Source of the DNA: Nitrospirales bacterium
GTDB taxonomy: Bacteria; Nitrospirota; Nitrospiria; Nitrospirales; UBA8639
Reading direction: 5' to 3'
NCBI GenBank assembly: GCA_021604005.1
Contig: BQIV01000004.1
Location: 62,001 to 126,000 of the forward strand
Length of the DNA: 64,000 bases
In this document: in pieces, positions 1 through 64,000 of the stretch
How positions within the stretch are numbered: position 1 is the first letter of the stretch
Layout of the letters: each line of letters begins with the position of its first letter
Made by a program: the position numbers and the translations under genes
The notes under the pieces: model-generated
Seen by the model: only the letters and a program-made list of their open reading frames with translations
Told to the model about the DNA's origin: nothing
Database searches by the model: none

Positions 1-87
1 AAAAACCCGTTTGGTTCGATTGTTTGCATGACTGACGTTGTTTCCAACTTGCCGAAGCTTTCCGCATATTTCACAGGCATAGGCCAT
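1..87 (-). CDS. rpmB: 50S ribosomal protein L28, N-terminal part only
   Basis: The reverse strand starts ATG at 87 and reads [10 protein letters not shown] then a basic stretch with [12 protein letters not shown], the typical L28 N-terminus including its first CxxC pair. The gene runs off the left edge after 29 codons. A GGAG Shine-Dalgarno lies just upstream of the start. It is a structural protein of the large ribosomal subunit, divergent from recG, so the 125 bp between them should carry both promoters. The assignment rests on a short segment, but the motif is distinctive. Confidence 0.85.
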
Positions 88-212
88 TGCATACTCTCCT
101 ACTTGTCGTAATAGTTGTGGGGAACAAACGTCCTTGATACCATACGTTGTTGGTCGAAGACAAGTCTCGAAGGTGTGAATACTCGTTTGATTCTCCTAAG
201 TATTATCAAAGA

Positions 213-2867
213 ATGATCATGGTGAGGCAAGGGGCAGCGGCAAGATTATACGACCTGTACATGACTTGGCAGTCGTTGCTAGGGCAACTCAGTGATACGC
301 TTCCTTCGAATGCTCCTCCCGCTCCTGAACTGGTCCAGCCTTTTCCAGGAGATCAACAGGTTGGGGCAGTGCTCTCTCGGCAGATTTTTGAGCTATTGGG
401 TCGTGGGATCTTTCCGTCACACCTTGAAGCCGATCTGGTGAGTTTGAGGCAATTATTTGTTGATTTCGATACGCTCCACTCTCAACAAGAGCGTCATACT
501 CGTCTCTCTCAGGCTCAGAGCATGTTGAGTGGGTTACAGGTTTCTACCTGCCCTGTTGCCGCAGTGCAAAATAGTCAGCCTCGCCTGGCTCCAGTCGCCT
601 TGAAAGCCAATTCCTCGCATACACATATGGTCAATCATGTGAATGAGACTCCGGGTGGAGAATTATGGAATCTTCCCATTCGATTTGGAAAAGGTGTTGG
701 TCCCAGCCGGGCACGATTGTTGGAAAAGCTGGGCATTGTCACGGTTGAAGATGCCTTCTGGTTTCTCCCGTGGAGATATGAGGATTGGTCCACGATTATA
801 CCCATTCACCAACTTCACCCTGCGATGAACGTGACGGTGTCCGGAAGTGTGACGTCTTGCCGGGTTCGACGTACGTCACGAAAGGGGGTGGTGATTGTCA
901 CTATCACCATTGATGATGGAACCGGAGTCCTTGAGGCGGCGTTTTTCAATCAACCGTTTTTAGAGCAAGTTTTTGCTCCCGGGACGTCCCTGCTCTTACA
1001 TGGAGAGGTTGCCGTGGGGAATACGAACCGCGTATCCCTTCTCATGCGTGCACCTCAACATGAAGTGATTCGGCATGATAACGCGTCGGGTCATGGGGTG
1101 GGTCGCGTGGTTCCGGTGTACCATGAAACAAAAGGGATGACATCCCGGCAGTTTCGGCGAATTCTGATTGGGCTCCATGAGCGCTATGGCGATGCCATCG
1201 ACGAGATTCTCCCGCCTCATCTTTTGAAAAAACTACAACTGCCTACGTTACAGTCATCGGTAACCGCCCTGCATTTTCCAGAATGTACTGAGAATGTGGA
1301 AGAGCTGACTCATGGCATTACATGCGCTCACCGGCGGTTGGCGTTCGAAGAGCTGCTCTTGCTTCAACTGGCGCTAGCTGTCCGTCGGAGCATGATCAAA
1401 ACGGAATCGCGAGGGATTGAGTTTGCGGTGCAGAATCGGTTGGAGAAGGCATTTCGAGCGCTTCTGCCTTTTACATTAACCACGGCACAGGAACGAGTGA
1501 TTCAAGAAATTCAGTCGGATATGCAGGGTCCCATGTCTATGAATCGCCTGCTTCAGGGGGATGTCGGGTCAGGCAAGACGATGGTCGCGCTTCATGCGAT
1601 TGTGACAGCCTGCGGATCGGGCTATCAGGCGGCGTTGATGGCACCGACCGAAGTGTTAAGCGAGCAACATTTTTTAAACATTGAGCCGTATTGCAGTCAA
1701 TTAGGCATCACAGTGGTGCGTGTCAAAGGTAGCCAATCCGTTCAAGATCGTACGCGAGTGCTTCGGCAGCTTGCTTCAGGTCACGCTCAGGTGGCAGTGG
1801 GGACTCATGCGTTGCTGCAGCCAGCGGTCGAATTCAAGAACCTTGGGTTGGTCATTGTCGATGAACAACACAAGTTTGGAGTGGTGCAACGTGCCCAACT
1901 TCGTAAAAAGGGAACCCGTCCTCCCGATGTCTTGGTCATGACGGCAACGCCGATTCCTCGGACGCTGGCAATGACAGTGTACGGCGACTTGGATGTGTCC
2001 GTTATTGACAGGCTTCCACCGGGGAGAAAGCCGGTGCGGACGCTTGTGTTTGATGCTCAGGAGCGGGAGCGAGCCTATGCGTTCGTGCAACAAGAAGTGC
2101 ATGCCGGGCGGCAAGCGTATATTGTCTATCCCCTTGTGGAACCCTCTGAAAAAATAGATCTGCAGGCAGCGGTTGACGCTGCGGAGCGATTGCAACAAGA
2201 AGAGTTTCGAGAGTTGAAGGTTGGCTTACTCCATGGACGAATGAAGTCAAAAGAGAAGCAGGCGACGATGACCGCATTTACGGAAGGTTACATCCATGTG
2301 CTTGTGACGACGACGGTGATTGAGGTTGGCGTTGATGTGTCAAATGCGAGCATTATCTTGATTGAGCATGCTGAACGATTTGGCTTAGCACAACTTCATC
2401 AATTGCGCGGTCGTGTTGGACGTGGAGCGCAACAGGCGCTATGTGTATTAGTACGTTCGGCGATCAAGCCTGTTGTTCAAGATAGCCCTGTCTCCGGAGA
2501 TTTGGAATTACCATTTCCACAAATGCCTGCGTCACCAAATAGCCTGGATAGTTTCAATGAAAGTCCTACTCAAGTGGAGAGCCATCGTCTTCACGTGTTT
2601 GCTCGCTGTGCAGATGGGTTTGCGTTAGCCGAGGAGGATCTGAAGCTTCGTGGGCCAGGGAATGTGTTAGGAGTTCAACAATGGGGTTCGGTCGATTTTC
2701 GGGTGGCCCAGCCTTTTCGAGATCAGCAATTACTCGTTCAAGCCAAACAGATTGCAGCGGAATGCCTTGCCCAAGATCCTCAACTCACATCATCGAAAAA
2801 TCAGAGGTTGAAGGCAGCCATGTTGCGAAAGTGGGGGGAGGCCTTTGAATTAGGTTCTATCGGATAG
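213..2867 (+). CDS. recG: ATP-dependent DNA helicase RecG
   Basis: RecG remodels stalled replication forks and branched recombination intermediates. After a lineage-type N-terminal extension of roughly 150 residues come the wedge/OB domain (FGKGVGPSRARLLEKLG, then FLPWRYED), Walker A GDVGSGKT, the DEQH box (VDEQHKFGV), ATPIPRTLA, and the helicase C-terminal part ending in LRGPGNVLG. About 40 residues rich in Pro and Ser are inserted between the arginine-finger region (GRVGRG) and the C-terminal RCADGFALAEEDL segment. The product is 884 residues from ATG 213, against about 690 for Escherichia coli RecG. An in-frame TTG at 147 and an ATG at 219 are alternatives. No strong Shine-Dalgarno decides between them, so the start is uncertain. 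Confidence 0.93.
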   Translation: MIMVRQGAAARLYDLYMTWQSLLGQLSDTLPSNAPPAPELVQPFPGDQQVGAVLSRQIFELLGRGIFPSHLEADLVSLRQLFVDFDTLHSQQERHTRLSQAQSMLSGLQVSTCPVAAVQNSQPRLAPVALKANSSHTHMVNHVNETPGGELWNLPIRFGKGVGPSRARLLEKLGIVTVEDAFWFLPWRYEDWSTIIPIHQLHPAMNVTVSGSVTSCRVRRTSRKGVVIVTITIDDGTGVLEAAFFNQPFLEQVFAPGTSLLLHGEVAVGNTNRVSLLMRAPQHEVIRHDNASGHGVGRVVPVYHETKGMTSRQFRRILIGLHERYGDAIDEILPPHLLKKLQLPTLQSSVTALHFPECTENVEELTHGITCAHRRLAFEELLLLQLALAVRRSMIKTESRGIEFAVQNRLEKAFRALLPFTLTTAQERVIQEIQSDMQGPMSMNRLLQGDVGSGKTMVALHAIVTACGSGYQAALMAPTEVLSEQHFLNIEPYCSQLGITVVRVKGSQSVQDRTRVLRQLASGHAQVAVGTHALLQPAVEFKNLGLVIVDEQHKFGVVQRAQLRKKGTRPPDVLVMTATPIPRTLAMTVYGDLDVSVIDRLPPGRKPVRTLVFDAQERERAYAFVQQEVHAGRQAYIVYPLVEPSEKIDLQAAVDAAERLQQEEFRELKVGLLHGRMKSKEKQATMTAFTEGYIHVLVTTTVIEVGVDVSNASIILIEHAERFGLAQLHQLRGRVGRGAQQALCVLVRSAIKPVVQDSPVSGDLELPFPQMPASPNSLDSFNESPTQVESHRLHVFARCADGFALAEEDLKLRGPGNVLGVQQWGSVDFRVAQPFRDQQLLVQAKQIAAECLAQDPQLTSSKNQRLKAAMLRKWGEAFELGSIG

Positions 2868-2892
2868 GATAATGTATGGATAATTCAGTAAA

Positions 2893-3077
2893 TATAGCCG
2901 ATTCAATGAATTTCCATACCCTCGACGCATTGATACCGCGTAGAAAGTCCTCACTTGGATACCTGTCTTAGAGATATGAGTGACCAGCCCGATCATAACG
3001 ATGATTGCCCGTCAGCCTCAGCCATGTCACTCAACCATCGTGTCCAAGCAACTTGCTGTATATTTGAATTCGCTATA
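2893..3077. repeat. MITE-like element A with TATAGC/GCTATA ends
   Basis: This fills most of the 297-bp gap between recG and tRNA-Leu. It begins TATAGCCGATTCAATGAA and ends TATTTGAATTCGCTATA, so the termini are imperfect inverted repeats. The left end resembles 5606-5632 (about 21 of 27 bases). The right end resembles the TATTTGGATTCGCTATA end of the 59055-59235 element. No open reading frame of note lies inside. Membership in one family is inferred from end similarity and similar length (185 bp), not from an alignment of the core. Confidence 0.5.
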
Positions 3078-3164
3078 TTATTCGCAAAATTTTGAAATTT
3101 CAGTGTTTTTTGCTGTTCTTGGGTTTGACCTCATTCATAGTTCATGCTAAAAATCGCATTCTTG

Positions 3165-3251
3165 GCCCGGATGGCGGAACTGGCAGACGCGCCGGACTCA
3201 AAATCCGGTTCTCGCAAGAGAGTGGGAGTTCGACCCTCCCTCCGGGCACCA
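3165..3251 (+). tRNA. tRNA-Leu (anticodon CAA)
   Basis: Acceptor strands GCCCGGA (3165-3171) and TCCGGGC (3241-3247) pair perfectly, followed by discriminator A and an encoded CCA. The anticodon stem encloses loop CTCAAAA, giving anticodon CAA, which reads UUG. A long variable arm and the T loop GTTCGACCC are present, as expected for a class II tRNA-Leu. Length is 87 nt including CCA. Confidence 0.97.
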
Positions 3252-3340
3252 GTAGCAGGTATTCCACACTGTTCATTGCTATTTTAACCCTCATGACAAT
3301 TTTCTGGAACCGAAATATCCGTGATCACAGATGATTGTAC

Positions 3341-3369
3341 TTGACAGGGCCTTGACAGTTGACTATAGT
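3341..3369 (+). promoter_or_regulatory. sigma-70-type promoter for the CWQC secreted protein gene
   Basis: A perfect -35 box TTGACA (3341-3346) is separated by 17 bp from TATAGT (3364-3369). A second TTGACA sits at 3352-3357. Together they lie 120 to 150 bp upstream of ATG 3489. This is the clearest vegetative promoter in the window and predicts an mRNA leader of about 110 nt. Confidence 0.7.
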
Positions 3370-3488
3370 TTGACCCCTTAAAACTGGAAAGACAAAGTAA
3401 GCGTAAAAAAGTACAGTAAGTTGGTACGTTGGTTTCAATCTATTATTATTTGACCGATTATTCACTTACACTTCCAAGGAGGAGCCAC

Positions 3489-4244
3489 ATGCGGAAGTTA
3501 GGTTACTTTGGAGCAGCAATTATTCTTGCAAGCTCGGTGAGCGTGGCAGTGGCGCAAGAGCGTGCGCCTCAACATTCTGGTTTCGGTTCAGGAGTTGGAG
3601 AGTCACAAGGGTCTGGAACACGGTCTCGTGTCATGAATGAAGACGACATGTTACGATACCTTTCTGCCCCAGAGACCATTCATGGGGAAGTTCTTGGCGT
3701 GAATTATGCCGCAGGTGCCCTCTATCTGGAGATGGGTGGAAGTTCCAGGGATCATCGTGAAATGGGGCGTGGTGGTAAAAACATCCAGACGCTCTACTTT
3801 GACGACAAAACCAACATCGAAAGCATTAAGATGGTTGGTCGTGGAGATCTTATCGCCGTTTCTGCAGTTCAAGAGACCGATTCTGCGCACCAGTTCAGCA
3901 CAGGTCGGAAGCTCGTTCGAGAAGTGTATGTTGTAGAAGGTAGTCAGTTGCTTGCTGGTGAAGACAATCCAAACTTCGGTGGTGGATTCGGTCAGCGTCC
4001 AGATCCTCTTAATGCGACAGCTCTTCCTGCCACAGGTGGCAGCTATACTGGCGTTCCAGAGGGTGGGATTCAAATGGGTGCAATCAACACTGGCATTTCA
4101 ACGCCTGTTGGAAAAATGACTGGTGCAGCGCCTTGCTGGCAATGTGCTCCTCAGCCGGACACAGTGAACGAAAAGACTACGAAGAACATAGCAAGTGACT
4201 ATGGATCAGATGGGAAGAACTACAATAAAGGTACTGTTCAGTAA
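3489..4244 (+). CDS. Secreted protein of unknown function with C-terminal CWQC motif
   Basis: I do not recognise this 251-residue protein. The start at ATG 3489 is set by AGGAGG just upstream. An in-frame start at 3429 would put extra residues before a clean signal peptide. The signal peptide (MRKLGYFG, hydrophobic core, AVA-Q cleavage near residue 22) predicts export. The mature part is Gly/Ser-rich at first, then has a compact beta-like region (about 60-150) containing ETIHGEVLGV and TLYFDDKTN, and ends in a low-complexity Gly/Pro tail. The only two cysteines are C216 and C219 (PCWQCAP), which could form a disulfide or bind metal. It stands alone between its own promoter and a strong terminator. 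Confidence 0.75.
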   Translation: MRKLGYFGAAIILASSVSVAVAQERAPQHSGFGSGVGESQGSGTRSRVMNEDDMLRYLSAPETIHGEVLGVNYAAGALYLEMGGSSRDHREMGRGGKNIQTLYFDDKTNIESIKMVGRGDLIAVSAVQETDSAHQFSTGRKLVREVYVVEGSQLLAGEDNPNFGGGFGQRPDPLNATALPATGGSYTGVPEGGIQMGAINTGISTPVGKMTGAAPCWQCAPQPDTVNEKTTKNIASDYGSDGKNYNKGTVQ

Positions 4245-4274
4245 CTAACGAAGACAGCCTTTACCCATTTATTG

Positions 4275-4315
4275 AAAAAAGCGTGGTGACCTTCAAGGCC
4301 ATCACGCTTTTTTTT
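4275..4315 (+). terminator. Rho-independent terminator after the CWQC protein gene
   Basis: GCGTGGTG and CATCACGC form a GC-rich stem around a CTTCAAGG loop region. It is preceded by an A run and followed by eight T residues, beginning 30 bp after the stop codon at 4244. The flanking A and T runs could make it work in both directions. Confidence 0.9.
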
Positions 4316-4363
4316 GATTAAATACTTATGTGCTGTTGTCTATTTTACTAAAATACATTGGTA

Positions 4364-4513
4364 TATAGCCGAGTCAGTTATACCGGATTGGTGTCATTTC
4401 TCATGGCGAAATTCTCGTAATCCCTGCGTCGTCAAATCACTCAATCGTATACAGCCATGCCAAGCGGGTATAACTTTCCGCCCTTTGAAGTGAGTCATGA
4501 CACCGTGGCTATA
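4364..4513. repeat. Possible MITE-like element C with TATAGC/GCTATA ends
   Basis: Most of the 321-bp gap between the terminator and the TusA-like gene is bounded by TATAGCCGAGTCAGTTATAC on the left and GCTATA on the right. The left end matches the TATAGCCGTTTCAGTTATG end of the 59055-59235 element at most positions. The right end agrees only over the outer seven bases. I see no gene in it. Weaker than the 39216/59055 pair. Confidence 0.35.
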
Positions 4514-4565
4514 GCCTATGAGTGTTTCGGTGTATTATTCTTTTTGAGTAAAGGGGGAGACGGTT

Positions 4566-4808
4566 GTGAAGCAGAATGAAGCTGAAGAAGAGCTCGATTT
4601 ACGTGGAGTAATTTGTCCGTATAATTTTGTGAAAACAAAGTTAAAACTTGAAGACATGAATCCAGGAACTGTATTGGCTGTTTTATTGGATGACGGAGAC
4701 CCTATTCGGAATGTGCCTCAAAGTGTACAAAATGAAGGTCATACGGTGCTACATCAAGAGTCCGTCGAGCAGGCCTTTCGCGTGTATATTCAAAAAAAAT
4801 CTGGCTAA
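4566..4808 (+). CDS. TusA-family sulfur carrier-like protein
   Basis: An 80-residue protein starting at GTG 4566, with GGGGGAG at the right distance upstream. It shows the SirA/TusA fold signature LDLRGVICPYNFVKTKLKLE, with the conserved sulfur-carrying Cys at position 17. The usual CPxP is CPYN here. TusA proteins pass persulfide sulfur to tRNA thiolation, molybdenum cofactor synthesis or sulfur oxidation enzymes. No partner (tusBCDE, rhodanese, dsrE) lies nearby, so the pathway cannot be told. The gene is convergent with rsmI, with only 11 bp between the stops. Confidence 0.85.
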   Translation: MKQNEAEEELDLRGVICPYNFVKTKLKLEDMNPGTVLAVLLDDGDPIRNVPQSVQNEGHTVLHQESVEQAFRVYIQKKSG

Positions 4809-4819
4809 TATCGATATGG

Positions 4820-5518
4820 TTATTCCAGCCGTTTGAGCTTTTTTGTATGAAGTCCTTCGATTAAGAGGGTTATCTCACCTTTGACCCGTTGTGCAAGGCG
4901 AGTGTGTAATAAGTCTTCTGCGGATCCTCTCAAAAATTCCTCATTGAGTTTTGTGAGTTCTCGTGCGATCACGATTTGTCTTGACCCGAAGACCTGTTGA
5001 ATTGACTCGAGTGTTATTCTGATTCGATACGGTGTTTCGAATAAGATAATTGTCCGGGTTTCTTCAACGAGTTTGGTGAGTATTTGTGTCCGAGCCCCTG
5101 ATTTTTTAGGAAGAAACCCCTGAAACACGAACGTATCTGGTGGGAGGCCTGAGGCGGTGAGTGCCGCGAGAATCGCGGAGGCTCCAGGTATTGGGACGAC
5201 TGAAATTTGTTGTGCGATGGCTGCCCGTGTCAGATAATATCCTGGGTCTGAAATTAGCGGAGTTCCAGCATCAGAGACGATAGCTACGTCCGTTCCTTCT
5301 TCTAGGCGTTGAAGGAGGACTGGCGTTTTTTCCTCTTTATTAAAGTCGTGGTAACTGGTGAGAGTTGTTTGAATATCGTAATACGTGCATATTTTTTGAG
5401 TTCGTCGCGTGTCTTCGGCCGCAATGATTGACACGTCTTTTAACGTTCGAATGGCCCGTAATGTCATATCTTCGAGGTTTCCGATTGGCGTACTGACGAT
5501 GAAAAGTGTTCCAGTCAT
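4820..5518 (-). CDS. rsmI: 16S rRNA (cytidine-1402 2'-O)-methyltransferase
   Basis: RsmI uses SAM to methylate the ribose of C1402 in the ribosomal P site. The 232-residue product begins LFIVSTPIGNLEDMTLRAI, then AAEDTRRT, VSDAGTPLISDPGY and PGASAILAAL, the order of motifs in the tetrapyrrole-methylase fold as used by RsmI. It is somewhat shorter than the roughly 280-residue E. coli protein, lacking most of the C-terminal helical tail. It ends a few bases from the convergent TusA-like gene. Confidence 0.93.
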   Translation of the reverse strand: MTGTLFIVSTPIGNLEDMTLRAIRTLKDVSIIAAEDTRRTQKICTYYDIQTTLTSYHDFNKEEKTPVLLQRLEEGTDVAIVSDAGTPLISDPGYYLTRAAIAQQISVVPIPGASAILAALTASGLPPDTFVFQGFLPKKSGARTQILTKLVEETRTIILFETPYRIRITLESIQQVFGSRQIVIARELTKLNEEFLRGSAEDLLHTRLAQRVKGEITLLIEGLHTKKLKRLE

Positions 5519-5935
5519 GGGGTCTCTATTTGTGTATGCCTATGTGATGAGATGAGAGATATTCTAATACGTAGCTATATGGGGCCATAATTTGTGTACC
5601 TATCATACGAGCTGATTTAATGAATGTCCGTACCTTTGTGTATGTGTACTCGCTATAGTTGGATACCATAGCCGAAGTGGAAAAAGACATCTCTTGCCGA
5701 GTATTTTGCCTCGAGGCGTGAGGGTGCGTCGTGTCTTACTCATGTATTGACAGAATCGGAAAAACTCAGAGCCATTCCCGTCTGGCTTCCAGGTTCAGCT
5801 CGTCGCGTACTCTATGAAATGGTCCAATGCGGACACGACGTGACGACGTTATTCTGGTGGTGACGTATGATCGTGGCTCCCTCAATATTATCTTGTAGAG
5901 GCCGACATGCAGCTGCTATCTACCTCGTATGTTCC
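5519..5935. other. Gene-poor gap upstream of the heme operon
   Basis: No convincing gene. Around 5603-5657 is a short copy of the repeat family: ATTTAATGAATGTCCGTACC resembles element A, and it ends in GCTATA at 5652-5657. After it, an open frame 5672-5863 (64 codons, no good start, no Shine-Dalgarno) reads like protein, for example VWLPGSARRVLYEM. It may be the tail of a decayed gene, but I cannot name a parent. Confidence 0.35.
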
Positions 5936-5964
5936 TTGACCTCGATTATGCCCAAGTCTATACT
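5936..5964 (+). promoter_or_regulatory. Sigma-70-type promoter of the heme operon
   Basis: TTGACC (5936-5941), a 17-bp spacer and TATACT (5959-5964) lie about 50 bp upstream of the ccsA start at 6018. No other promoter-like sequence is evident before the run of overlapping heme genes, so this probably drives ccsA-hemA-hemC-cobA/hemD. Confidence 0.65.
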
Positions 5965-6017
5965 CAAAAGTTGGATTGGAAGGGCTTGTGGTATTTTTCC
6001 TTTAAAACGAAGGCATT

Positions 6018-6827
6018 ATGGCTGAGACTCTCACGGGAGTCACAATGGTCCTCTATTTTTCGGGGACAATTGTCTTTCTCACGTATCTCTTACGACGCTC
6101 TGAATTTTTGTCAAAATGGGCTTCGGCGTTTGCCTGGCTTGGGTTTGTCTCGCATACGATTGCGTTATTGGCCAATTCCGTGAGCTTGGGACAAATTCCG
6201 GTCATGACCTTTCAACAGGCCATGTCCTTTTTTGCTTGGACTCTTGTCTTGGTTTTTTTAAGTGTCGCACTGAAGCGAGGATTACATGTGCTGGGTGCGT
6301 TTATCTTGCCCTTGGCATTTCTTTCCTTAATATCGGCAAGCATCGCACCGGCCGGCACCCAAGGATTTCAGCCAGTGTTTGAAACGGTATGGGTGCACGT
6401 CACGTTGAGTATGTTGGGGACGGTTGGGTTTGCCGTGGCGTTTGTGGCAGGCATTATGTATCTCATGCAAGATCGCATGCTGAAATCGAAGCAGTTTAAT
6501 ACGCTGTACGTAAAACTCCCGCCATTAGATTTCTTGGATTCGTTAAATCAACGTTCAATTCTGTTAGGGTTTCCTTTTTTGACTCTTGGAATTTTAACCG
6601 GCTCACTGTCCGCCCATGTCACGCTTGGATCATATATGAGTTGGAATCCTGAACAAGTCTGGGCCTTAGTAACGTGGATTTTTTATTTTGCGGTCCTCCT
6701 GGGTCGAGTCACCGTTGGGTGGCGAGCTAAGAAGGCGGCGTATCTCACGATCGTAGGGTTTGCAGCAGTGATCTTAACCTTCGTGGGGGTGGTCCTGAAA
6801 AATCAGAGTCCATTGGGGACCCTATGA
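6018..6827 (+). CDS. ccsA: Cytochrome c biogenesis protein, CcsA/HemX family
   Basis: A 269-residue integral membrane protein with about eight hydrophobic segments and the CcsA-type motif SWNPEQVWALVTWIFYF near its C-terminus. CcsA (ResC) carries heme across the membrane for attachment to c-type cytochromes. The shorter HemX form is found next to hemA and can modulate glutamyl-tRNA reductase level. This protein has HemX-like length and position. GAAGG precedes ATG 6018, and the stop overlaps the hemA start in an ATGA, showing translational coupling. Whether it moves heme or regulates HemA cannot be decided from sequence. Confidence 0.85.
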   Translation: MAETLTGVTMVLYFSGTIVFLTYLLRRSEFLSKWASAFAWLGFVSHTIALLANSVSLGQIPVMTFQQAMSFFAWTLVLVFLSVALKRGLHVLGAFILPLAFLSLISASIAPAGTQGFQPVFETVWVHVTLSMLGTVGFAVAFVAGIMYLMQDRMLKSKQFNTLYVKLPPLDFLDSLNQRSILLGFPFLTLGILTGSLSAHVTLGSYMSWNPEQVWALVTWIFYFAVLLGRVTVGWRAKKAAYLTIVGFAAVILTFVGVVLKNQSPLGTL

Positions 6828-8239
6828 ATATTATCGTTGTCGGTTTGAGTCATAAAACAGCTCCGGTTGAACTCCGTGAGCGTCTGGCCATACCGGAAAG
6901 CCGTATGGGGGAAGCCTTAGCTCGACTGTTGGCCTACCCCAGCATCAAAGAAGGGATGTTTCTGTCAACGTGCAATCGCGTGGAAGTCTATGCGGTGGTC
7001 AAGGATATGGATGACGGATTTTCCCAGATTCAAGACTTTCTGGTTTCGACGCATTTTTCGTTATCGGCTGATGAACTATTCCCCCATGTCTATCGGTATG
7101 CTGATGAGTCGACCATTAAACACTTGTTTCGCGTAACATCAAGCCTTGACTCAATGGTGATCGGAGAACCGCAAATTTTAGGGCAGGTAAAAGATGCGTA
7201 TGAACAGACGCTGGCTCATCGAACGAGTGGCGTGATTCTCAATAAGTTTGTTAAAAAGGCGATTTCGGTCGGAAAGGGTGTGCGAACGCAAACGAAAATT
7301 GCTGAATATGCGGTTTCTGTGAGTTATGCCGGTGTCGAACTGGCAAAGAAAATTTTTTCAAGTTTACAAGACCAAACGGTCTTATTGGTGGGGGCTGGCG
7401 AGATGGGAAAGTTGGCGGCTCGTCATCTCGTCAATTCCGGGGTAAAGCAGATGATGGTGACCACACGAAACACCCATCGCGCCGTGAACCTTGCCGAGCA
7501 ATTTAACGGGACGGTCATTCCATTCGAAGACTTTCGTGCGGCCCTGCCCAAAGCGGATATTGTGTTGTGCGCCACGGGGGCTCCGTACTATGTTATCACT
7601 GCAGAAGACATTCACTGGGCGATTCGTCAACGGATGAATCGTCCGATGTTTCTTATCGATATTTCGGTGCCACGAAATATTGATCCATCGGGTAAGGATA
7701 TCGATAACGCGTTTGTCTTTGATATTGACGATCTCAAAACGCATGTTGGGCAGAATCAAGATGAGCGACGCAAAGAGGCCGATAAAGCCGAAGGACTGGT
7801 AAAAGCCGAAGTTGAAGTCATGCTTTCTTGGTTGCGTGGATTAGAAGCGACGCCAACGATCGTTGCGTTACGAAAACGGGCTGAGGAGATCAAGCGCGCT
7901 GAGGTCGAAAAAGTCCTGAGTCGGTTGGAGCATGTCTCTCCAAAAGAACAACATGCGATCGAGGGGTTGGCCTCAGCAATTGTTAATAAGCTCTTGCATG
8001 GTTCATTGGTGACCCTTAAGTCTGAAGCCCAGTCCAAAAACGGCTTTGTCTTTATCGAGGCTGCCAGACGGTTTTTCGATTTAACGGAAGCCGAAATGCA
8101 CCAGGGACATCCTGGAAGAGATATTGGTCAAAACGCAATGGCTCACAAGCATGAAGAGAATGAGCCATTGTCTTCTTCGAATCAGGGTTCTCAGGCGGAA
8201 TGTGAAGAAAAGGGAAAACCACAAGATTATGAAGTGTAA
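6824..8239 (+). CDS. hemA: Glutamyl-tRNA reductase
   Basis: HemA reduces glutamyl-tRNA(Glu) with NADPH to glutamate-1-semialdehyde, the committed step of C5-pathway heme synthesis. The 471-residue protein starts MNIIVVGLSHKTAPVELRE and has the nucleophilic Cys50 in STCNRVEVY, then GEPQILGQVKDAY, and the Rossmann motif LLVGAGEMGKLAARHL. The C-terminal dimerization helices end in an acidic, low-complexity tail of about 45 residues not needed for catalysis. It overlaps ccsA by four bases. Confidence 0.97.
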   Translation: MNIIVVGLSHKTAPVELRERLAIPESRMGEALARLLAYPSIKEGMFLSTCNRVEVYAVVKDMDDGFSQIQDFLVSTHFSLSADELFPHVYRYADESTIKHLFRVTSSLDSMVIGEPQILGQVKDAYEQTLAHRTSGVILNKFVKKAISVGKGVRTQTKIAEYAVSVSYAGVELAKKIFSSLQDQTVLLVGAGEMGKLAARHLVNSGVKQMMVTTRNTHRAVNLAEQFNGTVIPFEDFRAALPKADIVLCATGAPYYVITAEDIHWAIRQRMNRPMFLIDISVPRNIDPSGKDIDNAFVFDIDDLKTHVGQNQDERRKEADKAEGLVKAEVEVMLSWLRGLEATPTIVALRKRAEEIKRAEVEKVLSRLEHVSPKEQHAIEGLASAIVNKLLHGSLVTLKSEAQSKNGFVFIEAARRFFDLTEAEMHQGHPGRDIGQNAMAHKHEENEPLSSSNQGSQAECEEKGKPQDYEV

Positions 8240-8281
8240 ATACTGTGAAGCGAGAGGTCGTGATGGTCATGAGGAGTGGTC

Positions 8282-9229
8282 GTGAAGGAGCATTATGGTC
8301 GTCGATCATCATTAGTTATTGGGACGCGAGGCAGTCGTTTGGCTTTGTGGCAAGCGGAGTGGGTTAAGTCGCAATTACAGCAGATTGCCCCAGAGGTGTC
8401 CGTGAGCCTTCAACGAATACAGACCAGTGGGGATAAAATTCTGGATGTCCCGTTAGCCAAAATTGGCGGAAAGGGTCTGTTTGTCAAAGAAATAGAAGAC
8501 GCGTTGCTGAAAGGTGAGATTGATGTCGCCGTGCATAGCATGAAAGATGTCCCGTCGGTGTTACCGGATGGGTTGGAAATTGTTTGTGTGCCGGAACGGG
8601 AAGATCCTCGGGATGCCTGGGTGTGTCATGATGGAACATCCCTGCAAGACTTGCGGCGTGGTGCCACAATTGGGACCAGTAGCTTACGACGCCAAGCGCA
8701 GATTCTCCATCATCGTGCTGATTTTGACATTCATATGTTACGGGGAAATCTCGATACACGTCTCAAAAAACTTCAACAAGGGAAGTACGATGCGATTATT
8801 CTCGCGGCTGCGGGCCTTCGCCGGTTAGGCTGGAGTCAGGAAATATCGGAATACCTTTCGCCTGATGTGTGTCTTCCGGCTATTGGACAGGGGGCGTTGG
8901 GGCTAGAGGGTCGCGCGGATGATGCCTTCCTTAAAGACCTGATCATTCGATTGGAGGATGGTCCAAGCCGTGCCACTGTCAATGCTGAGCGAGCATTTTT
9001 GACACGTTTGGAAGGGGGGTGCCAAGTCCCGATTGCCGGTCATGCCGTCTTGCAGGACAACGAATTGTGTCTAGATGGATTGATTGCGAGTGTGGATGGA
9101 ACACGATACATTCGTGACACAATTACGGGTTCTCGCGAGAATGCAGAGGCGTTGGGCGTGGAGTTGGCTGAGCGTTTATTGGCGGCTGGAGGACAACCGA
9201 TTTTGCAAGAGATCTATGGGACCGCATGA
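8282..9229 (+). CDS. hemC: Hydroxymethylbilane synthase (porphobilinogen deaminase)
   Basis: HemC polymerizes four porphobilinogens into hydroxymethylbilane using a dipyrromethane cofactor. Motifs are IGTRGSRLALWQAEWV at the N-terminus, VHSMKDVPS, GTSSLRRQAQ, HMLRGNLDTRL and GGCQVPIAG, the last carrying the cofactor-binding Cys. GAGGAG at 8271-8276 sits five bases before GTG 8282, so that GTG is preferred over the in-frame GTG at 8276. Length of about 315 residues is normal. The stop overlaps the next gene in ATGA. Confidence 0.96.
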   Translation: MKEHYGRRSSLVIGTRGSRLALWQAEWVKSQLQQIAPEVSVSLQRIQTSGDKILDVPLAKIGGKGLFVKEIEDALLKGEIDVAVHSMKDVPSVLPDGLEIVCVPEREDPRDAWVCHDGTSLQDLRRGATIGTSSLRRQAQILHHRADFDIHMLRGNLDTRLKKLQQGKYDAIILAAAGLRRLGWSQEISEYLSPDVCLPAIGQGALGLEGRADDAFLKDLIIRLEDGPSRATVNAERAFLTRLEGGCQVPIAGHAVLQDNELCLDGLIASVDGTRYIRDTITGSRENAEALGVELAERLLAAGGQPILQEIYGTA

Positions 9230-10794
9230 TGGCCAGAGCAACATCCATGGGAAAGGTTTTTATTGTAGGGGCAGGCCCAGGCGATCCGGGGTTGCTGACT
9301 TTGAAAGGCAAAGCCTGTTTAGCACAGGCGGATGTGGTGTTGTTTGACTATTTGGCCAATCCTGCCTTGTTGGAATTTGCACCGCCAGAAGCGGAAAAAA
9401 TCTATCTGGGACGACGAGGGCGTGGTGCCTATGAGAATCAGGACGCGATCAATCGACTCTTAGTGAACAACGCGCGCGAAGGCAAATGCGTCGTTCGGCT
9501 AAAAGGCGGGGACCCGTTTGTCTTTGGGCGGGGCGGAGAAGAAGCCGAAGTCGTCGCCGAAGCCGGTTTGGCATATGAAGTCGTGCCTGGTGTAACTTCT
9601 GCCGTGGCGGTGCCTGCGTATGCCGGAATTCCCGTGACTCACCGGACCTTGGCCTCAACGGTCACCTTTGTGACAGGCCATGAAGATCTCACCAAGCCCG
9701 AAAGTGTATTGGAGTGGCCGCGACTCGCTACGGTCGATGGTACGCTCGTGTTTCTCATGGGTGTGAAAAACTTACCGTCGATCGTCGAAAAACTGTTAGC
9801 AGAAGGCAAGGAGCCTCACACGCCTGTCGCACTGATTCGTTGGGGCACGTATATGCGGCAACGGAGTCTCACCGGCACATTAGCGGATATTGTTGAAAAG
9901 GCGAAGTGTGCGAACGTACAACCTCCAACGGTTATCGTGATCGGAGCCGTGGTCGGGTTACGTGACCGGCTGGATTGGTTTGAGCAGCGCCCGCTCTTTG
10001 GTAAGCGGATTCTTGTGACGAGGCCGAAACATCAGGCTCCGGCATTTTCTCATTTACTTGAAGAGTATGGTGCAGAACCAGTTGACTGCGCAACGTTAGC
10101 GATTGTTCCACCTGACAGCTGGCAGGCGATGGATGAGTCCATCGCCACGTTGTCCACGTATCAATGGCTCGTGTTCACCAGTGTCAATGGGGTTCGAGCG
10201 TTTATGGAGCGGCTTAAGATTTCTGGGCGAGATATCCGGAGTTTAGCCGGGCTTCGTCTCTGTTGTATAGGACCACGAACGGCAGAGGAGGCTTCGTTGT
10301 TTGGTATCCACGCCGATTGTGTTCCTGATGAGTACCAGGCCGAAGGCGTAATTGAAGCGTTGAAACAGGCAGGTGTGGACGGGCAGCGGATCTTAATCCC
10401 GCGAGCGGAAGTTGCTCGGGAGATTTTGCCGCAGCAATTGCGAGAGATGGGAGCGACGGTTGACGTGGTGACGGCGTATCGCGCAATTCCACCGTTTGTC
10501 GACATTGAACAATTAAAACGGCAATTGCTTGAGCAGACAATCCACTTTTTAACCTTTGCCAGTTCTTCGACGGTACGAAATTTTTGTCAATTGTTCGACA
10601 GCCAAGAAGAACTCAAGCAGTTGGCTATGCACACGACAATTGCGTGCATAGGCCCAATTACGGCAAAAACCGTTGAAGAATATGGCTTGTCGGTTGATAT
10701 CATGGCGAAAGAAAATACCATTCCAGCCCTGGCAGAGGCGATTGTCCAGTATGTGCAACAGAATGAGCCAGTTGAAGGGATGTGTTTAGGGTAG
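9226..10794 (+). CDS. cobA-hemD: Uroporphyrinogen-III C-methyltransferase / uroporphyrinogen-III synthase fusion
   Basis: A 522-residue two-enzyme fusion. Residues about 8-255 are the SAM-dependent methyltransferase ([50 protein letters not shown]), which makes precorrin-2 for siroheme or cobalamin. Residues about 265-515 are the HemD synthase ([42 protein letters not shown]), which closes hydroxymethylbilane into uroporphyrinogen III. The fusion couples the branch-point substrate to the siroheme branch, which would suit an organism with siroheme enzymes. It overlaps hemC by four bases. Confidence 0.95.
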
Positions 10795-10887
10795 TGACAC
10801 ATGGCATGATGGTGACGAATGATGCCATCTCATGTTGATGTTTTATTGATCTTTACGTGAAGGGTCTTATTACGGAGGAGTGATCTT

Positions 10888-11280
10888 ATGGTTCCAGTCA
10901 AATCATTTATGGTGCCGATTGAAAAGTTTATTAAAGTTGATCGAGATGTCAACGTTCGCCAGGCTGCGGAAATGATGCGGGAAAATGGGATTGGAAGTGT
11001 GTTTGTGACGGCTGGAGATAAGATCATTGGCATATTAACGGATACAGATTTAGTCCGACGTATCGTGGCGGCAGGGTTGGATCCTGCCAAAACGGAAGTT
11101 GAGAAGGTGATGTCTGCTCCTATTTTAACTATCGACGGTGATAAAACCTTATTGGACGCCAACGATCGTATGGCGCATGAACATATTCGTCATTTAGGCG
11201 TGACGAAAAATGAAGAGTTGGTGGGCATGATTTCGGTACGGGACTTAGTCGTCTTTTTGACAAATCTTCCAAGAAAGTAA
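10888..11280 (+). CDS. CBS-domain pair protein
   Basis: A stand-alone 130-residue protein made of two CBS domains (FMVPIEKFIKVDRDVNVRQA and VMSAPILTIDGDKTLLDAND), starting at ATG 10888 behind a strong GGAGGAG. Such modules bind adenine nucleotides (AMP, ATP, SAM) and report energy or metabolite status to partners. No catalytic domain is attached. It lies between the uroporphyrinogen enzymes and hemB on the same strand, which hints at a link with tetrapyrrole synthesis, but that is only positional. A similar protein ends the nqr operon at 47031-47444. Confidence 0.88.
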   Translation: MVPVKSFMVPIEKFIKVDRDVNVRQAAEMMRENGIGSVFVTAGDKIIGILTDTDLVRRIVAAGLDPAKTEVEKVMSAPILTIDGDKTLLDANDRMAHEHIRHLGVTKNEELVGMISVRDLVVFLTNLPRK

Positions 11281-11377
11281 CGCACGGAACGTACCGCGAC
11301 AAATGTGCGATGCGCTATTGGGTTCGAGGTGTCTTCTGGTGAGTATCGTCACCAGGTGTAGTCTATGAGAGGATGAT

Positions 11378-12364
11378 ATGGGATTTCCACGGCAACGGTT
11401 GCGTCGGTTGCGTCAACATCACGTCTTGCGAGGCATGGTTCAAGAAACGAGCCTTTCGCCATCTGACTTTATCTATCCATTATTTGTGACGTTTGGAAAC
11501 CACCGTCAGGAGCCGATTGACTCGATGCCTGGACAGTATCGATGGTCCGTCGACCTGTTAGTGAAAGAGGCGGCTGATGCCCATGCGCTTGGCATCCCGG
11601 CTGTCATCCTGTTTGGGATTCCCGAACACAAAGACGAGCGTGGCACGAGTGCATATGATAAGGCGGGAGTCGTTCAAGAAGCGGTTCGAGCCCTGAAGGC
11701 GCAAATGCCAAACTTGTTGGTGATGACCGATGTGTGCATTGATGAATATACGTCGCATGGGCATTGTGGCATTGTGCGAGATGGTCGAATTGTCAATGAT
11801 GAAACCCTAGACTGTCTCCGGTTAATGGCGCGGTCGCATGCCGAAGCTGGGGTTGATCTTGTGGCGCCGTCCGATATGATGGATGGCCGAGTTGGTTCGA
11901 TTCGCGATGAATTGGATCAGCTTGGATTTCACGATGTCCCCATTATGGCCTATTCCGCCAAATACGCCTCAAGTCTCTATGCGCCGTTTCGTGATGCCGC
12001 CTTGTCTGCTCCATCGTTCGGGGATCGCCGGTCGTATCAGATGGACCCAGCCAATGCTCGAGAGTCGATTCGAGAAGTGCTGTTAGATGTTGAAGAGGGC
12101 GCAGACATTGTGATGGTGAAGCCCGCTTCATTTTATCTCGACATCATTCGGATGCTCCGTGAAACGGTCACCGTTCCATTGGCTGCCTATCAGGTCAGCG
12201 GAGAATACAGCATGATCAAGGCTGGAGCACAACTCGGATGGATTGATGAACAGCACGTGATGATGGAATCGCTCTTGGCCATCAAGCGAGCCGGAGCGGA
12301 CATGATCTTGACCTACTTTGCCAAAGATGCGGTACGAGTGCTGACTCAACATAGGTTGTCATGA
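11378..12364 (+). CDS. hemB: Delta-aminolevulinic acid dehydratase (porphobilinogen synthase)
   Basis: HemB condenses two 5-aminolevulinates to porphobilinogen. The 328-residue protein has both Schiff-base lysines, K196 (MAYSAKYASS) and K249 (DIVMVKPASF). The metal-site segment reads TDVCIDEYTSHGHCG: C120 and C130 match two zinc ligands of Zn-type enzymes, but the middle cysteine is D122, as in Mg-type enzymes. GAGAGGA precedes ATG 11378. Its stop overlaps ribF in ATGA. Identity is certain and metal preference is open. Confidence 0.96.
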   Translation: MGFPRQRLRRLRQHHVLRGMVQETSLSPSDFIYPLFVTFGNHRQEPIDSMPGQYRWSVDLLVKEAADAHALGIPAVILFGIPEHKDERGTSAYDKAGVVQEAVRALKAQMPNLLVMTDVCIDEYTSHGHCGIVRDGRIVNDETLDCLRLMARSHAEAGVDLVAPSDMMDGRVGSIRDELDQLGFHDVPIMAYSAKYASSLYAPFRDAALSAPSFGDRRSYQMDPANARESIREVLLDVEEGADIVMVKPASFYLDIIRMLRETVTVPLAAYQVSGEYSMIKAGAQLGWIDEQHVMMESLLAIKRAGADMILTYFAKDAVRVLTQHRLS

Positions 12365-13344
12365 GGGTGATTCGAGACCTCCGGTCGTTTCCTCGCGCAC
12401 CGCATCCTGTCGTGACGATAGGGAACTTTGACGGGCAGCATGTTGGACATCAGGCCTTACTTGCTGAGGTCGTCGAGATCTCGAGGCGTCATCAGGGTAC
12501 TCCAATGGTGCTCACGTTCGACCCGCATCCTGCCAAGGTGCTCTCGCCTGGCATTGCACTGCAATATCTGACCTCGCAAGAAGAAAAGTTTGATTTTTTT
12601 GAACGGCTTGGGATTACGGAGCTGATCATCTTGGAATTTACCAAGCAGTTGGCCAGTGTGACGCCTCAAGAGTTTGCGGGCACGATCTTACGTGACGGGT
12701 TGGGTGTTCGTGAGGTTGTCGTCGGAGAAAACTTTGTGTTTGGCTCACGGCGCAGTGGGAACATTCAAAAATTAGCGCAACTAGGCGTTGCGTCAAACTT
12801 TCAGGTTCATCCGGTTCCTCCGGTTCACGTTGAAGGGGCCATTGTGAGTTCGACACGAATTCGTCAATTGCTTCAAGCCGGCAAGGTCAAAGAGGCTGCG
12901 GCGTGCCTTGGCCGTCCGTATTGTCTGTCTGAACAGGTTATTCATGGTGAGCACCGGGGAGAAAAAATCGGGTGGCCGACAGGAAATCTTCGTCTGGCTC
13001 CCGATCGCGTCGTTCCTGCCGATGGCATTTATGCCACGATGGCGCATATTCAAGGCGAGTGGATGCCTTCGATTTCGTACATCGGGCGCCGGCCGACGTT
13101 TGTCGAGGGAGAACGATTGCTAGAAGTCCATCTGTTCGACCAATGCCGTTCGCTGTATGGTCAGCGAATGCACGTCAGCTTCATCGACTACATTCGAGGT
13201 GATCAACAGTTTGTGAATGTTGATGAGCTGCTCCGTCAGATGGATCGTGACGCCATTCACGCTCGACGTGTCTTAGATGTTTGGAATAAGGATCTGGCGC
13301 AACATTCCCGTTTGACGGCTTTTCATTCCACGTCGTGTTCCTAA
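12361..13344 (+). CDS. ribF: Bifunctional riboflavin kinase / FAD synthetase
   Basis: RibF phosphorylates riboflavin to FMN and adenylates it to FAD. The N-terminal nucleotidyltransferase half has TIGNFDGQHVGHQALL and TFDPHPAKVL. The C-terminal kinase half has GEKIGWPTGNLRLAPDRVVPADGIYA. Two small departures from the usual text (GNFDGVHxGH and GFPTAN) are conservative. Length of 327 residues is normal. Coupling to hemB by a four-base overlap places flavin cofactor supply in the same transcript as heme synthesis. Confidence 0.95.
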   Translation: MRVIRDLRSFPRAPHPVVTIGNFDGQHVGHQALLAEVVEISRRHQGTPMVLTFDPHPAKVLSPGIALQYLTSQEEKFDFFERLGITELIILEFTKQLASVTPQEFAGTILRDGLGVREVVVGENFVFGSRRSGNIQKLAQLGVASNFQVHPVPPVHVEGAIVSSTRIRQLLQAGKVKEAAACLGRPYCLSEQVIHGEHRGEKIGWPTGNLRLAPDRVVPADGIYATMAHIQGEWMPSISYIGRRPTFVEGERLLEVHLFDQCRSLYGQRMHVSFIDYIRGDQQFVNVDELLRQMDRDAIHARRVLDVWNKDLAQHSRLTAFHSTSCS

Positions 13345-13353
13345 GTTTTTCGG

Positions 13354-14784
13354 ATGCGTATGACATTCACCGCTCAAGTAGAACGCTTCATGCATATAAA
13401 GCAGATGCTTGTGAGGGAAGATCATGTCCTGGTTTCGGTATCTGGTGGACCGGATTCTGTGGCCTTGCTTGCCGTGCTGCACAGATTACGAGAAACATGG
13501 AATGTATCGTTACGTGTTGTGCATGTTGATCATGGATTGCGTGGACAAGAATCTGATGAGGATGCCGTGTTCGTCGTTCAATTATGCCAAATGCTTGAAA
13601 TCCCGTGTATTGTGGAGGCGTTGCCTGTACAGCGACATGATGTCCAGTCTTCAGGCAGTAGTCTTCAGGAGTATGCACGGAACATTCGGTATCAGGCATT
13701 GTCTCGTATAGCGGCGAAGACTGGAGCCACCAAGATCGCCACCGGCCATACCCTTGACGATCAAGCTGAAACGATCGTCATGCGGATGGTACGAGGATCT
13801 GGCACTGCTGGACTCTGTGGGATTCCCGCCATGCGGGATGCGCACATTATCCGTCCGTTACTGGGGACGAGTCGACAAGACGTGTTGTCGTATTTGCAAC
13901 AGCAAGGATTGAGCTATCGGGTTGACTCGAGCAATCAGACCCTCGCGTACTTACGGAATCGCATTCGTCATGAGGTGATGCCTCGTCTCGCCCAGTATAA
14001 TCCAAATATCTTGAAGACCATGGCGCGACAAGCAGACATTGCCTGTCAGGAAGAAGCCTATCTTGATCAATTAGCCGTCGCGGCGTTAGCCGATATCCAA
14101 CACAGGAAGACGGACGATGCTCAGAGTCTCTGTCGAGACGGTTTGCTCCATTTGCCATTGGCTCTGCGCCGTCGTGTTATTCGGCTCGTGTTGCATGCGG
14201 TTTCACGAATTGAGGATCCTCCAGGGTTTGAGGCGGTTGATACTGTTCTCCAGTATCTCAGCCAGAGTCGATCAGGTTCTGAGATTCGAGTTCATGGGGT
14301 TTCGATTGTTCGCGAGTATGCGTGTATTCATGTGCATGCGGTTCAGACTGTGTGTGGGGCTCTCGAGAAAAATCATTGGTATAGGCAGGAACTCGCTATT
14401 CCTTCACACGGTGTATGGCCATTGACTGGGCAAACATTTGAGGTGTCGGTGAGTACAGGTATGCGGCCAGATACGCTGCAGCAAGCATCTCCGTATCAGG
14501 CATGCTTCGATGCAGATACGTTTCATCATGCCTTAGTCCTCAGAAGTTGGCAGGAGGGAGATCGATTTTACCCTCTGGGGATGGGTGGAAAAAAGAAAAA
14601 ACTCCAGGATTTTTTTTCGGATATTAAGTTGGCGCGTTCTCGGCGCGCACTCGTGCCCTTGCTTGTAGCGCCGGAAGGTATTGTGTGGGTTGGAGGATAT
14701 CGAATGGACCATCGTTTTCGAGTCACAGAAAACACGCAACATGTTCTTATGGTTCATTTGAGTCGGGAGTCCAATCCTTTATGA
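13354..14784 (+). CDS. tilS: tRNA(Ile)-lysidine synthetase
   Basis: TilS attaches lysine to C34 of tRNA-Ile(CAU) so that it reads AUA. The PP-loop SGGPDSVALLAVLH lies near the N-terminus, followed by HVDHGLRGQESDEDA, ATGHTLDDQAETIVMR and the substrate-binding YRVDSSNQTLAYLRNRIRH. The C-terminal domain has the family's LRSWQEGDRFYPLGMGGKKKKLQDFF. Length is 476 residues. The stop overlaps the next start (ATGA at 14781-14784). Confidence 0.95.
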   Translation: MRMTFTAQVERFMHIKQMLVREDHVLVSVSGGPDSVALLAVLHRLRETWNVSLRVVHVDHGLRGQESDEDAVFVVQLCQMLEIPCIVEALPVQRHDVQSSGSSLQEYARNIRYQALSRIAAKTGATKIATGHTLDDQAETIVMRMVRGSGTAGLCGIPAMRDAHIIRPLLGTSRQDVLSYLQQQGLSYRVDSSNQTLAYLRNRIRHEVMPRLAQYNPNILKTMARQADIACQEEAYLDQLAVAALADIQHRKTDDAQSLCRDGLLHLPLALRRRVIRLVLHAVSRIEDPPGFEAVDTVLQYLSQSRSGSEIRVHGVSIVREYACIHVHAVQTVCGALEKNHWYRQELAIPSHGVWPLTGQTFEVSVSTGMRPDTLQQASPYQACFDADTFHHALVLRSWQEGDRFYPLGMGGKKKKLQDFFSDIKLARSRRALVPLLVAPEGIVWVGGYRMDHRFRVTENTQHVLMVHLSRESNPL

Positions 14785-15320
14785 CACAACTCTTCGGTAA
14801 GCCGTTAGTAACGCAAGAGGCGATGCGAACTCGAATAAAGGAGCTTGGCAGGGACATTACGCAATACTACCAACACAAGGACCTTGTGTTGGTCGGTGTT
14901 TTAAAGGGTGCGTTTATGTTCTATGCCGATTTGGTTCGTGCGATACGATTGCCGGTCACGGTTGATTTTATGATTGTGAAAAGTCAGCTACGCGGGAACA
15001 CGACAGGAAAGGTCAAAGTTCTCACGGATTTGACCGAAGAGATACAAGGACGAGATGTGTTGCTGGTCGAAGATATCGTCGACTCGGGCCTGACCGTCCA
15101 ACATTTGACCCGGCAGCTTTCTAAACGAAAACCTAAGAGTCTTCAGGTGTGCGCCTTGTTGAGTAAGCCAGCGAGACGACAAATTGATGTGAACGTTCAC
15201 TATATTGGCTTTGAAATCCCCAATCATTATGTTGTTGGGTATGGGTTAGATTATCAACAGCAATATCGCAATCTTCCGTATTTAGCCGTCCTTGATCCCA
15301 AGAGTGTCGAAGCGCCATAG
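14781..15320 (+). CDS. hpt: Hypoxanthine phosphoribosyltransferase
   Basis: This purine-salvage enzyme joins hypoxanthine or guanine to PRPP. The PRPP-binding loop VLLVEDIVDSGLTVQHL and the VLKGAFMFYADLVRAI segment are diagnostic, and the 179-residue length is normal. The reading frame is open further upstream, but ATG 14781 is chosen because it matches family length, overlaps the tilS stop by four bases and has GGGAG upstream. The tilS-hpt-ftsH order is common in bacteria. Confidence 0.94.
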   Translation: MTQLFGKPLVTQEAMRTRIKELGRDITQYYQHKDLVLVGVLKGAFMFYADLVRAIRLPVTVDFMIVKSQLRGNTTGKVKVLTDLTEEIQGRDVLLVEDIVDSGLTVQHLTRQLSKRKPKSLQVCALLSKPARRQIDVNVHYIGFEIPNHYVVGYGLDYQQQYRNLPYLAVLDPKSVEAP

Positions 15321-15431
15321 ACGCCATTTCTTAGTTGTCAGTATCTCAATTTGCATGATAGAATCTAAAAGCTCTCGTTTGTTATTCGAAGAGAGTCAAT
15401 CAAGTTGGTAGGAGGTTCAGGAGGTTTTCGT

Positions 15432-17246
15432 ATGAATTCACGGGTGAAGAATTTACTTTTTTGGGTTGTTGTCTGCTTGTTTATGATCTTGCTCTTCAAC
15501 CTCTTTACCGTTCCGACCAATCCGCCAGAAGAAAACATTATTTTTAGTGACTTTATGGCTCATTTGGATCGAAATGAAATAGAAAAGGTCGTCATTAAAC
15601 ATAATAATATTAGTGCTATATTAAAGGATGGGACCAGAGTCCGCACGTATTCCGTTGAGTATCCAGATTTGGTAAAGGTCTTGCGGGAGCGATCCGTGCA
15701 GATTGAAGCCAAGCCGCCTGATGAAAATCCTTGGTATATCACCTTCCTTGTGACATGGGGGCCGTTCATCCTATTTTTGGGCCTTTGGTTTTTCCTTATG
15801 CGCCAGATGCAAATCGGAGGCAATCGCGCGCTATCCTTCGGCAAAAGTCGGGCACGCTTACTGACGGAAGACAAAAAGAAAGTCACGTTCGCCGATGTCG
15901 CAGGGGTGGACGAGGCAAAAGAAGATGTTGTTGAAATCATTGAGTTTTTGAAAGACCCTCAAAAATTCCAAAAACTTGGAGGTCGGATACCTAAAGGTGT
16001 CTTGGTTGTTGGACCTCCCGGGACTGGGAAGACGCTGTTGGCAAAGGCTATCGCCGGTGAGGCGGGTGTTCCATTTTTTAGTATTAGTGGATCAGACTTT
16101 GTTGAAATGTTTGTGGGAGTCGGCGCTTCGCGAGTTCGTGATCTCTTTGAACAGGGGAAGAAGCATGCTCCCTGTATTATTTTTATTGATGAAATCGATG
16201 CCGTAGGACGGTTACGTGGAGCTGGGTTAGGCGGCGGTCATGACGAACGGGAACAAACCCTCAATCAGTTATTGGTTGAAATGGATGGATTTGATACGAC
16301 GGAGGGCGTCATTCTCATTGCCGCAACCAATAGACCCGATGTGCTTGATCCTGCCCTCCTTCGGCCTGGACGTTTCGACCGGCAGGTCATCGTGAACCGG
16401 CCGGATGTACGTGGCCGGATCGAGATTCTGAAGGTCCATACCAAAAAAGTTCCAGTCAATGAAGATGTGGATCTTGAGCAAATCGCCAGAGGCACGCCAG
16501 GGTTTTCAGGGGCAGACTTGGAAAACTTGGTCAATGAAGCTGCCTTATGGGCTGCTCGACTCGACAAAAAATCGGTTGAATTAGTGGATTTCGAAAATGC
16601 GAAGGACAAGGTCATGATGGGGGCTGAGCGAAAGAGCATGGTCTTGAGTGATGAAGAAAAACGAACTACGGCCTATCATGAAGCTGGTCATGCGTTGATG
16701 GCCAAGTTACTGCCAGGTACAGACCCAGTCCATAAAGTGACGATTATTCCCAGGGGCCGTGCGTTGGGTATGACAATGCAGTTACCCATTGATGATCGTC
16801 ATAGTTACTCAAAAGACTTCCTGTACAATACGTTGGCTATCTTATTTGGTGGCCGAGTGGCTGAAGAGCTTATTTTCAAGAATGTCACGACTGGAGCAGG
16901 CAATGATATTGAGCGAGCCACCGAGCTAGCCAGAAAAATGGTCTGTGAATGGGGCATGAGTGATACCCTTGGCCCGTTGACCTTCGGTAAAAAAGATGAA
17001 GAAATTTTTCTGGGTCGTGAAATAAACACGCGTCGTGATTTCAGTGATCAAGTTGCTCTAGAAATTGATCGAGAAGTCAAACGGCTGATTCTTGAGTCCT
17101 ATGAGCGAACAAAACGTATGCTCACCGAAAATATTCATACGCTGAAAGCTCTTGCCGAGGCGTTGTTAGAAAAAGAGGTCCTTGACGCTATGGAAGTCGA
17201 GGAAATTGTCCAGCAAGCATCATCGGTCCAACCTGCCGCTGTCTAG
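15432..17246 (+). CDS. ftsH: ATP-dependent zinc metalloprotease FtsH
   Basis: A membrane-anchored AAA+ protease that degrades misfolded membrane proteins and short-lived regulators. Two transmembrane segments (about residues 8-26 and 103-123) flank a periplasmic domain. Then come Walker A GPPGTGKT (194-201), Walker [10 protein letters not shown], the second region of homology RPGRFDRQV, and the zinc-binding HEAGH (416-420). AGGAGG seven bases before ATG 15432 sets the start and gives 604 residues. Confidence 0.97.
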
Positions 17247-17469
17247 CCATATAGCCTGGCCGGATTCTCTCTTCACCAAGCATGTACTGGTGATAGCTCC
17301 CGAGGGTCTGGCCGGGGTATTCGAATCGTATACATAACGGTCACTCCACTTCATGAGATCTGATGAATGATATTTCACATTTTTGTACTGGGGCATCGGC
17401 TTCTCTCTCACATCACAACACGCCTGCATTCCGTCAAGCTGTAAACGCGTGGTTACGCACCGGCATGTT

Positions 17470-18342
17470 ATGAGTCGCTTCCGTGCATGTCACCACCATA
17501 TCGATCTCACGTCACGTGTGTTGGTCATGGGAGTGTTAAATGTGACTCCGGATTCGTTTTCAGATGGCGGAATGTATCTTGATCCCGCTCAAGCCGTGGA
17601 CCGCGTTGCATGCATGATTGAAGAAGGGGCGGATATCATCGACATTGGAGGTGAGTCGACGAGACCTCGCGCGTATCCGGTAGATGAACAAGAAGAACTT
17701 CGACGCTTGAGGCCGGTGTTGCAAGCAGTGGGACATCGAAGTGAAGTGCCAATTTCGATTGATACACAAAAGTCTTCTGTTGCCAGTATGGCTCTAGATT
17801 TAGGAGCTGTAATCGTGAACGATGTGAGTGCGTTGCGCCATGATCCAAATATGGCCAAGGTTGTGGCAGAGGCACGTGCCGGACTGGTGCTCATGCACAT
17901 GCAGGGAATCCCAGAGACGATGCAAGAATCTCCCGAATACCGGGATGTCGTAGGAGAGGTCAAAGATTTTTTGAGTGCACGAATGGCTATAGCGGTTCAG
18001 ACAGGAATTCAGGAGGAATCTATTCTTTTGGATCCAGGTATTGGATTTGGTAAAACCATCGAACATAATTTGATGCTAGTCAGTCAATGTGTCCAACTCG
18101 CAGCGCTAGGCCGCCCAATTCTGGTCGGGCTGTCAAATAAAGAATTTATTGGTAAGATCATAGGTAAACCCGTAGGCGGACGGGTGATTGGTACGGCTGC
18201 AGCCGTGGCGATTGCTATATTTCAGGGGGCAAATATCATTCGAGTTCATGACGTTGCGGTCATGCGAGAAGCGATGAACATCGCGCAGGCACTGGCAGCA
18301 GCTAACGCATGGAGTCAACCGTCTCGACAGGAGCAATTATGA
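17470..18342 (+). CDS. folP: Dihydropteroate synthase
   Basis: FolP joins 4-aminobenzoate to dihydropterin pyrophosphate in folate synthesis. Motifs are VLVMGVLNVTPDSFSDGG, DIIDIGGESTRPRA, ISIDTQKSSVA, NDVSALRHD and DPGIGFGKTIEHN. ATG 17470 gives 290 residues, close to the family norm. An in-frame ATG at 17383 would add 29 unsupported residues. The 223-bp gap after ftsH holds a small hairpin (TCACCA/TGGTGA at 17273-17293) but no clear terminator. The stop overlaps the glmM start. Confidence 0.94.
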   Translation: MSRFRACHHHIDLTSRVLVMGVLNVTPDSFSDGGMYLDPAQAVDRVACMIEEGADIIDIGGESTRPRAYPVDEQEELRRLRPVLQAVGHRSEVPISIDTQKSSVASMALDLGAVIVNDVSALRHDPNMAKVVAEARAGLVLMHMQGIPETMQESPEYRDVVGEVKDFLSARMAIAVQTGIQEESILLDPGIGFGKTIEHNLMLVSQCVQLAALGRPILVGLSNKEFIGKIIGKPVGGRVIGTAAAVAIAIFQGANIIRVHDVAVMREAMNIAQALAAANAWSQPSRQEQL

Positions 18343-19688
18343 AAAAATTATTTGGTACTGATGGTGTTCGTGGAGTGGCGAATCTTGAACCGATGACCAG
18401 TGAAACTGCCATGAAACTTGGACGGGCGGTTGCCCATGTGTTTAAGCGACGGGAAGGCCGTCATCAAATTATTATTGGAAAAGACACGAGACTCTCTGGC
18501 TACATGCTGGAATCGGCATTGGTGTCGGGGATTTGTTCCCTCGGCGTGGATGTGCTGTTAGTTGGACCACTGCCGACTCCCGCGATTGCCTTTCTGACAC
18601 GAAGCCTGAGAGCCGATGCTGGCGTGATGATTTCAGCTTCTCATAATCCGTATCAAGATAATGGCATTAAGTTTTTTTCCAACGATGGGTTCAAGTTGCC
18701 AGATGACATGGAGCTACGCTTAGAAGAACTGATTCTCTCGAACGAGATTCAACATATCCGTCCGACTGCCGGAGAAATTGGAAAGGCCTTCAGGATTGAT
18801 GATGCTGAAGGACGTTATATTGAATTTGTGAAACGATCACTTCCCAGAGAAATGGATTTTCAGGGGTTACGTGTGGTCCTCGATTGCGCAAATGGAGCGG
18901 GATATCATGTGTTCCCAAAAGTCGTGCAAGAATTGGGGGCTAAAGTATGGGTGATTGGTGATAAACCCGATGGAATAAATATTAATCTGAATTGTGGTGC
19001 GGTTCATCCCGAGAAATTGCAGGAAGCCGTCCGTGCTTATCAGGCCGATATTGGGATTGCGCTCGATGGGGATGCCGATCGTTGTGTGTTTGTGTGTGAA
19101 GGTGGCCAAGTCGTGGATGGAGATCATGCCTTGGCAGCTTTTGCGTTAGACCTGAAGGAGCGTGAGTTATTGAAACAGAATACGGTTGTTGGAACCGTGA
19201 TGAGTAATTTTGGTTTTGAACAGGCCATGACGCAAGCTGGGATTACCTTAGAACGAACGGCGGTCGGTGACCGCTATATTCTTGAACGTATGGTAAAGGA
19301 AGATTTTAGCTTGGGTGGAGAGCAGTCAGGTCATATGATTTTTCTTGACTATCATTCAAGTGGAGATGGAATGATTTCAGGATTGCAAATGCTCAAGCTC
19401 ATGAAGCGATCAGGAAAGCCCCTGTCTGAAATCACGCAATGCATGACGTCGTTTCCGCAAGTATTGCTCGGTGTCAAAGTGCCGCATAAACCCGATTTAC
19501 AATCTTTGCCAACGTTACAACAGGCCATCTCGGCAAACCAGGAACGGTTAAATGGCACAGGACGTATCTTGGTCAGATATTCAGGGACAGAGCCACTGGT
19601 TCGTGTCATGGTTGAAGGTCAAAGTGATTCAATTATCAAAGAAGTGGCTGAAGAATTAGTAAGTGTCGTCAAATCGTGTATTACATGA
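18339..19688 (+). CDS. glmM: Phosphoglucosamine mutase
   Basis: GlmM converts glucosamine-6-phosphate to glucosamine-1-phosphate for peptidoglycan and LPS precursors. It begins MKKLFGTDGVRGVAN and has the phosphoserine loop ISASHNPYQDNGIKFF, the metal loop DGDADRC and the sugar-binding GEQSGH, ending in the phosphate-binding RYSGTEPLVRVM. ATG 18339 has GGAG upstream and overlaps the folP stop. An in-frame ATG at 18309 is less likely. Length 449. Confidence 0.96.
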   Translation: MKKLFGTDGVRGVANLEPMTSETAMKLGRAVAHVFKRREGRHQIIIGKDTRLSGYMLESALVSGICSLGVDVLLVGPLPTPAIAFLTRSLRADAGVMISASHNPYQDNGIKFFSNDGFKLPDDMELRLEELILSNEIQHIRPTAGEIGKAFRIDDAEGRYIEFVKRSLPREMDFQGLRVVLDCANGAGYHVFPKVVQELGAKVWVIGDKPDGININLNCGAVHPEKLQEAVRAYQADIGIALDGDADRCVFVCEGGQVVDGDHALAAFALDLKERELLKQNTVVGTVMSNFGFEQAMTQAGITLERTAVGDRYILERMVKEDFSLGGEQSGHMIFLDYHSSGDGMISGLQMLKLMKRSGKPLSEITQCMTSFPQVLLGVKVPHKPDLQSLPTLQQAISANQERLNGTGRILVRYSGTEPLVRVMVEGQSDSIIKEVAEELVSVVKSCIT

Positions 19689-22272
19689 ATCCTCTCCCTT
19701 TGCGTTTGTGATCCTTCCTTTTTTTGTCGCATTTTTCTTTGGGCTTCTTCTCGGCTCATACCTATTCTATATTCCCGTATTCATCGTATGTTTCCTTCTC
19801 ATACAAGGCTGTGCCCTTGTTTGGCTAGAACGGTCTGATCGAATCACGAGTACAAAAAGCGGAATCGTGTTCGCCTGTACGATTGCCGGCATAATCTGGT
19901 GGGTGCTGTTGGCTGCTGCTCATGACACAGCCGATCTTCTTCAATGGGTTGATGGTAAATCGCAACATGTTGTGGGGAAAGTCGTGGCTCCGGTTAAGCG
20001 GGCCCCGGATCGTTTGGTGATGATGATTGAGGTCTCTCAAGTAGGAAAATCCGGCACGCTCATGCCTACGTCCGGGCTCCTCCGTCTGACATGGCGAGAG
20101 CCGGATCATTCGATACATCAAGGCGATATCATTGACGTGGTGACTCGATTGCGCGAGCCCTATGGAACGCGTAATCCGGGAGGGTTTCATTTTGGCGAGT
20201 ATCTCAGCCGTAAGGGCGTTCATGCGGTTGCTGCAGTCTCCGGTGCAGGAACCGTAGAGGTTCGGCAAGTATCAAGTGCGGGAATCATCTCAGTCTGTTG
20301 GCAACAGATCGATGTCTGGAGGGAGCGCGTTCATCGTGCTGCGATGGCGGTCTTAGATGATCCGGCTCTTGGGTTATTTTTGGGAATGATCATTGGCGAG
20401 CAAAGCTTTATCACGTCTGACGTGCGTGATGCCTTTATGGTGACGGGAACGGTGCATATCATTTCCATATCCGGCTCTCACCTCGGGTTAATCGCATTCC
20501 TCATGTTTTTTTGCGTAAAGGGCATTGTGTTGCGGCTACCCATCGTCTGGCTGGAGTGGCTTTCTGTGCGACTCACGGCAACGCGTTTGGCCGTACTACT
20601 GACGATGCCCGTTGTGTCGTTTTATACGCTGCTGGCGGGTAGCGAAATTGCCACAGTTCGATCATGGGTCATGATTATGGTGTTTCTTCTTACCGTCTGG
20701 ATAGGCCGGGCGAAACATCTGTTAACCGCATTGGGGATTGCCGCCATGCTTGCGCTTGTCGCGAATCCTCAAGAGATGTATGACACCTCGTTTCAACTTT
20801 CATATTCGGCGGTATTAGCCATAGCCTTCGTTATTCAGATGCAGCAACAAAAGACTGAGCATGATCAGGGCTTGTATGAACCGTCGAGTGGATTGGTGGA
20901 GCGATCTTGGCAACGAATGAAGCAAGCCTGGTGGATTACCTTGGCGGTAACGCTTGTGACATGGCCATTGGTTGCCTATTACTTTCATCACATCGCTTGG
21001 CTAGGCCTGTTCAGCAATGTGCTTGTGGTTCCCTTGGTTGGGTTTCTGATGGTTCCCCTCGGCTTGCTGTCGGTGGTGTGGGTCTTACTGACAGGATCGG
21101 ACGCGCTTCCCCTTGGGTTTCTGCATCAAGCCATCGCAGATGTGGTCGTCACAATTGTCAAAGCATTGGCCGGCATTCCTGGGGCGGAGTGGCATGTGGC
21201 ATCACCAAGCATAGGGATGATGCTCGTCTATTATGGACTGCTTGTTGCCTTGGCATTGAACGTGCCGAAGCCAAAGTTTCAGGTAAGTTGTGCGATTGGT
21301 GTAACGGCAATCCTCTTGTGGTGGGGATGGTCACCTCGATTAGATCATGATCCCAATACCGTGCGCGTGACCTTCTTAGATGTTGGGCAAGGGGATGCCT
21401 CGGTTATTGAATTGCCAGATGGCCAAACCATTCTTATTGATGGTGGTCCAGCCTATCGGCGGCTTGATATGGGACAAGCAGTTATTGGTCCGTATTTGTG
21501 GGACCGGGGTATACGACGCATCGATCATGTGATTGCGACGCATCCGCAATGGGATCATGTGGGAGGATTACCGTGGATTCTGAAGTCGTTTGATGTGGGG
21601 CGGTACTGGAGTAATGGGATTGTCCGTGAGCAAGCCTTCTACCAACGTCTTCAAACAATGATCAAAAAAGTCGGCCTCACAGAACAGATGATTGCGAAAA
21701 GGCAGGAGATCGCTAGTGCCGGTCCATGTACGTTCAAAGCCTTGAGTCCGTTCATGCCTACAAGGGATCTTCCTCGTCTGTCGATATCTTCTGTCAGCGG
21801 GGCAGCGCTCAATAATCGATCGATCATCACGCGACTCGATTGTGGGGAGCATTCCATGTTGTTCACGGCCGATGCCGAGGTGGAAGCACTCTCGAAACTG
21901 AATGAACTTTCAGAAGCCCATACCGCTCGAATCGTGAAGGTTCCGCATCATGGAGCCAAAAGCTCCCTGCATGATGAATGGATACACCAGTTAGATGCGG
22001 ACGTGGCGGTTGTCTCGGCCGGACAACAAAATCGATATGGCCATCCTTCTCCATTAGTTGTGGAGGCCTATGCCCAAGAGGGAATCCCTCTCTATCGGAC
22101 GGATCATGATGGGGCAGTGTGGATCACAGCGAATCTGAATTCTTCAGACATGATGATCGATACTGCAGAGGAGCGGAGGTTGCAGCCTGTTGAAATTGAT
22201 AGGACTGTTTTGCATAACGAATGGAAAAACTTGAAGCGGTTATGGAGAATATGGACTGGTAGGTTGTCATGA
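19663..22272 (+). CDS. comEC: DNA internalization competence protein ComEC/Rec2
   Basis: ComEC forms the inner-membrane channel for single-stranded DNA during natural transformation. The 869-residue product has an N-terminal hydrophobic/OB region, a central multi-pass Competence domain (ISGSHLGLIAFL) and a C-terminal metallo-beta-lactamase-like domain from about residue 570 (DVGQGDASVIELPDG, ATHPQWDHVGGL, KVPHHGAKSS, SAGQQNRYGHP). The metal motif is H627-P-Q-W-D-H632, with Gln in place of the second His, a variation seen in other ComEC proteins. It begins at GTG 19663, overlapping glmM by 26 bases, so the start is tentative. No other competence genes are in view. Confidence 0.93.
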   Translation: MSSNRVLHESSPFAFVILPFFVAFFFGLLLGSYLFYIPVFIVCFLLIQGCALVWLERSDRITSTKSGIVFACTIAGIIWWVLLAAAHDTADLLQWVDGKSQHVVGKVVAPVKRAPDRLVMMIEVSQVGKSGTLMPTSGLLRLTWREPDHSIHQGDIIDVVTRLREPYGTRNPGGFHFGEYLSRKGVHAVAAVSGAGTVEVRQVSSAGIISVCWQQIDVWRERVHRAAMAVLDDPALGLFLGMIIGEQSFITSDVRDAFMVTGTVHIISISGSHLGLIAFLMFFCVKGIVLRLPIVWLEWLSVRLTATRLAVLLTMPVVSFYTLLAGSEIATVRSWVMIMVFLLTVWIGRAKHLLTALGIAAMLALVANPQEMYDTSFQLSYSAVLAIAFVIQMQQQKTEHDQGLYEPSSGLVERSWQRMKQAWWITLAVTLVTWPLVAYYFHHIAWLGLFSNVLVVPLVGFLMVPLGLLSVVWVLLTGSDALPLGFLHQAIADVVVTIVKALAGIPGAEWHVASPSIGMMLVYYGLLVALALNVPKPKFQVSCAIGVTAILLWWGWSPRLDHDPNTVRVTFLDVGQGDASVIELPDGQTILIDGGPAYRRLDMGQAVIGPYLWDRGIRRIDHVIATHPQWDHVGGLPWILKSFDVGRYWSNGIVREQAFYQRLQTMIKKVGLTEQMIAKRQEIASAGPCTFKALSPFMPTRDLPRLSISSVSGAALNNRSIITRLDCGEHSMLFTADAEVEALSKLNELSEAHTARIVKVPHHGAKSSLHDEWIHQLDADVAVVSAGQQNRYGHPSPLVVEAYAQEGIPLYRTDHDGAVWITANLNSSDMMIDTAEERRLQPVEIDRTVLHNEWKNLKRLWRIWTGRLS

Positions 22273-22343
22273 GGCATATTCCATTTCGTTATCCAAACAA
22301 GACAGATGATAAAATATGAAGATTACGACTTTTTCGAAAGTTT

Positions 22344-25300
22344 CTAGGGGGACAGTGTTTCAAAGATTTTTCGAGAGTCGGAAGCCGATTCCCATCTCAA
22401 GATTGTCATTGAATCGTCTACATACTGTGTCGTTCGCATGCCATTTAAGACGCTGGTGACACCAGGCGTGCTGGCAAGGACCCAGAGGGCTTTGCGGGAA
22501 AATGGTTCGTCTCGGTGCGATGGTGAGAGTAACGGGTCGATGATTTCGCGCAGTTCATGTATCTTCTTCGCGCTTTTTTCGGCGGCTTCCATCCTGAGGA
22601 CGCGTAATAACGACAAAAATTCAGGTACATAGCGTCGACGCCAGGTGTCCCAAGTCGTTTCTTTGTCTCCCGTCAATTGGCGAGTGAGGAGTTGAAACAC
22701 TTTATTGGCGTGGGGGGCGATCATTTGATTTTCGATTTGATCCCAATGTTCTACGTTTTGGATGGCCGGACGCAGACGTGAGAGTTCGTCTGCCCATTTG
22801 AAAAACTCATGAGCGGAAATGCCTTTATCTGAAAGGGGAACCAAAGGGGCGATCTCTTTGACATACTCTTCTTCCAATAGACGTACTTTGGAAATTTGTT
22901 CGTCAAATGTAGTGTTGGGGCGTTCAGCTTGCGGGTCGGCCAGACGGATCATTCCACCATGCTTGGCGGGTATGGCATTGAGCGGTCGATTGACGAGTAC
23001 GGCAATATTGCTCTGTTGAGCAAGCTCCAGCACCGTGTGTGCGTGTGCGGCTCCGGTATTAGGCGTCAGGAGAGCTCCAGATTCAAAGAGGTTCATCGGC
23101 AATTGGAGTACGCGAAAATGATGATTGGTCTGTCCAAGCTCCTTGGCGGCTGCCTGAGCGTCGTCTAGCATGTGAGAGAGAGAGGTGGCTTCTGGGTCAT
23201 CAGGACTGGCTGTACATGTATTCGATGAGACGCCGTAATATTGGAGGCGACCTGCTGCCACTTGTTTCTCAAAGTACACAAAGGCCTGTTGCAGACGCTG
23301 ATAAAACGTTGTTCGTACGTCGTGTAACGCCGAGGCTTCAACGGACAGTTTTCGGTTTTTGGCGTCTGAGAGAAAATATTCAGGGTTATGTAGCAGACAG
23401 ACATCCAGTGTGGCTAAGCCTAAACGATCAAGTGAGAGAGTCAGTTGCTCATCAAGAAACTCAGGGTGCAGGCAGTGCCAGATCCCTTCACCATATTTCA
23501 CCATGTCCGGAAAGGGATGACCGGCTTTCTCCCGGGCTTCGGCACGTTGTAAGTTCTGTCCTTGGACATATCCAATTTTTGAGACGATGATGACTTCTTC
23601 TCGTGTGAGTTCATTCGCTTTGATGAACCCGTTCAGGACGCTTCCGACTAATCGTTCGCTTCCTCCATCCGCATAATTCGTCGAGGTATCGATGAGATTA
23701 CAGCCTTCACGCAAGGCTTTGGTTAACGCATGGCGATGTTCCTCAACCGTTATATCAATACGGTATCCACCGAAGCCGATGCGGGACGTTGTGAGTCCTG
23801 TTGATCCCATTGCGGTATAGGCATGGCCGATAGGGCGTGTCGGAGAAGGGCTTGCTAAGACTCTGGCGACATAGGTTGCTGTTCCTCCGGGCGTTGCCTG
23901 GCCGGAAAGTCCACGGGTTTTGAGTGTTCGGAGAGACTCAGATGTATCTTCCGCTTTCGTAGGCTCTTGCTGTTTGGTGAGAGCGGACTCAATGGCTTGT
24001 GGGTCGGTAATTGGGGCTTCACACGCGAAGTTTTTGCAGAGATAGAGTGCGGCCTTTCCTTCTATCAGGGTTTTGTCTCTGAGCAGGGGATGTGTGGTTT
24101 CGGCATCTTCTTCATTGTGATGCGCAATGATTCTATTGGGAATGAAGTGTCGGTGAACTTCAGTGCGCAATGCTTCAAAGCCTGATTCACCAACGTGGCC
24201 GATCAATGCCAGTTCAATTGGTCCATTCAGGAGCAAGTCAACGACTAGCAAGCTTTTGGCGTACCCGCGAGGAATTTGCGAAATGTGGTGGCCATATGCC
24301 CGAATGGCGTTAGTTGCGGCCTCTCGGAAGTCATCGCGATTGAAGTGAAATGATAGTCGAGCCAGTGCCGAGGCCGCTACGGCATTTCCACTCGGGGTTG
24401 CGCCATCCGGCCCTTCTCGGCTTCGAAGTATGAGCGATTCGTGATCACTGGATGTGGTGAAAAATCCTCCCTGATCGTGATCTGAAAAATCCTCTAGAAT
24501 CCGTTCAGCGAGTAACGCCGACTCTTGGAGGTATCGCTCGGATGTGCCAGCTTCATAGACGTCTATGAGTGCATCGGCGAGGTATGCATAGTCTTCCAAG
24601 CATGCATTCAGATGGGCTTTGCCTTCTCGATAGGTTCGAAGGAGCCGATTGCCAGGACGGGTTAGCGTGGTGAGCAGGAAATCGGCAGCTCGTTGGGCCG
24701 CATCGAGATACCGCTGATGGCCGAGGACCCGTGCGGCTTCGGCCATGGCTCCAATCATCATCCCATTCCAGGCCGTAATGACTTTATCATCTAACCCTGG
24801 AGGAATGCGCTGAAGGCGAGCTTGATAGACGAGCGGCCGGACTCGTTCGATGGTTGCCTCCAGTTCCTCCGGAGAACAGTGTACGTCTTTGGCAACCTGT
24901 TCCACGGTCTTTGGCGTATTGGGGATACTTGTGTGTTCCCAGTTCCCTTCATCGGTAATGTCGTAATATGTGCAAAATCGTTTGGCATCTTCTTGATTGG
25001 CGATGATGGATCGAATCTCTTGAGGCGTCCAGACAAAGAACTTACCTTCCACCCCTTCAGAGTCGGCATCGGTCGCTGAGTAGAATCCGCCCTCTGGCGA
25101 GGTCATTTCACGGAGGATGTAATCAAGCGTTTCGGTGGCGATGCGCCGATACTGTTCATCCTGGGTGACTTGATAGGCTTCGACATAGGTCCGTGCTAAG
25201 AGTGCGTTGTCATACAGCATTTTTTCGAAATGCGGCACCAACCATCGGGCATCGGTCGAATATCGGGCAAAGCCTCCTCCGATGTGATCGTAGATGCCTC

Positions 25301-26042
25301 CGGCTGCCATGGCATCCAAGGTTTTTCGAACGATGTGGAGCGTGTGTTCATCTTTGGTCTGTTGATATTGGCGGAGTAGAAATGACAGTCCTGTTGCCGG
25401 TGGAAACTTGGGAGCTTGTCCAAATCCGCCGTGTGTCGGGTCGAAGTCTTGGGTATATTGTTCAACGGCCGTTTCAATTTCTGTTTGTCCGACCGTCATC
25501 GGCGAGGTCACACGAATGGACTCGCGGAGTCGACTCGTGAAGTGTGTCGCTTGCTTCACGATGCTTTCACGATCCTTTTCCCATGCAGCTGCAATGTTTG
25601 TAAGGACGGTTGAAAATCCAGGGCGGCCCCATTTATCTGTTGGTGGAAAATAAGTGCCAGCAAAAATTGGCTCCTGATCAGGAGTCAAGAAGACGGTCAT
25701 GGGCCATCCCCCATGTCCTTGATTCATGGCCACGGTGGCTTGCATATAAATTTCATCAATATCCGGTCGTTCTTCGCGATCGACTTTGATATTAATAAAA
25801 TGGGCATTCATTAATGTGGCAATCTCATTGTTTTCAAATGATTCATGCTCCATGACGTGACACCAATGGCATGCCGAATAACCAACAGAGAGAAGAATAG
25901 GTTTATTCTCTTGTTTGGATCGATTCAATGCCTCTGTATTCCATGGATACCAGTCAACGGGGTTATAGGCGTGTTGGAGTAAATACGGACTGGTTTCATG
26001 GATTAATTGATTGGCCTTACGTTCTGAAGTTTGGTCACTCAT
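22344..26042 (-). CDS. DUF255 (YyaL/SSP411-type) thioredoxin-like protein fused to an aldo/keto reductase
   Basis: A single open frame of 1232 residues joins two families. Residues 1 to about 690 are the DUF255/thioredoxin-domain protein ([21 protein letters not shown]58-H-W-C61, [12 protein letters not shown], then an alpha/alpha-barrel half with [13 protein letters not shown] and [13 protein letters not shown]). Residues about 740 to 1232 are an aldo/keto reductase ([18 protein letters not shown]) whose catalytic tetrad looks intact: D785, Y790, K822 (VSKIG) and His in LLHNPEY. A linker of about 50 residues with [11 protein letters not shown] separates them. Neither half has a known substrate here. 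The fusion suggests redox processing of a shared, perhaps sugar-like, substrate. No signal peptide, so cytoplasmic. Confidence 0.9.
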
Positions 26043-26124
26043 GAAGTATTACGTTCCTATACGAATAGTATGAAAAAAGAGATGCGGGGCATTGTCACCG
26101 AACAATGAACGACTGAAGCTGTTT

Positions 26125-26151
26125 CCACCCCCTCACCCAAGGGAGGGGTGG
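26125..26151. other. GC-rich hairpin between the fusion gene and the cytochrome gene
   Basis: CCACCCCCTC and GAGGGGTGG arms enclose ACCCAAGG and would form a very stable stem. There is no T run on either side, so it is not a typical intrinsic terminator. It may be a REP-like palindrome or an mRNA-stabilizing structure upstream of the 1232-residue gene. Confidence 0.5.
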
Positions 26152-26172
26152 TTGTGATGCCGAATCGTCGCG

Positions 26173-26676
26173 TTACTTTTTCTCTCCTAGGCTTCGTTCA
26201 TAGAGAAGGACTTTCCAGCCATCAGTCTCAGAGATGAACCCTTTAGGTTGAACCACCGGCAGCATTCCGGTTCCTGGCACTTTCCCTGACTGGCCCATAC
26301 TACCATTCTTTAATACCCACATCAGCTCACCTTCCGTACGATATTTCTTAAACTTGGGATTGGTGAAATTTCGTGGTTGGATAGGAAGGTTGCTGGCGGC
26401 TCCACCGTCACCCTTGCCTTCCGCTCCGTGGCAACTGATGCAGCCGCCACGTCCAAGAAAAATTTCTTTACCTTCGGCAAGGATTTCCTTGGTAGCCTCG
26501 AATGGCGGCTTCATTTTTTTTGCTGCGGCGAGTTCACGCTTTGGTACGCGTTTGACACGAATATCAAATTCTCCGCCTGCTTGACCGTATCCAGTCGGAT
26601 TGACAGCCAATGCAAAATCGTGATTCATCAGTAATGTTCCGAAACACAGTCCAATAAGAAGCAAGACCATCTTCAT
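26173..26676 (-). CDS. Secreted monoheme cytochrome c family protein
   Basis: A 167-residue protein with an N-terminal signal segment (MKMVLLLIGL to ALA about residue 24) and one heme c attachment motif C79-I-S-C82-H83 in GGCISCHGAEGKGDG, typical of class I cytochromes with Gly-rich loops. Methionines near residues 125-140 (GSMGQSG, GTGMLP) are candidates for the axial sixth ligand. It would act in the periplasm as an electron carrier. CcsA-type maturation is encoded earlier in the window. No partner oxidase is adjacent. Confidence 0.88.
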   Translation of the reverse strand: MKMVLLLIGLCFGTLLMNHDFALAVNPTGYGQAGGEFDIRVKRVPKRELAAAKKMKPPFEATKEILAEGKEIFLGRGGCISCHGAEGKGDGGAASNLPIQPRNFTNPKFKKYRTEGELMWVLKNGSMGQSGKVPGTGMLPVVQPKGFISETDGWKVLLYERSLGEKK

Positions 26677-26906
26677 GAAACCCTCCCTTTACCCCAATAG
26701 GTGAAAAAGTAACGGTGATATCACGTCTATGAATGTCTCAGCTGCTATATGACGCGGCAGGATACCATGTGCTTGGACGATGAGCAATTGAGGGTTTGAC
26801 AGGCTAAGCAGGAGATGGCCTTCCTACAGAATGCCGGAGTTGAATGTGCTAAGATGGGGAGCAACGCGGGCTCTGTTTTTCCTCAATATGGCAATTGTTG
26901 CGCGCT

Positions 26907-27518
26907 ATGGCCTTAAACGAGAGAAATCGTCAAAAGTTTGTGTCCGGCATGACTCGCCGGATTGCCGAACTTCGCATGAAGACAGAAGAGAGTTTAGATT
27001 TTGCCATCGACACGATGTTTCAAGAGCGCGTGGAGGCCTACCTTCGGTTGGAGGAGGGGTTGGCCGAAGTCGACCGCATGTTGAATGTGGTTGAGTGTGA
27101 TATTGACGATATTCATGAACTTCATGCGGCGGAACGCTTGGAATCGCGTTTAGAGTTTATCGAAGATCGATTTGATGAATTTGATAGCGAAATCCGTCAA
27201 CGTCCACGCCGACGACGAAAAAAAATCAACCTCTTTAATTTTTTTAAAGCCGCAGGAGGCGAAGGCGGAGATCCTACTGCGGCCAAGGGCGAGATTAATT
27301 CGGCAGGTGAAGCCTATTCGGCCCTAGGCTTGGAATTCGGGAGTCCCATGTCGGCGGTGACGCGAGCCTTTCGTCAGCAAATCAAGAAAATCCATCCTGA
27401 TGTGCGGAAAGGAGACCGCAGCTCTGAGCCGGAACTTCGAAAGATCATTGAAGCGTACCAATTTTTAAAAGACGATCATGCAGCGTTTCCATCGGAACCT
27501 TCGGCTTCTGGTGGGTAG
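26907..27518 (+). CDS. J-domain protein with N-terminal coiled coil
   Basis: A 203-residue protein whose C-terminal part (about 136-195) is a J domain: AYSALGLEFGSPMSAVTRAFRQ, then the invariant HPD at 163-165, then KIIEAYQFLK. J domains stimulate DnaK ATPase. The N-terminal 100 residues are highly charged and probably coiled coil, followed by a basic patch RRRRKK. No zinc-finger or substrate-binding domain of classical DnaJ is present. ATG 26907 is chosen over the TTG 12 bases upstream. Neither has a clear Shine-Dalgarno. Confidence 0.82.
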   Translation: MALNERNRQKFVSGMTRRIAELRMKTEESLDFAIDTMFQERVEAYLRLEEGLAEVDRMLNVVECDIDDIHELHAAERLESRLEFIEDRFDEFDSEIRQRPRRRRKKINLFNFFKAAGGEGGDPTAAKGEINSAGEAYSALGLEFGSPMSAVTRAFRQQIKKIHPDVRKGDRSSEPELRKIIEAYQFLKDDHAAFPSEPSASGG

Positions 27519-27875
27519 TTACTTGCCAAGAAGCGCGTTCATCGTTTCTGGTGGTCTGGCTAAGATGACGGTTTCGCCTTGTTCCACGAGCGGGCGTTGC
27601 ATGAGGTCAGGGTGTTGGATCATGAGGTCGATCACTTCATCATCCTTCATGGAGGCGATTGTTGTTTTAAGCGTTTTGTAGATGTCTTCTTTCGTTCTTA
27701 GAATTTCAGCGGGCGTTATCTTCCCTTTGCGCAGCAGGTCTTTCAACTTTGCTTTGGTAAAGGGGGTTTCGTAATAATTAATGGCTTCATAGGGTGTTCC
27801 ACTTGCCTCGGTCAGTTTGACGACCTGTCGACAAGTTGAACAGGTGGGTTTTTGGTAAATGATGATTTTTCCCAT
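27519..27875 (-). CDS. ArsC/Spx-family thioredoxin-like protein
   Basis: A 118-residue protein starting at ATG 27875 behind GGAG. The N-terminus IIIYQKPTCSTCRQVVKL carries Cys12 and Cys15 as a CxxC, as in Spx and YffB-like proteins rather than the single catalytic Cys of arsenate reductase. The rest (ITPAEILRTKE, HPDLMQRPLVE) fits the ArsC family. Role could be a glutathione or thioredoxin-linked reductase or a regulator. Arsenate reduction is not shown, since no ars genes are nearby. It ends one base from the convergent J-domain gene. Confidence 0.85.
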   Translation of the reverse strand: MGKIIIYQKPTCSTCRQVVKLTEASGTPYEAINYYETPFTKAKLKDLLRKGKITPAEILRTKEDIYKTLKTTIASMKDDEVIDLMIQHPDLMQRPLVEQGETVILARPPETMNALLGK

Positions 27876-28022
27876 GTTTTCTCCTTGCTCTGATAGTGAA
27901 CGTGGCTGTTCCGTTGTGTACCGATCGCAATCTTGACCTCTTTTCAAAGGCCATGCTACAAGCAAAACATATGGGTTGCGTTCTTGTAGACTTTTTATAA
28001 TCTTGAGGCATTAGCGTAAATA

Positions 28023-28391
28023 ATGACAGCTGCAGAAACAACGTCCGAGAGTGAGTTTGGCTGCGCTAGCGAAACTCAACGTACCTTAAAAGACTTACGT
28101 GTCAAACGTAAAGGCCAGCCTGTCTATGTATTAGGTCATGATGAGCAGTATAAAGGACAAGAGGGTGTTTTCGAATCCTTTAATGTTCGATTGGCCGTGG
28201 TGAAATTTGCCAATGGAAAGTCTGTAGGGTTTGACCCTTTAGATTTGCTACTCCCCTGTGAAATCCATGAGAATGGTGAAGCCTATTTTGAAATTCGCTA
28301 TTGCGATCAATGCGATCAAGTGTTTCCTCTGACGGCCGAGGAGTTTTGGGCTGAACGGGAACCCGAGACATGTCCGGAATGCGCTCTTTAA
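28023..28391 (+). CDS. Conserved-looking protein with C-terminal zinc ribbon
   Basis: I do not recognise this 122-residue protein. Its middle (GQPVYVLGHDEQYKGQEGVF, then FNVRLAVVKFANG) reads like a small beta-barrel of KOW or SH3 type. The C-terminus has two Cys pairs, C94-D-Q-C97 and C117-P-E-C120, a probable zinc ribbon. Such an arrangement would fit nucleic-acid or ribosome binding, but this is inference. It starts at ATG 28023, and the 198 bp after it hold nothing I can name. Confidence 0.7.
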   Translation: MTAAETTSESEFGCASETQRTLKDLRVKRKGQPVYVLGHDEQYKGQEGVFESFNVRLAVVKFANGKSVGFDPLDLLLPCEIHENGEAYFEIRYCDQCDQVFPLTAEEFWAEREPETCPECAL

Positions 28392-28589
28392 TCAGAGTTT
28401 GATGCTTCGATGAATGATGTGTTGTCGACTTGAATCAGACAACAGGTAACACAAGACTTCTCTCAACTCTCCTTCCTGCTGATCTCCACAACTACCGATA
28501 GCTTTCCTCATGAGGCTGTTTCGTTGGCAAGTTCTGGATCCTGACAATGCGCGCGCATACGAAGCTGGTGCTGGCAATGCGAGAGACGT

Positions 28590-29444
28590 TTAGCCGTCGC
28601 CCCATTTGAGTTTATTGCGAAGTACATCATAATAGCTTCGCCCTGGAAACCGTATCAGGTGGGCTTGGTGATTAGATGCACAGATATGGACGGTGTCTCC
28701 TTCTTTCATCTCAAAGCCTACTTGTCCGTCAAAGGTTGTCATGGCATTTTCTTGGCTGGTGAGTGTTACGGAAATTGCGGCCTGACTTGGAATAATAAAT
28801 GGACGGTGGGAGAGCGTATGCGGGCATATGGGATTTAAGGTGAATACATTCAACGAAGGGTCGAGAATAGGTCCATTCGCTGATAACGAGTAGCCTGTCG
28901 AGCCGGTCGGTGTGGCAATGATGAGCCCATCTCCACGTAGATTCGTCATGAAGTCTCCATTGAGAAAGACTTGAACGGCGATCATTCGTGCAAGATGTCC
29001 TTTATTCACGACAACATCGTTTAAGGCCGGCCCTTCGCCAACAATGTCATGTCCGCGTTGAATCTTTGTCCGAAGCATGACTCGTTTTTCAATTAGGTAG
29101 TCTTGTGCAAATACTTTGGTCAGAGCGTCATAGATGCGATCGATCGTGGTTTCCGTCAAAAAGCCCAGTCCGCCGATATTGACCCCAAGGATAGGAACCG
29201 ACCGTCTTTCGACTAAGCGAGCAGCATGAAGCATCGTGCCGTCACCACCAAGGACGATGAGCAGGTCGGCTTCAGCGGCGATTTGTGTTCGGTACGTGTT
29301 CCGGGTGTTTGTCCGAAGTTCTTGCGTGGTGGGAGTATCAAGAATCACCGTTTTGCCTTGAGTCGTGAGCCACTCCGTAATTTGTTTCAAGACGGGCTGG
29401 ATATTCTCCGATTGAGGTTTAGTGAGGATTCCAATGGTCGTCAC
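28590..29444 (-). CDS. nadK: NAD kinase
   Basis: NadK phosphorylates NAD to NADP. Signature motifs are LLIVLGGDGTMLHAARL, GVNIGGLGFLTE, LRGDGLIIATPTGSTGYSLSANGP and PICPHTLSHRPFII. GTG 29444, just before TTIGILTKP and preceded by TCAGGA, gives 284 residues as in the family. The frame stays open to a TTG at 29525, but those extra residues look non-conserved. Confidence 0.93.
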   Translation of the reverse strand: MTTIGILTKPQSENIQPVLKQITEWLTTQGKTVILDTPTTQELRTNTRNTYRTQIAAEADLLIVLGGDGTMLHAARLVERRSVPILGVNIGGLGFLTETTIDRIYDALTKVFAQDYLIEKRVMLRTKIQRGHDIVGEGPALNDVVVNKGHLARMIAVQVFLNGDFMTNLRGDGLIIATPTGSTGYSLSANGPILDPSLNVFTLNPICPHTLSHRPFIIPSQAAISVTLTSQENAMTTFDGQVGFEMKEGDTVHICASNHQAHLIRFPGRSYYDVLRNKLKWGDG

Positions 29445-29856
29445 AAATATTCCTGACGTGAAGATTAATTGATGGGGTTCCTGTTCACGAAGGTGATGGT
29501 AGTGATTCGCATTGAGAGAAGGCAAGCATCACATAACCGGAAAATTGTCTGAGTGTACTCCTCGCGTATAAGGAATTTGGTCATGGTGCGCATCATTGGT
29601 GTGTGTGCATAGGTCCACGGTTGCCCAAAAGTCCTCTACTTTTTCATAAAAAACCACATGCTAGAAAAAGTGATATGTCAAGAGCTGTCCTGCATGTTCA
29701 TGTGTAGGGAGTACCGCTTCTGCACTTTCGTCTTGACAGTTTTACTATTCCATGGATAGACTTACTTTATAAGCAGTTATAAGAAGTGTTTTGCAGTTTA
29801 ACTGGGCTCTTCCAGCACATCTGTTCTGTTTGACGATGTGAGAGAAGGGAGGAAAA
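29445..29856. other. 412-bp divergent region between nadK and clpC
   Basis: No gene seen. It contains the probable clpC promoter at 29733-29762 and a leader of about 90 nt. I looked for CtsR-type direct heptads or CIRCE-type inverted repeats and saw none. Confidence 0.5.
29733..29762 (+). promoter_or_regulatory. Probable clpC promoter
   Basis: TTGACA (29733-29738) is followed after 18 bp by TAGACT (29757-29762), about 95 bp upstream of the clpC ATG. A second A/T-rich stretch, TTTATAAG, follows closely. Confidence 0.5.
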
Positions 29857-32286
29857 ATGTTCGAACGATTCACGGACCGAGGTCGAAAAATTATCATTCT
29901 GGCGAGAGAAGAAGCTGAGCGTCATCAGAATGATTATTTAGGAACAGAACATTTAGTCTTGGCGATTCTTCGTGAATCTGACGGCATTGCCTTGATGATC
30001 ATTAAGAAAATGGGACTCTCGCCTGAGCAAATTCGATTAGAGATTGAACGGAATTTGCCCGGAGGTGGAACGACGGTCACATTCGGTGAAATCCCATTTA
30101 GTCCACGTGTGAAAAAAGTTATTGAATATGGTGTCGAGGAAGCTCGATTGCTTGGGCATAATCACATCGGAAGTGAACACCTGTTGCTTGGCCTGCTTCG
30201 GGAAGAGGAAGGCATCGGCGGGAAGGTCCTTCGAAGCCTTGGGGCGAATTTGCTGACTGCTCGGCAGCTCACTGTTACCTTCTTGCGCAAATCCGGTTCT
30301 CGAGAACGGGATAAAAAGAGTAGTACGCCGGCACTCGATGAATTTGGACGAGACTTGACGCAATTAGCTCAAGAAGCTTCATTGGATCCGGTCATCGGCC
30401 GTCAGGATGAGATAGAGCGGGTGCTCCAAATTCTAAGCCGACGCACCAAAAATAATCCTGCATTGATCGGGGAGTCAGGAGTTGGGAAGACGGCGATTGT
30501 TGAGGGATTAGCTCAACGCATCGTGTCCATGGATGTTCCCGATAATTTATTAAATCGCCGTGTCATTGCATTAGACTTGGGTTCACTCGTCGCCGGGACA
30601 AAATATCGCGGACAATTTGAGGAACGGCTTAAAGTTGTGATGAAGGAAATTGCCCAAGCCGGTAATATTATTTTGTTCATCGATGAGTTGCATACGTTAG
30701 TCGGTGCCGGGGCTGCAGAAGGATCGATAGATGCTGCCAATATGCTCAAGCCGGCACTTTCTCGAGGTGAAATTCAATGTATTGGCGCGACAACGTTGGA
30801 TGAATATCGAAAGCATATCGAGAAGGATGGCGCGTTGAAACGGCGATTCCAGCCAATCTATGTGCAGCCACCGTCCGTTGAAGAAACCATTAGTATTATT
30901 CAAGGTCTTCGTGATCGATATGAAGAACATCATGGCGTTGAAATTACGGATGAAGCCGTCACCGAAGCCGTGAAGCTGACGGATCGTTATATCACCGATC
31001 GATTCTTGCCTGACAAGGCTATCGATCTGATAGACGAAACGGGGTCACGCGCAAAGTTGCAGTCGTACGTCCTTCCGCCTGAACTCAAGTCTCTGGAGCA
31101 AGAGCTTAAACGCGTCGCTCGAGAAAAAGAAGTGGCTATTGGCGTTCAGAATTTTGAGGATGCCGTCAAGTTCAGGGAAGAGGAGGAACGTCTACGGAAG
31201 TTACTTGAAGACGCTAAGCGTGACTGGAAAAAGAATCAAGAGCAAAATAAACCGGTGATAACCGGTGATGATGTTGGCTTTGTGGTTTCCAAGATTACCG
31301 GCATTCCGCTCTTTAAGCTTGAAGAAGAAGAATCTGAAAAACTCTTACATATGGAAGAGTTTCTGCATAAACGTATTGTGGGGCAAGAAGAAGCCATCTC
31401 GGCGATTTCTCGCGCCATTCGACGTTCTCGAGCCGGTTTGAAAGAGGCCAAGAAGCCTATTGGTTCCTTTATTTTCCTCGGACCAACAGGTGTTGGAAAG
31501 ACCGAGTTAGCAAGAGCTCTGTCGGAATTCTTATTTAACACCGAAGATTCCTTGGTTCGTATCGATATGTCCGAATATCAAGAGAAGTTTACGAGTTCTC
31601 GTCTCTTTGGTGCCCCTCCAGGGTATGTTGGCTATGAAGAAGGCGGACAGCTTACCGAGAAGGTTCGGCGCCGTCCCTATTCAGTTGTGCTGTTTGATGA
31701 GATTGAAAAAGCTCACCCGGATATCTTTAATGTATTGCTCCAAGTATTAGATGATGGTGTCTTGACTGATAGCCTGGGAAGAAAAGTTGACTTTAAGAAC
31801 ACCATTCTGGTGATGACTTCTAACCTGGGGACAAAACTGATTCAAAAGGGTGTGTCTCTTGGATTCCAAAAAGAGGAAGAATCGGCGCAAACGAGCCGGC
31901 TCCAGGGCGAGGTCATGAGCGAGCTCAAGCGAAACTTTAGCCCAGAGTTCCTCAATCGTATTGATGACTTTGTCGTTTTCCATCAATTGGATAAGAGTCA
32001 TCTTGTAACGATTGTGGATATTCTCATTAAGGAACTGAATGTCCGTTTGGCTGAGCGAGGCATTGAATTGGATGTGAGTGAAGAAGTAAAGCAGTGGCTC
32101 ATCAAAGAAGGGTACGATCCACAGTATGGTGCAAGGCCGATGAGACGGACCATACAAAAGCGGTTAGGCGACCCTCTTTCTGAAGAATTGATTAAGGGGC
32201 GATTTAAAGATGCTCGAAAGATCAAGGTTGTTTTAAACGAACAAGAGCCGGCTTTTGTTGAAGAAGAAGCCATGGCAGGCGTATAA
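29857..32286 (+). CDS. clpC: ATP-dependent Clp protease ATPase subunit ClpC
   Basis: An 809-residue Hsp100 unfoldase that feeds ClpP. Two N-terminal Clp repeats ([20 protein letters not shown] and [22 protein letters not shown]) precede AAA module 1 ([16 protein letters not shown]), a UVR-type middle segment ([20 protein letters not shown]) that marks ClpC rather than ClpA, and AAA module 2 ([14 protein letters not shown]). GGGAGG precedes ATG 29857. No mcsA/mcsB/ctsR genes are adjacent, unlike Firmicutes. Confidence 0.96.
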
Positions 32287-32326
32287 ATAATTAAGTAGAA
32301 GACACTGATTTCGTTTGATGACATAG

Positions 32327-32368
32327 ACGGCCCTCAGGATCGATGATCCTGAGGGTCGTTGTGTTTTT
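32327..32368 (+). terminator. Rho-independent terminator after clpC
   Basis: CCCTCAGGATC and GATCCTGAGGG form a perfect 11-bp stem around GAT, extended by flanking ACG/CGT pairs, and followed by GTGTTTTT. It starts 40 bp after the clpC stop. Confidence 0.92.
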
Positions 32369-32519
32369 ACCGTCGTTGAACAATCATGAGTCCTCCCAAA
32401 CTTTGTCCCCATATTGGTGTCGCTGGGAGTTCAAAAACATTTGCTTATTGTGCCACGCTATCTAGCAAAGCTGACATCTGGTTGGTTCAGTGCTGTGTAG
32501 AGAAACGACGAGAATTGTG

Positions 32520-33572
32520 ATGAAAAACCTTGGGTCAATGTTAGGTATTGAAACTTCCTGTGACGAGACGGCAGCCGCAGTTGTGGCACCTGACGGCAAA
32601 GTGTTGTCCAATGTGTTGGATTCTCAGGTTGATGTGCATGCATTGTACGGGGGCGTCGTTCCGGAGTTAGCGTCACGTCGCCATGTCGAAACGATCGAGT
32701 CAATTGTGCAGCTGGCAATGACAGAGGCAAACGTATCGTATCATGAGTTAGCCGCCATTGCCGTGACCCATGGGCCTGGTCTTGCCGGGGCGCTTCTTGT
32801 TGGAGTGAATTTCGGGAAAGCACTGGCGTATTCGTTGCAGATTCCACTCGTGGCCGTGAATCACTTGAAAGGTCATTTAGCCTCAACATGGGTGGAACAC
32901 TCAGACTTTCCTCAGTCGTCAATCATGTTAGTTGTATCGGGTGGGCACACGCATTTATTTTATGCCGCGGGTTCCGGGCACTATCAATTACTCGGCAAAA
33001 CAATTGATGATGCCGCAGGTGAAGCATTCGACAAGGGTGCAAAAATGTTGGGTTTGAGCTATCCGGGTGGACCGCTCATTGATCGCTTAGCACAAGCTGG
33101 CAAGCCAGGGACCGTTCATTTTCCTCGCCCCTATCTGACGCGTGGAGGATTAGACTTTAGTTTTAGCGGGCTCAAAACGGCATTATTGTACTATTTGCGG
33201 GACATGAAAAAGTCCAACAGCGTGATGCCATCCATCGAAGACCTTGCCGCAAGTTATCAGGAGGCTATTGTCGATGTTTTGGTTGAAAAGTCGTTTCGGG
33301 CTGTACGGAAATATCACGCCAAAGGCATTGCCGTGGTTGGTGGTGTCGCGGCCAACAGTCGATTACGTGAGCGGATGACCGAGCGAGCGCAACACGAGAA
33401 AATCCACGTGGCGTTACCGTCACTGTCGCTGTGCACTGATAACGCGGTGATGATTGCCGCTGCGGGTTGGGCGCAATATCGATTAGGAGATATTGCTGCC
33501 TGGGATGTCGATATGGACCTTGGGCAAGCCTCGGAGCTTATGTATAGCTCCGCATGCCGCGATAACGGGTGA
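32520..33572 (+). CDS. tsaD: tRNA N6-adenosine threonylcarbamoyltransferase
   Basis: TsaD makes the t6A37 modification of ANN-reading tRNAs with TsaB, TsaC and TsaE. It begins LGIETSCDETAAAVV, has the metal-binding VNHLKGH, SGGHTHLFYA, GEAFDKGAKMLGLSYPGGP and FSFSGLKTALLYYL, and ends with DNAVMIAAAGW. ATG 32520 gives 350 residues. An alternative ATG at 32538 would trim six. Partners are not in the window. Confidence 0.96.
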   Translation: MKNLGSMLGIETSCDETAAAVVAPDGKVLSNVLDSQVDVHALYGGVVPELASRRHVETIESIVQLAMTEANVSYHELAAIAVTHGPGLAGALLVGVNFGKALAYSLQIPLVAVNHLKGHLASTWVEHSDFPQSSIMLVVSGGHTHLFYAAGSGHYQLLGKTIDDAAGEAFDKGAKMLGLSYPGGPLIDRLAQAGKPGTVHFPRPYLTRGGLDFSFSGLKTALLYYLRDMKKSNSVMPSIEDLAASYQEAIVDVLVEKSFRAVRKYHAKGIAVVGGVAANSRLRERMTERAQHEKIHVALPSLSLCTDNAVMIAAAGWAQYRLGDIAAWDVDMDLGQASELMYSSACRDNG

Positions 33573-33662
33573 ACGCCCGTTGGGCTCTCGTGCAATGGAG
33601 GTGTAACGATTCCTGTTGTCTTTGGAAATCTTCACGGACTGAAAGCAAATCAGATCAGTCGA

Positions 33663-35315
33663 ATGGAGCGTTTGTATCGTCGCCGTGTTCCGACTGACAA
33701 GGTGGTGACGAATGAGCTGGCTCGTATCTGCGCGGAGCTTTCATTTGAAACTCGCCGGCAAATCGGGTTGCTTATAGACCGGCAAGGCCATATCCAGTCG
33801 GTCATTATTGGAAATGATCATGAACTCGTCATCCCCAATTTGGCGCGGAGCCGCTCTGGCCTCAGGCTCTTGCGAGGCGTACGCCTGGTGCACACTCACC
33901 TTCATAATCAACCGTTGACCCGTGACGATTTAACCGACCTTGCCCTTCTTCGGCTCGATCTGATGATGGCGATTGGCGTAGGGAAAGACGGTCGTGTGCA
34001 AGATGTGTTTTTGGCGCATCTGTTGCCTCAGCCCAAACAGGGAAAGTCATGTCAAGAATGGGAACCCTGCTCTTTGCATGGCTTTCAACTCGATTGTCAG
34101 GATTTTATTCTCTCACTCGAAAACGAATGCACACGAACAAATATCGGGTTGCGGAAAGGAAAGGAATCGTCACGGGCCATTTTGGTGAGTGTGTCCACCG
34201 AACGGGCCTCGCGTCGTCAGGAACATTTAGACGAACTACGAGAACTGGTTCGCGTCAGTCACATTCACGTAGTCGATTCGATCATACAAAGACCCCATGC
34301 GCTGCATCCCAAGTATGTCTTGGGGCTTGGGAAATTGAAAGACGTGATAATCCAGGCTTTGCAAACCGGAGCTGACTGGTTGATTTTTGACCGGGATCTG
34401 ACGCCAGCACAAGTTCATGGAATTTCCGAGGTGACAGAGCTGCGAGTCTTGGATCGTACGCAAGTCATTTTAGATATCTTTGCGCAACGGGCGCACTCAA
34501 GAATTGGAAAAGTTCAAGTTGAACTCGCTCAGCTTCGTTACCGGCTTCCGCGATTATCCCAATCCAATACGGCATTTTCACGCTTGGCAGGTGGAATTGG
34601 TTCGAGGGGACCAGGGGAAACCAAACTGGAAACCGATCGTCGGCGCGCGCGCGATCGGATCCGTCGTCTTGAGGCAGAGTTGGTTGCAGTTTCGCGAAGC
34701 CGTCAACAACAACGAAATATGCGCAGTCGCCAGGCGATACCCGTGGTTTCGCTGGTAGGATATACGAATGCTGGAAAGTCGACGCTCTTGAATGCCTTAA
34801 CGGGAAGTTCCCAGTCAGCCAAGGATCGAGTGTTTGAAACGCTGGATACGGTGAGCCGTCGGTTGTATATCCCGGATCGAGGCGAAATCATTCTGACGGA
34901 TACGGTCGGTTTTATCCGGCAGTTACCGGAAGATCTTGTGGCAGCCTTTCATACGACGTTACAGGAGTTGAAGTTTGCTGATGTGTTAGTGCATGTTGTG
35001 GATGCTAGGACCCCGGACCCAGATCGTCATATTGAAGTCGTCGAATCTATCCTGGCGCAATTAGGCTTTGATACTATCCCTCGTCTTATGGTGTTGAATA
35101 AATGTGACTTGCTTCCAGCTGATCAGGTTGAACAGATGTGCCACCGGTATCGAGCGGTTGGGATTACTGCAACGCAAGGCGAAACGGTTGAAGACGTTCG
35201 ACAGGCGCTTGCACATATGCTGAACCGACTTGATCGTGAGGGCGAGTTGAAAGGGAGATGGGGTGCAGACCGGGATACTCGTTTCATGAAGGCAGCGAGT
35301 GTGGGCGTGTCATGA
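33663..35315 (+). CDS. hflX: GTPase HflX
   Basis: HflX is a ribosome-associated GTPase that splits stalled ribosomes. Motifs are the N-terminal LYRRRVPTDKVVTNELAR, the HflX domain (HPKYVLGLGKLKDVI, RGPGETKLETDRRR) and the G domain (G1 GYTNAGKST, G3 DTVGFIRQLP, G4 NKCD). ATG 33663 is the first ordinary start (550 residues). In frame, however, the text upstream reads VVFGNLHGLKANQISR, which continues the usual HflX N-terminus. GGAGGTG at 33597-33603 lies seven bases before an ATT at 33609. The true start is therefore probably a non-AUG codon at 33609 (568 residues). The stop overlaps nth in ATGA. Confidence 0.94.
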   Translation: MERLYRRRVPTDKVVTNELARICAELSFETRRQIGLLIDRQGHIQSVIIGNDHELVIPNLARSRSGLRLLRGVRLVHTHLHNQPLTRDDLTDLALLRLDLMMAIGVGKDGRVQDVFLAHLLPQPKQGKSCQEWEPCSLHGFQLDCQDFILSLENECTRTNIGLRKGKESSRAILVSVSTERASRRQEHLDELRELVRVSHIHVVDSIIQRPHALHPKYVLGLGKLKDVIIQALQTGADWLIFDRDLTPAQVHGISEVTELRVLDRTQVILDIFAQRAHSRIGKVQVELAQLRYRLPRLSQSNTAFSRLAGGIGSRGPGETKLETDRRRARDRIRRLEAELVAVSRSRQQQRNMRSRQAIPVVSLVGYTNAGKSTLLNALTGSSQSAKDRVFETLDTVSRRLYIPDRGEIILTDTVGFIRQLPEDLVAAFHTTLQELKFADVLVHVVDARTPDPDRHIEVVESILAQLGFDTIPRLMVLNKCDLLPADQVEQMCHRYRAVGITATQGETVEDVRQALAHMLNRLDREGELKGRWGADRDTRFMKAASVGVS

Positions 35316-36022
35316 AGCGCTCCCATACAGTCTCCCGTGAGATCCGGCGAACAAGAACGTCGGCATCGACAAGGAAAAGGCCGATAGCCAAATCGCGAGT
35401 CCGGAAAATCTTCGAGCAATTAGGCAACGCTATTCCGGATCCGGAAGTTGAGCTCACGTCTTCCAACCCGCTGGAGTTATTAATTGCCACGATTCTTTCG
35501 GCGCAATGTACGGATGAACGTGTGAATACAGTGACTCCGGCCTTATTCGCACGGTATCATACTGCTCTCGAGTATGCAGAGGCTGAACCTCGTGAATTAG
35601 AAGCGCTGATTCGTTCGACGGGGTTCTACAAAAGTAAGGCGAAAAATATTATTGCCTGCGCCTCGCTGATCGCGACTCGCTTTCACGGTCGCATTCCAGA
35701 CAATATGGAAGACTTGACCGGGTTGCCTGGAGTAGGACGGAAAACAGCGAACGTGGTGTTAGGCAGTTATTTTGGCCAGCCAGCAATTGTGGTCGATACC
35801 CATGTGAAGCGAGTAGCGAATCGACTGCAGTTGACTGAAAGCGATGATCCCACAACGATTGAATATGATCTTCAGAACGTGTTGCCAAAAGCCCAATGGA
35901 CCATCGGTGCTCAACGGTTACTGTTGCATGGCAGATATGTGTGTCAAGCGCGAGTCCCGAAGTGTGAGCACTGTGTCATTTATACGATGTGTGCGTGGGA
36001 TGGAAAGTTCGTAATCGCATGA
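35312..36022 (+). CDS. nth: Endonuclease III
   Basis: Nth is the bifunctional DNA glycosylase/AP lyase that removes oxidized pyrimidines. The helix-hairpin-helix LPGVGRKTANVVL carries the catalytic Lys, and VVDTHVKRVANRL has the catalytic Asp. The C-terminal CX6CX2CX5C (CQARVPKCEHC...C) binds a 4Fe-4S cluster. ATG 35312 overlaps the hflX stop and gives 236 residues, including a basic N-terminal tail of about 30. Its own stop overlaps the yicC-like gene. Confidence 0.95.
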   Translation: MKRSHTVSREIRRTRTSASTRKRPIAKSRVRKIFEQLGNAIPDPEVELTSSNPLELLIATILSAQCTDERVNTVTPALFARYHTALEYAEAEPRELEALIRSTGFYKSKAKNIIACASLIATRFHGRIPDNMEDLTGLPGVGRKTANVVLGSYFGQPAIVVDTHVKRVANRLQLTESDDPTTIEYDLQNVLPKAQWTIGAQRLLLHGRYVCQARVPKCEHCVIYTMCAWDGKFVIA

Positions 36023-36894
36023 AAAGTATGACAGGATTCGGTAAGCGGGAAACTGAGTGGAAAGGTACGGCTGTGGGTGTTGAACTTCGGTCCGTGAATC
36101 ATAGGTTTTGCGAAATTGTTTCGAGACTTCCTCGCAGCCTGGTCGGTTTGGAAGAAAATTTCAAGCAATTGATCCATCAGCGATGTGAACGGGGTCGAAT
36201 AGAATTTACGGTCTCTATGACTCACACAGGCAATCGTCAGAAGTCCTTAGTCCTTGACCGTTCAGCCGCACGTGACTATCACCGGTTGCTGAAAGAGCTT
36301 CAACGAGAGCTCGGGGTGAATGGCCCCATTGACGTTGGATTGATTGCTGGATTGCGGGATGTGTTTACTGTTGCCGAGCGGAGTGTTGAAGGATGCGATG
36401 CGCAGGGTGTGGTTTTTCGTCTGACAAAAGGTGCACTAGCCGACTTGGATAAAATGCGGATACGGGAGGGGAAGGCATTGTCCGAGGATATGGGAAAGCG
36501 CCTTCAAAACATTCGATTCGCATTGAAAGCGATCACACGACGAGCTCCCTTCAGTATTCAAGAACATTTTGAGCGAATGCAGAAGCGAGTCAAAAAATTA
36601 CTTGGTGATAATCCATTGAACCCTGATCGGCTCAATCAAGAATTGGCGACCTATGCGGATCGTTGTGATATAACAGAAGAATTAACACGGTTAGACAGTC
36701 ATCTTGCGCAATTTCACGAGTCGAGTAAGACAAAGGGTGCGATAGGTCGACGACTAGACTTCCTGCTTCAGGAAATGGGCAGAGAAATTAATACCATTGG
36801 CTCGAAGGCCAATGATGCCCAGATTGCCCTGCATGTGGTTGATGTGAAAAGTGAACTAGAAAAAATTCGTGAGCAAGTCCAGAATGTCGAATGA
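36019..36894 (+). CDS. YicC-family endoribonuclease
   Basis: A 291-residue protein beginning MKSMTGFGKRE, with SVNHRFCEI and the C-terminal RRLDFLLQEMGREINTIGSK block that defines the YicC family. YicC members are endoribonucleases implicated in RNA decay. The chosen ATG 36019 overlaps the nth stop (ATGA). The yicC-gmk-rpoZ-coaBC order seen here is widespread in bacteria and supports the call. Confidence 0.93.
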   Translation: MKSMTGFGKRETEWKGTAVGVELRSVNHRFCEIVSRLPRSLVGLEENFKQLIHQRCERGRIEFTVSMTHTGNRQKSLVLDRSAARDYHRLLKELQRELGVNGPIDVGLIAGLRDVFTVAERSVEGCDAQGVVFRLTKGALADLDKMRIREGKALSEDMGKRLQNIRFALKAITRRAPFSIQEHFERMQKRVKKLLGDNPLNPDRLNQELATYADRCDITEELTRLDSHLAQFHESSKTKGAIGRRLDFLLQEMGREINTIGSKANDAQIALHVVDVKSELEKIREQVQNVE

Positions 36895-36933
36895 TGACTA
36901 TGTCCGTTTACTCCATGATGAAAATGGCAAGCG

Positions 36934-37569
36934 ATGTCGCATAGCGGAATACTGTTGATCTTATCGGGTTCCTCGGGAGTTGGGAAATCGACGTTATGCA
37001 AACACATCATTGCTTCGATTCCTGATGTTCGGCTTTCTGTGTCGTATACGACTCGGCCTATTCGTGACGGAGAAACGCATGGAGTCGAATACTGGTTTAT
37101 TGATCAAGAAGAGTTTCGCCGTATGATTGCCCAAGACGCATTTCTCGAATGGGCTGAAGTGTACGGGAATTTGTATGGGACGCCGCGTCAAGAACTCTTG
37201 ACGCAGATTGATAAAGGCATTGATGTCATTTTGGATGTCGATGTTCAGGGCGCGAGAAATGTCATGAAAAATATGCCTGATGCCGTATCGGTGTTTCTTC
37301 TGCCTCCATCGCTTGAGGTGTTGAAGGCCAGACTTGAAACTCGTGGAACCGATAACGCGGAAGTGGTCGAACATCGCTTTCAAAAGGCTCAAGCAGAAAT
37401 AGCCAATTATGTTGAATATGACTATACCATTCAGAATGGTTGTCTTGAGCAAGCCATAAAGGAGTTTGAGTCCATTATCGTCGCCGAACATGTTCGAACG
37501 AAACGCCTTGATCGCGCGTGGGTATTGCGTCATGGGTTGGCTCGTCAAGAGAGTAACCGTGTGTCTTAA
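36934..37569 (+). CDS. gmk: Guanylate kinase
   Basis: Gmk phosphorylates GMP to GDP. The 211-residue protein has the P-loop LSGSSGVGKSTLCKHI, the GMP-binding SVSYTTRPIRDGETHGVEYWF, and DVDVQGARNVMK. Length and motif spacing are normal. It lies 39 bp after the YicC-like gene with only a weak Shine-Dalgarno. Confidence 0.96.
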   Translation: MSHSGILLILSGSSGVGKSTLCKHIIASIPDVRLSVSYTTRPIRDGETHGVEYWFIDQEEFRRMIAQDAFLEWAEVYGNLYGTPRQELLTQIDKGIDVILDVDVQGARNVMKNMPDAVSVFLLPPSLEVLKARLETRGTDNAEVVEHRFQKAQAEIANYVEYDYTIQNGCLEQAIKEFESIIVAEHVRTKRLDRAWVLRHGLARQESNRVS

Positions 37570-37596
37570 CGAACTGAGAGAAAGGAATGTAATCTC

Positions 37597-37965
37597 ATGA
37601 TGGATGCGTTATCGTTACTTCCCGAACATCATCAAACGCAGTTTGATTCTCGTTTTCGAATCGTCTTAATTGCCGCGCAACGTGCCAAGCAAATTATGCG
37701 AGGTGCACCGACGCCAGGTTCCGTCAAATATATTAAAGAAACATCAGCGGCGTTGGAAGAAGTCTTGAACGGCGACATTCAGTATCTCAAAGGACAAGAT
37801 GCTCGAGAAGCCATCAAGAAAGCTAAAGGGGCAAGCGAGCGTGAGTTTGATCCCGCGCTCTTAGCGCAAACCGACGCAACGGCTCAGGAAATTCAGAAAG
37901 AATTGAGCGTCTATATTGATGATAGTCCCAAAGTGGATGAGCCTGTCACAGATGAGGAGTCCTAG
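37597..37965 (+). CDS. rpoZ: RNA polymerase omega subunit
   Basis: The 122-residue protein has the omega core FRIVLIAAQRAKQIMRG and a following KETSAALEEVLNG, with an acidic C-terminal tail. Omega helps assemble beta-prime and can bind ppGpp. AAGGA precedes ATG 37597. Position between gmk and coaBC is the classical one. Confidence 0.92.
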   Translation: MMDALSLLPEHHQTQFDSRFRIVLIAAQRAKQIMRGAPTPGSVKYIKETSAALEEVLNGDIQYLKGQDAREAIKKAKGASEREFDPALLAQTDATAQEIQKELSVYIDDSPKVDEPVTDEES

Positions 37966-37976
37966 ATTGTTCAGCT

Positions 37977-39233
37977 ATGGCTGACTCGAAATTACAGGGG
38001 ACGCGTGTGCTTCTAGGCGTGACGGGGAGTATTGCGGCCTATAAGGCCGTGGGATTACTTCGGACGCTGATGGGGCATGGTGCGGATGTATCGGTTGTCA
38101 TGACGGATTCGGCCACGCGGTTTATTGCCCCGCTCACATTTGAGGTCTTATCGAAACATCCAGTTGCCACAGATATTTTTTCCGGCCATCAGGACATGCC
38201 GCATCTCTCCTTACCCGAATCGGTTGATCTGATTGTGCTGGCTCCTTGTACAGCGAATACCATTGCGCAGTTTGCTCTAGGATTAGCCGATAATCTTTTG
38301 AGCACGCTACTGCTGACGACCCAATGTCCCGTTCTTATCGCGCCGGCGATGGATGGCGACATGTGGGAACAACCGGTAATCAAGCAGCATGTGCAAACCT
38401 TACGAGCTCGAGGGGTCGTTGTGTTGGAGCCGGAGGTAGGGGAGTTGGCCTCTGGAAAGTTTGGCCGTGGGCGTCTTCCGAACGAAGAAACTATTGTTGA
38501 GGCAGTATGCGAACAGGTGGCGGCAACGAAGGAGTTGGCCGGGCGTCGTATCCTTATTTCGGCTGGTCCAACACGAGAGCCGATTGATGCGGTGCGGTTT
38601 ATCTCAAATGGGTCATCTGGGAAAATGGGCTACGCCCTGGCAAGGGCAGCACACAAGCGAGGCGCGGAGGTCACGTTAGTTAGTGGCCCGACGAGCCTTC
38701 ATCCGCTATGGGGCGTCGAGTGCGTTTCAGTCCAGACGGCGGAAGAGATGTCTCAAGCGTTACAGTCGCGATTTGGTGCGGCCGATGTGTTGATCATGAC
38801 GGCAGCGGTTGGAGATTTTCGCCCACTACATCGTCGCGAAGAAAAGTTGAAAAAGAGGGATTGGCAGGGAGAACCTATAGAACTTGAGCGAACAACCGAC
38901 ATCTTGGCGGCCTTGTCGGCTCAACGAACGCATCAACTGTTAATTGGGTTTGCCGCTGAAACGAACGATTTGATTGAAAACGGACGAGAAAAACTGGAAA
39001 AGAAACGTTTAGATATGGTTGTAGTGAATCAAGTCGGAGGCCGTGATTCTGCCTTTGATAATGAGACGAACGAAGTGATTGTGTTGACTCGGCATGGCAA
39101 GGTCACGCCAATGCCACGAATGTCTAAACATCTGGTGGCCAATAGAATATTAGATGAACTTCAGGAATTTCAATTAGCCTCTCCAGCTCTTCCTCCTCAG
39201 TCGCTTTCCAAACATTATAGCGAATCCAAATAA
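37977..39233 (+). CDS. coaBC: Phosphopantothenoylcysteine synthetase/decarboxylase
   Basis: The bifunctional coenzyme A enzyme. The N-terminal flavoprotein decarboxylase half has LGVTGSIAAYKAV, PCTANTIAQFALGLADNLL and APAMDGDMWE. The C-terminal synthetase half has ISAGPTREPIDAVRFISNGSSGKMGYALA and KKKRLDMVVVNQV. The last five codons and the stop (YSESK*) are supplied by the repeat element that begins at 39216, so the native C-terminus was altered by the insertion. The affected tail is outside the catalytic fold, so the enzyme should still work. Confidence 0.95.
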   Translation: MADSKLQGTRVLLGVTGSIAAYKAVGLLRTLMGHGADVSVVMTDSATRFIAPLTFEVLSKHPVATDIFSGHQDMPHLSLPESVDLIVLAPCTANTIAQFALGLADNLLSTLLLTTQCPVLIAPAMDGDMWEQPVIKQHVQTLRARGVVVLEPEVGELASGKFGRGRLPNEETIVEAVCEQVAATKELAGRRILISAGPTREPIDAVRFISNGSSGKMGYALARAAHKRGAEVTLVSGPTSLHPLWGVECVSVQTAEEMSQALQSRFGAADVLIMTAAVGDFRPLHRREEKLKKRDWQGEPIELERTTDILAALSAQRTHQLLIGFAAETNDLIENGREKLEKKRLDMVVVNQVGGRDSAFDNETNEVIVLTRHGKVTPMPRMSKHLVANRILDELQEFQLASPALPPQSLSKHYSESK

Positions 39234-39396
39234 GTTCCAGCTGAAGTCAATCAACTAACCCCGTGGGATACACCGTGAACATAAGGAAGGTTATGCCCGC
39301 CTGGATGACCTGCAGACGATTGACGGTTCAATCACGAAGGGTCAATCAGTATTCAATAGGGTGATCTGTAGATTCGGCATAACTGAAACGGCTATA
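39216..39396 (+). repeat. 181-bp MITE-like element, copy D
   Basis: Begins TATAGCGAATCCAAATAAG and ends GAAACGGCTATA. The reverse complement of 59055-59235 has the same length and ends. The first 24 bp are identical, and about 122 bp from GTGAACATAAGG onward differ at only three positions. Between them a 35-bp core has the same length but only about half its bases in common. The outer ends form short inverted repeats (TATAGC). TA at each border is compatible with mariner/IS630-type TA insertion, which is inference. The rest of the 443-bp coaBC-nqrA gap (39397-39676) holds no gene, only a small palindrome AGGTAACTACCT at 39584-39595. Confidence 0.8.
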
Positions 39397-39664
39397 ACAT
39401 TTCAACCGTTTTTCCTATCAACGATAGGCAGGCAGCCTTGTCCCTAGTTGCGCATCCTGTTGTGGCCTATCCTTCACGTAATCTCACGCATACGGTTGGA
39501 AATATTCTACGATCAGTGTGGAGTCTCATCAATTATCTACGCACGTCATCTCCTGGGTTTGTTCAATAAAATTTGTTCAGATTACAGGTAACTACCTAAA
39601 GAATGTAACGAAGAGGACCGAAAAAGAGTAAGAGGTCTACGCATTGTCGTGTAGTATATTTTAG

Positions 39665-41031
<1,367 letters not shown>

Positions 41032-41032
<1 letters not shown>

Positions 41033-42243
41033 TGCCCTGGCTCCGTCGACTCTTAGATCGCTGGCAACCGCTGTTCCAGAAGGGCGGGCGGTACGAAAAG
41101 TATTTCGTGGTGTACGAGATGATCGATGGATTTCTCTACACCCCGTCGACCGTCACGCGTTCGGCTCCCCATGTTCGCGATGGGGCCGATCTCAAACGTG
41201 TCATGATGTATGTTTTTGTTGCCGTGACGCCATGTATTGCGATGGCGATGTACAACATTGGCTATCAAGCTAATGTTGCCATGGCGCAATTAGGATTGTC
41301 GTCGATTGATGGGTGGCGAGGAACCATCCTCGATAGTGTCGGGATTGGCTATGATCCGGCCAATGTCTTTGCCTGCGTTTGGCATGGATTTTTGTACTTC
41401 TTTCCTGTCTATGTGGTGACACTGGTTGCCGGTGGGTTGTGGGAAGTCCTGTTTGCGGCCGTTCGCAATCATGAGGTGAACGAAGGATTTCTTGTCACTT
41501 CAATTTTATTTGTCTTGACGCTTCCCCCTGATATTCCCTTGTGGCAGGTAGGAATTGGCATTTCCTTTGGCGTCGTTTTCGGAAAAGAAGTCTTTGGCGG
41601 AACAGGGAAGAATTTTTTAAATCCGGCGTTAACGGCACGCGCATTTCTGTTTTTTGCCTTCCCTGCCGAAATGTCAGGCGATACGGTGTGGACAGCTGTG
41701 GATGGGGTGAGTGGGGCTACGGCGCTGGGTATTGGTGCGATAGGCGGACTAGCCGCGATTCACGATGCAGGCTTGACCTGGTCGCAATCATTTTTAGGAA
41801 CCGTCCAAGGCTCAATGGGCGAGACCTCTACCTTAGCCTGTCTCCTCGGTGCGGCCTTTTTGATTTATACGCGAGTGGCGTCCTGGCGCATTATGGCAGG
41901 AGTGGCATTGGGCATGATTGGCACGACAATCCTCTTCAATGTGTTTGGCAGTGTCTCAAACCCCATGGTGAGCCTTCCATGGTATTGGCATTTCGTCATT
42001 GGTGGTTCAGCCTTTGGCATGGTGTTTATGGCTACCGATCCCGTTTCAGCGTCGATGACGACGGTTGGGCGGTGGATGTTTGGCCTGCTCATCGGGTTCA
42101 TGACGATTCTCATTCGTGTGGCGAATCCCGCTTTTCCAGAAGGGATGATGTTAGCCATTCTCTTTGCCAATATTTTTTCGCCACTTATTGATTACATGGT
42201 GATTCAAGTAAATGTCCGAAAACGAGTCCTACGAAATACCTAA
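41032..42243 (+). CDS. nqrB: Na+-translocating NADH:quinone reductase subunit B
   Basis: A 403-residue polytopic membrane subunit that forms the Na+ channel with NqrD/E and carries riboflavin and a covalent FMN. The FMN-threonine site is in GVSGATALGIG. Other family text includes KNFLNPALTARAFLFFAFP and FMATDPVSASMTT. It overlaps nqrA by one base and nqrC by 32. Confidence 0.95.
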
Positions 42244-43084
42244 CATGCCGACATCTTCTCATAGAAAACCGTCACCATTTTTAGGCATTGGGAATATTTT
42301 GCGATTACCCAATGATAGTACGGTCAAGACGATTGTTGTGGCACTCCTCCTCTGTTTGGTGTGTTCCGTCCTTGTCTCCACTGCCGCTGTGATGCTGAAA
42401 CCGTTTCAACTCAAGAATAAGAGTCTTGATAAGAAACGGAATATTCTGCAAGTCGCAGGGTTATATCGAGCAGGTCGCAATATTGAGCAACTATTTCAAC
42501 AGGTTGAACCAAAAGTTGTGAACTTGGCTACTGGAGAGTACGCGAATGAGATTCTTCCAGGAGAATTCGATCAACGGCAAGCCGCAAAAGATCCATTACG
42601 CAATGTGCACATTCCATCAGATCGGGATATCGCGCATATTAAGCAACGGGCTAAGTATGCCACGGTCTATTTAGTTAAAGAACAGGAAGAAATTAAGTAT
42701 TTTATTCTTCCTGTTCATGGGTATGGTCTGTGGTCAACGCTCTATGGCTTTGTTGTGCTTCACAACGATGCCAATACGGTTTACGGGCTTCAATTTTACG
42801 AACATGCCGAAACGCCTGGGCTTGGAGGGGAAGTTGATAATCCAGCCTGGCGCACCAAATGGTCAGGAAAGATGATCTACGATACGAAAGGCACGCCACG
42901 CATCGAAGTGGTCAGAGGGACGGTGGATTCCGGAAAAGCCGAATCAGTATACCAAGTCGATGGGTTAGCTGGTGCGACGCTCACAAGTCGCGGTGTGACA
43001 CACCTGTTGCGTTACTGGCTGAGTCAAGACGGGTTCGGTCCGTATTTACAGAACGTTCGAAATCAGGCGACAGGGACATCATGA
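42212..43084 (+). CDS. nqrC: Na+-translocating NADH:quinone reductase subunit C
   Basis: A 290-residue subunit with one N-terminal transmembrane helix (about 35-57) and a periplasmic FMN-binding domain. The flavinylation motif [13 protein letters not shown] near the C-terminus provides the threonine modified by the ApbE-type transferase encoded downstream. ATG 42212 lies inside nqrB. An in-frame ATG at 42245 is possible. The stop overlaps nqrD in ATGA. Confidence 0.94.
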
Positions 43085-43743
43085 GTCAAGAAGCACAAAA
43101 AGTCGTTAAAGATCCACTGTTGGATAACAATCCGATTGCTCTTCAAGTCTTGGGTGTGTGTTCAGCACTCGCAGTCACGACTTCATTGGCCACGGCATTG
43201 ATCATGTGTGTGGCCTTGACCACAGTCACCGCCTGTTCGAATGCCTCGATCAGTCTGATCAGAAAACATATTCCCGGCAGTATTCGAATCATTGTCCAGA
43301 TGACCATCATTGCCTCTCTCGTCATTGTCGTCGATCAACTCTTGAAGGCCTTTGCGTTTGAAACCAGCAAGCAACTTTCTGTCTTTGTGGGCTTGATTAT
43401 TACGAACTGTATCGTCCTTGGACGTGCCGAGGCCTATGCCATGAAGCATGGGGTGGGCCTCAGTGTTCTTGATGGGATCGGCAATGGGCTTGGCTATAGC
43501 GTGATACTCATTTTCGTGGGGACCTTTCGGGAGTTGCTGGGAGCTGGAAAACTTTTAGGGTATACGGTCTTCCCTTTGATTTCAGAGGGAGGCTGGTTTA
43601 CCCCAGTTGGGATTATGCTGCTTCCACCCAGCGCATTTTTTCTCATCGGTCTGTTTATCTGGGGGTTGCGAGCATGGAAAACCGAACAGATAGAAAAGGC
43701 TGAGTATCGAATCCATCAGGTTCACCGGACAGAGGTGTTGTAA
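43081..43743 (+). CDS. nqrD: Na+-translocating NADH:quinone reductase subunit D
   Basis: A 220-residue membrane subunit starting [20 protein letters not shown], with about six transmembrane helices and the paired inverted half-repeats typical of NqrD/RnfE ([17 protein letters not shown] and [17 protein letters not shown]). The conserved Cys residues near these two loops hold the intramembrane iron site with NqrE. The frame is open far upstream, but ATG 43081 overlaps the nqrC stop and matches family length. Confidence 0.95.
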
Positions 43744-44351
43744 TGGATGTTTATCTTCATGTGTTGATCAAGTCCGTGTTTGTTGAAAATTTGGCTTTGG
43801 CCTTTTTTTTAGGCATGTGTACGTTCTTAGCCGTCTCCAAGAAAATCGAAACCGCCTTGGGTTTAGGCATTGCGGTGGTTGTGGTTCAAATGATTACCGT
43901 ACCAGCCAATAATCTCTTGTATCAGTATTTATTAAAAGATGGAGCGTTGGCTTGGGCTGGACTTCCAGACGTTGATCTGAGCTTCTTAGGATTAATTTGT
44001 TATATCGGTGTGATTGCCGCGATGGTGCAAATTCTTGAGATGTTGTTAGACCGGTACTTCCCAGCCTTATATCACGCCCTTGGAATTTTTCTTCCGCTGA
44101 TTACGGTGAATTGCGCTATTCTCGGTGGCACGCTCTTCATGGTGGAGCGGGATTATCAGTTTGGCGAAAGTATGGTCTATGGCATTGGCAGTGGTCTTGG
44201 GTGGGCGTTAGCGATTACCGCGTTAGCTGGAGTACGGGAAAAACTCAAATATAGTGATGTTCCCGAAGGTTTGCAAGGTCTTGGCATTACCTTTATTACC
44301 GTTGGCCTTATGTCGTTGGGATTTATGGCCTTTTCCGGGATCCAATTGTGA
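43743..44351 (+). CDS. nqrE: Na+-translocating NADH:quinone reductase subunit E
   Basis: A 202-residue membrane subunit paralogous to NqrD, with six predicted helices and the half-site [20 protein letters not shown] and [16 protein letters not shown]. It shares one base with the nqrD stop (TAATG). Cys residues in the two conserved loops are present. Confidence 0.95.
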
Positions 44352-44381
44352 CACTATTATGATTTTTGTTGAGGGCCACAC

Positions 44382-45605
44382 ATGGTAGAAGTCGTATTAG
44401 GGGTGACATTGTTTACCATCATTGTCCTCTCGCTGGTGTTCATGATCATTGGCGCAAAAGCGCACTTGGTTCCGACAGGAAATGTCACGATTCGAGTGAA
44501 TGGTGAGAAAGACATTCATGCTCCCGTCGGTGGAAAGTTACTCGGTTCTCTTGCCGAAGCCAAATTATTTGTCTCTTCAGCCTGTGGCGGTGGCGGGACT
44601 TGCGCGCAATGCAAAGTCAAGGTGTTCGAAGGAGGAGGCTCGATTCTTCCAACTGAAACTTCTCATATCACGAAACGTGAAGCGGCTGAAGGTGATCGTC
44701 TCTCCTGCCAAGTGACAGTCAAGCAAGACATGACGATTCAGATTCCTGAAGAAGTTTTTGGCGTGAAAAAATGGGCATGTACGGTTCGATCCAATCACAA
44801 TGTTGCCACCTTTATCAAAGAGTTGGTCCTTGAACTTCCGGCAGGGGAACATGTGAATTTTCGCGCGGGTGGGTATATTCAAATCGAATGCCCTGCCTAT
44901 GGTGCCAAGTTTTCCGATTTTGCGATCGAACCTGAATATCGAGAAGAGTGGGATGGAGCGGATCTCTGGCGTTATGAGTCCCATGTGACCGAACCGGTGA
45001 TGCGAGCCTACTCCATGGCTAACTATCCGGAAGAACATGGTCTCATCATGCTCAATGTCCGTATTGCCACTCCGCCGTTTGGTGCTCATACCTCAATTCC
45101 TCCTGGGAAAATGTCGTCGTACATTTTCAATCTCAAGCCAGGCGATACGGTGATGATTTCCGGTCCGTTTGGTGAATTCTTTGCCAAAGAAACAGAGAAT
45201 GAGATGGTCTTCATCGGCGGAGGTGCGGGAATGGCTCCCATGCGGTCACACATCTTCGATCAACTTCGACGAATTCATTCGAAGCGAAAAATTTCATTCT
45301 GGTATGGAGCGAGAAGTAAACGAGAAATTTTCTATCAAGAAGACTTTGATCAATTGCAAGAAGAACACGAGAATTTTCAATGGCACGTGGCTCTCTCGGA
45401 TCCAAAAGATGAAGACCGGTGGACTGGGTATACCGGGTTTATTCATCACGTGTTATACGAGAAGTATCTTAAACGGCATCCGGCTCCTGAAGATTGTGAA
45501 TATTATATGTGCGGGCCACCGGTCATGAATGCTGCCGTTATGAAAATGTTAGAGGATTTGGGTGTTGAGCGGTCTCAAATTTTCCTTGATGATTTTGGTG
45601 GCTAG
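44382..45605 (+). CDS. nqrF: Na+-translocating NADH:quinone reductase subunit F
   Basis: The 407-residue NADH dehydrogenase subunit. One N-terminal membrane helix is followed by a ferredoxin domain with the 2Fe-2S ligands C68, C74, C77 and C109 ([12 protein letters not shown]...C), then an FAD domain ([11 protein letters not shown]) and an NADH domain ([25 protein letters not shown]). All cofactor residues look intact, so the pump should be functional. Confidence 0.96.
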
Positions 45606-45678
45606 CATTGTGATTGGTAAGTTCTTGGACGAATTTCATGTGCCCCGTTCTGTACGACGTTCGGAAGGACGACATTTG

Positions 45679-46728
45679 ATGACATATCATTTCTTTATGA
45701 ATCGAGTGTGTCTGTCTTTGTGTTTTCTTGTGAGCGTCTTCGTGAGTTTGACGTCGTGCAGTTCGTTCGTACATGACGAGACTCCTCTGAAGTTTTCCGG
45801 TTCGACGATGGGAACCACCTATGCGGTCACTATCGTGGATCCCTCTCTGCAGACTTCTCGGTCAACGATTCACATGCAGATCGAGCAGATTCTAGCTCGG
45901 ATTACGATGAGCATGTCGACCTATCACACAGACTCTGAACTGTCACAGTTTAACCGAAATCAGACGACTCAGTGGGTATCCGTTTCGCCAGATTTGCATC
46001 GCGTTGTGCAAGAGGCCTTGCAGGTCGGTGAGCTATCATCCGGTGCCTTTGATGTGTCCATTGGACCGCTGGTGGATCTCTGGGGATTTGGTCCCAGCGC
46101 GCGTCAGGATACGATTCCCTCTGACGAAGCGATCCGTGCTCGGTTACGTGCCGTTGGCTACGCTCATCTACAGGTTCAAGACGATCCGCCTGCAATTCGA
46201 AAAACGTTGCCCGCCCTGTCTATCGATCTCTCGGCTATTGCGAAAGGGTATGCCGTCGATCAAGTTGCAGAATATTTAACGTCGCTGCAGTTCACGAATT
46301 ATCTGGTTGAAATTGGCGGGGAACTTCGAGCGCACGGACATAATGCACAAGGAAATCCCTGGAATGTGGCCATCGAGCAACCCATGCCAAGGGCAAGGTC
46401 CATTCAACGTGTGGTTCGACTGAAGAATCACAGTGTGGCAACATCGGGGGATTATCGGAATTTTTTCGAACGTGACGGCATGCGATTTTCACATACGCTG
46501 AATCCGATAACTGGCAAACCCGTGACGCATACCTTGTCGTCTGTGACGGTCATATCGGAGTCGTCCATGAAAGCCGATGCCCTTGCAACGGCACTGCTTG
46601 TGCTTGGGCCAGTGGCCGGGTTTGCCCTGGCGGAACAAGAGCAGATTGCGTCACTGTTTCTCACAATTGACAAAGACGGCGTTCATGAAAAAGTCACGAC
46701 GGGATTTACGCACTTTGGGGAATCATAG
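45679..46728 (+). CDS. apbE: FAD:protein FMN transferase (ApbE family lipoprotein)
   Basis: ApbE attaches FMN to threonines of NqrB and NqrC. The 349-residue product from ATG 45679 (GGAAGGA upstream) has a signal peptide with lipobox LTSC (Cys27), so it is anchored on the periplasmic side where NqrC needs it. Motifs are FSGSTMGTTYAV, SIDLSAIAKGYAVDQVA, YLVEIGGELRAHG and SHTLNPITGKPVTHTL. The frame is open into the end of nqrF, but those residues are not part of the family. Position right after nqrF fits the role. Confidence 0.95.
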   Translation: MTYHFFMNRVCLSLCFLVSVFVSLTSCSSFVHDETPLKFSGSTMGTTYAVTIVDPSLQTSRSTIHMQIEQILARITMSMSTYHTDSELSQFNRNQTTQWVSVSPDLHRVVQEALQVGELSSGAFDVSIGPLVDLWGFGPSARQDTIPSDEAIRARLRAVGYAHLQVQDDPPAIRKTLPALSIDLSAIAKGYAVDQVAEYLTSLQFTNYLVEIGGELRAHGHNAQGNPWNVAIEQPMPRARSIQRVVRLKNHSVATSGDYRNFFERDGMRFSHTLNPITGKPVTHTLSSVTVISESSMKADALATALLVLGPVAGFALAEQEQIASLFLTIDKDGVHEKVTTGFTHFGES

Positions 46729-46739
46729 AAGAGGCTGAT

Positions 46740-46988
46740 ATGGTCATCTTTAGTATTGTATTTGTATTGATGGTCCTGACGGTTCTCGCGATGGCCGTTG
46801 GTGTGCTCACGGGGCGAAACAGTTTAGAGGGGAGTTGTGGCGGACTCAAGACCATCCAAGGGCTTGAGTGCATGGCCTGTCCAACCCCGTGTGAGACTCA
46901 GCAATACCAAGAGCGCCCATGTCCTCATAAACCTGCGAAACCCGTTATCCTCCGTCGTGTGCCTGGTGGTGACTCGTCTCATGCATAA
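46740..46988 (+). CDS. nqrM: Na+-NQR maturation factor NqrM
   Basis: An 82-residue protein with one N-terminal transmembrane helix and a Cys-rich tail: C33 (GSCGGL), C44, C47, C51 and C61. This is the NqrM (DUF539) pattern; NqrM delivers iron to the NqrD/NqrE site. It follows the flavin transferase by 11 bp, as in proteobacterial nqr operons. Confidence 0.9.
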   Translation: MVIFSIVFVLMVLTVLAMAVGVLTGRNSLEGSCGGLKTIQGLECMACPTPCETQQYQERPCPHKPAKPVILRRVPGGDSSHA

Positions 46989-47030
46989 AGAAGGATTGTG
47001 CATGCATCAATTGGCCATAGGAGAAAATGT

Positions 47031-47444
47031 ATGCAATTACATTCGGTCCTAGTGAAAGACTTTATGAAGGCCAGCCCGCTGACGTTTACCCCGGATATGG
47101 ATATTCATGAAGCCATGAAAATGCTGGTTGAACAGTGGCTGTCTGGAGCTGCGGTCATCGATTTGCGCGGAAATCTTGTTGGATTGCTTTCAGAAACAGA
47201 CTGTCTTAGAGTCGGCCTCAATGCGGCGTATCACGATGAATGGGGAGGCACCGTTGGCGACTATATGACTAGAGAGGTAAAAACGATCGATGCCGATGCC
47301 AGTATCGTCGAGATCGCCGAATTATTCACTACAACTCCGTATCGACGCTATCCGGTCTTGAAAGAAAACCGATTAGTCGGTCAACTCAGCCGTCGTGATG
47401 TGATGAAGGGCTTCGTGAAATTACACCAAGAAGGTGTGTGGTAA
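47031..47444 (+). CDS. CBS-domain pair protein at the end of the nqr operon
   Basis: A 137-residue protein with two CBS domains (DFMKASPLTFTPDMDIHEAM and DYMTREVKTIDADASIVEIA, ending VGQLSRRDVM). ATG 47031 is preferred because AGGAG lies nine bases upstream. The frame opens earlier at 46998. CBS pairs bind adenine nucleotides. Its place 42 bp after nqrM raises the idea of an energy-status sensor linked to the Na+ pump, but only by position. Confidence 0.87.
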   Translation: MQLHSVLVKDFMKASPLTFTPDMDIHEAMKMLVEQWLSGAAVIDLRGNLVGLLSETDCLRVGLNAAYHDEWGGTVGDYMTREVKTIDADASIVEIAELFTTTPYRRYPVLKENRLVGQLSRRDVMKGFVKLHQEGVW

Positions 47445-47511
47445 TGAAATCCTAACGCCATTGCTTGTTTAATTTTTTCTCCAAAGCTGGCTACAGCGGC
47501 GAGCGCGAAGG

Positions 47512-47602
<91 letters not shown>

Positions 47603-47735
47603 GCATAGGAAGGTATGTTGTGTGTTCTGAACGATGTGTTGGGCAAGAAACGTCTTGTTGGTTTCACAGTCTTGCATAGACATTCAACGGGTGTGATACT
47701 ACCCTATCGACAGGGCCTTGCGCAAAGTCGGTCTG

Positions 47736-48041
47736 TTATTGGTAGGACACGACGGAAGGGCATCCACGAGATATGCCTTTGGTGATGGTGTGCCTGACGC
47801 TAATCGTCACCGATTTTTGGCAGGTGTGGGGACCGTCATTGTTGATTTTGAGATCGATCCACGTATAAATTTTTTCGCCGTTATCAAATGTGTTGATGGT
47901 ATCGGGTTTTCCCCAATGCTTGATCAATTCGATCTCCGATTTCCCAACCCATGATTGCATGGCTGAGTGAGGGCTGGAACAACCAGTGAGTCCTATACCA
48001 AGCATAATAAGCCAACTGAGGAAGAGAAGTCTGCGTACCAT
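47736..48041 (-). CDS. Small lipoprotein of unknown function
   Basis: A 101-residue protein from ATG 48041: a short basic N-region, hydrophobic core and lipobox LTGC (Cys21). The mature part reads MQSWVGKSEIELIKHWGKPD, then IYTWI and a Cys in HTCQKSV. The G-x-S-x-x-E-L-x-x-x-W-G-x-P-D block is common in small bacterial lipoproteins of unknown role and loosely recalls BamE-like folds. An in-frame ATG at 48071 is an alternative. It follows tadA on the same strand. Confidence 0.75.
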   Translation of the reverse strand: MVRRLLFLSWLIMLGIGLTGCSSPHSAMQSWVGKSEIELIKHWGKPDTINTFDNGEKIYTWIDLKINNDGPHTCQKSVTISVRHTITKGISRGCPSVVSYQ

Positions 48042-48078
48042 GTGGCAGCGAATTCCCGTTTGTCTCTTCATCCATTTC

Positions 48079-48570
48079 TTATGAATCTGAGTTCGTCGCA
48101 TGATCGTCCCGCAATTGTTGAAAAAATGATTGGAGGATGGCACTGCATTCATTGGCCAACACTCCGCCCTGTACCTCGACGAGATGATTGAAATGTGGTT
48201 CATTGAGGAAGTCGGCGAGTGATCCATATGCTCGGCTCTTGGGGTCAGAAGCGCCAAAGACGACTCGACCGATTCTGGCTTGTACCAACGCGCCTGCGCA
48301 CATCGCACAGGGCTCTAGCGTGACGTAGAGCGTGGTGTCATTGAGCCGCCACGTTCCGAGTTGTGCCGAGGCTGAACGGATCGCTGCCATTTCGGCATGC
48401 GCCGTCGGGTCTTGTTCGAGCTCCCGTGTGTTATAGCCTTGGCTAATCACGTGCCCGTCTTTGACAATGACGGCCCCCACGGGCACATCCCCGCGTGTAA
48501 AGGCCTGTTGGGCTTGTTCTAGTGCTAGCCGCATATAGTGCTCATCAAGAGTGGTCAACGCCTGGGTCAT
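48079..48570 (-). CDS. tadA: tRNA-specific adenosine deaminase
   Basis: TadA deaminates A34 to inosine in tRNA-Arg(ACG). Zinc ligands and catalytic Glu are H58-A-E60 and P-C88-A-M-C91, with VPVGAVIVKDG upstream. Length 163 residues is normal. It lies close to tRNA-Ser on the same strand, an arrangement often seen for tadA. Confidence 0.95.
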   Translation of the reverse strand: MTQALTTLDEHYMRLALEQAQQAFTRGDVPVGAVIVKDGHVISQGYNTRELEQDPTAHAEMAAIRSASAQLGTWRLNDTTLYVTLEPCAMCAGALVQARIGRVVFGASDPKSRAYGSLADFLNEPHFNHLVEVQGGVLANECSAILQSFFQQLRDDHATNSDS

Positions 48571-48762
48571 AGGATGTTCCTGTGAGAATATGTCCAGAGG
48601 TCACTCGACCGTCTTCTCGATTTCAAGGGAAGCATCCTATGCGCTTCTCCCATCTTTTCGGATGACGAGGTCAAATAATGAAGGCTATTTTGGATAACAT
48701 GGAGAAGAAAATGCTACCATGAGGTTTCTCGACCTGTATAGAACCTCATTCAGCGAGTACAT

Positions 48763-49446
48763 GTGAAATCAACCAATTCAGTTTCCCGAACCGGTCCGGT
48801 TTCGGTTGAGTATTTGCAGGCTCAATGGACCCGCTTGGCTCATCGGTATTTTGACAGTCGCTTACCGTCCATCATGATCGAGTGGAGTTTGCGTCTGACC
48901 GCCTCGACGGGAATGTTTATCAGTCAAGTCGGACCTCGGAGTCAACATGTTAGTCGAGAGGAGCGGCATGGCGCGGCTCGCCGCATTCGCCTTTCAGCCC
49001 CACTCCTGCAAGATCAACCCGAATCTGAAATCATCCGGACCTTGGCACATGAAATGATTCATCAATGGCAATACGATATTAAAAAACGCTATCCAAACCA
49101 TGGGCCGGACTTTTATGAGGTCATGGCCCGCATGAACCAAGATGGCTTGGGGATTACGGTTCGCCACACGTTAGACCATGAAGTCGAAAAGCTCAGCAAA
49201 TATTTGTGGCGCTGTCTTGCTTGTGGCACGTCGTATCGCCGGCAACGGCGGTCAATTTCCTCTCGTCGTCATCGTTGCGGAAAATGTTACGGGCGGTTGG
49301 AAGAGGTGTTGTTGAATGTCTCTGCACTGGAGTCGCACCCTTCCGTTGAATCTGAGTGTATTTTCATATCTTCCCAAGAGAATTCTTTGAAAAAATCTAA
49401 ACGCTCAGAGGTTGAACAACCTCAACAGCTGGCCTTTGATTTTTAA
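48763..49446 (+). CDS. SprT-like zinc metalloprotease
   Basis: A 227-residue SprT/Spartan-type protein. The protease signature H96-E-M-I-H100 (LAHEMIHQWQYD) is followed by a third His in NHGPDFYEVM, and the C-terminal zinc ribbon has C151, C154, C172 and C175. Family members in eukaryotes cut DNA-protein crosslinks. The bacterial role is less clear. The start is GTG 48763, with no good ATG in frame. It is convergent with the TPR gene. Confidence 0.88.
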   Translation: MKSTNSVSRTGPVSVEYLQAQWTRLAHRYFDSRLPSIMIEWSLRLTASTGMFISQVGPRSQHVSREERHGAARRIRLSAPLLQDQPESEIIRTLAHEMIHQWQYDIKKRYPNHGPDFYEVMARMNQDGLGITVRHTLDHEVEKLSKYLWRCLACGTSYRRQRRSISSRRHRCGKCYGRLEEVLLNVSALESHPSVESECIFISSQENSLKKSKRSEVEQPQQLAFDF

Positions 49447-49591
49447 TGGAAAGGGAACGCGACGACGAGAGGTCTGTTTTTTTTCGTCTCTATACCTCCA
49501 GGCCGTGACTGGTATCCCAGTCGTGTATGAGAGCCTTGTTTCGCTATTCAAAGTCTCGAAAGATTGGACGTTCCGTTATCGATGTGTTGTG

Positions 49592-50362
49592 TTACTTCGT
49601 GAGTGACTCACGGAGCTGGTGATAGAGCTGGAGATCGTCTTCGTATTGGGGTAATGAATAATGTTGATCAATCTGAATGACTTGTTCAATGCACCGCAGT
49701 GCGGATGTAGTGTCATTCCGTGTCTGATAGATGTTTACCAGAAGTCGAAGTGCGCCAGCTTCGCCAGGTTTATTGGCCAGCTTGATGAAATGTTCTGAGG
49801 CATTGTTCAAGCAAGCTTCAGCTTTTTTCACGTGGCCAGTCAACAAATAGGCTTTCCCTAGTTGGCCGTAGGTCGTAGCGAGTCCGTCCTCATTTCCCAC
49901 TTTTCGATGATAGTCCAATGCTAATTGAAAATGACTGATGGCGTGTTTCGACTGATCTAATAGAAGTTCTTGAAGTGCGAGATTGGTATAGAGAATCCCC
50001 AAGGCTTGCTCATTGCCAAGCGGGGTAAGCAGATCAATGGCTTCAAGGTAATAGGCGAGAGCTTGCTCTGGGCGACCGGCATCAGCCTGTAAATTGCCAA
50101 GATTGACGAGGGTGGTGCCAATAGCGTTTTCCGTTTGTTGAGAACGTTGAATATCCAGAACCTCCTGGTAGAGGCGTTCGGCGGCTTCATAGTCTTCGAG
50201 TAAGGCATAGACGTTGCCAAGATTTCCAAGGGCATGTGAGAGTTCTTCCGGTGATCCGTGTTCCCGCGCTTCCTGGACGGCTTGCCGATACGAATTCTGC
50301 GCTTTGAGCAGATTGCCACGATGTAGGTAAATTTCTCCCAGTCGTGCTGCGCTGTCGGACAT
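49592..50362 (-). CDS. Tetratricopeptide repeat protein
   Basis: A 256-residue protein made almost wholly of about six TPR units (for example ALGNLGNVYALLEDYEAAER, LVNLGNLQADAGRPEQALAY, YGQLGKAYLLTGHVKKAEA). No signal peptide or enzyme domain, so it is a cytoplasmic scaffold or adaptor of unknown partner. The spacing resembles LGN/kinesin-light-chain-type repeats of 40 residues. Confidence 0.88.
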   Translation of the reverse strand: MSDSAARLGEIYLHRGNLLKAQNSYRQAVQEAREHGSPEELSHALGNLGNVYALLEDYEAAERLYQEVLDIQRSQQTENAIGTTLVNLGNLQADAGRPEQALAYYLEAIDLLTPLGNEQALGILYTNLALQELLLDQSKHAISHFQLALDYHRKVGNEDGLATTYGQLGKAYLLTGHVKKAEACLNNASEHFIKLANKPGEAGALRLLVNIYQTRNDTTSALRCIEQVIQIDQHYSLPQYEDDLQLYHQLRESLTK

Positions 50363-50619
50363 GCGGGAACTCCTTATCTCCTGCTGGTGCCGTCTGAAGA
50401 GCTGGCGACGAGTGCTAGACTATTTTTGCATACAGTTCATTCGGCATGCATTGACGCAAATAGGGTTGAATTCTGCTCTCTGAGGCCTATTATGAGCCGG
50501 TGGGCCATGAATACGCTTTCGATGTAGGGAGTTAGTCGTTTCGTTATTCGAGCAGAAGGAATGTGTTATGTTGGCGGTACGGTGAGTGAAGGCGATGCCG
50601 TATGCTATACGTTCTATCG

Positions 50620-50772
50620 TTACCGGCGAAATGAGTCTTTCCCCTTCACCACTTCCTGGAGCAGTTTATCGGCGAGTTTTGCTGCTTGTCGGTGGCGCCA
50701 CCATCGATGAGTAAGGAAATAGACCACGGAGACAACAAATGCCACAATGAGGATTTCAGAAAGGTCCATCAT
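50620..50772 (-). CDS. 50-residue single-pass membrane protein
   Basis: A short gene on the reverse strand starting at tandem ATG codons (50772 and 50769) with TAGGA seven bases upstream, ending TAA at 50620. The product begins MMDLSEILIVAFVVSVVYFL, one clean transmembrane helix, followed by a basic segment THRWWRHRQAAK and a charged amphipathic tail. It sits alone in the 620-bp gap between the TPR and exchanger genes. Function unknown. The ordered helix-basic-amphipathic layout and the Shine-Dalgarno argue that it is real. The flanking stretches 50363-50619 and 50773-50982 show nothing else. Confidence 0.55.
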   Translation of the reverse strand: MMDLSEILIVAFVVSVVYFLTHRWWRHRQAAKLADKLLQEVVKGKDSFRR

Positions 50773-50982
50773 GGTCGATGTCCTAGGTCACGGTCGTTCT
50801 TTTTTCCATTATCGTTGAAGACGGCGTTTCTGTGGTTGTGAGCCATGTGCATATCCGATGTGACTTAGAGGTATTCTAGAACACGGTTGTTCTGAATTCC
50901 AGGGTTGTGTGATTATTTTATTGAACTAGGGATTTTGCCTATTTTCCTGGACGTGTGTCTTCTACGAGTTCTCGTCTAAATT

Positions 50983-51990
50983 ATGGAAATTCTTATTCTT
51001 TGTATCGCCTTGATCGTCATTCTTATCGGCGCGGAAGTCTTTACCAATGCTCTGGAGCATTTGGGTGAACGGTTGGGTATTTCCGAGGGCGTGACAGGAT
51101 CAATTTTTGCGGCAGTGGGCACCGCCTTGCCTGAGACCATGGTGCCGATTTTTGCAATCTTGTCGAGTTCGGGGTCGTTGGAAGTGCGGCATGAGGTCGG
51201 GGTCGGGGCTATTTTAGGTGCTCCCCTGATGCTCTCAACGTTGGCCTTTATCCTTATGGCCTGGTTTGCTGCGAGGAAGCGAGGTTGGCAGGGCACATTT
51301 CAGCCGGAAATGTCCGGGCTGACGCGCGATTTGACGTGGTTTAACTATGTCTTTGCTCTGGGTGTGATCGCAGCCCTGGTGCCGCAAGATTGGACCATGG
51401 TGCGAGGCTCTATTAGCTTGCTGCTGGTTCTATCCTATGGGCTGTATTTGTTAGTCACCATTCGTGCATCGGCGAATCTGGTTGACGATGGACATGGGAC
51501 CGAAGCCGATCATCCGCTGTATCTGACAAAAATTGGATTACCGGCTCGTATGCTGGTCATACTCTTTCAGTTGGGCTTTGGCTTTGTCCTGATTATGTTA
51601 GGAGCGAAAGGCTTTGTGTATGGCGTGGAACATCTTGCGCCTCTGTTGGGAATTTCAGCCTTAGCCCTCTCATTATTGGTTATTCCCATTGCGACAGAAT
51701 TGCCGGAAAAAGTGAATAGCGTGCTATGGATTAGACGAGGGCGCGATACCCTAGCCTTCGGCAATATTACGGGGGCCATGGTTTTTCAAGGAAGCCTTTT
51801 GCCAGCCTTAGGTATTTTCCTGACTCCGTGGAGCCCGAAGTCGGAGACCATTATCGGCATGGCAATCACCTTAATTGCCGCGTCGTTTCTGTCGATAATC
51901 GTCCGGTCGGGCACGGTGAAAGTGTATCATTTACTTTTTAATGGCCTGTGCTATCTGATTTTTCTCATTGCGGTATTGCGCGTTGTCTAG
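50983..51990 (+). CDS. CaCA-superfamily sodium/calcium exchanger-like protein
   Basis: A 335-residue membrane protein with about ten helices and both alpha repeats of cation/Ca2+ exchangers: FAAVGTALPETMVPIFAIL and IPIATELPEKVNSVLWIRRG followed by FGNITGAMVFQGSLLPALG. It probably exports Ca2+ (or a similar cation) against Na+ or H+. In this window Na+ coupling would fit the nqr sodium pump, but selectivity cannot be read. It is six bases upstream of the next gene. Confidence 0.88.
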   Translation: MEILILCIALIVILIGAEVFTNALEHLGERLGISEGVTGSIFAAVGTALPETMVPIFAILSSSGSLEVRHEVGVGAILGAPLMLSTLAFILMAWFAARKRGWQGTFQPEMSGLTRDLTWFNYVFALGVIAALVPQDWTMVRGSISLLLVLSYGLYLLVTIRASANLVDDGHGTEADHPLYLTKIGLPARMLVILFQLGFGFVLIMLGAKGFVYGVEHLAPLLGISALALSLLVIPIATELPEKVNSVLWIRRGRDTLAFGNITGAMVFQGSLLPALGIFLTPWSPKSETIIGMAITLIAASFLSIIVRSGTVKVYHLLFNGLCYLIFLIAVLRVV

Positions 51991-51996
51991 TCTGTT

Positions 51997-52980
51997 ATGT
52001 CGAAACCTCTCGTCTTAGTCACCAGGCAAATTCCCGATGTCGGGCTTGACCGCTTGAACGAGGAATGCCATGTGATTCTCTGGGAACATGATTCGGTTGC
52101 TCCACGGGATTGGGTCCTTGAGCATATTCGGGAGGCAGCTGGAGTGGTAAGTCTTCTGACTGATGTTCTTGATGCCACGGTCATTGCTTCAGCACCATTT
52201 CTCAAAGTTGTCAGCACCATGGCTGTGGGGTTTGACAATATTGATATCGAGGAATGTTCAACACGAAGAATCCCGGTTGGACATACCCCTGGCGTCCTGA
52301 CAGAAACCACAGCCGACTTTGCCTTTGCCCTTCTCATAACGGTTGCTCGGAAAATCGTGGAGGGTGCGAGGTATGTGAAAGACGGTCATTGGAAAACGTG
52401 GAGTCCGACATTATTACTTGGGCAGGATCTTCATGGTGCGACATTGGGGATTGTGGGATATGGTCGTATCGGGCAGGCTGTCGCCAGGCGAGCTAAAGGG
52501 TTTGGTATGAGAATCTTGGCCTGTCGTTCCTCGGCTCAGGCACCAACGCATGGCGAGGATGATGACGACGTTGAGCTTGTCGATTTGCCGACAGTTTTGG
52601 CTGAATCAGATTTTGTGAGTCTTCACGTCCCATACACGCAGGCGACGCATCATTTAATTGGGAAATGTGAACTTGAGCGGATGAAAGGTAGTGCCATTCT
52701 TGTCAATACATCAAGAGGGGCCGTGATTGATTCGAATGCGCTTGCCGCGGCTCTCTCTGCGGGAGACATTGCCGCTGCGGCGTTGGATGTCACTGATCCT
52801 GAGCCGATTCCTCTGGACCATGCCTTGTTCCATGAACCCCAATGTTTGATTGTGCCGCACATGGCCAGTGCATCGATTGCGACACGGGAAAGAATGGCGG
52901 TCATGGCCGTAGAAAATCTCCTTGCAGGACTGCAGGGAACACGAGTGCCATTTGTTGTGAATCCCGAAGTCTATAGGTGA
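51997..52980 (+). CDS. D-isomer-specific 2-hydroxyacid dehydrogenase
   Basis: A 327-residue NAD(P)-dependent dehydrogenase of the glyoxylate/hydroxypyruvate reductase group. The Rossmann motif GIVGYGRIGQAVARRAKGFG, catalytic Arg in LVNTSRGAVID, Glu in DVTDPEPIP and His in VPHMAS are all present. Substrate could be glyoxylate, hydroxypyruvate or another 2-oxoacid. No pathway neighbours decide. Confidence 0.92.
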   Translation: MSKPLVLVTRQIPDVGLDRLNEECHVILWEHDSVAPRDWVLEHIREAAGVVSLLTDVLDATVIASAPFLKVVSTMAVGFDNIDIEECSTRRIPVGHTPGVLTETTADFAFALLITVARKIVEGARYVKDGHWKTWSPTLLLGQDLHGATLGIVGYGRIGQAVARRAKGFGMRILACRSSAQAPTHGEDDDDVELVDLPTVLAESDFVSLHVPYTQATHHLIGKCELERMKGSAILVNTSRGAVIDSNALAAALSAGDIAAAALDVTDPEPIPLDHALFHEPQCLIVPHMASASIATRERMAVMAVENLLAGLQGTRVPFVVNPEVYR

Positions 52981-53135
52981 GGCATGCGATTGTCGGCATG
53001 AGAACAGTAAGTCACGATTGTTGCTGCATGCGATCCTGCTGCTTGGTAGAATGCGGGGGTGTGGAACATCATCAAGTCATTGGGACTGTATGTGAACGCG
53101 GCTATGCTACAAGCCAAGACCAGAAGGATATGATT

Positions 53136-53456
53136 ATGATTAAAGTTACGCAATCCGCAATCGCGAAGCTCAAAGCCTTAGTCGTCGAGCATCCTGAAGA
53201 TCCTATCGTGCGTATTCAGGTTCATGACCAAGACGACCAGAAAATCACGTTTAGTATTACCTTGGAAGACTCGGTGCAGCCTGATGATGAGGTCCAAGAA
53301 ATTGATCAACTCACAATTGCGGTCGCGGCCAACAGCGCTTCACGCATGAAGGGTGTTGTCCTTGATTATCAAGAACCGCAAGGCTTTTCGTTTGAACACC
53401 CGGAAACGCCGGGCCATCATGATGAGTTTCCCCTCAATCTCATTAATTTGAATTAA
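53136..53456 (+). CDS. IscA/HesB-like protein lacking all cysteines
   Basis: A 106-residue protein beginning MIKVTQSAIAKLKALVVEHP. The layout and the LTIAVAANSASRMKGVVLDYQEPQGFSFEHPE block match the A-type iron-sulfur carrier fold. The three Cys ligands (mid-protein and the C-terminal CxC) are absent, and there is no cysteine anywhere. It therefore cannot bind an Fe-S cluster in the usual way. ATG 53136 has AGAAGGA seven bases upstream. ATG 53130 is too close to it. Homology is moderate, so function is open. Confidence 0.65.
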   Translation: MIKVTQSAIAKLKALVVEHPEDPIVRIQVHDQDDQKITFSITLEDSVQPDDEVQEIDQLTIAVAANSASRMKGVVLDYQEPQGFSFEHPETPGHHDEFPLNLINLN

Positions 53457-53504
53457 CGAGATCGAGTTTATGCGTTTTGCCTTTCCTGCCTCTTTTGTCT
53501 GCTT

Positions 53505-54683
53505 ATGAGTTCTCGCCTCCATACGTTCTTTGCCTCCTGTCCTCCAGGGTTGGAGCCAGCCATGGTTCAGGAATTAGAACGATTGGGAGCCCTGGCCATA
53601 GATGCCACGCAGGGAGGCGTTGAGTTTCAAGGGTCGTTTACGCTTGGGTATTATGTGAATCTTGAAAGCCGCATCGCCAGCCGTGTGCTTTTACAACTTG
53701 CGAAGGAGGCATATCACAGTGAGCACGATATTTATCGCATCGTGTTTCGATTGGCCTGGTGGGAATGGTTTACCGTTCAGCAAACGATAAAGGTCAAAGT
53801 CCAAGCAAAGCGTTGTCCGCTTGCAAGTCTTGACTTTGTGACACTGCGAATTAAGGATGCCGTCTGCGATGCCTTTATGAAGAAAAAAAAGGCTCGTCCT
53901 CACGTCGATACACATAACCCCGATATCCAGATTGTTGGCTTTCTCGACGAACGAAGGGTGACGGTCTACCTGGATACCTCTGGCGAGCCATTATTTAAAC
54001 GAGGGTGGTCTCAGATCAGAGCGGAAGCCCCGATTCGAGAAAATTTAGCTGCCGGTCTCCTTCGGCTAGCCGGTTGGACTGAAGCGCTGCCGCTGTTAGA
54101 TCCCATGTGTGGCGGTGGCACGATCCTTATTGAGGCAGCGCATATGGCCAAGCGAGTGGCACCTGGACTGGGGCGGCGTTTTGCGTTTCAAACATTTCAA
54201 GGGTTCGATGCGCAGCTGTGGGATAACATCTGTCGTGCCAGTGTGGAAAAACAACAAGCAGCCGTCTCGGTTTCGCTTTTTGGTTCGGATCGAAATGAAA
54301 AGGTGTTGCGGATTGCTGAGATGAACTGCCAAACGCTGGGGCTATCGAAAATGATCACGTTACAGCATGCGGATGTTCTGACGCTTGATGCTCCTCGGAA
54401 AGAAGGCATCTTGCTCTCCAATCCCCCCTATGGTGTCAGGCTTGGTGAGTATGCTGAATTGGCAGAGTTTTATCCGCAATTTGGGGATGTGCTCAAGAAA
54501 AAGTTTTTCGGCTGGCGTGCCTATATTTTTACGGCGGACCGACGGGTGCCGAAAATGATTCGTCTGTTACCTACACGCAAAGTGCCGTTATTCAACGGCG
54601 ACCTGGAATGCCGTCTATATGAATTCAAACTGGTTCAGGGCGGCCATCGAAAAAGGCGTCGATCCGGTGTTGGGACCCACTAG
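53505..54683 (+). CDS. THUMP-domain class I RNA methyltransferase (RlmL N-terminal/YpsC type)
   Basis: A 392-residue SAM-dependent methyltransferase, probably forming m2G in 23S rRNA. It starts FFASCPPGLEPAMVQELERLG and has an N-terminal ferredoxin-like/THUMP region (about 1-165), then LLDPMCGGGTILIEAA (SAM site) and the N-P-P-Y catalytic motif in LLSNPPYGVRLGE. It lacks the second methyltransferase domain of proteobacterial RlmL, like YpsC/YcbY-N proteins. Confidence 0.92.
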   Translation: MSSRLHTFFASCPPGLEPAMVQELERLGALAIDATQGGVEFQGSFTLGYYVNLESRIASRVLLQLAKEAYHSEHDIYRIVFRLAWWEWFTVQQTIKVKVQAKRCPLASLDFVTLRIKDAVCDAFMKKKKARPHVDTHNPDIQIVGFLDERRVTVYLDTSGEPLFKRGWSQIRAEAPIRENLAAGLLRLAGWTEALPLLDPMCGGGTILIEAAHMAKRVAPGLGRRFAFQTFQGFDAQLWDNICRASVEKQQAAVSVSLFGSDRNEKVLRIAEMNCQTLGLSKMITLQHADVLTLDAPRKEGILLSNPPYGVRLGEYAELAEFYPQFGDVLKKKFFGWRAYIFTADRRVPKMIRLLPTRKVPLFNGDLECRLYEFKLVQGGHRKRRRSGVGTH

Positions 54684-54701
54684 CTGAAAGGGGCTGAATA
54701 T

Positions 54702-55148
54702 CTAGAGCGCCCGTTGTCCGGGAGTACTATGAATCGTTAACCATACGTCTTCCACGCAACGAAGGATGTAGATCCATTCATTGCAGTTTTTCGGTTTCTT
54801 AAAAACATATCGAGGCAGCGAGGGTTTGAGTACTTTGGCGAGAATCCGTGGGTTTGTGGTGTGGGTTAACACCCCAATGGGGATGGTACTGATCTCCGGT
54901 TCTTGGTGAATTTCTTCAAGCACGTCAAGTCCGCTCATGCCAGGTAACTTCAATCGTAACAAAATGAGGTCGGGGCGAGGGGCGTCAAGAAATGGATGTT
55001 CTTGCCGTAGGTAGGCCAGGGCTTGTTCGCCGTCTTCTACTTCCTGAATGTCGACACTGACAATCTGAGCGACGCTTAAGGCTTCCTGTAAGGAATGGAC
55101 CTGATCGTGTTCGTTCTCGACCAATAAAATTTTTAAAGACTGTGTCAT
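54702..55148 (-). CDS. Degenerate response-regulator receiver protein
   Basis: A 148-residue stand-alone receiver-like fold: LKILLVENEHDQVHSLQEAL (acidic pocket partly kept), RPDLILLRLKLPGMSGLDVL and FKKPKNCNEW. At the phosphoacceptor position the usual D in LLDxxLPGMDG is Arg65, so it cannot be phosphorylated normally. Such pseudo-receivers act through protein contacts. No kinase or output domain is attached. It resembles the Rcp1/cheY-like single-domain family. Confidence 0.88.
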   Translation of the reverse strand: MTQSLKILLVENEHDQVHSLQEALSVAQIVSVDIQEVEDGEQALAYLRQEHPFLDAPRPDLILLRLKLPGMSGLDVLEEIHQEPEISTIPIGVLTHTTNPRILAKVLKPSLPRYVFKKPKNCNEWIYILRCVEDVWLTIHSTPGQRAL

Positions 55149-55677
55149 GACAATGCTCTAGCGAATCGAAATCTGTTCATCGCTTTTACTCGCTTGAGTT
55201 TCATTCTCGGGATTGCCCTGTTTATGCGAGGCATGCGAGTGCTCTTTGCTGAATGCACGGCTTTCTCCAGTTAAAGAGTATCGGTCGAAATTCGTAGTGA
55301 GTGAAGGTGGAGTCGATGAGCTCGTTGGGCTGGGGAAATGTTGATGATGGGCTTATGAAATTCCATGTATTTCTTTTTGGGAACGCATGATTGTTATGTG
55401 TAGGAGCGACTTTGTGTTGGTAGATGATACTCAAGTTTTTTGACGTCGCACTGTGAAACGTTTCAGTCCAGAGTTGAATGTTCTCGGCAAATTGTTGTGA
55501 TTTCATGTATTTCGAAACGGTTTCAAAGAAACTGGAAAAACAGATAAGACGTTTTTAGAGGTGCCTTGATGAATGTATGGACAAGAACGGTGCGTCTGGC
55601 GTCACGTCTTTTGTGGCTCAATGCTGTTTCGATATATCCCGTTACGGAATTTTGCCGAAAGCTTGGTAGGTTGTGTG
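55149..55677. other. 529-bp gap before the radical SAM gene
   Basis: I see no convincing gene. A 94-codon reverse frame at 55222-55506 lacks a Shine-Dalgarno and any recognisable motif. The right part presumably carries the promoter of the radical SAM gene. Confidence 0.4.
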
Positions 55678-57885
55678 ATGAAGCATAATCCTTCTCTTCT
55701 TTTAGTGATACCTCCTTTGACGCAATTGAATACCCCCTATCCGTCAACTGCCTACCTTACGGGGTTTCTTCGGTCTCGAGGCTATTGTGTTGAGCAGGCG
55801 GATGTGGGAATAGAGATGGTGCTGCAGCTCTTTTCTCGCTCTGGATTGCAGCAAGTCTTTTCTCAACTTCGACTTAAGAGCCACGAACTTCCAGGTGAAG
55901 CGCTGCAAATGTTGAGTTTAGAACGGGCTTATCTGGACACAATTGATGCGGTCATCGGTTTTTTGCAGGGGCGTGATGTCAGTTTGGCCTCGCGTATCTG
56001 TCAAGGAGAGTTTCTTCCTCAGGGGCCTCGCTTTCATTTGTCCGCAATACATCGAGATGATGGCGAACAGCACAGATCGAACAATCAAACCGATCATGCA
56101 AAGCATTTAGCCTCCCTGTATCTGGAAGACCTGACAGATTTAATTCAGGCGACTGTCAGCCCACATTTTGCGTTAAACCGCTATGCTGAATCGATTGTGC
56201 GGGAAACGTCATCATTTCAAGAGATTCGCAACGCGATTGATGACGCGCCAAGTCTGACGGATGAATTCATGTTAGAGAGGTTTTGGAAGCATGTAGATAG
56301 AACCTCTCCAGCGATAGTGGGGTTTACGATACCGTTTCCAGGCAATGTCTATGGCGCATTTCGAATGGCCTGCGACCTCAAAACCAAGAGGCCTGACATC
56401 AAGGTGATGCTTGGGGGCGGTTATGTGAATACGGAATTACGAAAGCTGAGCGATCCCAGAGTCTTTGATGTGATTGATTACGTGACCTTAGATGACGGTG
56501 AACAACCCATGCTTTGTCTGTTGAAGCATGTAACCGACGCGAAACAGGAGCCGGCGTTGTGTCGAACGTGGTTACGGTCACAGGGAACGGTCATGTGGTG
56601 TGATGCGGCAAAGGAGCGTAATATTCCTCAAGCAGACGTGGGTACGCCGACCTATGATGGCTTACCATTAGATCGATATTTGACGGTGTTGGACACGCTG
56701 AACCCGATGCATCGTTTATGGTCGGACGGCCATTGGAATAAACTCACTATTGCGCATGGCTGTTACTGGAAGCAATGTACATTCTGTGATGTTGGCCTTG
56801 ATTACATTGGCCGATATGAAGCGTCACCGGCGGAGGTGTTGGTTGATAGAATCGAAGCCTTGATTGCAGAGACTTGTCGACGGGGGTTTCATTTTGTCGA
56901 CGAAGCGGCTCCTCCTGCAGGCCTGAAAGCTATGGCCTTGTCATTGTTGGAACGAGGTGTGACGATTTCATGGTGGGGAAATATCCGTTTTGAAAAAGCC
57001 TTTACGCCAGACCTCTGCCGGTTATTGGCGGCGTCCGGGTGCATCGCCGTGAGTGCGGGGTTAGAGGCCGCCTCAGACCGGCTTTTGGAATTGGTCAAAA
57101 AAGGTATCACCGTCGATCACACCGTTGAAGTGCTCTCAGCCTTTCAACAAGCCGGCATTCTCGTGCATGCCTATTTGATGTATGGGTTGCCGAGTCAGAC
57201 GATTTTGGAAATGGTGGAGAGCTTGGAGCGCGTGCGCCAGATGTTTGCGCATGACTTGATTCAATCAGCCTTCTGGCATCGATTCACAGCCACATCGCAC
57301 AGTCCGATAGGGCTTCAGCCGGAATCTTACGGCATACGATTAATCACGCCGACGTTTAACGGGTTTGCCGAAAATGACTTGCAGCATGACGATCCTATTG
57401 GAGATGTTCCTGAATGGCTGGGTGATGGTTTGAAAACGGCACTTCTGTACTTTAAGGAGGGTGAAGAGTTAAACCGTGATGTTCGATCCTGGTTTTCTGA
57501 ACATGTCCCTCGTCCGAATGTTCGGCGAGATTGGGTAAAGCGAGTGCTTGCGTCTGGACCGCCTGAAGATCCATCTCTCTTGGAGAGAAAATTTGTATGG
57601 ATTGGCGGTACGCCGGTGAGTGAAGTTCGAGGCGCCAAACGATGTCGGCTTATTTTTCCAAGTCGATCTGATGATGGTGAGGTCACGCTATCACGAGAAC
57701 ATGCCGATTGGCTTATCGATCTCATTCAACGAGCGACGCCCGGCAGCGAAATAATGGAACAGGGCTATCCATCGTACAAAGATGTCCGCTCGACGTTTCC
57801 GCTTGGTGCAGCCGATGGGTTTGATGAGTTTGTACAGACCCGCGGATATCGTCTGGCACGGCAGATTGGTTTATTGATCGTGTAA
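55678..57885 (+). CDS. B12-binding-type radical SAM protein with CX4CX2C motif
   Basis: A 735-residue enzyme starting MKHNPSLLLVIPPLTQLNTP. The N-terminal ~300 residues carry a cobalamin-binding-like domain (PSTAYLTGFLRSRGYCVEQAD, then VMLGGGYVNTELRKL and TLDDGEQPML). The radical SAM core follows with C362, C367 and C370 (HGCYWKQCTFCDVGLDYIG), a CX4CX2C spacing instead of CX3CX2C. Later blocks SAGLEAASDRLLELVKKG and YLMYGLPSQT are typical of the core. The tail of about 150 residues is unassigned. Substrate unknown. The weak TAGG upstream makes the start tentative. Confidence 0.87.
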   Translation: MKHNPSLLLVIPPLTQLNTPYPSTAYLTGFLRSRGYCVEQADVGIEMVLQLFSRSGLQQVFSQLRLKSHELPGEALQMLSLERAYLDTIDAVIGFLQGRDVSLASRICQGEFLPQGPRFHLSAIHRDDGEQHRSNNQTDHAKHLASLYLEDLTDLIQATVSPHFALNRYAESIVRETSSFQEIRNAIDDAPSLTDEFMLERFWKHVDRTSPAIVGFTIPFPGNVYGAFRMACDLKTKRPDIKVMLGGGYVNTELRKLSDPRVFDVIDYVTLDDGEQPMLCLLKHVTDAKQEPALCRTWLRSQGTVMWCDAAKERNIPQADVGTPTYDGLPLDRYLTVLDTLNPMHRLWSDGHWNKLTIAHGCYWKQCTFCDVGLDYIGRYEASPAEVLVDRIEALIAETCRRGFHFVDEAAPPAGLKAMALSLLERGVTISWWGNIRFEKAFTPDLCRLLAASGCIAVSAGLEAASDRLLELVKKGITVDHTVEVLSAFQQAGILVHAYLMYGLPSQTILEMVESLERVRQMFAHDLIQSAFWHRFTATSHSPIGLQPESYGIRLITPTFNGFAENDLQHDDPIGDVPEWLGDGLKTALLYFKEGEELNRDVRSWFSEHVPRPNVRRDWVKRVLASGPPEDPSLLERKFVWIGGTPVSEVRGAKRCRLIFPSRSDDGEVTLSREHADWLIDLIQRATPGSEIMEQGYPSYKDVRSTFPLGAADGFDEFVQTRGYRLARQIGLLIV

Positions 57886-57948
57886 GAATGAGTTGTGTGT
57901 TTCAGGTATGCGTAAGCCGTTGTTCTATGAGGAAAGGAATGTAATTGT

Positions 57949-58386
57949 ATGACCATGTCAGAATATCCACGTAGTCCAAAAATACAGGTAGGAGGGCTTT
58001 GTCACCTTGGCCGACTCTTCGACAAAATTCGCATGCGACATAGGGGGTTGATCCAAGATTATCATTATTTGACAACTGGGTTTGATAAGTACTTGCTTGA
58101 GACAATTCAGGTGAACGATGAAGAATTGGAAAAGCAGGTTTTGAAAGGGCGCACTGACGAGGAATTGCTTGCCTGGATTAATGAAAATGGAAAAATTCTT
58201 TCAGAGGAAGAACGGGCGCAATGGAACACTATGGTGTTGACTGGCAAGCCGCAAAATGAACAAGCTCGACAGCGATTCCATGGGTTAGTCGAGGCACTTG
58301 CCAAAAGTCGGGAAATCTCCGTTGCGCAACTGCCCGAGCTGTTGACTTGGGTCGATGTCATTGAATGTGATGAGGGGAGACTCTAG
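57949..58386 (+). CDS. DUF5069 domain protein
   Basis: A 145-residue protein with the DUF5069 pattern YPRSPKIQVGGLCHLGRLFDKIR and LTTGFDKYLLE, followed by a helical half with TDEELLAWIN. The function of this family is not known to me. It has no signal or membrane segment. It lies 63 bp downstream of the radical SAM gene on the same strand and may share its transcript. AGGAAAGGA precedes the ATG. Confidence 0.87.
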   Translation: MTMSEYPRSPKIQVGGLCHLGRLFDKIRMRHRGLIQDYHYLTTGFDKYLLETIQVNDEELEKQVLKGRTDEELLAWINENGKILSEEERAQWNTMVLTGKPQNEQARQRFHGLVEALAKSREISVAQLPELLTWVDVIECDEGRL

Positions 58387-58525
58387 CGCTTTTTACTGGT
58401 GTGGTTTTGACGAGGCCCAGTGGTGTGAGGCCTAGATGTTCGTTAATCTTGGCCTGTCAATGCATACCAACATTTCCCTAAGTTCTGCTTGCCGAAGTTG
58501 GCGTCTTCTCTGAAATGAAAGAGGG

Positions 58526-58804
58526 TTAATCCTTTTGCCCAGTTTTTTTGATGATATGGTACCCAAATTGGGTTTTAACCACGTTGCTAATGCTTCCATG
58601 GCCTAAGCGTTTGACGGCATCTTCAAAGGCTTTGACCATCTTGCCTGGCCCAAACCACCCAAGATCGCCACTTTTGGATTTACTTGGACAGGTCGAAAAC
58701 TCTTTCGCCAATTCGGCAAACTTGCCTCCGCTTTTTATTCGTTTTCGCAGGTCGTCGGCTAACCCTTTTTCTTTCACTAATATATGACTGGCTCTCCACT
58801 CCAT
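58526..58804 (-). CDS. Parvulin-type peptidyl-prolyl cis-trans isomerase
   Basis: A 92-residue single-domain PpiC-like foldase: RASHILVKEKGLADDLRKRI, CPSKSKSGDLGWFGPGKM, FEDAVKRLGHGSISNVVKT and FGYHIIKKT cover the whole parvulin fold. ATG 58804 follows GGAGAG. An ATG eight codons earlier (58828) is less likely. No signal peptide, so cytoplasmic. It is convergent with the DUF5069 gene. Confidence 0.93.
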   Translation of the reverse strand: MEWRASHILVKEKGLADDLRKRIKSGGKFAELAKEFSTCPSKSKSGDLGWFGPGKMVKAFEDAVKRLGHGSISNVVKTQFGYHIIKKTGQKD

Positions 58805-59054
58805 ATACTCTCCTTCAGTGTCATTCAAAATTTATAAGATCAGCACAAAACCTCGCCAATTATACGGTCTTTCGACGATGAGAAAAAAGTATCAAAGACA
58901 CTGAAAGCTGTCAATTCTGACCAACCATAGATGGTGGCGAGCAGTGGTCGTTTTTACAGGAAACTCGTGTATGCATTCTTAAGTGATACGAAATTCGTTG
59001 GGTGAGTGCTTGAACGTGTTATGACGCAAGAAGCGTTCGGCCAGTATGTTCAGT

Positions 59055-59235
59055 TATAGCCGTTTCAGTTATGACGAATCTACAGGTCACCCTATTGAAT
59101 ACTGATTGACCCTTCGTGATTGAACCGTCAATTGTCTGCAGGTCATCCAGGCGGGCATAACCTTCCTTATGTTCACATTGTACCGCGCGGAGTTCGTTGT
59201 ATTTTTCCGTTTGGAACTTATTTGGATTCGCTATA
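59055..59235 (-). repeat. 181-bp MITE-like element, copy E (inverted relative to 39216-39396)
   Basis: The reverse complement starts TATAGCGAATCCAAATAAG and ends CGGCTATA, matching copy D in length and both arms. Three mismatches were counted in about 122 bp of the long arm, and the 24-bp short arm is identical. The 35-bp core differs. Read in the reverse strand, this copy keeps an open frame (HKEGYARLDDLQTIDG) through the core, while copy D has a stop there. It lies in the 563-bp gap between the parvulin gene and vapB, 132 bp before vapB. The rest of the gap (58829-59054) shows nothing recognisable. Confidence 0.8.
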
Positions 59236-59309
59236 ATGTATGTAAGAGTAGATGGCGTATTTGCTATCGAAGGATGAACGATCGCCTTTACAAATTGGCG
59301 CATTGCTGA

Positions 59310-59331
59310 ATGAGTAGGATATGAGTAGGAT
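59310..59331. repeat. Tandem 11-bp repeat upstream of vapB
   Basis: ATGAGTAGGAT occurs twice without a gap (59310-59320 and 59321-59331), 36 bp before the vapB start. Its place suggests an operator for autoregulation by VapBC or part of the promoter spacer. That role is inference. Confidence 0.55.
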
Positions 59332-59367
59332 GATGTGTGAGTGGTTGTGTGAAGAAAGGAGGGGAGC

Positions 59368-59580
59368 ATGCCAACGAATCTTGCCATTGATGACAAACTT
59401 GTAGATGAAGTGAAACGTTTAGGAGGTCACACAACAAAACGAGCAGCCGTGAATGAAGCCCTTCGTGAATATGTGACTCGCCGAAAACAGAAAAAATCCT
59501 CGAGATTTTTGGGACCCTTGAATGGGATCAAAAATATAATTACAAAACCGCACGAAAACGGAAATGACTGTATTAGTTGA
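59368..59580 (+). CDS. vapB: VapB-family antitoxin
   Basis: A 70-residue protein with the N-terminal VapB fold (MPTNLAIDDKLVDEVKRLGG, then TKRAAVNEALREYVTRRKQK), a ribbon-helix-helix-like DNA-binding part. The C-terminal tail (FLGPLNGIKNII) would wrap the toxin. A strong AGGAGGGGAG sits before ATG 59368. The last 17 bases overlap vapC. Antitoxins of this class repress their own operon. Confidence 0.88.
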   Translation: MPTNLAIDDKLVDEVKRLGGHTTKRAAVNEALREYVTRRKQKKSSRFLGPLNGIKNIITKPHENGNDCIS

Positions 59581-59962
59581 TACATCGGTCTGGTCACTCT
59601 CTCTTCGAAAGGATGGTCCGGCAAATCAGGTATCGGTTAAGAAACTCCAACACCTTCTGCTAGATACGCAAGACATTGTCCTCATTGGGATCATTTTACA
59701 GGAAATTCTCCAGGGTTTTCGACAAGAACGCACCTTTACGAAAGTCCTCTCCTATTTTAAAGCCCTTCCCTTACTCCCTTTAAACAGAAGTGACTGTATT
59801 GCGGCAGCCAAACTTCGCCGTCAAGCGACAGCAAAAGGCCTGAACCTCTCGACTCCAGACTGTCAGATTGCCGCCGCCGCCATCAAGCATAATTGCCATC
59901 TCCTCACAACCGATAAAGATTTTTTGCACATCGCAAAATGGGCACCTCTGCAATTGCTCTAA
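59564..59962 (+). CDS. vapC: VapC-family PIN-domain toxin
   Basis: A 132-residue PIN ribonuclease. The acidic metal-binding residues D6 (LVDTSVW), E47 (ILQEILQ), D99 (STPDCQIAA) and D117 (TTDKDF) are all in place, so the toxin looks active. VapC toxins cut tRNA or rRNA when unchecked by VapB. The start overlaps vapB, normal for toxin-antitoxin pairs. Confidence 0.92.
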   Translation: MTVLVDTSVWSLSLRKDGPANQVSVKKLQHLLLDTQDIVLIGIILQEILQGFRQERTFTKVLSYFKALPLLPLNRSDCIAAAKLRRQATAKGLNLSTPDCQIAAAAIKHNCHLLTTDKDFLHIAKWAPLQLL

Positions 59963-60094
59963 CTTCACCCAATCCATTTTCTCAAAATATATTTTTAAAT
60001 TACGGTCAGAACAAGTTCTCTTGAGGCATAGTCTCCAATCTTCCCTCATTATGGAGGTTCCATTTAAGAGGGAAATGGGTTAATCCCTATTGCG

Positions 60095-60577
60095 CTATGG
60101 GTCTTTGGTAAGAGTCGGTGAATGCTTTGGCGGAAATGGTTCAGATTTTTCGCCAGCACGTCTTAATATCACTGAACTGCTGCTCCACTTTAGGATATCA
60201 GCGATTTGTTCATTCATGATCGGTTTGAGTGCCCCACCAGTGAATCCTGGTTCAGCATCAAGGGTGAAGGGAATAAAGAGTGTCAGTAATTGATTCGACT
60301 GAAAGTAGTATTGAATGTTAAGCTCCGCATTTACCCTGTCATAAAAGAGATTCGCGTGAGAAGCACTGTAGCCGAGGGCGAATATACTATGGATTGGCCA
60401 GGCATCGCTCAGGTGTAATGTATTGGTATCCACTTGTTCGACAGTCCAGTTTTCTTGTGCCTCTTGGGCAACGTGATCAAGAGGATTATCCATCACAGTT
60501 GCCCGAATATATGTAGCGGAGGAGCATCCCCACATTCCAAAAATAACCACGATGAGAATGAACCGAAGTCGCTTCAT
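60095..60577 (-). CDS. Predicted lipoprotein of unknown function
   Basis: A 160-residue protein with a signal segment and lipobox MWGC (Cys18) in VVIFGMWGCSS. The mature part has DAWPIHSIFALGYSASHANL and INIQYYFQ-like text with beta character, ending in a Pro/Lys-rich tail. GGGGAGG precedes ATG 60577. I recognise no domain. It is convergent with vapC, 132 bp apart. The 254 bp beyond its start hold nothing seen. Confidence 0.75.
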   Translation of the reverse strand: MKRLRFILIVVIFGMWGCSSATYIRATVMDNPLDHVAQEAQENWTVEQVDTNTLHLSDAWPIHSIFALGYSASHANLFYDRVNAELNIQYYFQSNQLLTLFIPFTLDAEPGFTGGALKPIMNEQIADILKWSSSSVILRRAGEKSEPFPPKHSPTLTKDP

Positions 60578-60831
60578 AACCCCTCCCCGTTTAGATTTGC
60601 CGGATTACTCATTGTGTCATGGAATAGCGGTAAAGTCTCCAAACAAATAAGAGGATGCGGAAAAAATGTTAGTTAACTTGTTTAAATGATACTTCTCCTG
60701 ATGTATTGATTCGATGCAGGGGAAATAGTGCTTTTTATTATTTCCATATCGATGTCGTGATCATAGTCCTGGTGAAAAACAACAAGGATGGTATCTTGCT
60801 CTTAGTACTCTCCCTTCTTATGCATTCCGGG

Positions 60832-61581
60832 TTATGTCCAGACGTTTGCTAATCCCAGTCCGCTGATGAGCACCAGTATCCCACCGATGACCTGTTTATA
60901 GCGCTGATCGTTTTCCAGGATGACATCATGAAATTTGAGGCCAGTCATATGCCCAATGGCTGCAATGGGAAGAAGTGTGAGGGCGGTGAGCAGGTGCAGT
61001 TCTAGCCCGAGTACAACAAAGGTGCTCATTTTGATCGTGACGAGAGTAAACCAGAGAACGTATAACGTATTGCGTAATTGATCGGGTGCGACATTTTTCA
61101 TGGCGACGGCCACCATGAGTGGCCCACCGGTCAGCGACGTTCCTGCCACATATCCGCCGAGTGCAAGCAATAGCCTATCGCTCCAGTTTTTCTCGCTGCT
61201 GATGGAGAGGTTGAGCGCCCACATCAGTCCGTAACCGAGTGCGACGGCATAGATAAAGATGAGCAACCACTCTGTGGGTAGCGTGATGAGACCGAACACG
61301 CCAATCAACGTGGTGGGAATGATGAAGAGGCTGGCATGCCGCAAATAGACCCAATCGACATTGTCAATACGGGTGCGTAAGGTGAGGGCGGAAAAAAATA
61401 AGAGATGTGTTCCGATAATGGGCAACCAAAAGAGGGGTTGGTTATACAGGAACAGCATGAGCGGCAACCCAAGCGCGGCACCGCCAAACCCCAACCCACT
61501 GCGAACAAAGCCCGTCCAGATAAACAGGAGTCCCACGAGGAATAGTTGGGTGGCGTTGAAGTCCGCGAGGATATTCGTCAT
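60832..61581 (-). CDS. TauE/SafE (TSUP) family membrane exporter
   Basis: A 249-residue membrane protein with about eight helices. LFIWTGFVRSGLGFGGAALGLP at the N-terminus, GYVAGTSLTGGPLMVAV in the middle and LKFHDVILENDQRYKQVIGG are the TSUP pattern with its duplicated half. Family members export sulfite, sulfoacetate or other organosulfur anions. The substrate here is unknown. Confidence 0.9.
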   Translation of the reverse strand: MTNILADFNATQLFLVGLLFIWTGFVRSGLGFGGAALGLPLMLFLYNQPLFWLPIIGTHLLFFSALTLRTRIDNVDWVYLRHASLFIIPTTLIGVFGLITLPTEWLLIFIYAVALGYGLMWALNLSISSEKNWSDRLLLALGGYVAGTSLTGGPLMVAVAMKNVAPDQLRNTLYVLWFTLVTIKMSTFVVLGLELHLLTALTLLPIAAIGHMTGLKFHDVILENDQRYKQVIGGILVLISGLGLANVWT

Positions 61582-61872
61582 GAGTTGTTTTTTGACATGG
61601 TGGTTTTCTCTTGCCTTTCAATCTGGCACATAAGCTAGGCACTCATCCAACGTGATCTGAATGTATCGGGATTGCGACCAACCAGATGGGAAAGGGATTC
61701 TATGGTATTTTAACTTTTTCTCAGTACCTATGATCTGACGCCTGCAGGCTCTAGCCGTGCCACGACTCTTTCATTTGCTTGATGTGTGTGCTTGCGTTCG
61801 ACCGGGCATGTGTATTCCGCAAGATAGGATGAGGTTTCGCTAGAGTCCGTTGAGTGAACACCTCTCATACTG

Positions 61873-62012
61873 GGCGGGCTTGTTTGAGCGCAGCGAGTTT
61901 GCCCGCCTCACCAACCGGGGTTCATCTTATCCGATGAGCCTGGCCTGGGCGTTCATGGTTTTGGGTCCTTTTGCCGAAACAAAAGGGCCTCGGCCGCCGG
62001 GACGAACCCCGG
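61873..62012. repeat. Nested palindromic REP-like element
   Basis: In the 585-bp gap between the TSUP exporter and the phosphatase-family gene three inverted repeats nest: GGCGGGC/GCCCGCC (61873-61879 and 61901-61907), CCGGGGTTC/GAACCCCGG (61915-61923 and 62004-62012) and CCTTTTG/CAAAAGG (61967-61973 and 61980-61986). Its GC content is higher than the flanks. A 62-codon open frame across it is a by-product. Similar palindromes are scattered in many bacterial genomes. The rest of the gap shows no gene. Confidence 0.65.
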
Positions 62013-62166
62013 CAGAATGCAAAAACCTAGGACGATAAGAAAGGCATACGATCAATGAGGGAATGGGAATGCGCCATGTTCTTAGGCAAAAGCTCCTCTG
62101 ACACTATATGAAAAGTTTAAAAATTATACGATTCCATGTTGTTTCTCGTAGGGTGAAGACGGGAGG

Positions 62167-62982
62167 CTAAGGAGATTGTAGGACTCCAAGCAGTTGTCGA
62201 ACAGTCGATACTTTATCGGGACGTGTGGCAATAACTCCCTGTGTAGTCGTGTTGGATTGATTAAACGGAATTGGTTGCCAATTCCGGTCCGCGACGGTTC
62301 CTCCGGCTTCTTGAATCAGGAGCACTCCAGCGGCAATATCCCATTCATGTTGACCGCCAGGGTTGAGTGTCATGTCCACGCGTCCAGCGGCTTGAAGTGC
62401 GAGCGCATAGGCAATTGATCCAAATGCCTGGCACGTTATTGCCGGCTCAATCAATTCCAATTTCGTTCGTTGTGCTTCCGAGGCGTTCGCTAAGCAGTGG
62501 AGATGGTCGGTTTGTGTGTCTTTAACGTGTATTGGTATGCCGTTGAGGTAGGCACCCTCGCCTTTGACGGCAGAAAACATTTCGTTAGTTGCCGGATTGA
62601 AAATCACGCTTAGCGTGAGTTCTTGGTTTTCTACCAGTGCAATGGAGATGGCATATTGCGGAATCTTGGAAATGAAGTTTCGTGTTCCGTCAATGGGGTC
62701 AAGAATCCACACTCGACTTTTTTCTAGCCGTTTGCGGTCATCGGGGCTTTCTTCTGAAAGCCAGCCATCGTGTGGGTATTTGCTGAGTAATCGCTCTTTG
62801 AGCATGCGATCGACTTCTAGATCGGCTGTGGTGACTTGAGAAGAGTCCGGTTTAATCGAAACATCAAAACCGTTTTTGGCAATCTCTAAGACTCTGGATC
62901 CAGCCTCTCGAACGACTTCCTGAAGGAACTCGGCTATGGGGTGATTGTGCGTGGTCTTTGTCTGCGATTGAGAAATGTGCAT
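62167..62982 (-). CDS. Inositol monophosphatase-family phosphatase
   Basis: A 271-residue Mg2+-dependent phosphatase. Metal ligands are in WLSEESP (Glu78), WILDPIDGTRNF (Asp95 and Asp98) and HEWDIAAGVLLIQEAGG. Substrate may be inositol-1-phosphate, histidinol phosphate or 3'-phosphoadenosine 5'-phosphate. The sequence does not choose, though SuhB-like text is closest. ATG 62982 gives a 15-residue polar lead before the family start. Confidence 0.9.
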   Translation of the reverse strand: MHISQSQTKTTHNHPIAEFLQEVVREAGSRVLEIAKNGFDVSIKPDSSQVTTADLEVDRMLKERLLSKYPHDGWLSEESPDDRKRLEKSRVWILDPIDGTRNFISKIPQYAISIALVENQELTLSVIFNPATNEMFSAVKGEGAYLNGIPIHVKDTQTDHLHCLANASEAQRTKLELIEPAITCQAFGSIAYALALQAAGRVDMTLNPGGQHEWDIAAGVLLIQEAGGTVADRNWQPIPFNQSNTTTQGVIATRPDKVSTVRQLLGVLQSP

Positions 62983-63229
62983 AGGATTTTCAGTCTCTCT
63001 TGATGATATGTCTTTATCTCACTATAGTCGTGAATGAAAAATGAGTCAAAGTTGTGCTCGCATTTCTAGGATTGTCCTACTGTCTTGAAAAAGGTAAGAT
63101 TTTAGGAAACACCGTGTTCGTGCCGGTTTTATGCGTGCAATGGTTTCGTTCTTCTCTCGATGTACGCGATGTTCATGACGCTGACGAGGTGTTGATAGCA
63201 TAGATCGTAACGTGATCCGCACTTTGGCC

Positions 63230-63466
63230 ATGCCCAAAATCCGTGTGTCCCTCAATCTGCCGCCTCATCGATTGTTAGCCTACTATGAAGGTGTGGCCGA
63301 TGACGTGGTGGCGAGTGCGCAGGATGGACGGAAAATACGGTTCCCTGCACGAGTCCTGCGCCCCTTTTTGACCCAGAATGGCGTCGTTGGAACGTTTTAT
63401 ATCACATATGATGGCAACAAGAAATTTGTGTCTATTGAACGTGCTGCCGTTCGGTCGACTTCCTAA
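63230..63466 (+). CDS. DUF2835-family protein
   Basis: A small protein of 78 residues from ATG 63230 (an in-frame GTG at 63212 is an alternative; neither has a clear Shine-Dalgarno). The text KIRVSLNLPPHRLLAYYEGV, ASAQDGRKIRFPARVLRPF and GTFYITYDGNKKFVSI matches the DUF2835 pattern. That family's role is unknown to me. It is five bases upstream of the YqaA-like gene, probably co-transcribed. Confidence 0.82.
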   Translation: MPKIRVSLNLPPHRLLAYYEGVADDVVASAQDGRKIRFPARVLRPFLTQNGVVGTFYITYDGNKKFVSIERAAVRSTS

Positions 63467-63471
63467 GGCCC

Positions 63472-63894
63472 ATGTCGGCTGAGGAGTATACCCTTGGCGG
63501 GCTTTTTCTCAGTGCCTTTCTTTCGTCGACGCTTTTTCCAGGAGGATCTGAAATTGTCCTGGCTGTATTGGTGGCGCAACGAACCTATGATCCATGGATG
63601 TTATGGGGGGTTGCTACCGCTGGCAACACGTTAGGAGGCATGACCTCTTGGGGACTTGGGTTCCTGTTGAGCTGGCGTTTTCCGGTTTCCGGCTTGACTA
63701 AGCGTCGTCAACGGCAGGCCGTGGAACGGATTCAGCAGTGGGGCAGTCCGTTGCTGCTGTTTTCTTGGGTTCCTGTGATTGGAGACCCGCTTTGTGTGGC
63801 TGCCGGATGGTTACGTGTGAATGGGGCCGTAGCCATGCTATGGATAGGGTTGGGAAAAGCTCTGCGATATGCCGCCATCATTGCGATGATGTAA
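63472..63894 (+). CDS. YqaA-like (DedA/SNARE-associated superfamily) membrane protein
   Basis: A 140-residue membrane protein with four hydrophobic stretches. LFLSAFLSSTLFPGGSEIVLAVLV, NTLGGMTSWGLGFLLSWRF and FSWVPVIGDPLCVAAGWLRV match YqaA proteins, short relatives of DedA transporters thought to move lipids. Function here unknown. The remaining 106 bases to the window end show no complete gene. Confidence 0.88.
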   Translation: MSAEEYTLGGLFLSAFLSSTLFPGGSEIVLAVLVAQRTYDPWMLWGVATAGNTLGGMTSWGLGFLLSWRFPVSGLTKRRQRQAVERIQQWGSPLLLFSWVPVIGDPLCVAAGWLRVNGAVAMLWIGLGKALRYAAIIAMM

Positions 63895-64000
63895 GGGGTG
63901 TCCGTAGGGCCTATTGGTGATGAGTCACGACGATTAATCATTCGAATGGTCTTGAATCGTGTCCGTGCGTCCCATGTTTCGAAATGTACATCTTTTTCAT

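Follow-up and report, generated by a model that had tools for sequence, protein, structure and literature searches.

A conserved AUH codon as the probable start of hflX in Nitrospirota and other phyla

We find that the hflX gene of a Nitrospirales bacterium very likely starts at an ATT codon, at position 33609 of the window, the whole 64,000-nucleotide stretch of DNA analyzed here. This start is inferred from sequence alone, without proteomic or ribosome-profiling data, and is backed by conservation, by placement of the Shine-Dalgarno (SD) sequence, by the pattern of codon substitution and by a structure model, which leave us nearly certain of it. The feature is far broader than one gene. Among 341 hflX loci, ATH (ATT, ATC or ATA; AUH in RNA) stands five codons ahead of the conserved Gly of the motif G(N)xxGLK, a place that we call codon -5, in 248; a shifted ATH is present in 28, only a canonical codon (ATG, GTG or TTG) in 62, and neither in 3. 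Starts of the AUH type are generally regarded as almost exclusive to infC and a handful of scattered genes. If our reading is true, hflX is a second gene that keeps AUH across phyla, with a product that works next to IF3 on subunit separation; IF3 discrimination would then be a wider regulatory device, and ribosome splitting would be linked to IF3 supply. Gene finders that accept only ATG, GTG and TTG mis-start long-type HflX. No report of an AUH-type hflX start was found in the open-access literature searched, in which coverage was partial and subscription papers were missing.

The start of hflX in the window and its relatives

The features of the locus are as follows.

32490-33572, + strand: tsaD frame, from the ORF list and its translation, listed from GTG 32490
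33597-33603, + strand: Shine-Dalgarno sequence GGAGGTG, 5 bases (33604-33608) ahead of ATT, with homologous SD sequences in relatives
33609-33611, + strand: very likely hflX start codon, ATT, from conservation, SD placement and substitution pattern
33609-35315, + strand: hflX, 568 codons plus stop TGA 35313-35315, assigned by curated HflX models
33609-34166, + strand: N-terminal extension of HflX, residues 1-186, beginning at ATT, from structure and sequence comparison
33663-33665, + strand: first in-frame ATG, residue 19, the start given by a standard ORF caller and judged not to be the start

The gene upstream of hflX, which we take to be tsaD by its motif LGIETSCDET, ends in TGA 33570-33572. 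This stop lies in the same frame as hflX, provides the upstream in-frame stop, and is separated from ATT by only 36 bases, which read ACG CCC GTT GGG CTC TCG TGC AAT GGA GGT GTA ACG. From ATT 33609, where the conserved N-terminus VVFGNLHGLK begins, the frame continues CCT GTT GTC TTT GGA AAT CTT CAC GGA CTG AAA. There is no in-frame ATG, GTG or TTG between the tsaD stop and ATG 33663, and a standard ORF list accordingly opens hflX at 33663, giving 550 residues and losing the first 18. The first-pass annotation had proposed a probable start at ATT 33609, a frame free of canonical codons upstream of ATG 33663, and a GGAGGTG seven bases ahead of ATT. The first two points held, the second directly in the sequence, with the frame as described; the third held in part, as the spacing is 5 bases from GGAGGTG and 7 from the end of GGAGG.

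One line of evidence for the start comes from loci that leave little room for any other. No canonical start able to give the conserved N-terminus was found between TGA 33570 and Gly6 in the window, and the same is true of 36 of 43 loci from the organism's family. Over the full set, 187 of 341 loci (185 of 336 when the 5 duplicate contexts are removed) have an upstream in-frame stop, no ATG, GTG or TTG up to the conserved Gly, and an ATH between the two. In several, the stop directly abuts the ATH, as TAA ATA (L154, L161), TAG ATA (L171) or TAA ATT (L315). All 341 loci were retained with a looser anchor motif; a stricter motif, applied to Desulfobacterota, left 2 of 70 rows without an anchor.

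The SD sequence is placed to match. Of the 248 loci with ATH at codon -5, 240 have an SD match of four or more bases lying 4-10 nt ahead of it; when the upstream bases were shuffled 200 times, the mean was 59.9 and the maximum 74. Spacing peaks at 6 nt and the mean contiguous match is 5.5 nt. Where the ATH is shifted, at -7 or -6 before Gly in Acidobacteriota, the SD sequence shifts along with it.

Substitutions divide at the same point, being spread evenly over codon positions ahead of ATH and strongly biased to third positions after it. Within genus g1, differences at the three codon positions are 0.54/0.58/0.60 before ATH, 0/0/0 at ATH and 0.08/0.00/0.45 after it. The third base of ATT is invariant in genera g1, g10 and g2, whereas, over the 17 codons that follow, third bases vary in 45%, 43% and 23% of comparisons, respectively. 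In Nitrospirota, Pro, Ser or Ala almost always follows ATH; other residues are common in Desulfobacterota. Methionine aminopeptidase is known for its preference at this position, and we infer that Pro, Ser or Ala as second residue would suit removal of the initiator Met.

At the protein level, all of 40 sequences keep Gly6 and Gly10 and almost all keep Leu11 and Lys12; these four residues lie upstream of residue 19. The structure model places a strand at residues 4-6 and a helix at residues 13-24, with block-mean pLDDT of 85-93; when residues 1-183 are modeled alone, the same region reaches pLDDT 91-97 and residues 1-18 sit within the fold. A start at residue 19 would therefore delete the first strand and truncate the first helix.

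Loose tolerance of odd starts in the family was considered and rejected. In the same family, infC starts with ATG in 30 of 30 loci read (13 further matches were left unread), and 19 of 20 loci of a hibernation-factor gene offer ATG or GTG at a distance of at most 8 codons (the other, L415, has ATG at -17). For tsaD, 110 loci were examined and the gene was found in 29, of which 28 have a canonical codon no more than 14 codons from the motif. From these canonical starts, we conclude that ATH is not a loosely used start in this family. The same reading, done by eye, served as a positive control and recovers the known infC ATH starts in Syntrophales, Thermodesulfovibrionia and others, including ATA (L258, L259, L263, L265, L269, L274, L275), ATC (L266, L270, L272) and ATA behind GGAGG (L257, L261, L271).

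Distribution and inheritance of the ATH start

Within the family of the window organism, 44 of 48 genomes matched and 43 loci were read (G043 is a fragment without the N-terminus, and L002 is another GTPase); codon -5 is ATT in 41, TTG in 1 and ATG in 1. The order sample matched in 188 of 196 genomes, and among 60 loci outside the family, hand-picked across genera, the codon is ATT in 47, ATC in 12 and ATG in 1. At the level of class and phylum, 137 of 148 genomes matched, and 40 new hand-picked loci gave ATC 15, ATA 9, ATT 8, ATG 2, GTG 1 and other codons 5. Altogether, the 143 Nitrospirota loci have ATT in 96, ATC in 27, ATA in 9, ATG in 4, GTG in 1, TTG in 1 and other codons in 5, which puts ATH at codon -5 in 132. 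The choice of T, C or A differs between clades, and the third letter is constant inside some genera (ATT in g1, in g10 and in 13 of g2; ATC in L101-L109). In this sample, we also note one internal TGA in the HflX frame of an order-level genome (L083, G050:C7:13916-15604), either a sequencing error or the mark of a pseudogene, and a second, more distant HflX-like match, spanning approximately query residues 255-532, in many members of a different family within the order, such as G065, G080 and G086.

The same start class recurs outside Nitrospirota. A scan of named genomes, limited to the best 80 of 103 relatives, drew mostly on entries labeled Deltaproteobacteria, Myxococcota, Hydrogenedentota, Acidobacteria, Nitrospinaceae and Nitrospirota, and codon -5 was ATC in 24, ATT in 12, ATA in 7, ATG in 9, TTG in 2, GTG in 2 and another codon in 24. 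For example, Desulfovibrio sp. MES5 has ATT (L237), and ATC is found in bins of Syntrophus (L191) and Nitrospinaceae (L207); Hydrogenedentota carry their ATH one codon further on (TCC ATT CGG, L224). For Desulfobacterota, 105 of 118 genomes matched and 70 loci were read, comprising the 30 best and 40 hand-picked, with ATT in 23, ATC in 18 and ATA in 10. For Acidobacteriota, 56 of 60 genomes matched, and only the 18 loci whose match reached the N-terminus were read; ATH lies at -5 in 9 and at another nearby codon in 8, and 1 has only ATG. Myxococcota, with 53 of 58 genomes matched and 30 loci read, are mixed (ATC 9, ATT 4, TTG 9, ATG 6, CTG 1, AAA 1). Among the 28 shifted-ATH loci, L156 and L305 are weak, having ATH at -2 and poor SD spacing. 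A collection of plasmids held one long-type HflX, in Fusobacterium.

A few loci depart from both classes. In L301 and L302, from the Desulfobacterota sample, there is no ATG, GTG, TTG or ATH near the N-terminus, and CCA ACG AAA follows an SD-like stretch; an ACG start is possible there. L305 resembles these two, with the difference that it has ATA at -2. In L411, a Myxococcota HflX, a CTG that falls outside the ATG/GTG/TTG set occupies the start position.

Canonical hflX starts cluster in particular lineages, for example one Myxococcota group (TTG) and Desulfuromonadales (ATG). On a tree of 193 long HflX proteins, built with FastTree only and with ambiguous rows counted as canonical if a canonical codon lay within 7 codons, the labels of 44 canonical and 146 ATH rows require 18 changes, and shuffled labels require at least 35 (100 shuffles, mean 39.8). 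The ATH start has thus been inherited over long periods and has been lost or regained repeatedly. It is the commoner state in every phylum sampled except Myxococcota; the root of the tree was not inferred.

The start class of hflX can be set beside that of infC. An IF3 search of 50 genomes gave matches in 46, from which 30 infC loci were read. Both genes have ATH in 18 genomes. Five genomes (four Desulfovibrio-like and one Myxococcota bin) combine an ATH hflX with an ATG infC, and three show the reverse (L214, L176, L206), a pattern seen in Desulfuromonadales. One genome (L203) has ATG in both, and the infC start is unresolved in three (L277, L281, L282). These mixed combinations indicate that the start class is often common to the two genes and that neither needs the other. 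We also observe infC ATA in Thermodesulfovibrionia and Syntrophales-like genomes (L257, L258, L261, L263, L271), as opposed to ATG in Desulfovibrio-like genomes and in the family of the window organism. The classic AUH start of infC has thus disappeared from some lineages whose hflX retains one.

Possible control by IF3, and alternatives

Conservation of this start class in hundreds of loci and several phyla suggests, as an inference from sequence alone, that the amount of HflX is metered. By analogy with infC and in the absence of expression data, we regard an AUH start under IF3 control as the most plausible account of hflX, although our preference for it is a modest one. In this model, ATT 33609 would be read by initiator tRNA as formyl-Met, with AUU, AUC and AUA pairing with the initiator anticodon at two positions only. 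IF3 would reject such codons, and little HflX would be made for as long as 30S subunits are occupied by IF3. Rejection would ease, and HflX would rise, if 30S subunits came to outnumber the available IF3 or if initiation took place on idle 70S ribosomes that lack it. HflX would then split idle or stalled 70S ribosomes into subunits that IF3 can hold apart. HflX would thus be made when its own substrate accumulates, the feedback logic of infC applied to a ribosome-splitting GTPase. The start codon, the SD sequence and their conservation are what the DNA itself provides; repression by IF3, its release by idle ribosomes and the feedback are all inferred. Several facts suit the model. AUH, rather than GUG or UUG, is kept in hflX behind a good SD sequence, IF3 is reported to repress non-canonical starts (PMC5472188), and IF3 is the anti-association factor after splitting, with HflX an alternative splitting factor under stress (PMC9067457). 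Against it, AUH in hflX and AUH in infC do not track each other, and IF3 control must be dispensable because a number of lineages have a canonical hflX start (62 of 341 loci; 18 changes on the tree). The first-pass annotation had called infC-like control by an initiation factor conceivable, which is consistent with all findings and remains an inference.

A bolder reading makes hflX the second deeply conserved gene, beside infC, under IF3 start-codon control, such that ribosomes without IF3, whether idle 70S or excess 30S, would prefer hflX and unsplit ribosomes would trigger synthesis of their own splitter. We consider that the balance tips slightly against this reading. It adds the possibility that AUH is ancestral to the long-type HflX of Nitrospirota, Desulfobacterota, Acidobacteriota, Myxococcota and Hydrogenedentota.

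Three other explanations deserve consideration. One is that translation begins at ATG 33663, or at some other codon that lies upstream or out of frame and is followed by a frameshift, and that ATH is merely a conserved Ile codon; it is supported by the choice of 33663 by a standard ORF caller and by a nearby canonical codon in some loci. We nevertheless find it very unlikely, given the loci in which a stop touches ATH, the 187 loci without a canonical codon upstream of the conserved Gly, the invariant third base of ATT in g1, g10 and g2, and an SD sequence spaced for ATH. Its individual forms fail as well. ATG 33663 is not conserved, with many relatives lacking Met19 (Ile in L005, Leu in L006), and falls inside the helix at 13-24; an out-of-frame start at GTG 33601 runs straight into TAA, and the SD spacing fits ATH; and a conserved Ile within a longer protein is excluded by stops immediately before ATH in several loci. 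The first-pass annotation had proposed aligning the N-termini of relatives with their DNA, and had held that a standard start at 33663 in relatives, or an ATG at 33609 on resequencing, would refute the ATT start. In the alignment, ATT recurs and relatives have no standard start at 33663. Nor is there support for a sequencing or assembly error by which ATG was read as ATT, an explanation that is all but excluded by recurrence of the codon, which is ATT in 41 of 43 loci of the family and ATT, ATC or ATA in independent assemblies of other phyla.

The rival that survives best, and that we consider possible, accepts AUH as the true start and holds that it only fixes a low, constitutive level of HflX without IF3 feedback, as has been proposed for Escherichia coli pcnB. 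All evidence for the start applies equally to this reading, and the literature cites an AUU start as the limit on translation of pcnB (PMC13009471, PMC1780047). The independence of hflX AUH from AUH in infC, and reversion to TTG or ATG in some lineages, also favor it. In Staphylococcus aureus cvfC1, moreover, an AUU start lowers output with no response to medium (PMC13009471), and an AUH start therefore need not mean regulation. However, a weak SD sequence or a GUG or UUG start would suffice to keep expression low, yet the SD sequence is strong and AUH is kept, and for infC, the second gene in which we saw deep conservation of AUH, feedback is known.

More broadly, hflX joins the known AUH-start genes and is unusual among them for the depth of its conservation and for its function. 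Like hflX, infC combines an AUH start and an SD sequence, kept over AUG across phyla, and encodes a factor whose targets are free and split ribosomal subunits. Unlike hflX, its product, IF3, is itself the discriminating factor, whereas HflX is a GTPase, and any hflX loop would therefore be indirect; in the window's family, moreover, infC itself starts with ATG in all 30 loci read. E. coli pcnB, a different gene, also has an AUU start, one reported to limit its synthesis (PMC1780047, PMC13009471). Streptomyces sigR is, like hflX, a stress gene other than infC with a non-canonical start, and its start is repressed by IF3 (PMC5472188); by contrast with hflX, the codon is GTC, the observation concerns one genus, the function is different, and IF3 repression has been shown by experiment. 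The S. aureus genes cvfC1 (AUU) and ccpN (AUA) resemble hflX in having a conserved AUH codon behind a strong SD sequence (PMC13009471), although their conservation is among staphylococci whereas the hflX start spans phyla. For lepA, a translation GTPase, an AUU start has been proposed to be needed in two species, as two isolated annotation cases (PMC1780047), and eight Nostoc genes with ATA or ATT starts have been described (PMC8557916). Expression of hflX is tied to the state of translation in Firmicutes, through uORFC-6-1 (PMC8632094) and rli80-hflXr (PMC9067457); these are leader-peptide or attenuator RNAs, whereas in the window the element is the start codon itself.

The HflX protein, its extension and neighboring genes

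The product of the gene is HflX, scoring 422.9 bits against TIGR03156 (GTP_HflX; cut-off 216.75) and carrying the Pfam domains PF16360, PF13167 and PF01926. Residues 186-543 of the model superimpose on HflXr (8a57_D) with Z 38.1 and rmsd 2.3 over 351 aligned residues. That the window HflX splits 70S ribosomes is assumed by analogy with its family (PMC9067457). Residues 1-186 form an extension that is missing from solved HflX structures, with PDB sequence matches to HflX proper starting at residue 188 or later and HflX structures aligning from residues 184-188 onward.

A search of 40 members found no consistent Pfam family for the extension. Its model has pLDDT 91.5, and its best structural matches are JAMM proteins, led by 5ld9_A (Z 7.7, rmsd 3.8, 113 aligned); a Z under 8 is too low to settle the fold, and the best Foldseek E value is 3.1e-3. 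Across 40 sequences, H95 and H97 are nearly invariant (His-Thr-His) and D107 and D110 are invariant. The JAMM/MPN zinc motif is generally given as HxH-x7-S-x2-D. H97 and D107 lie 10 residues apart, as against 11 in that motif, and no clear partner Glu was identified. The models thus leave it possible that the extension, which most resembles JAMM/MPN proteins, is related to them; the likeness is weak, and the extension may or may not bind metal.

Two observations concern the neighboring genes. The tsaD start is uncertain, since in-frame ATGs lie 1 and 7 codons ahead of its conserved motif (window 32490-32540), and a downstream ATG is likely to be the true start rather than GTG 32490. At the other end of hflX, the ATG of an nth-like gene, in frame with ORF 35258-36022, overlaps the hflX stop as ATGA (35312-35315), an arrangement through which translation of that gene could be coupled to hflX.
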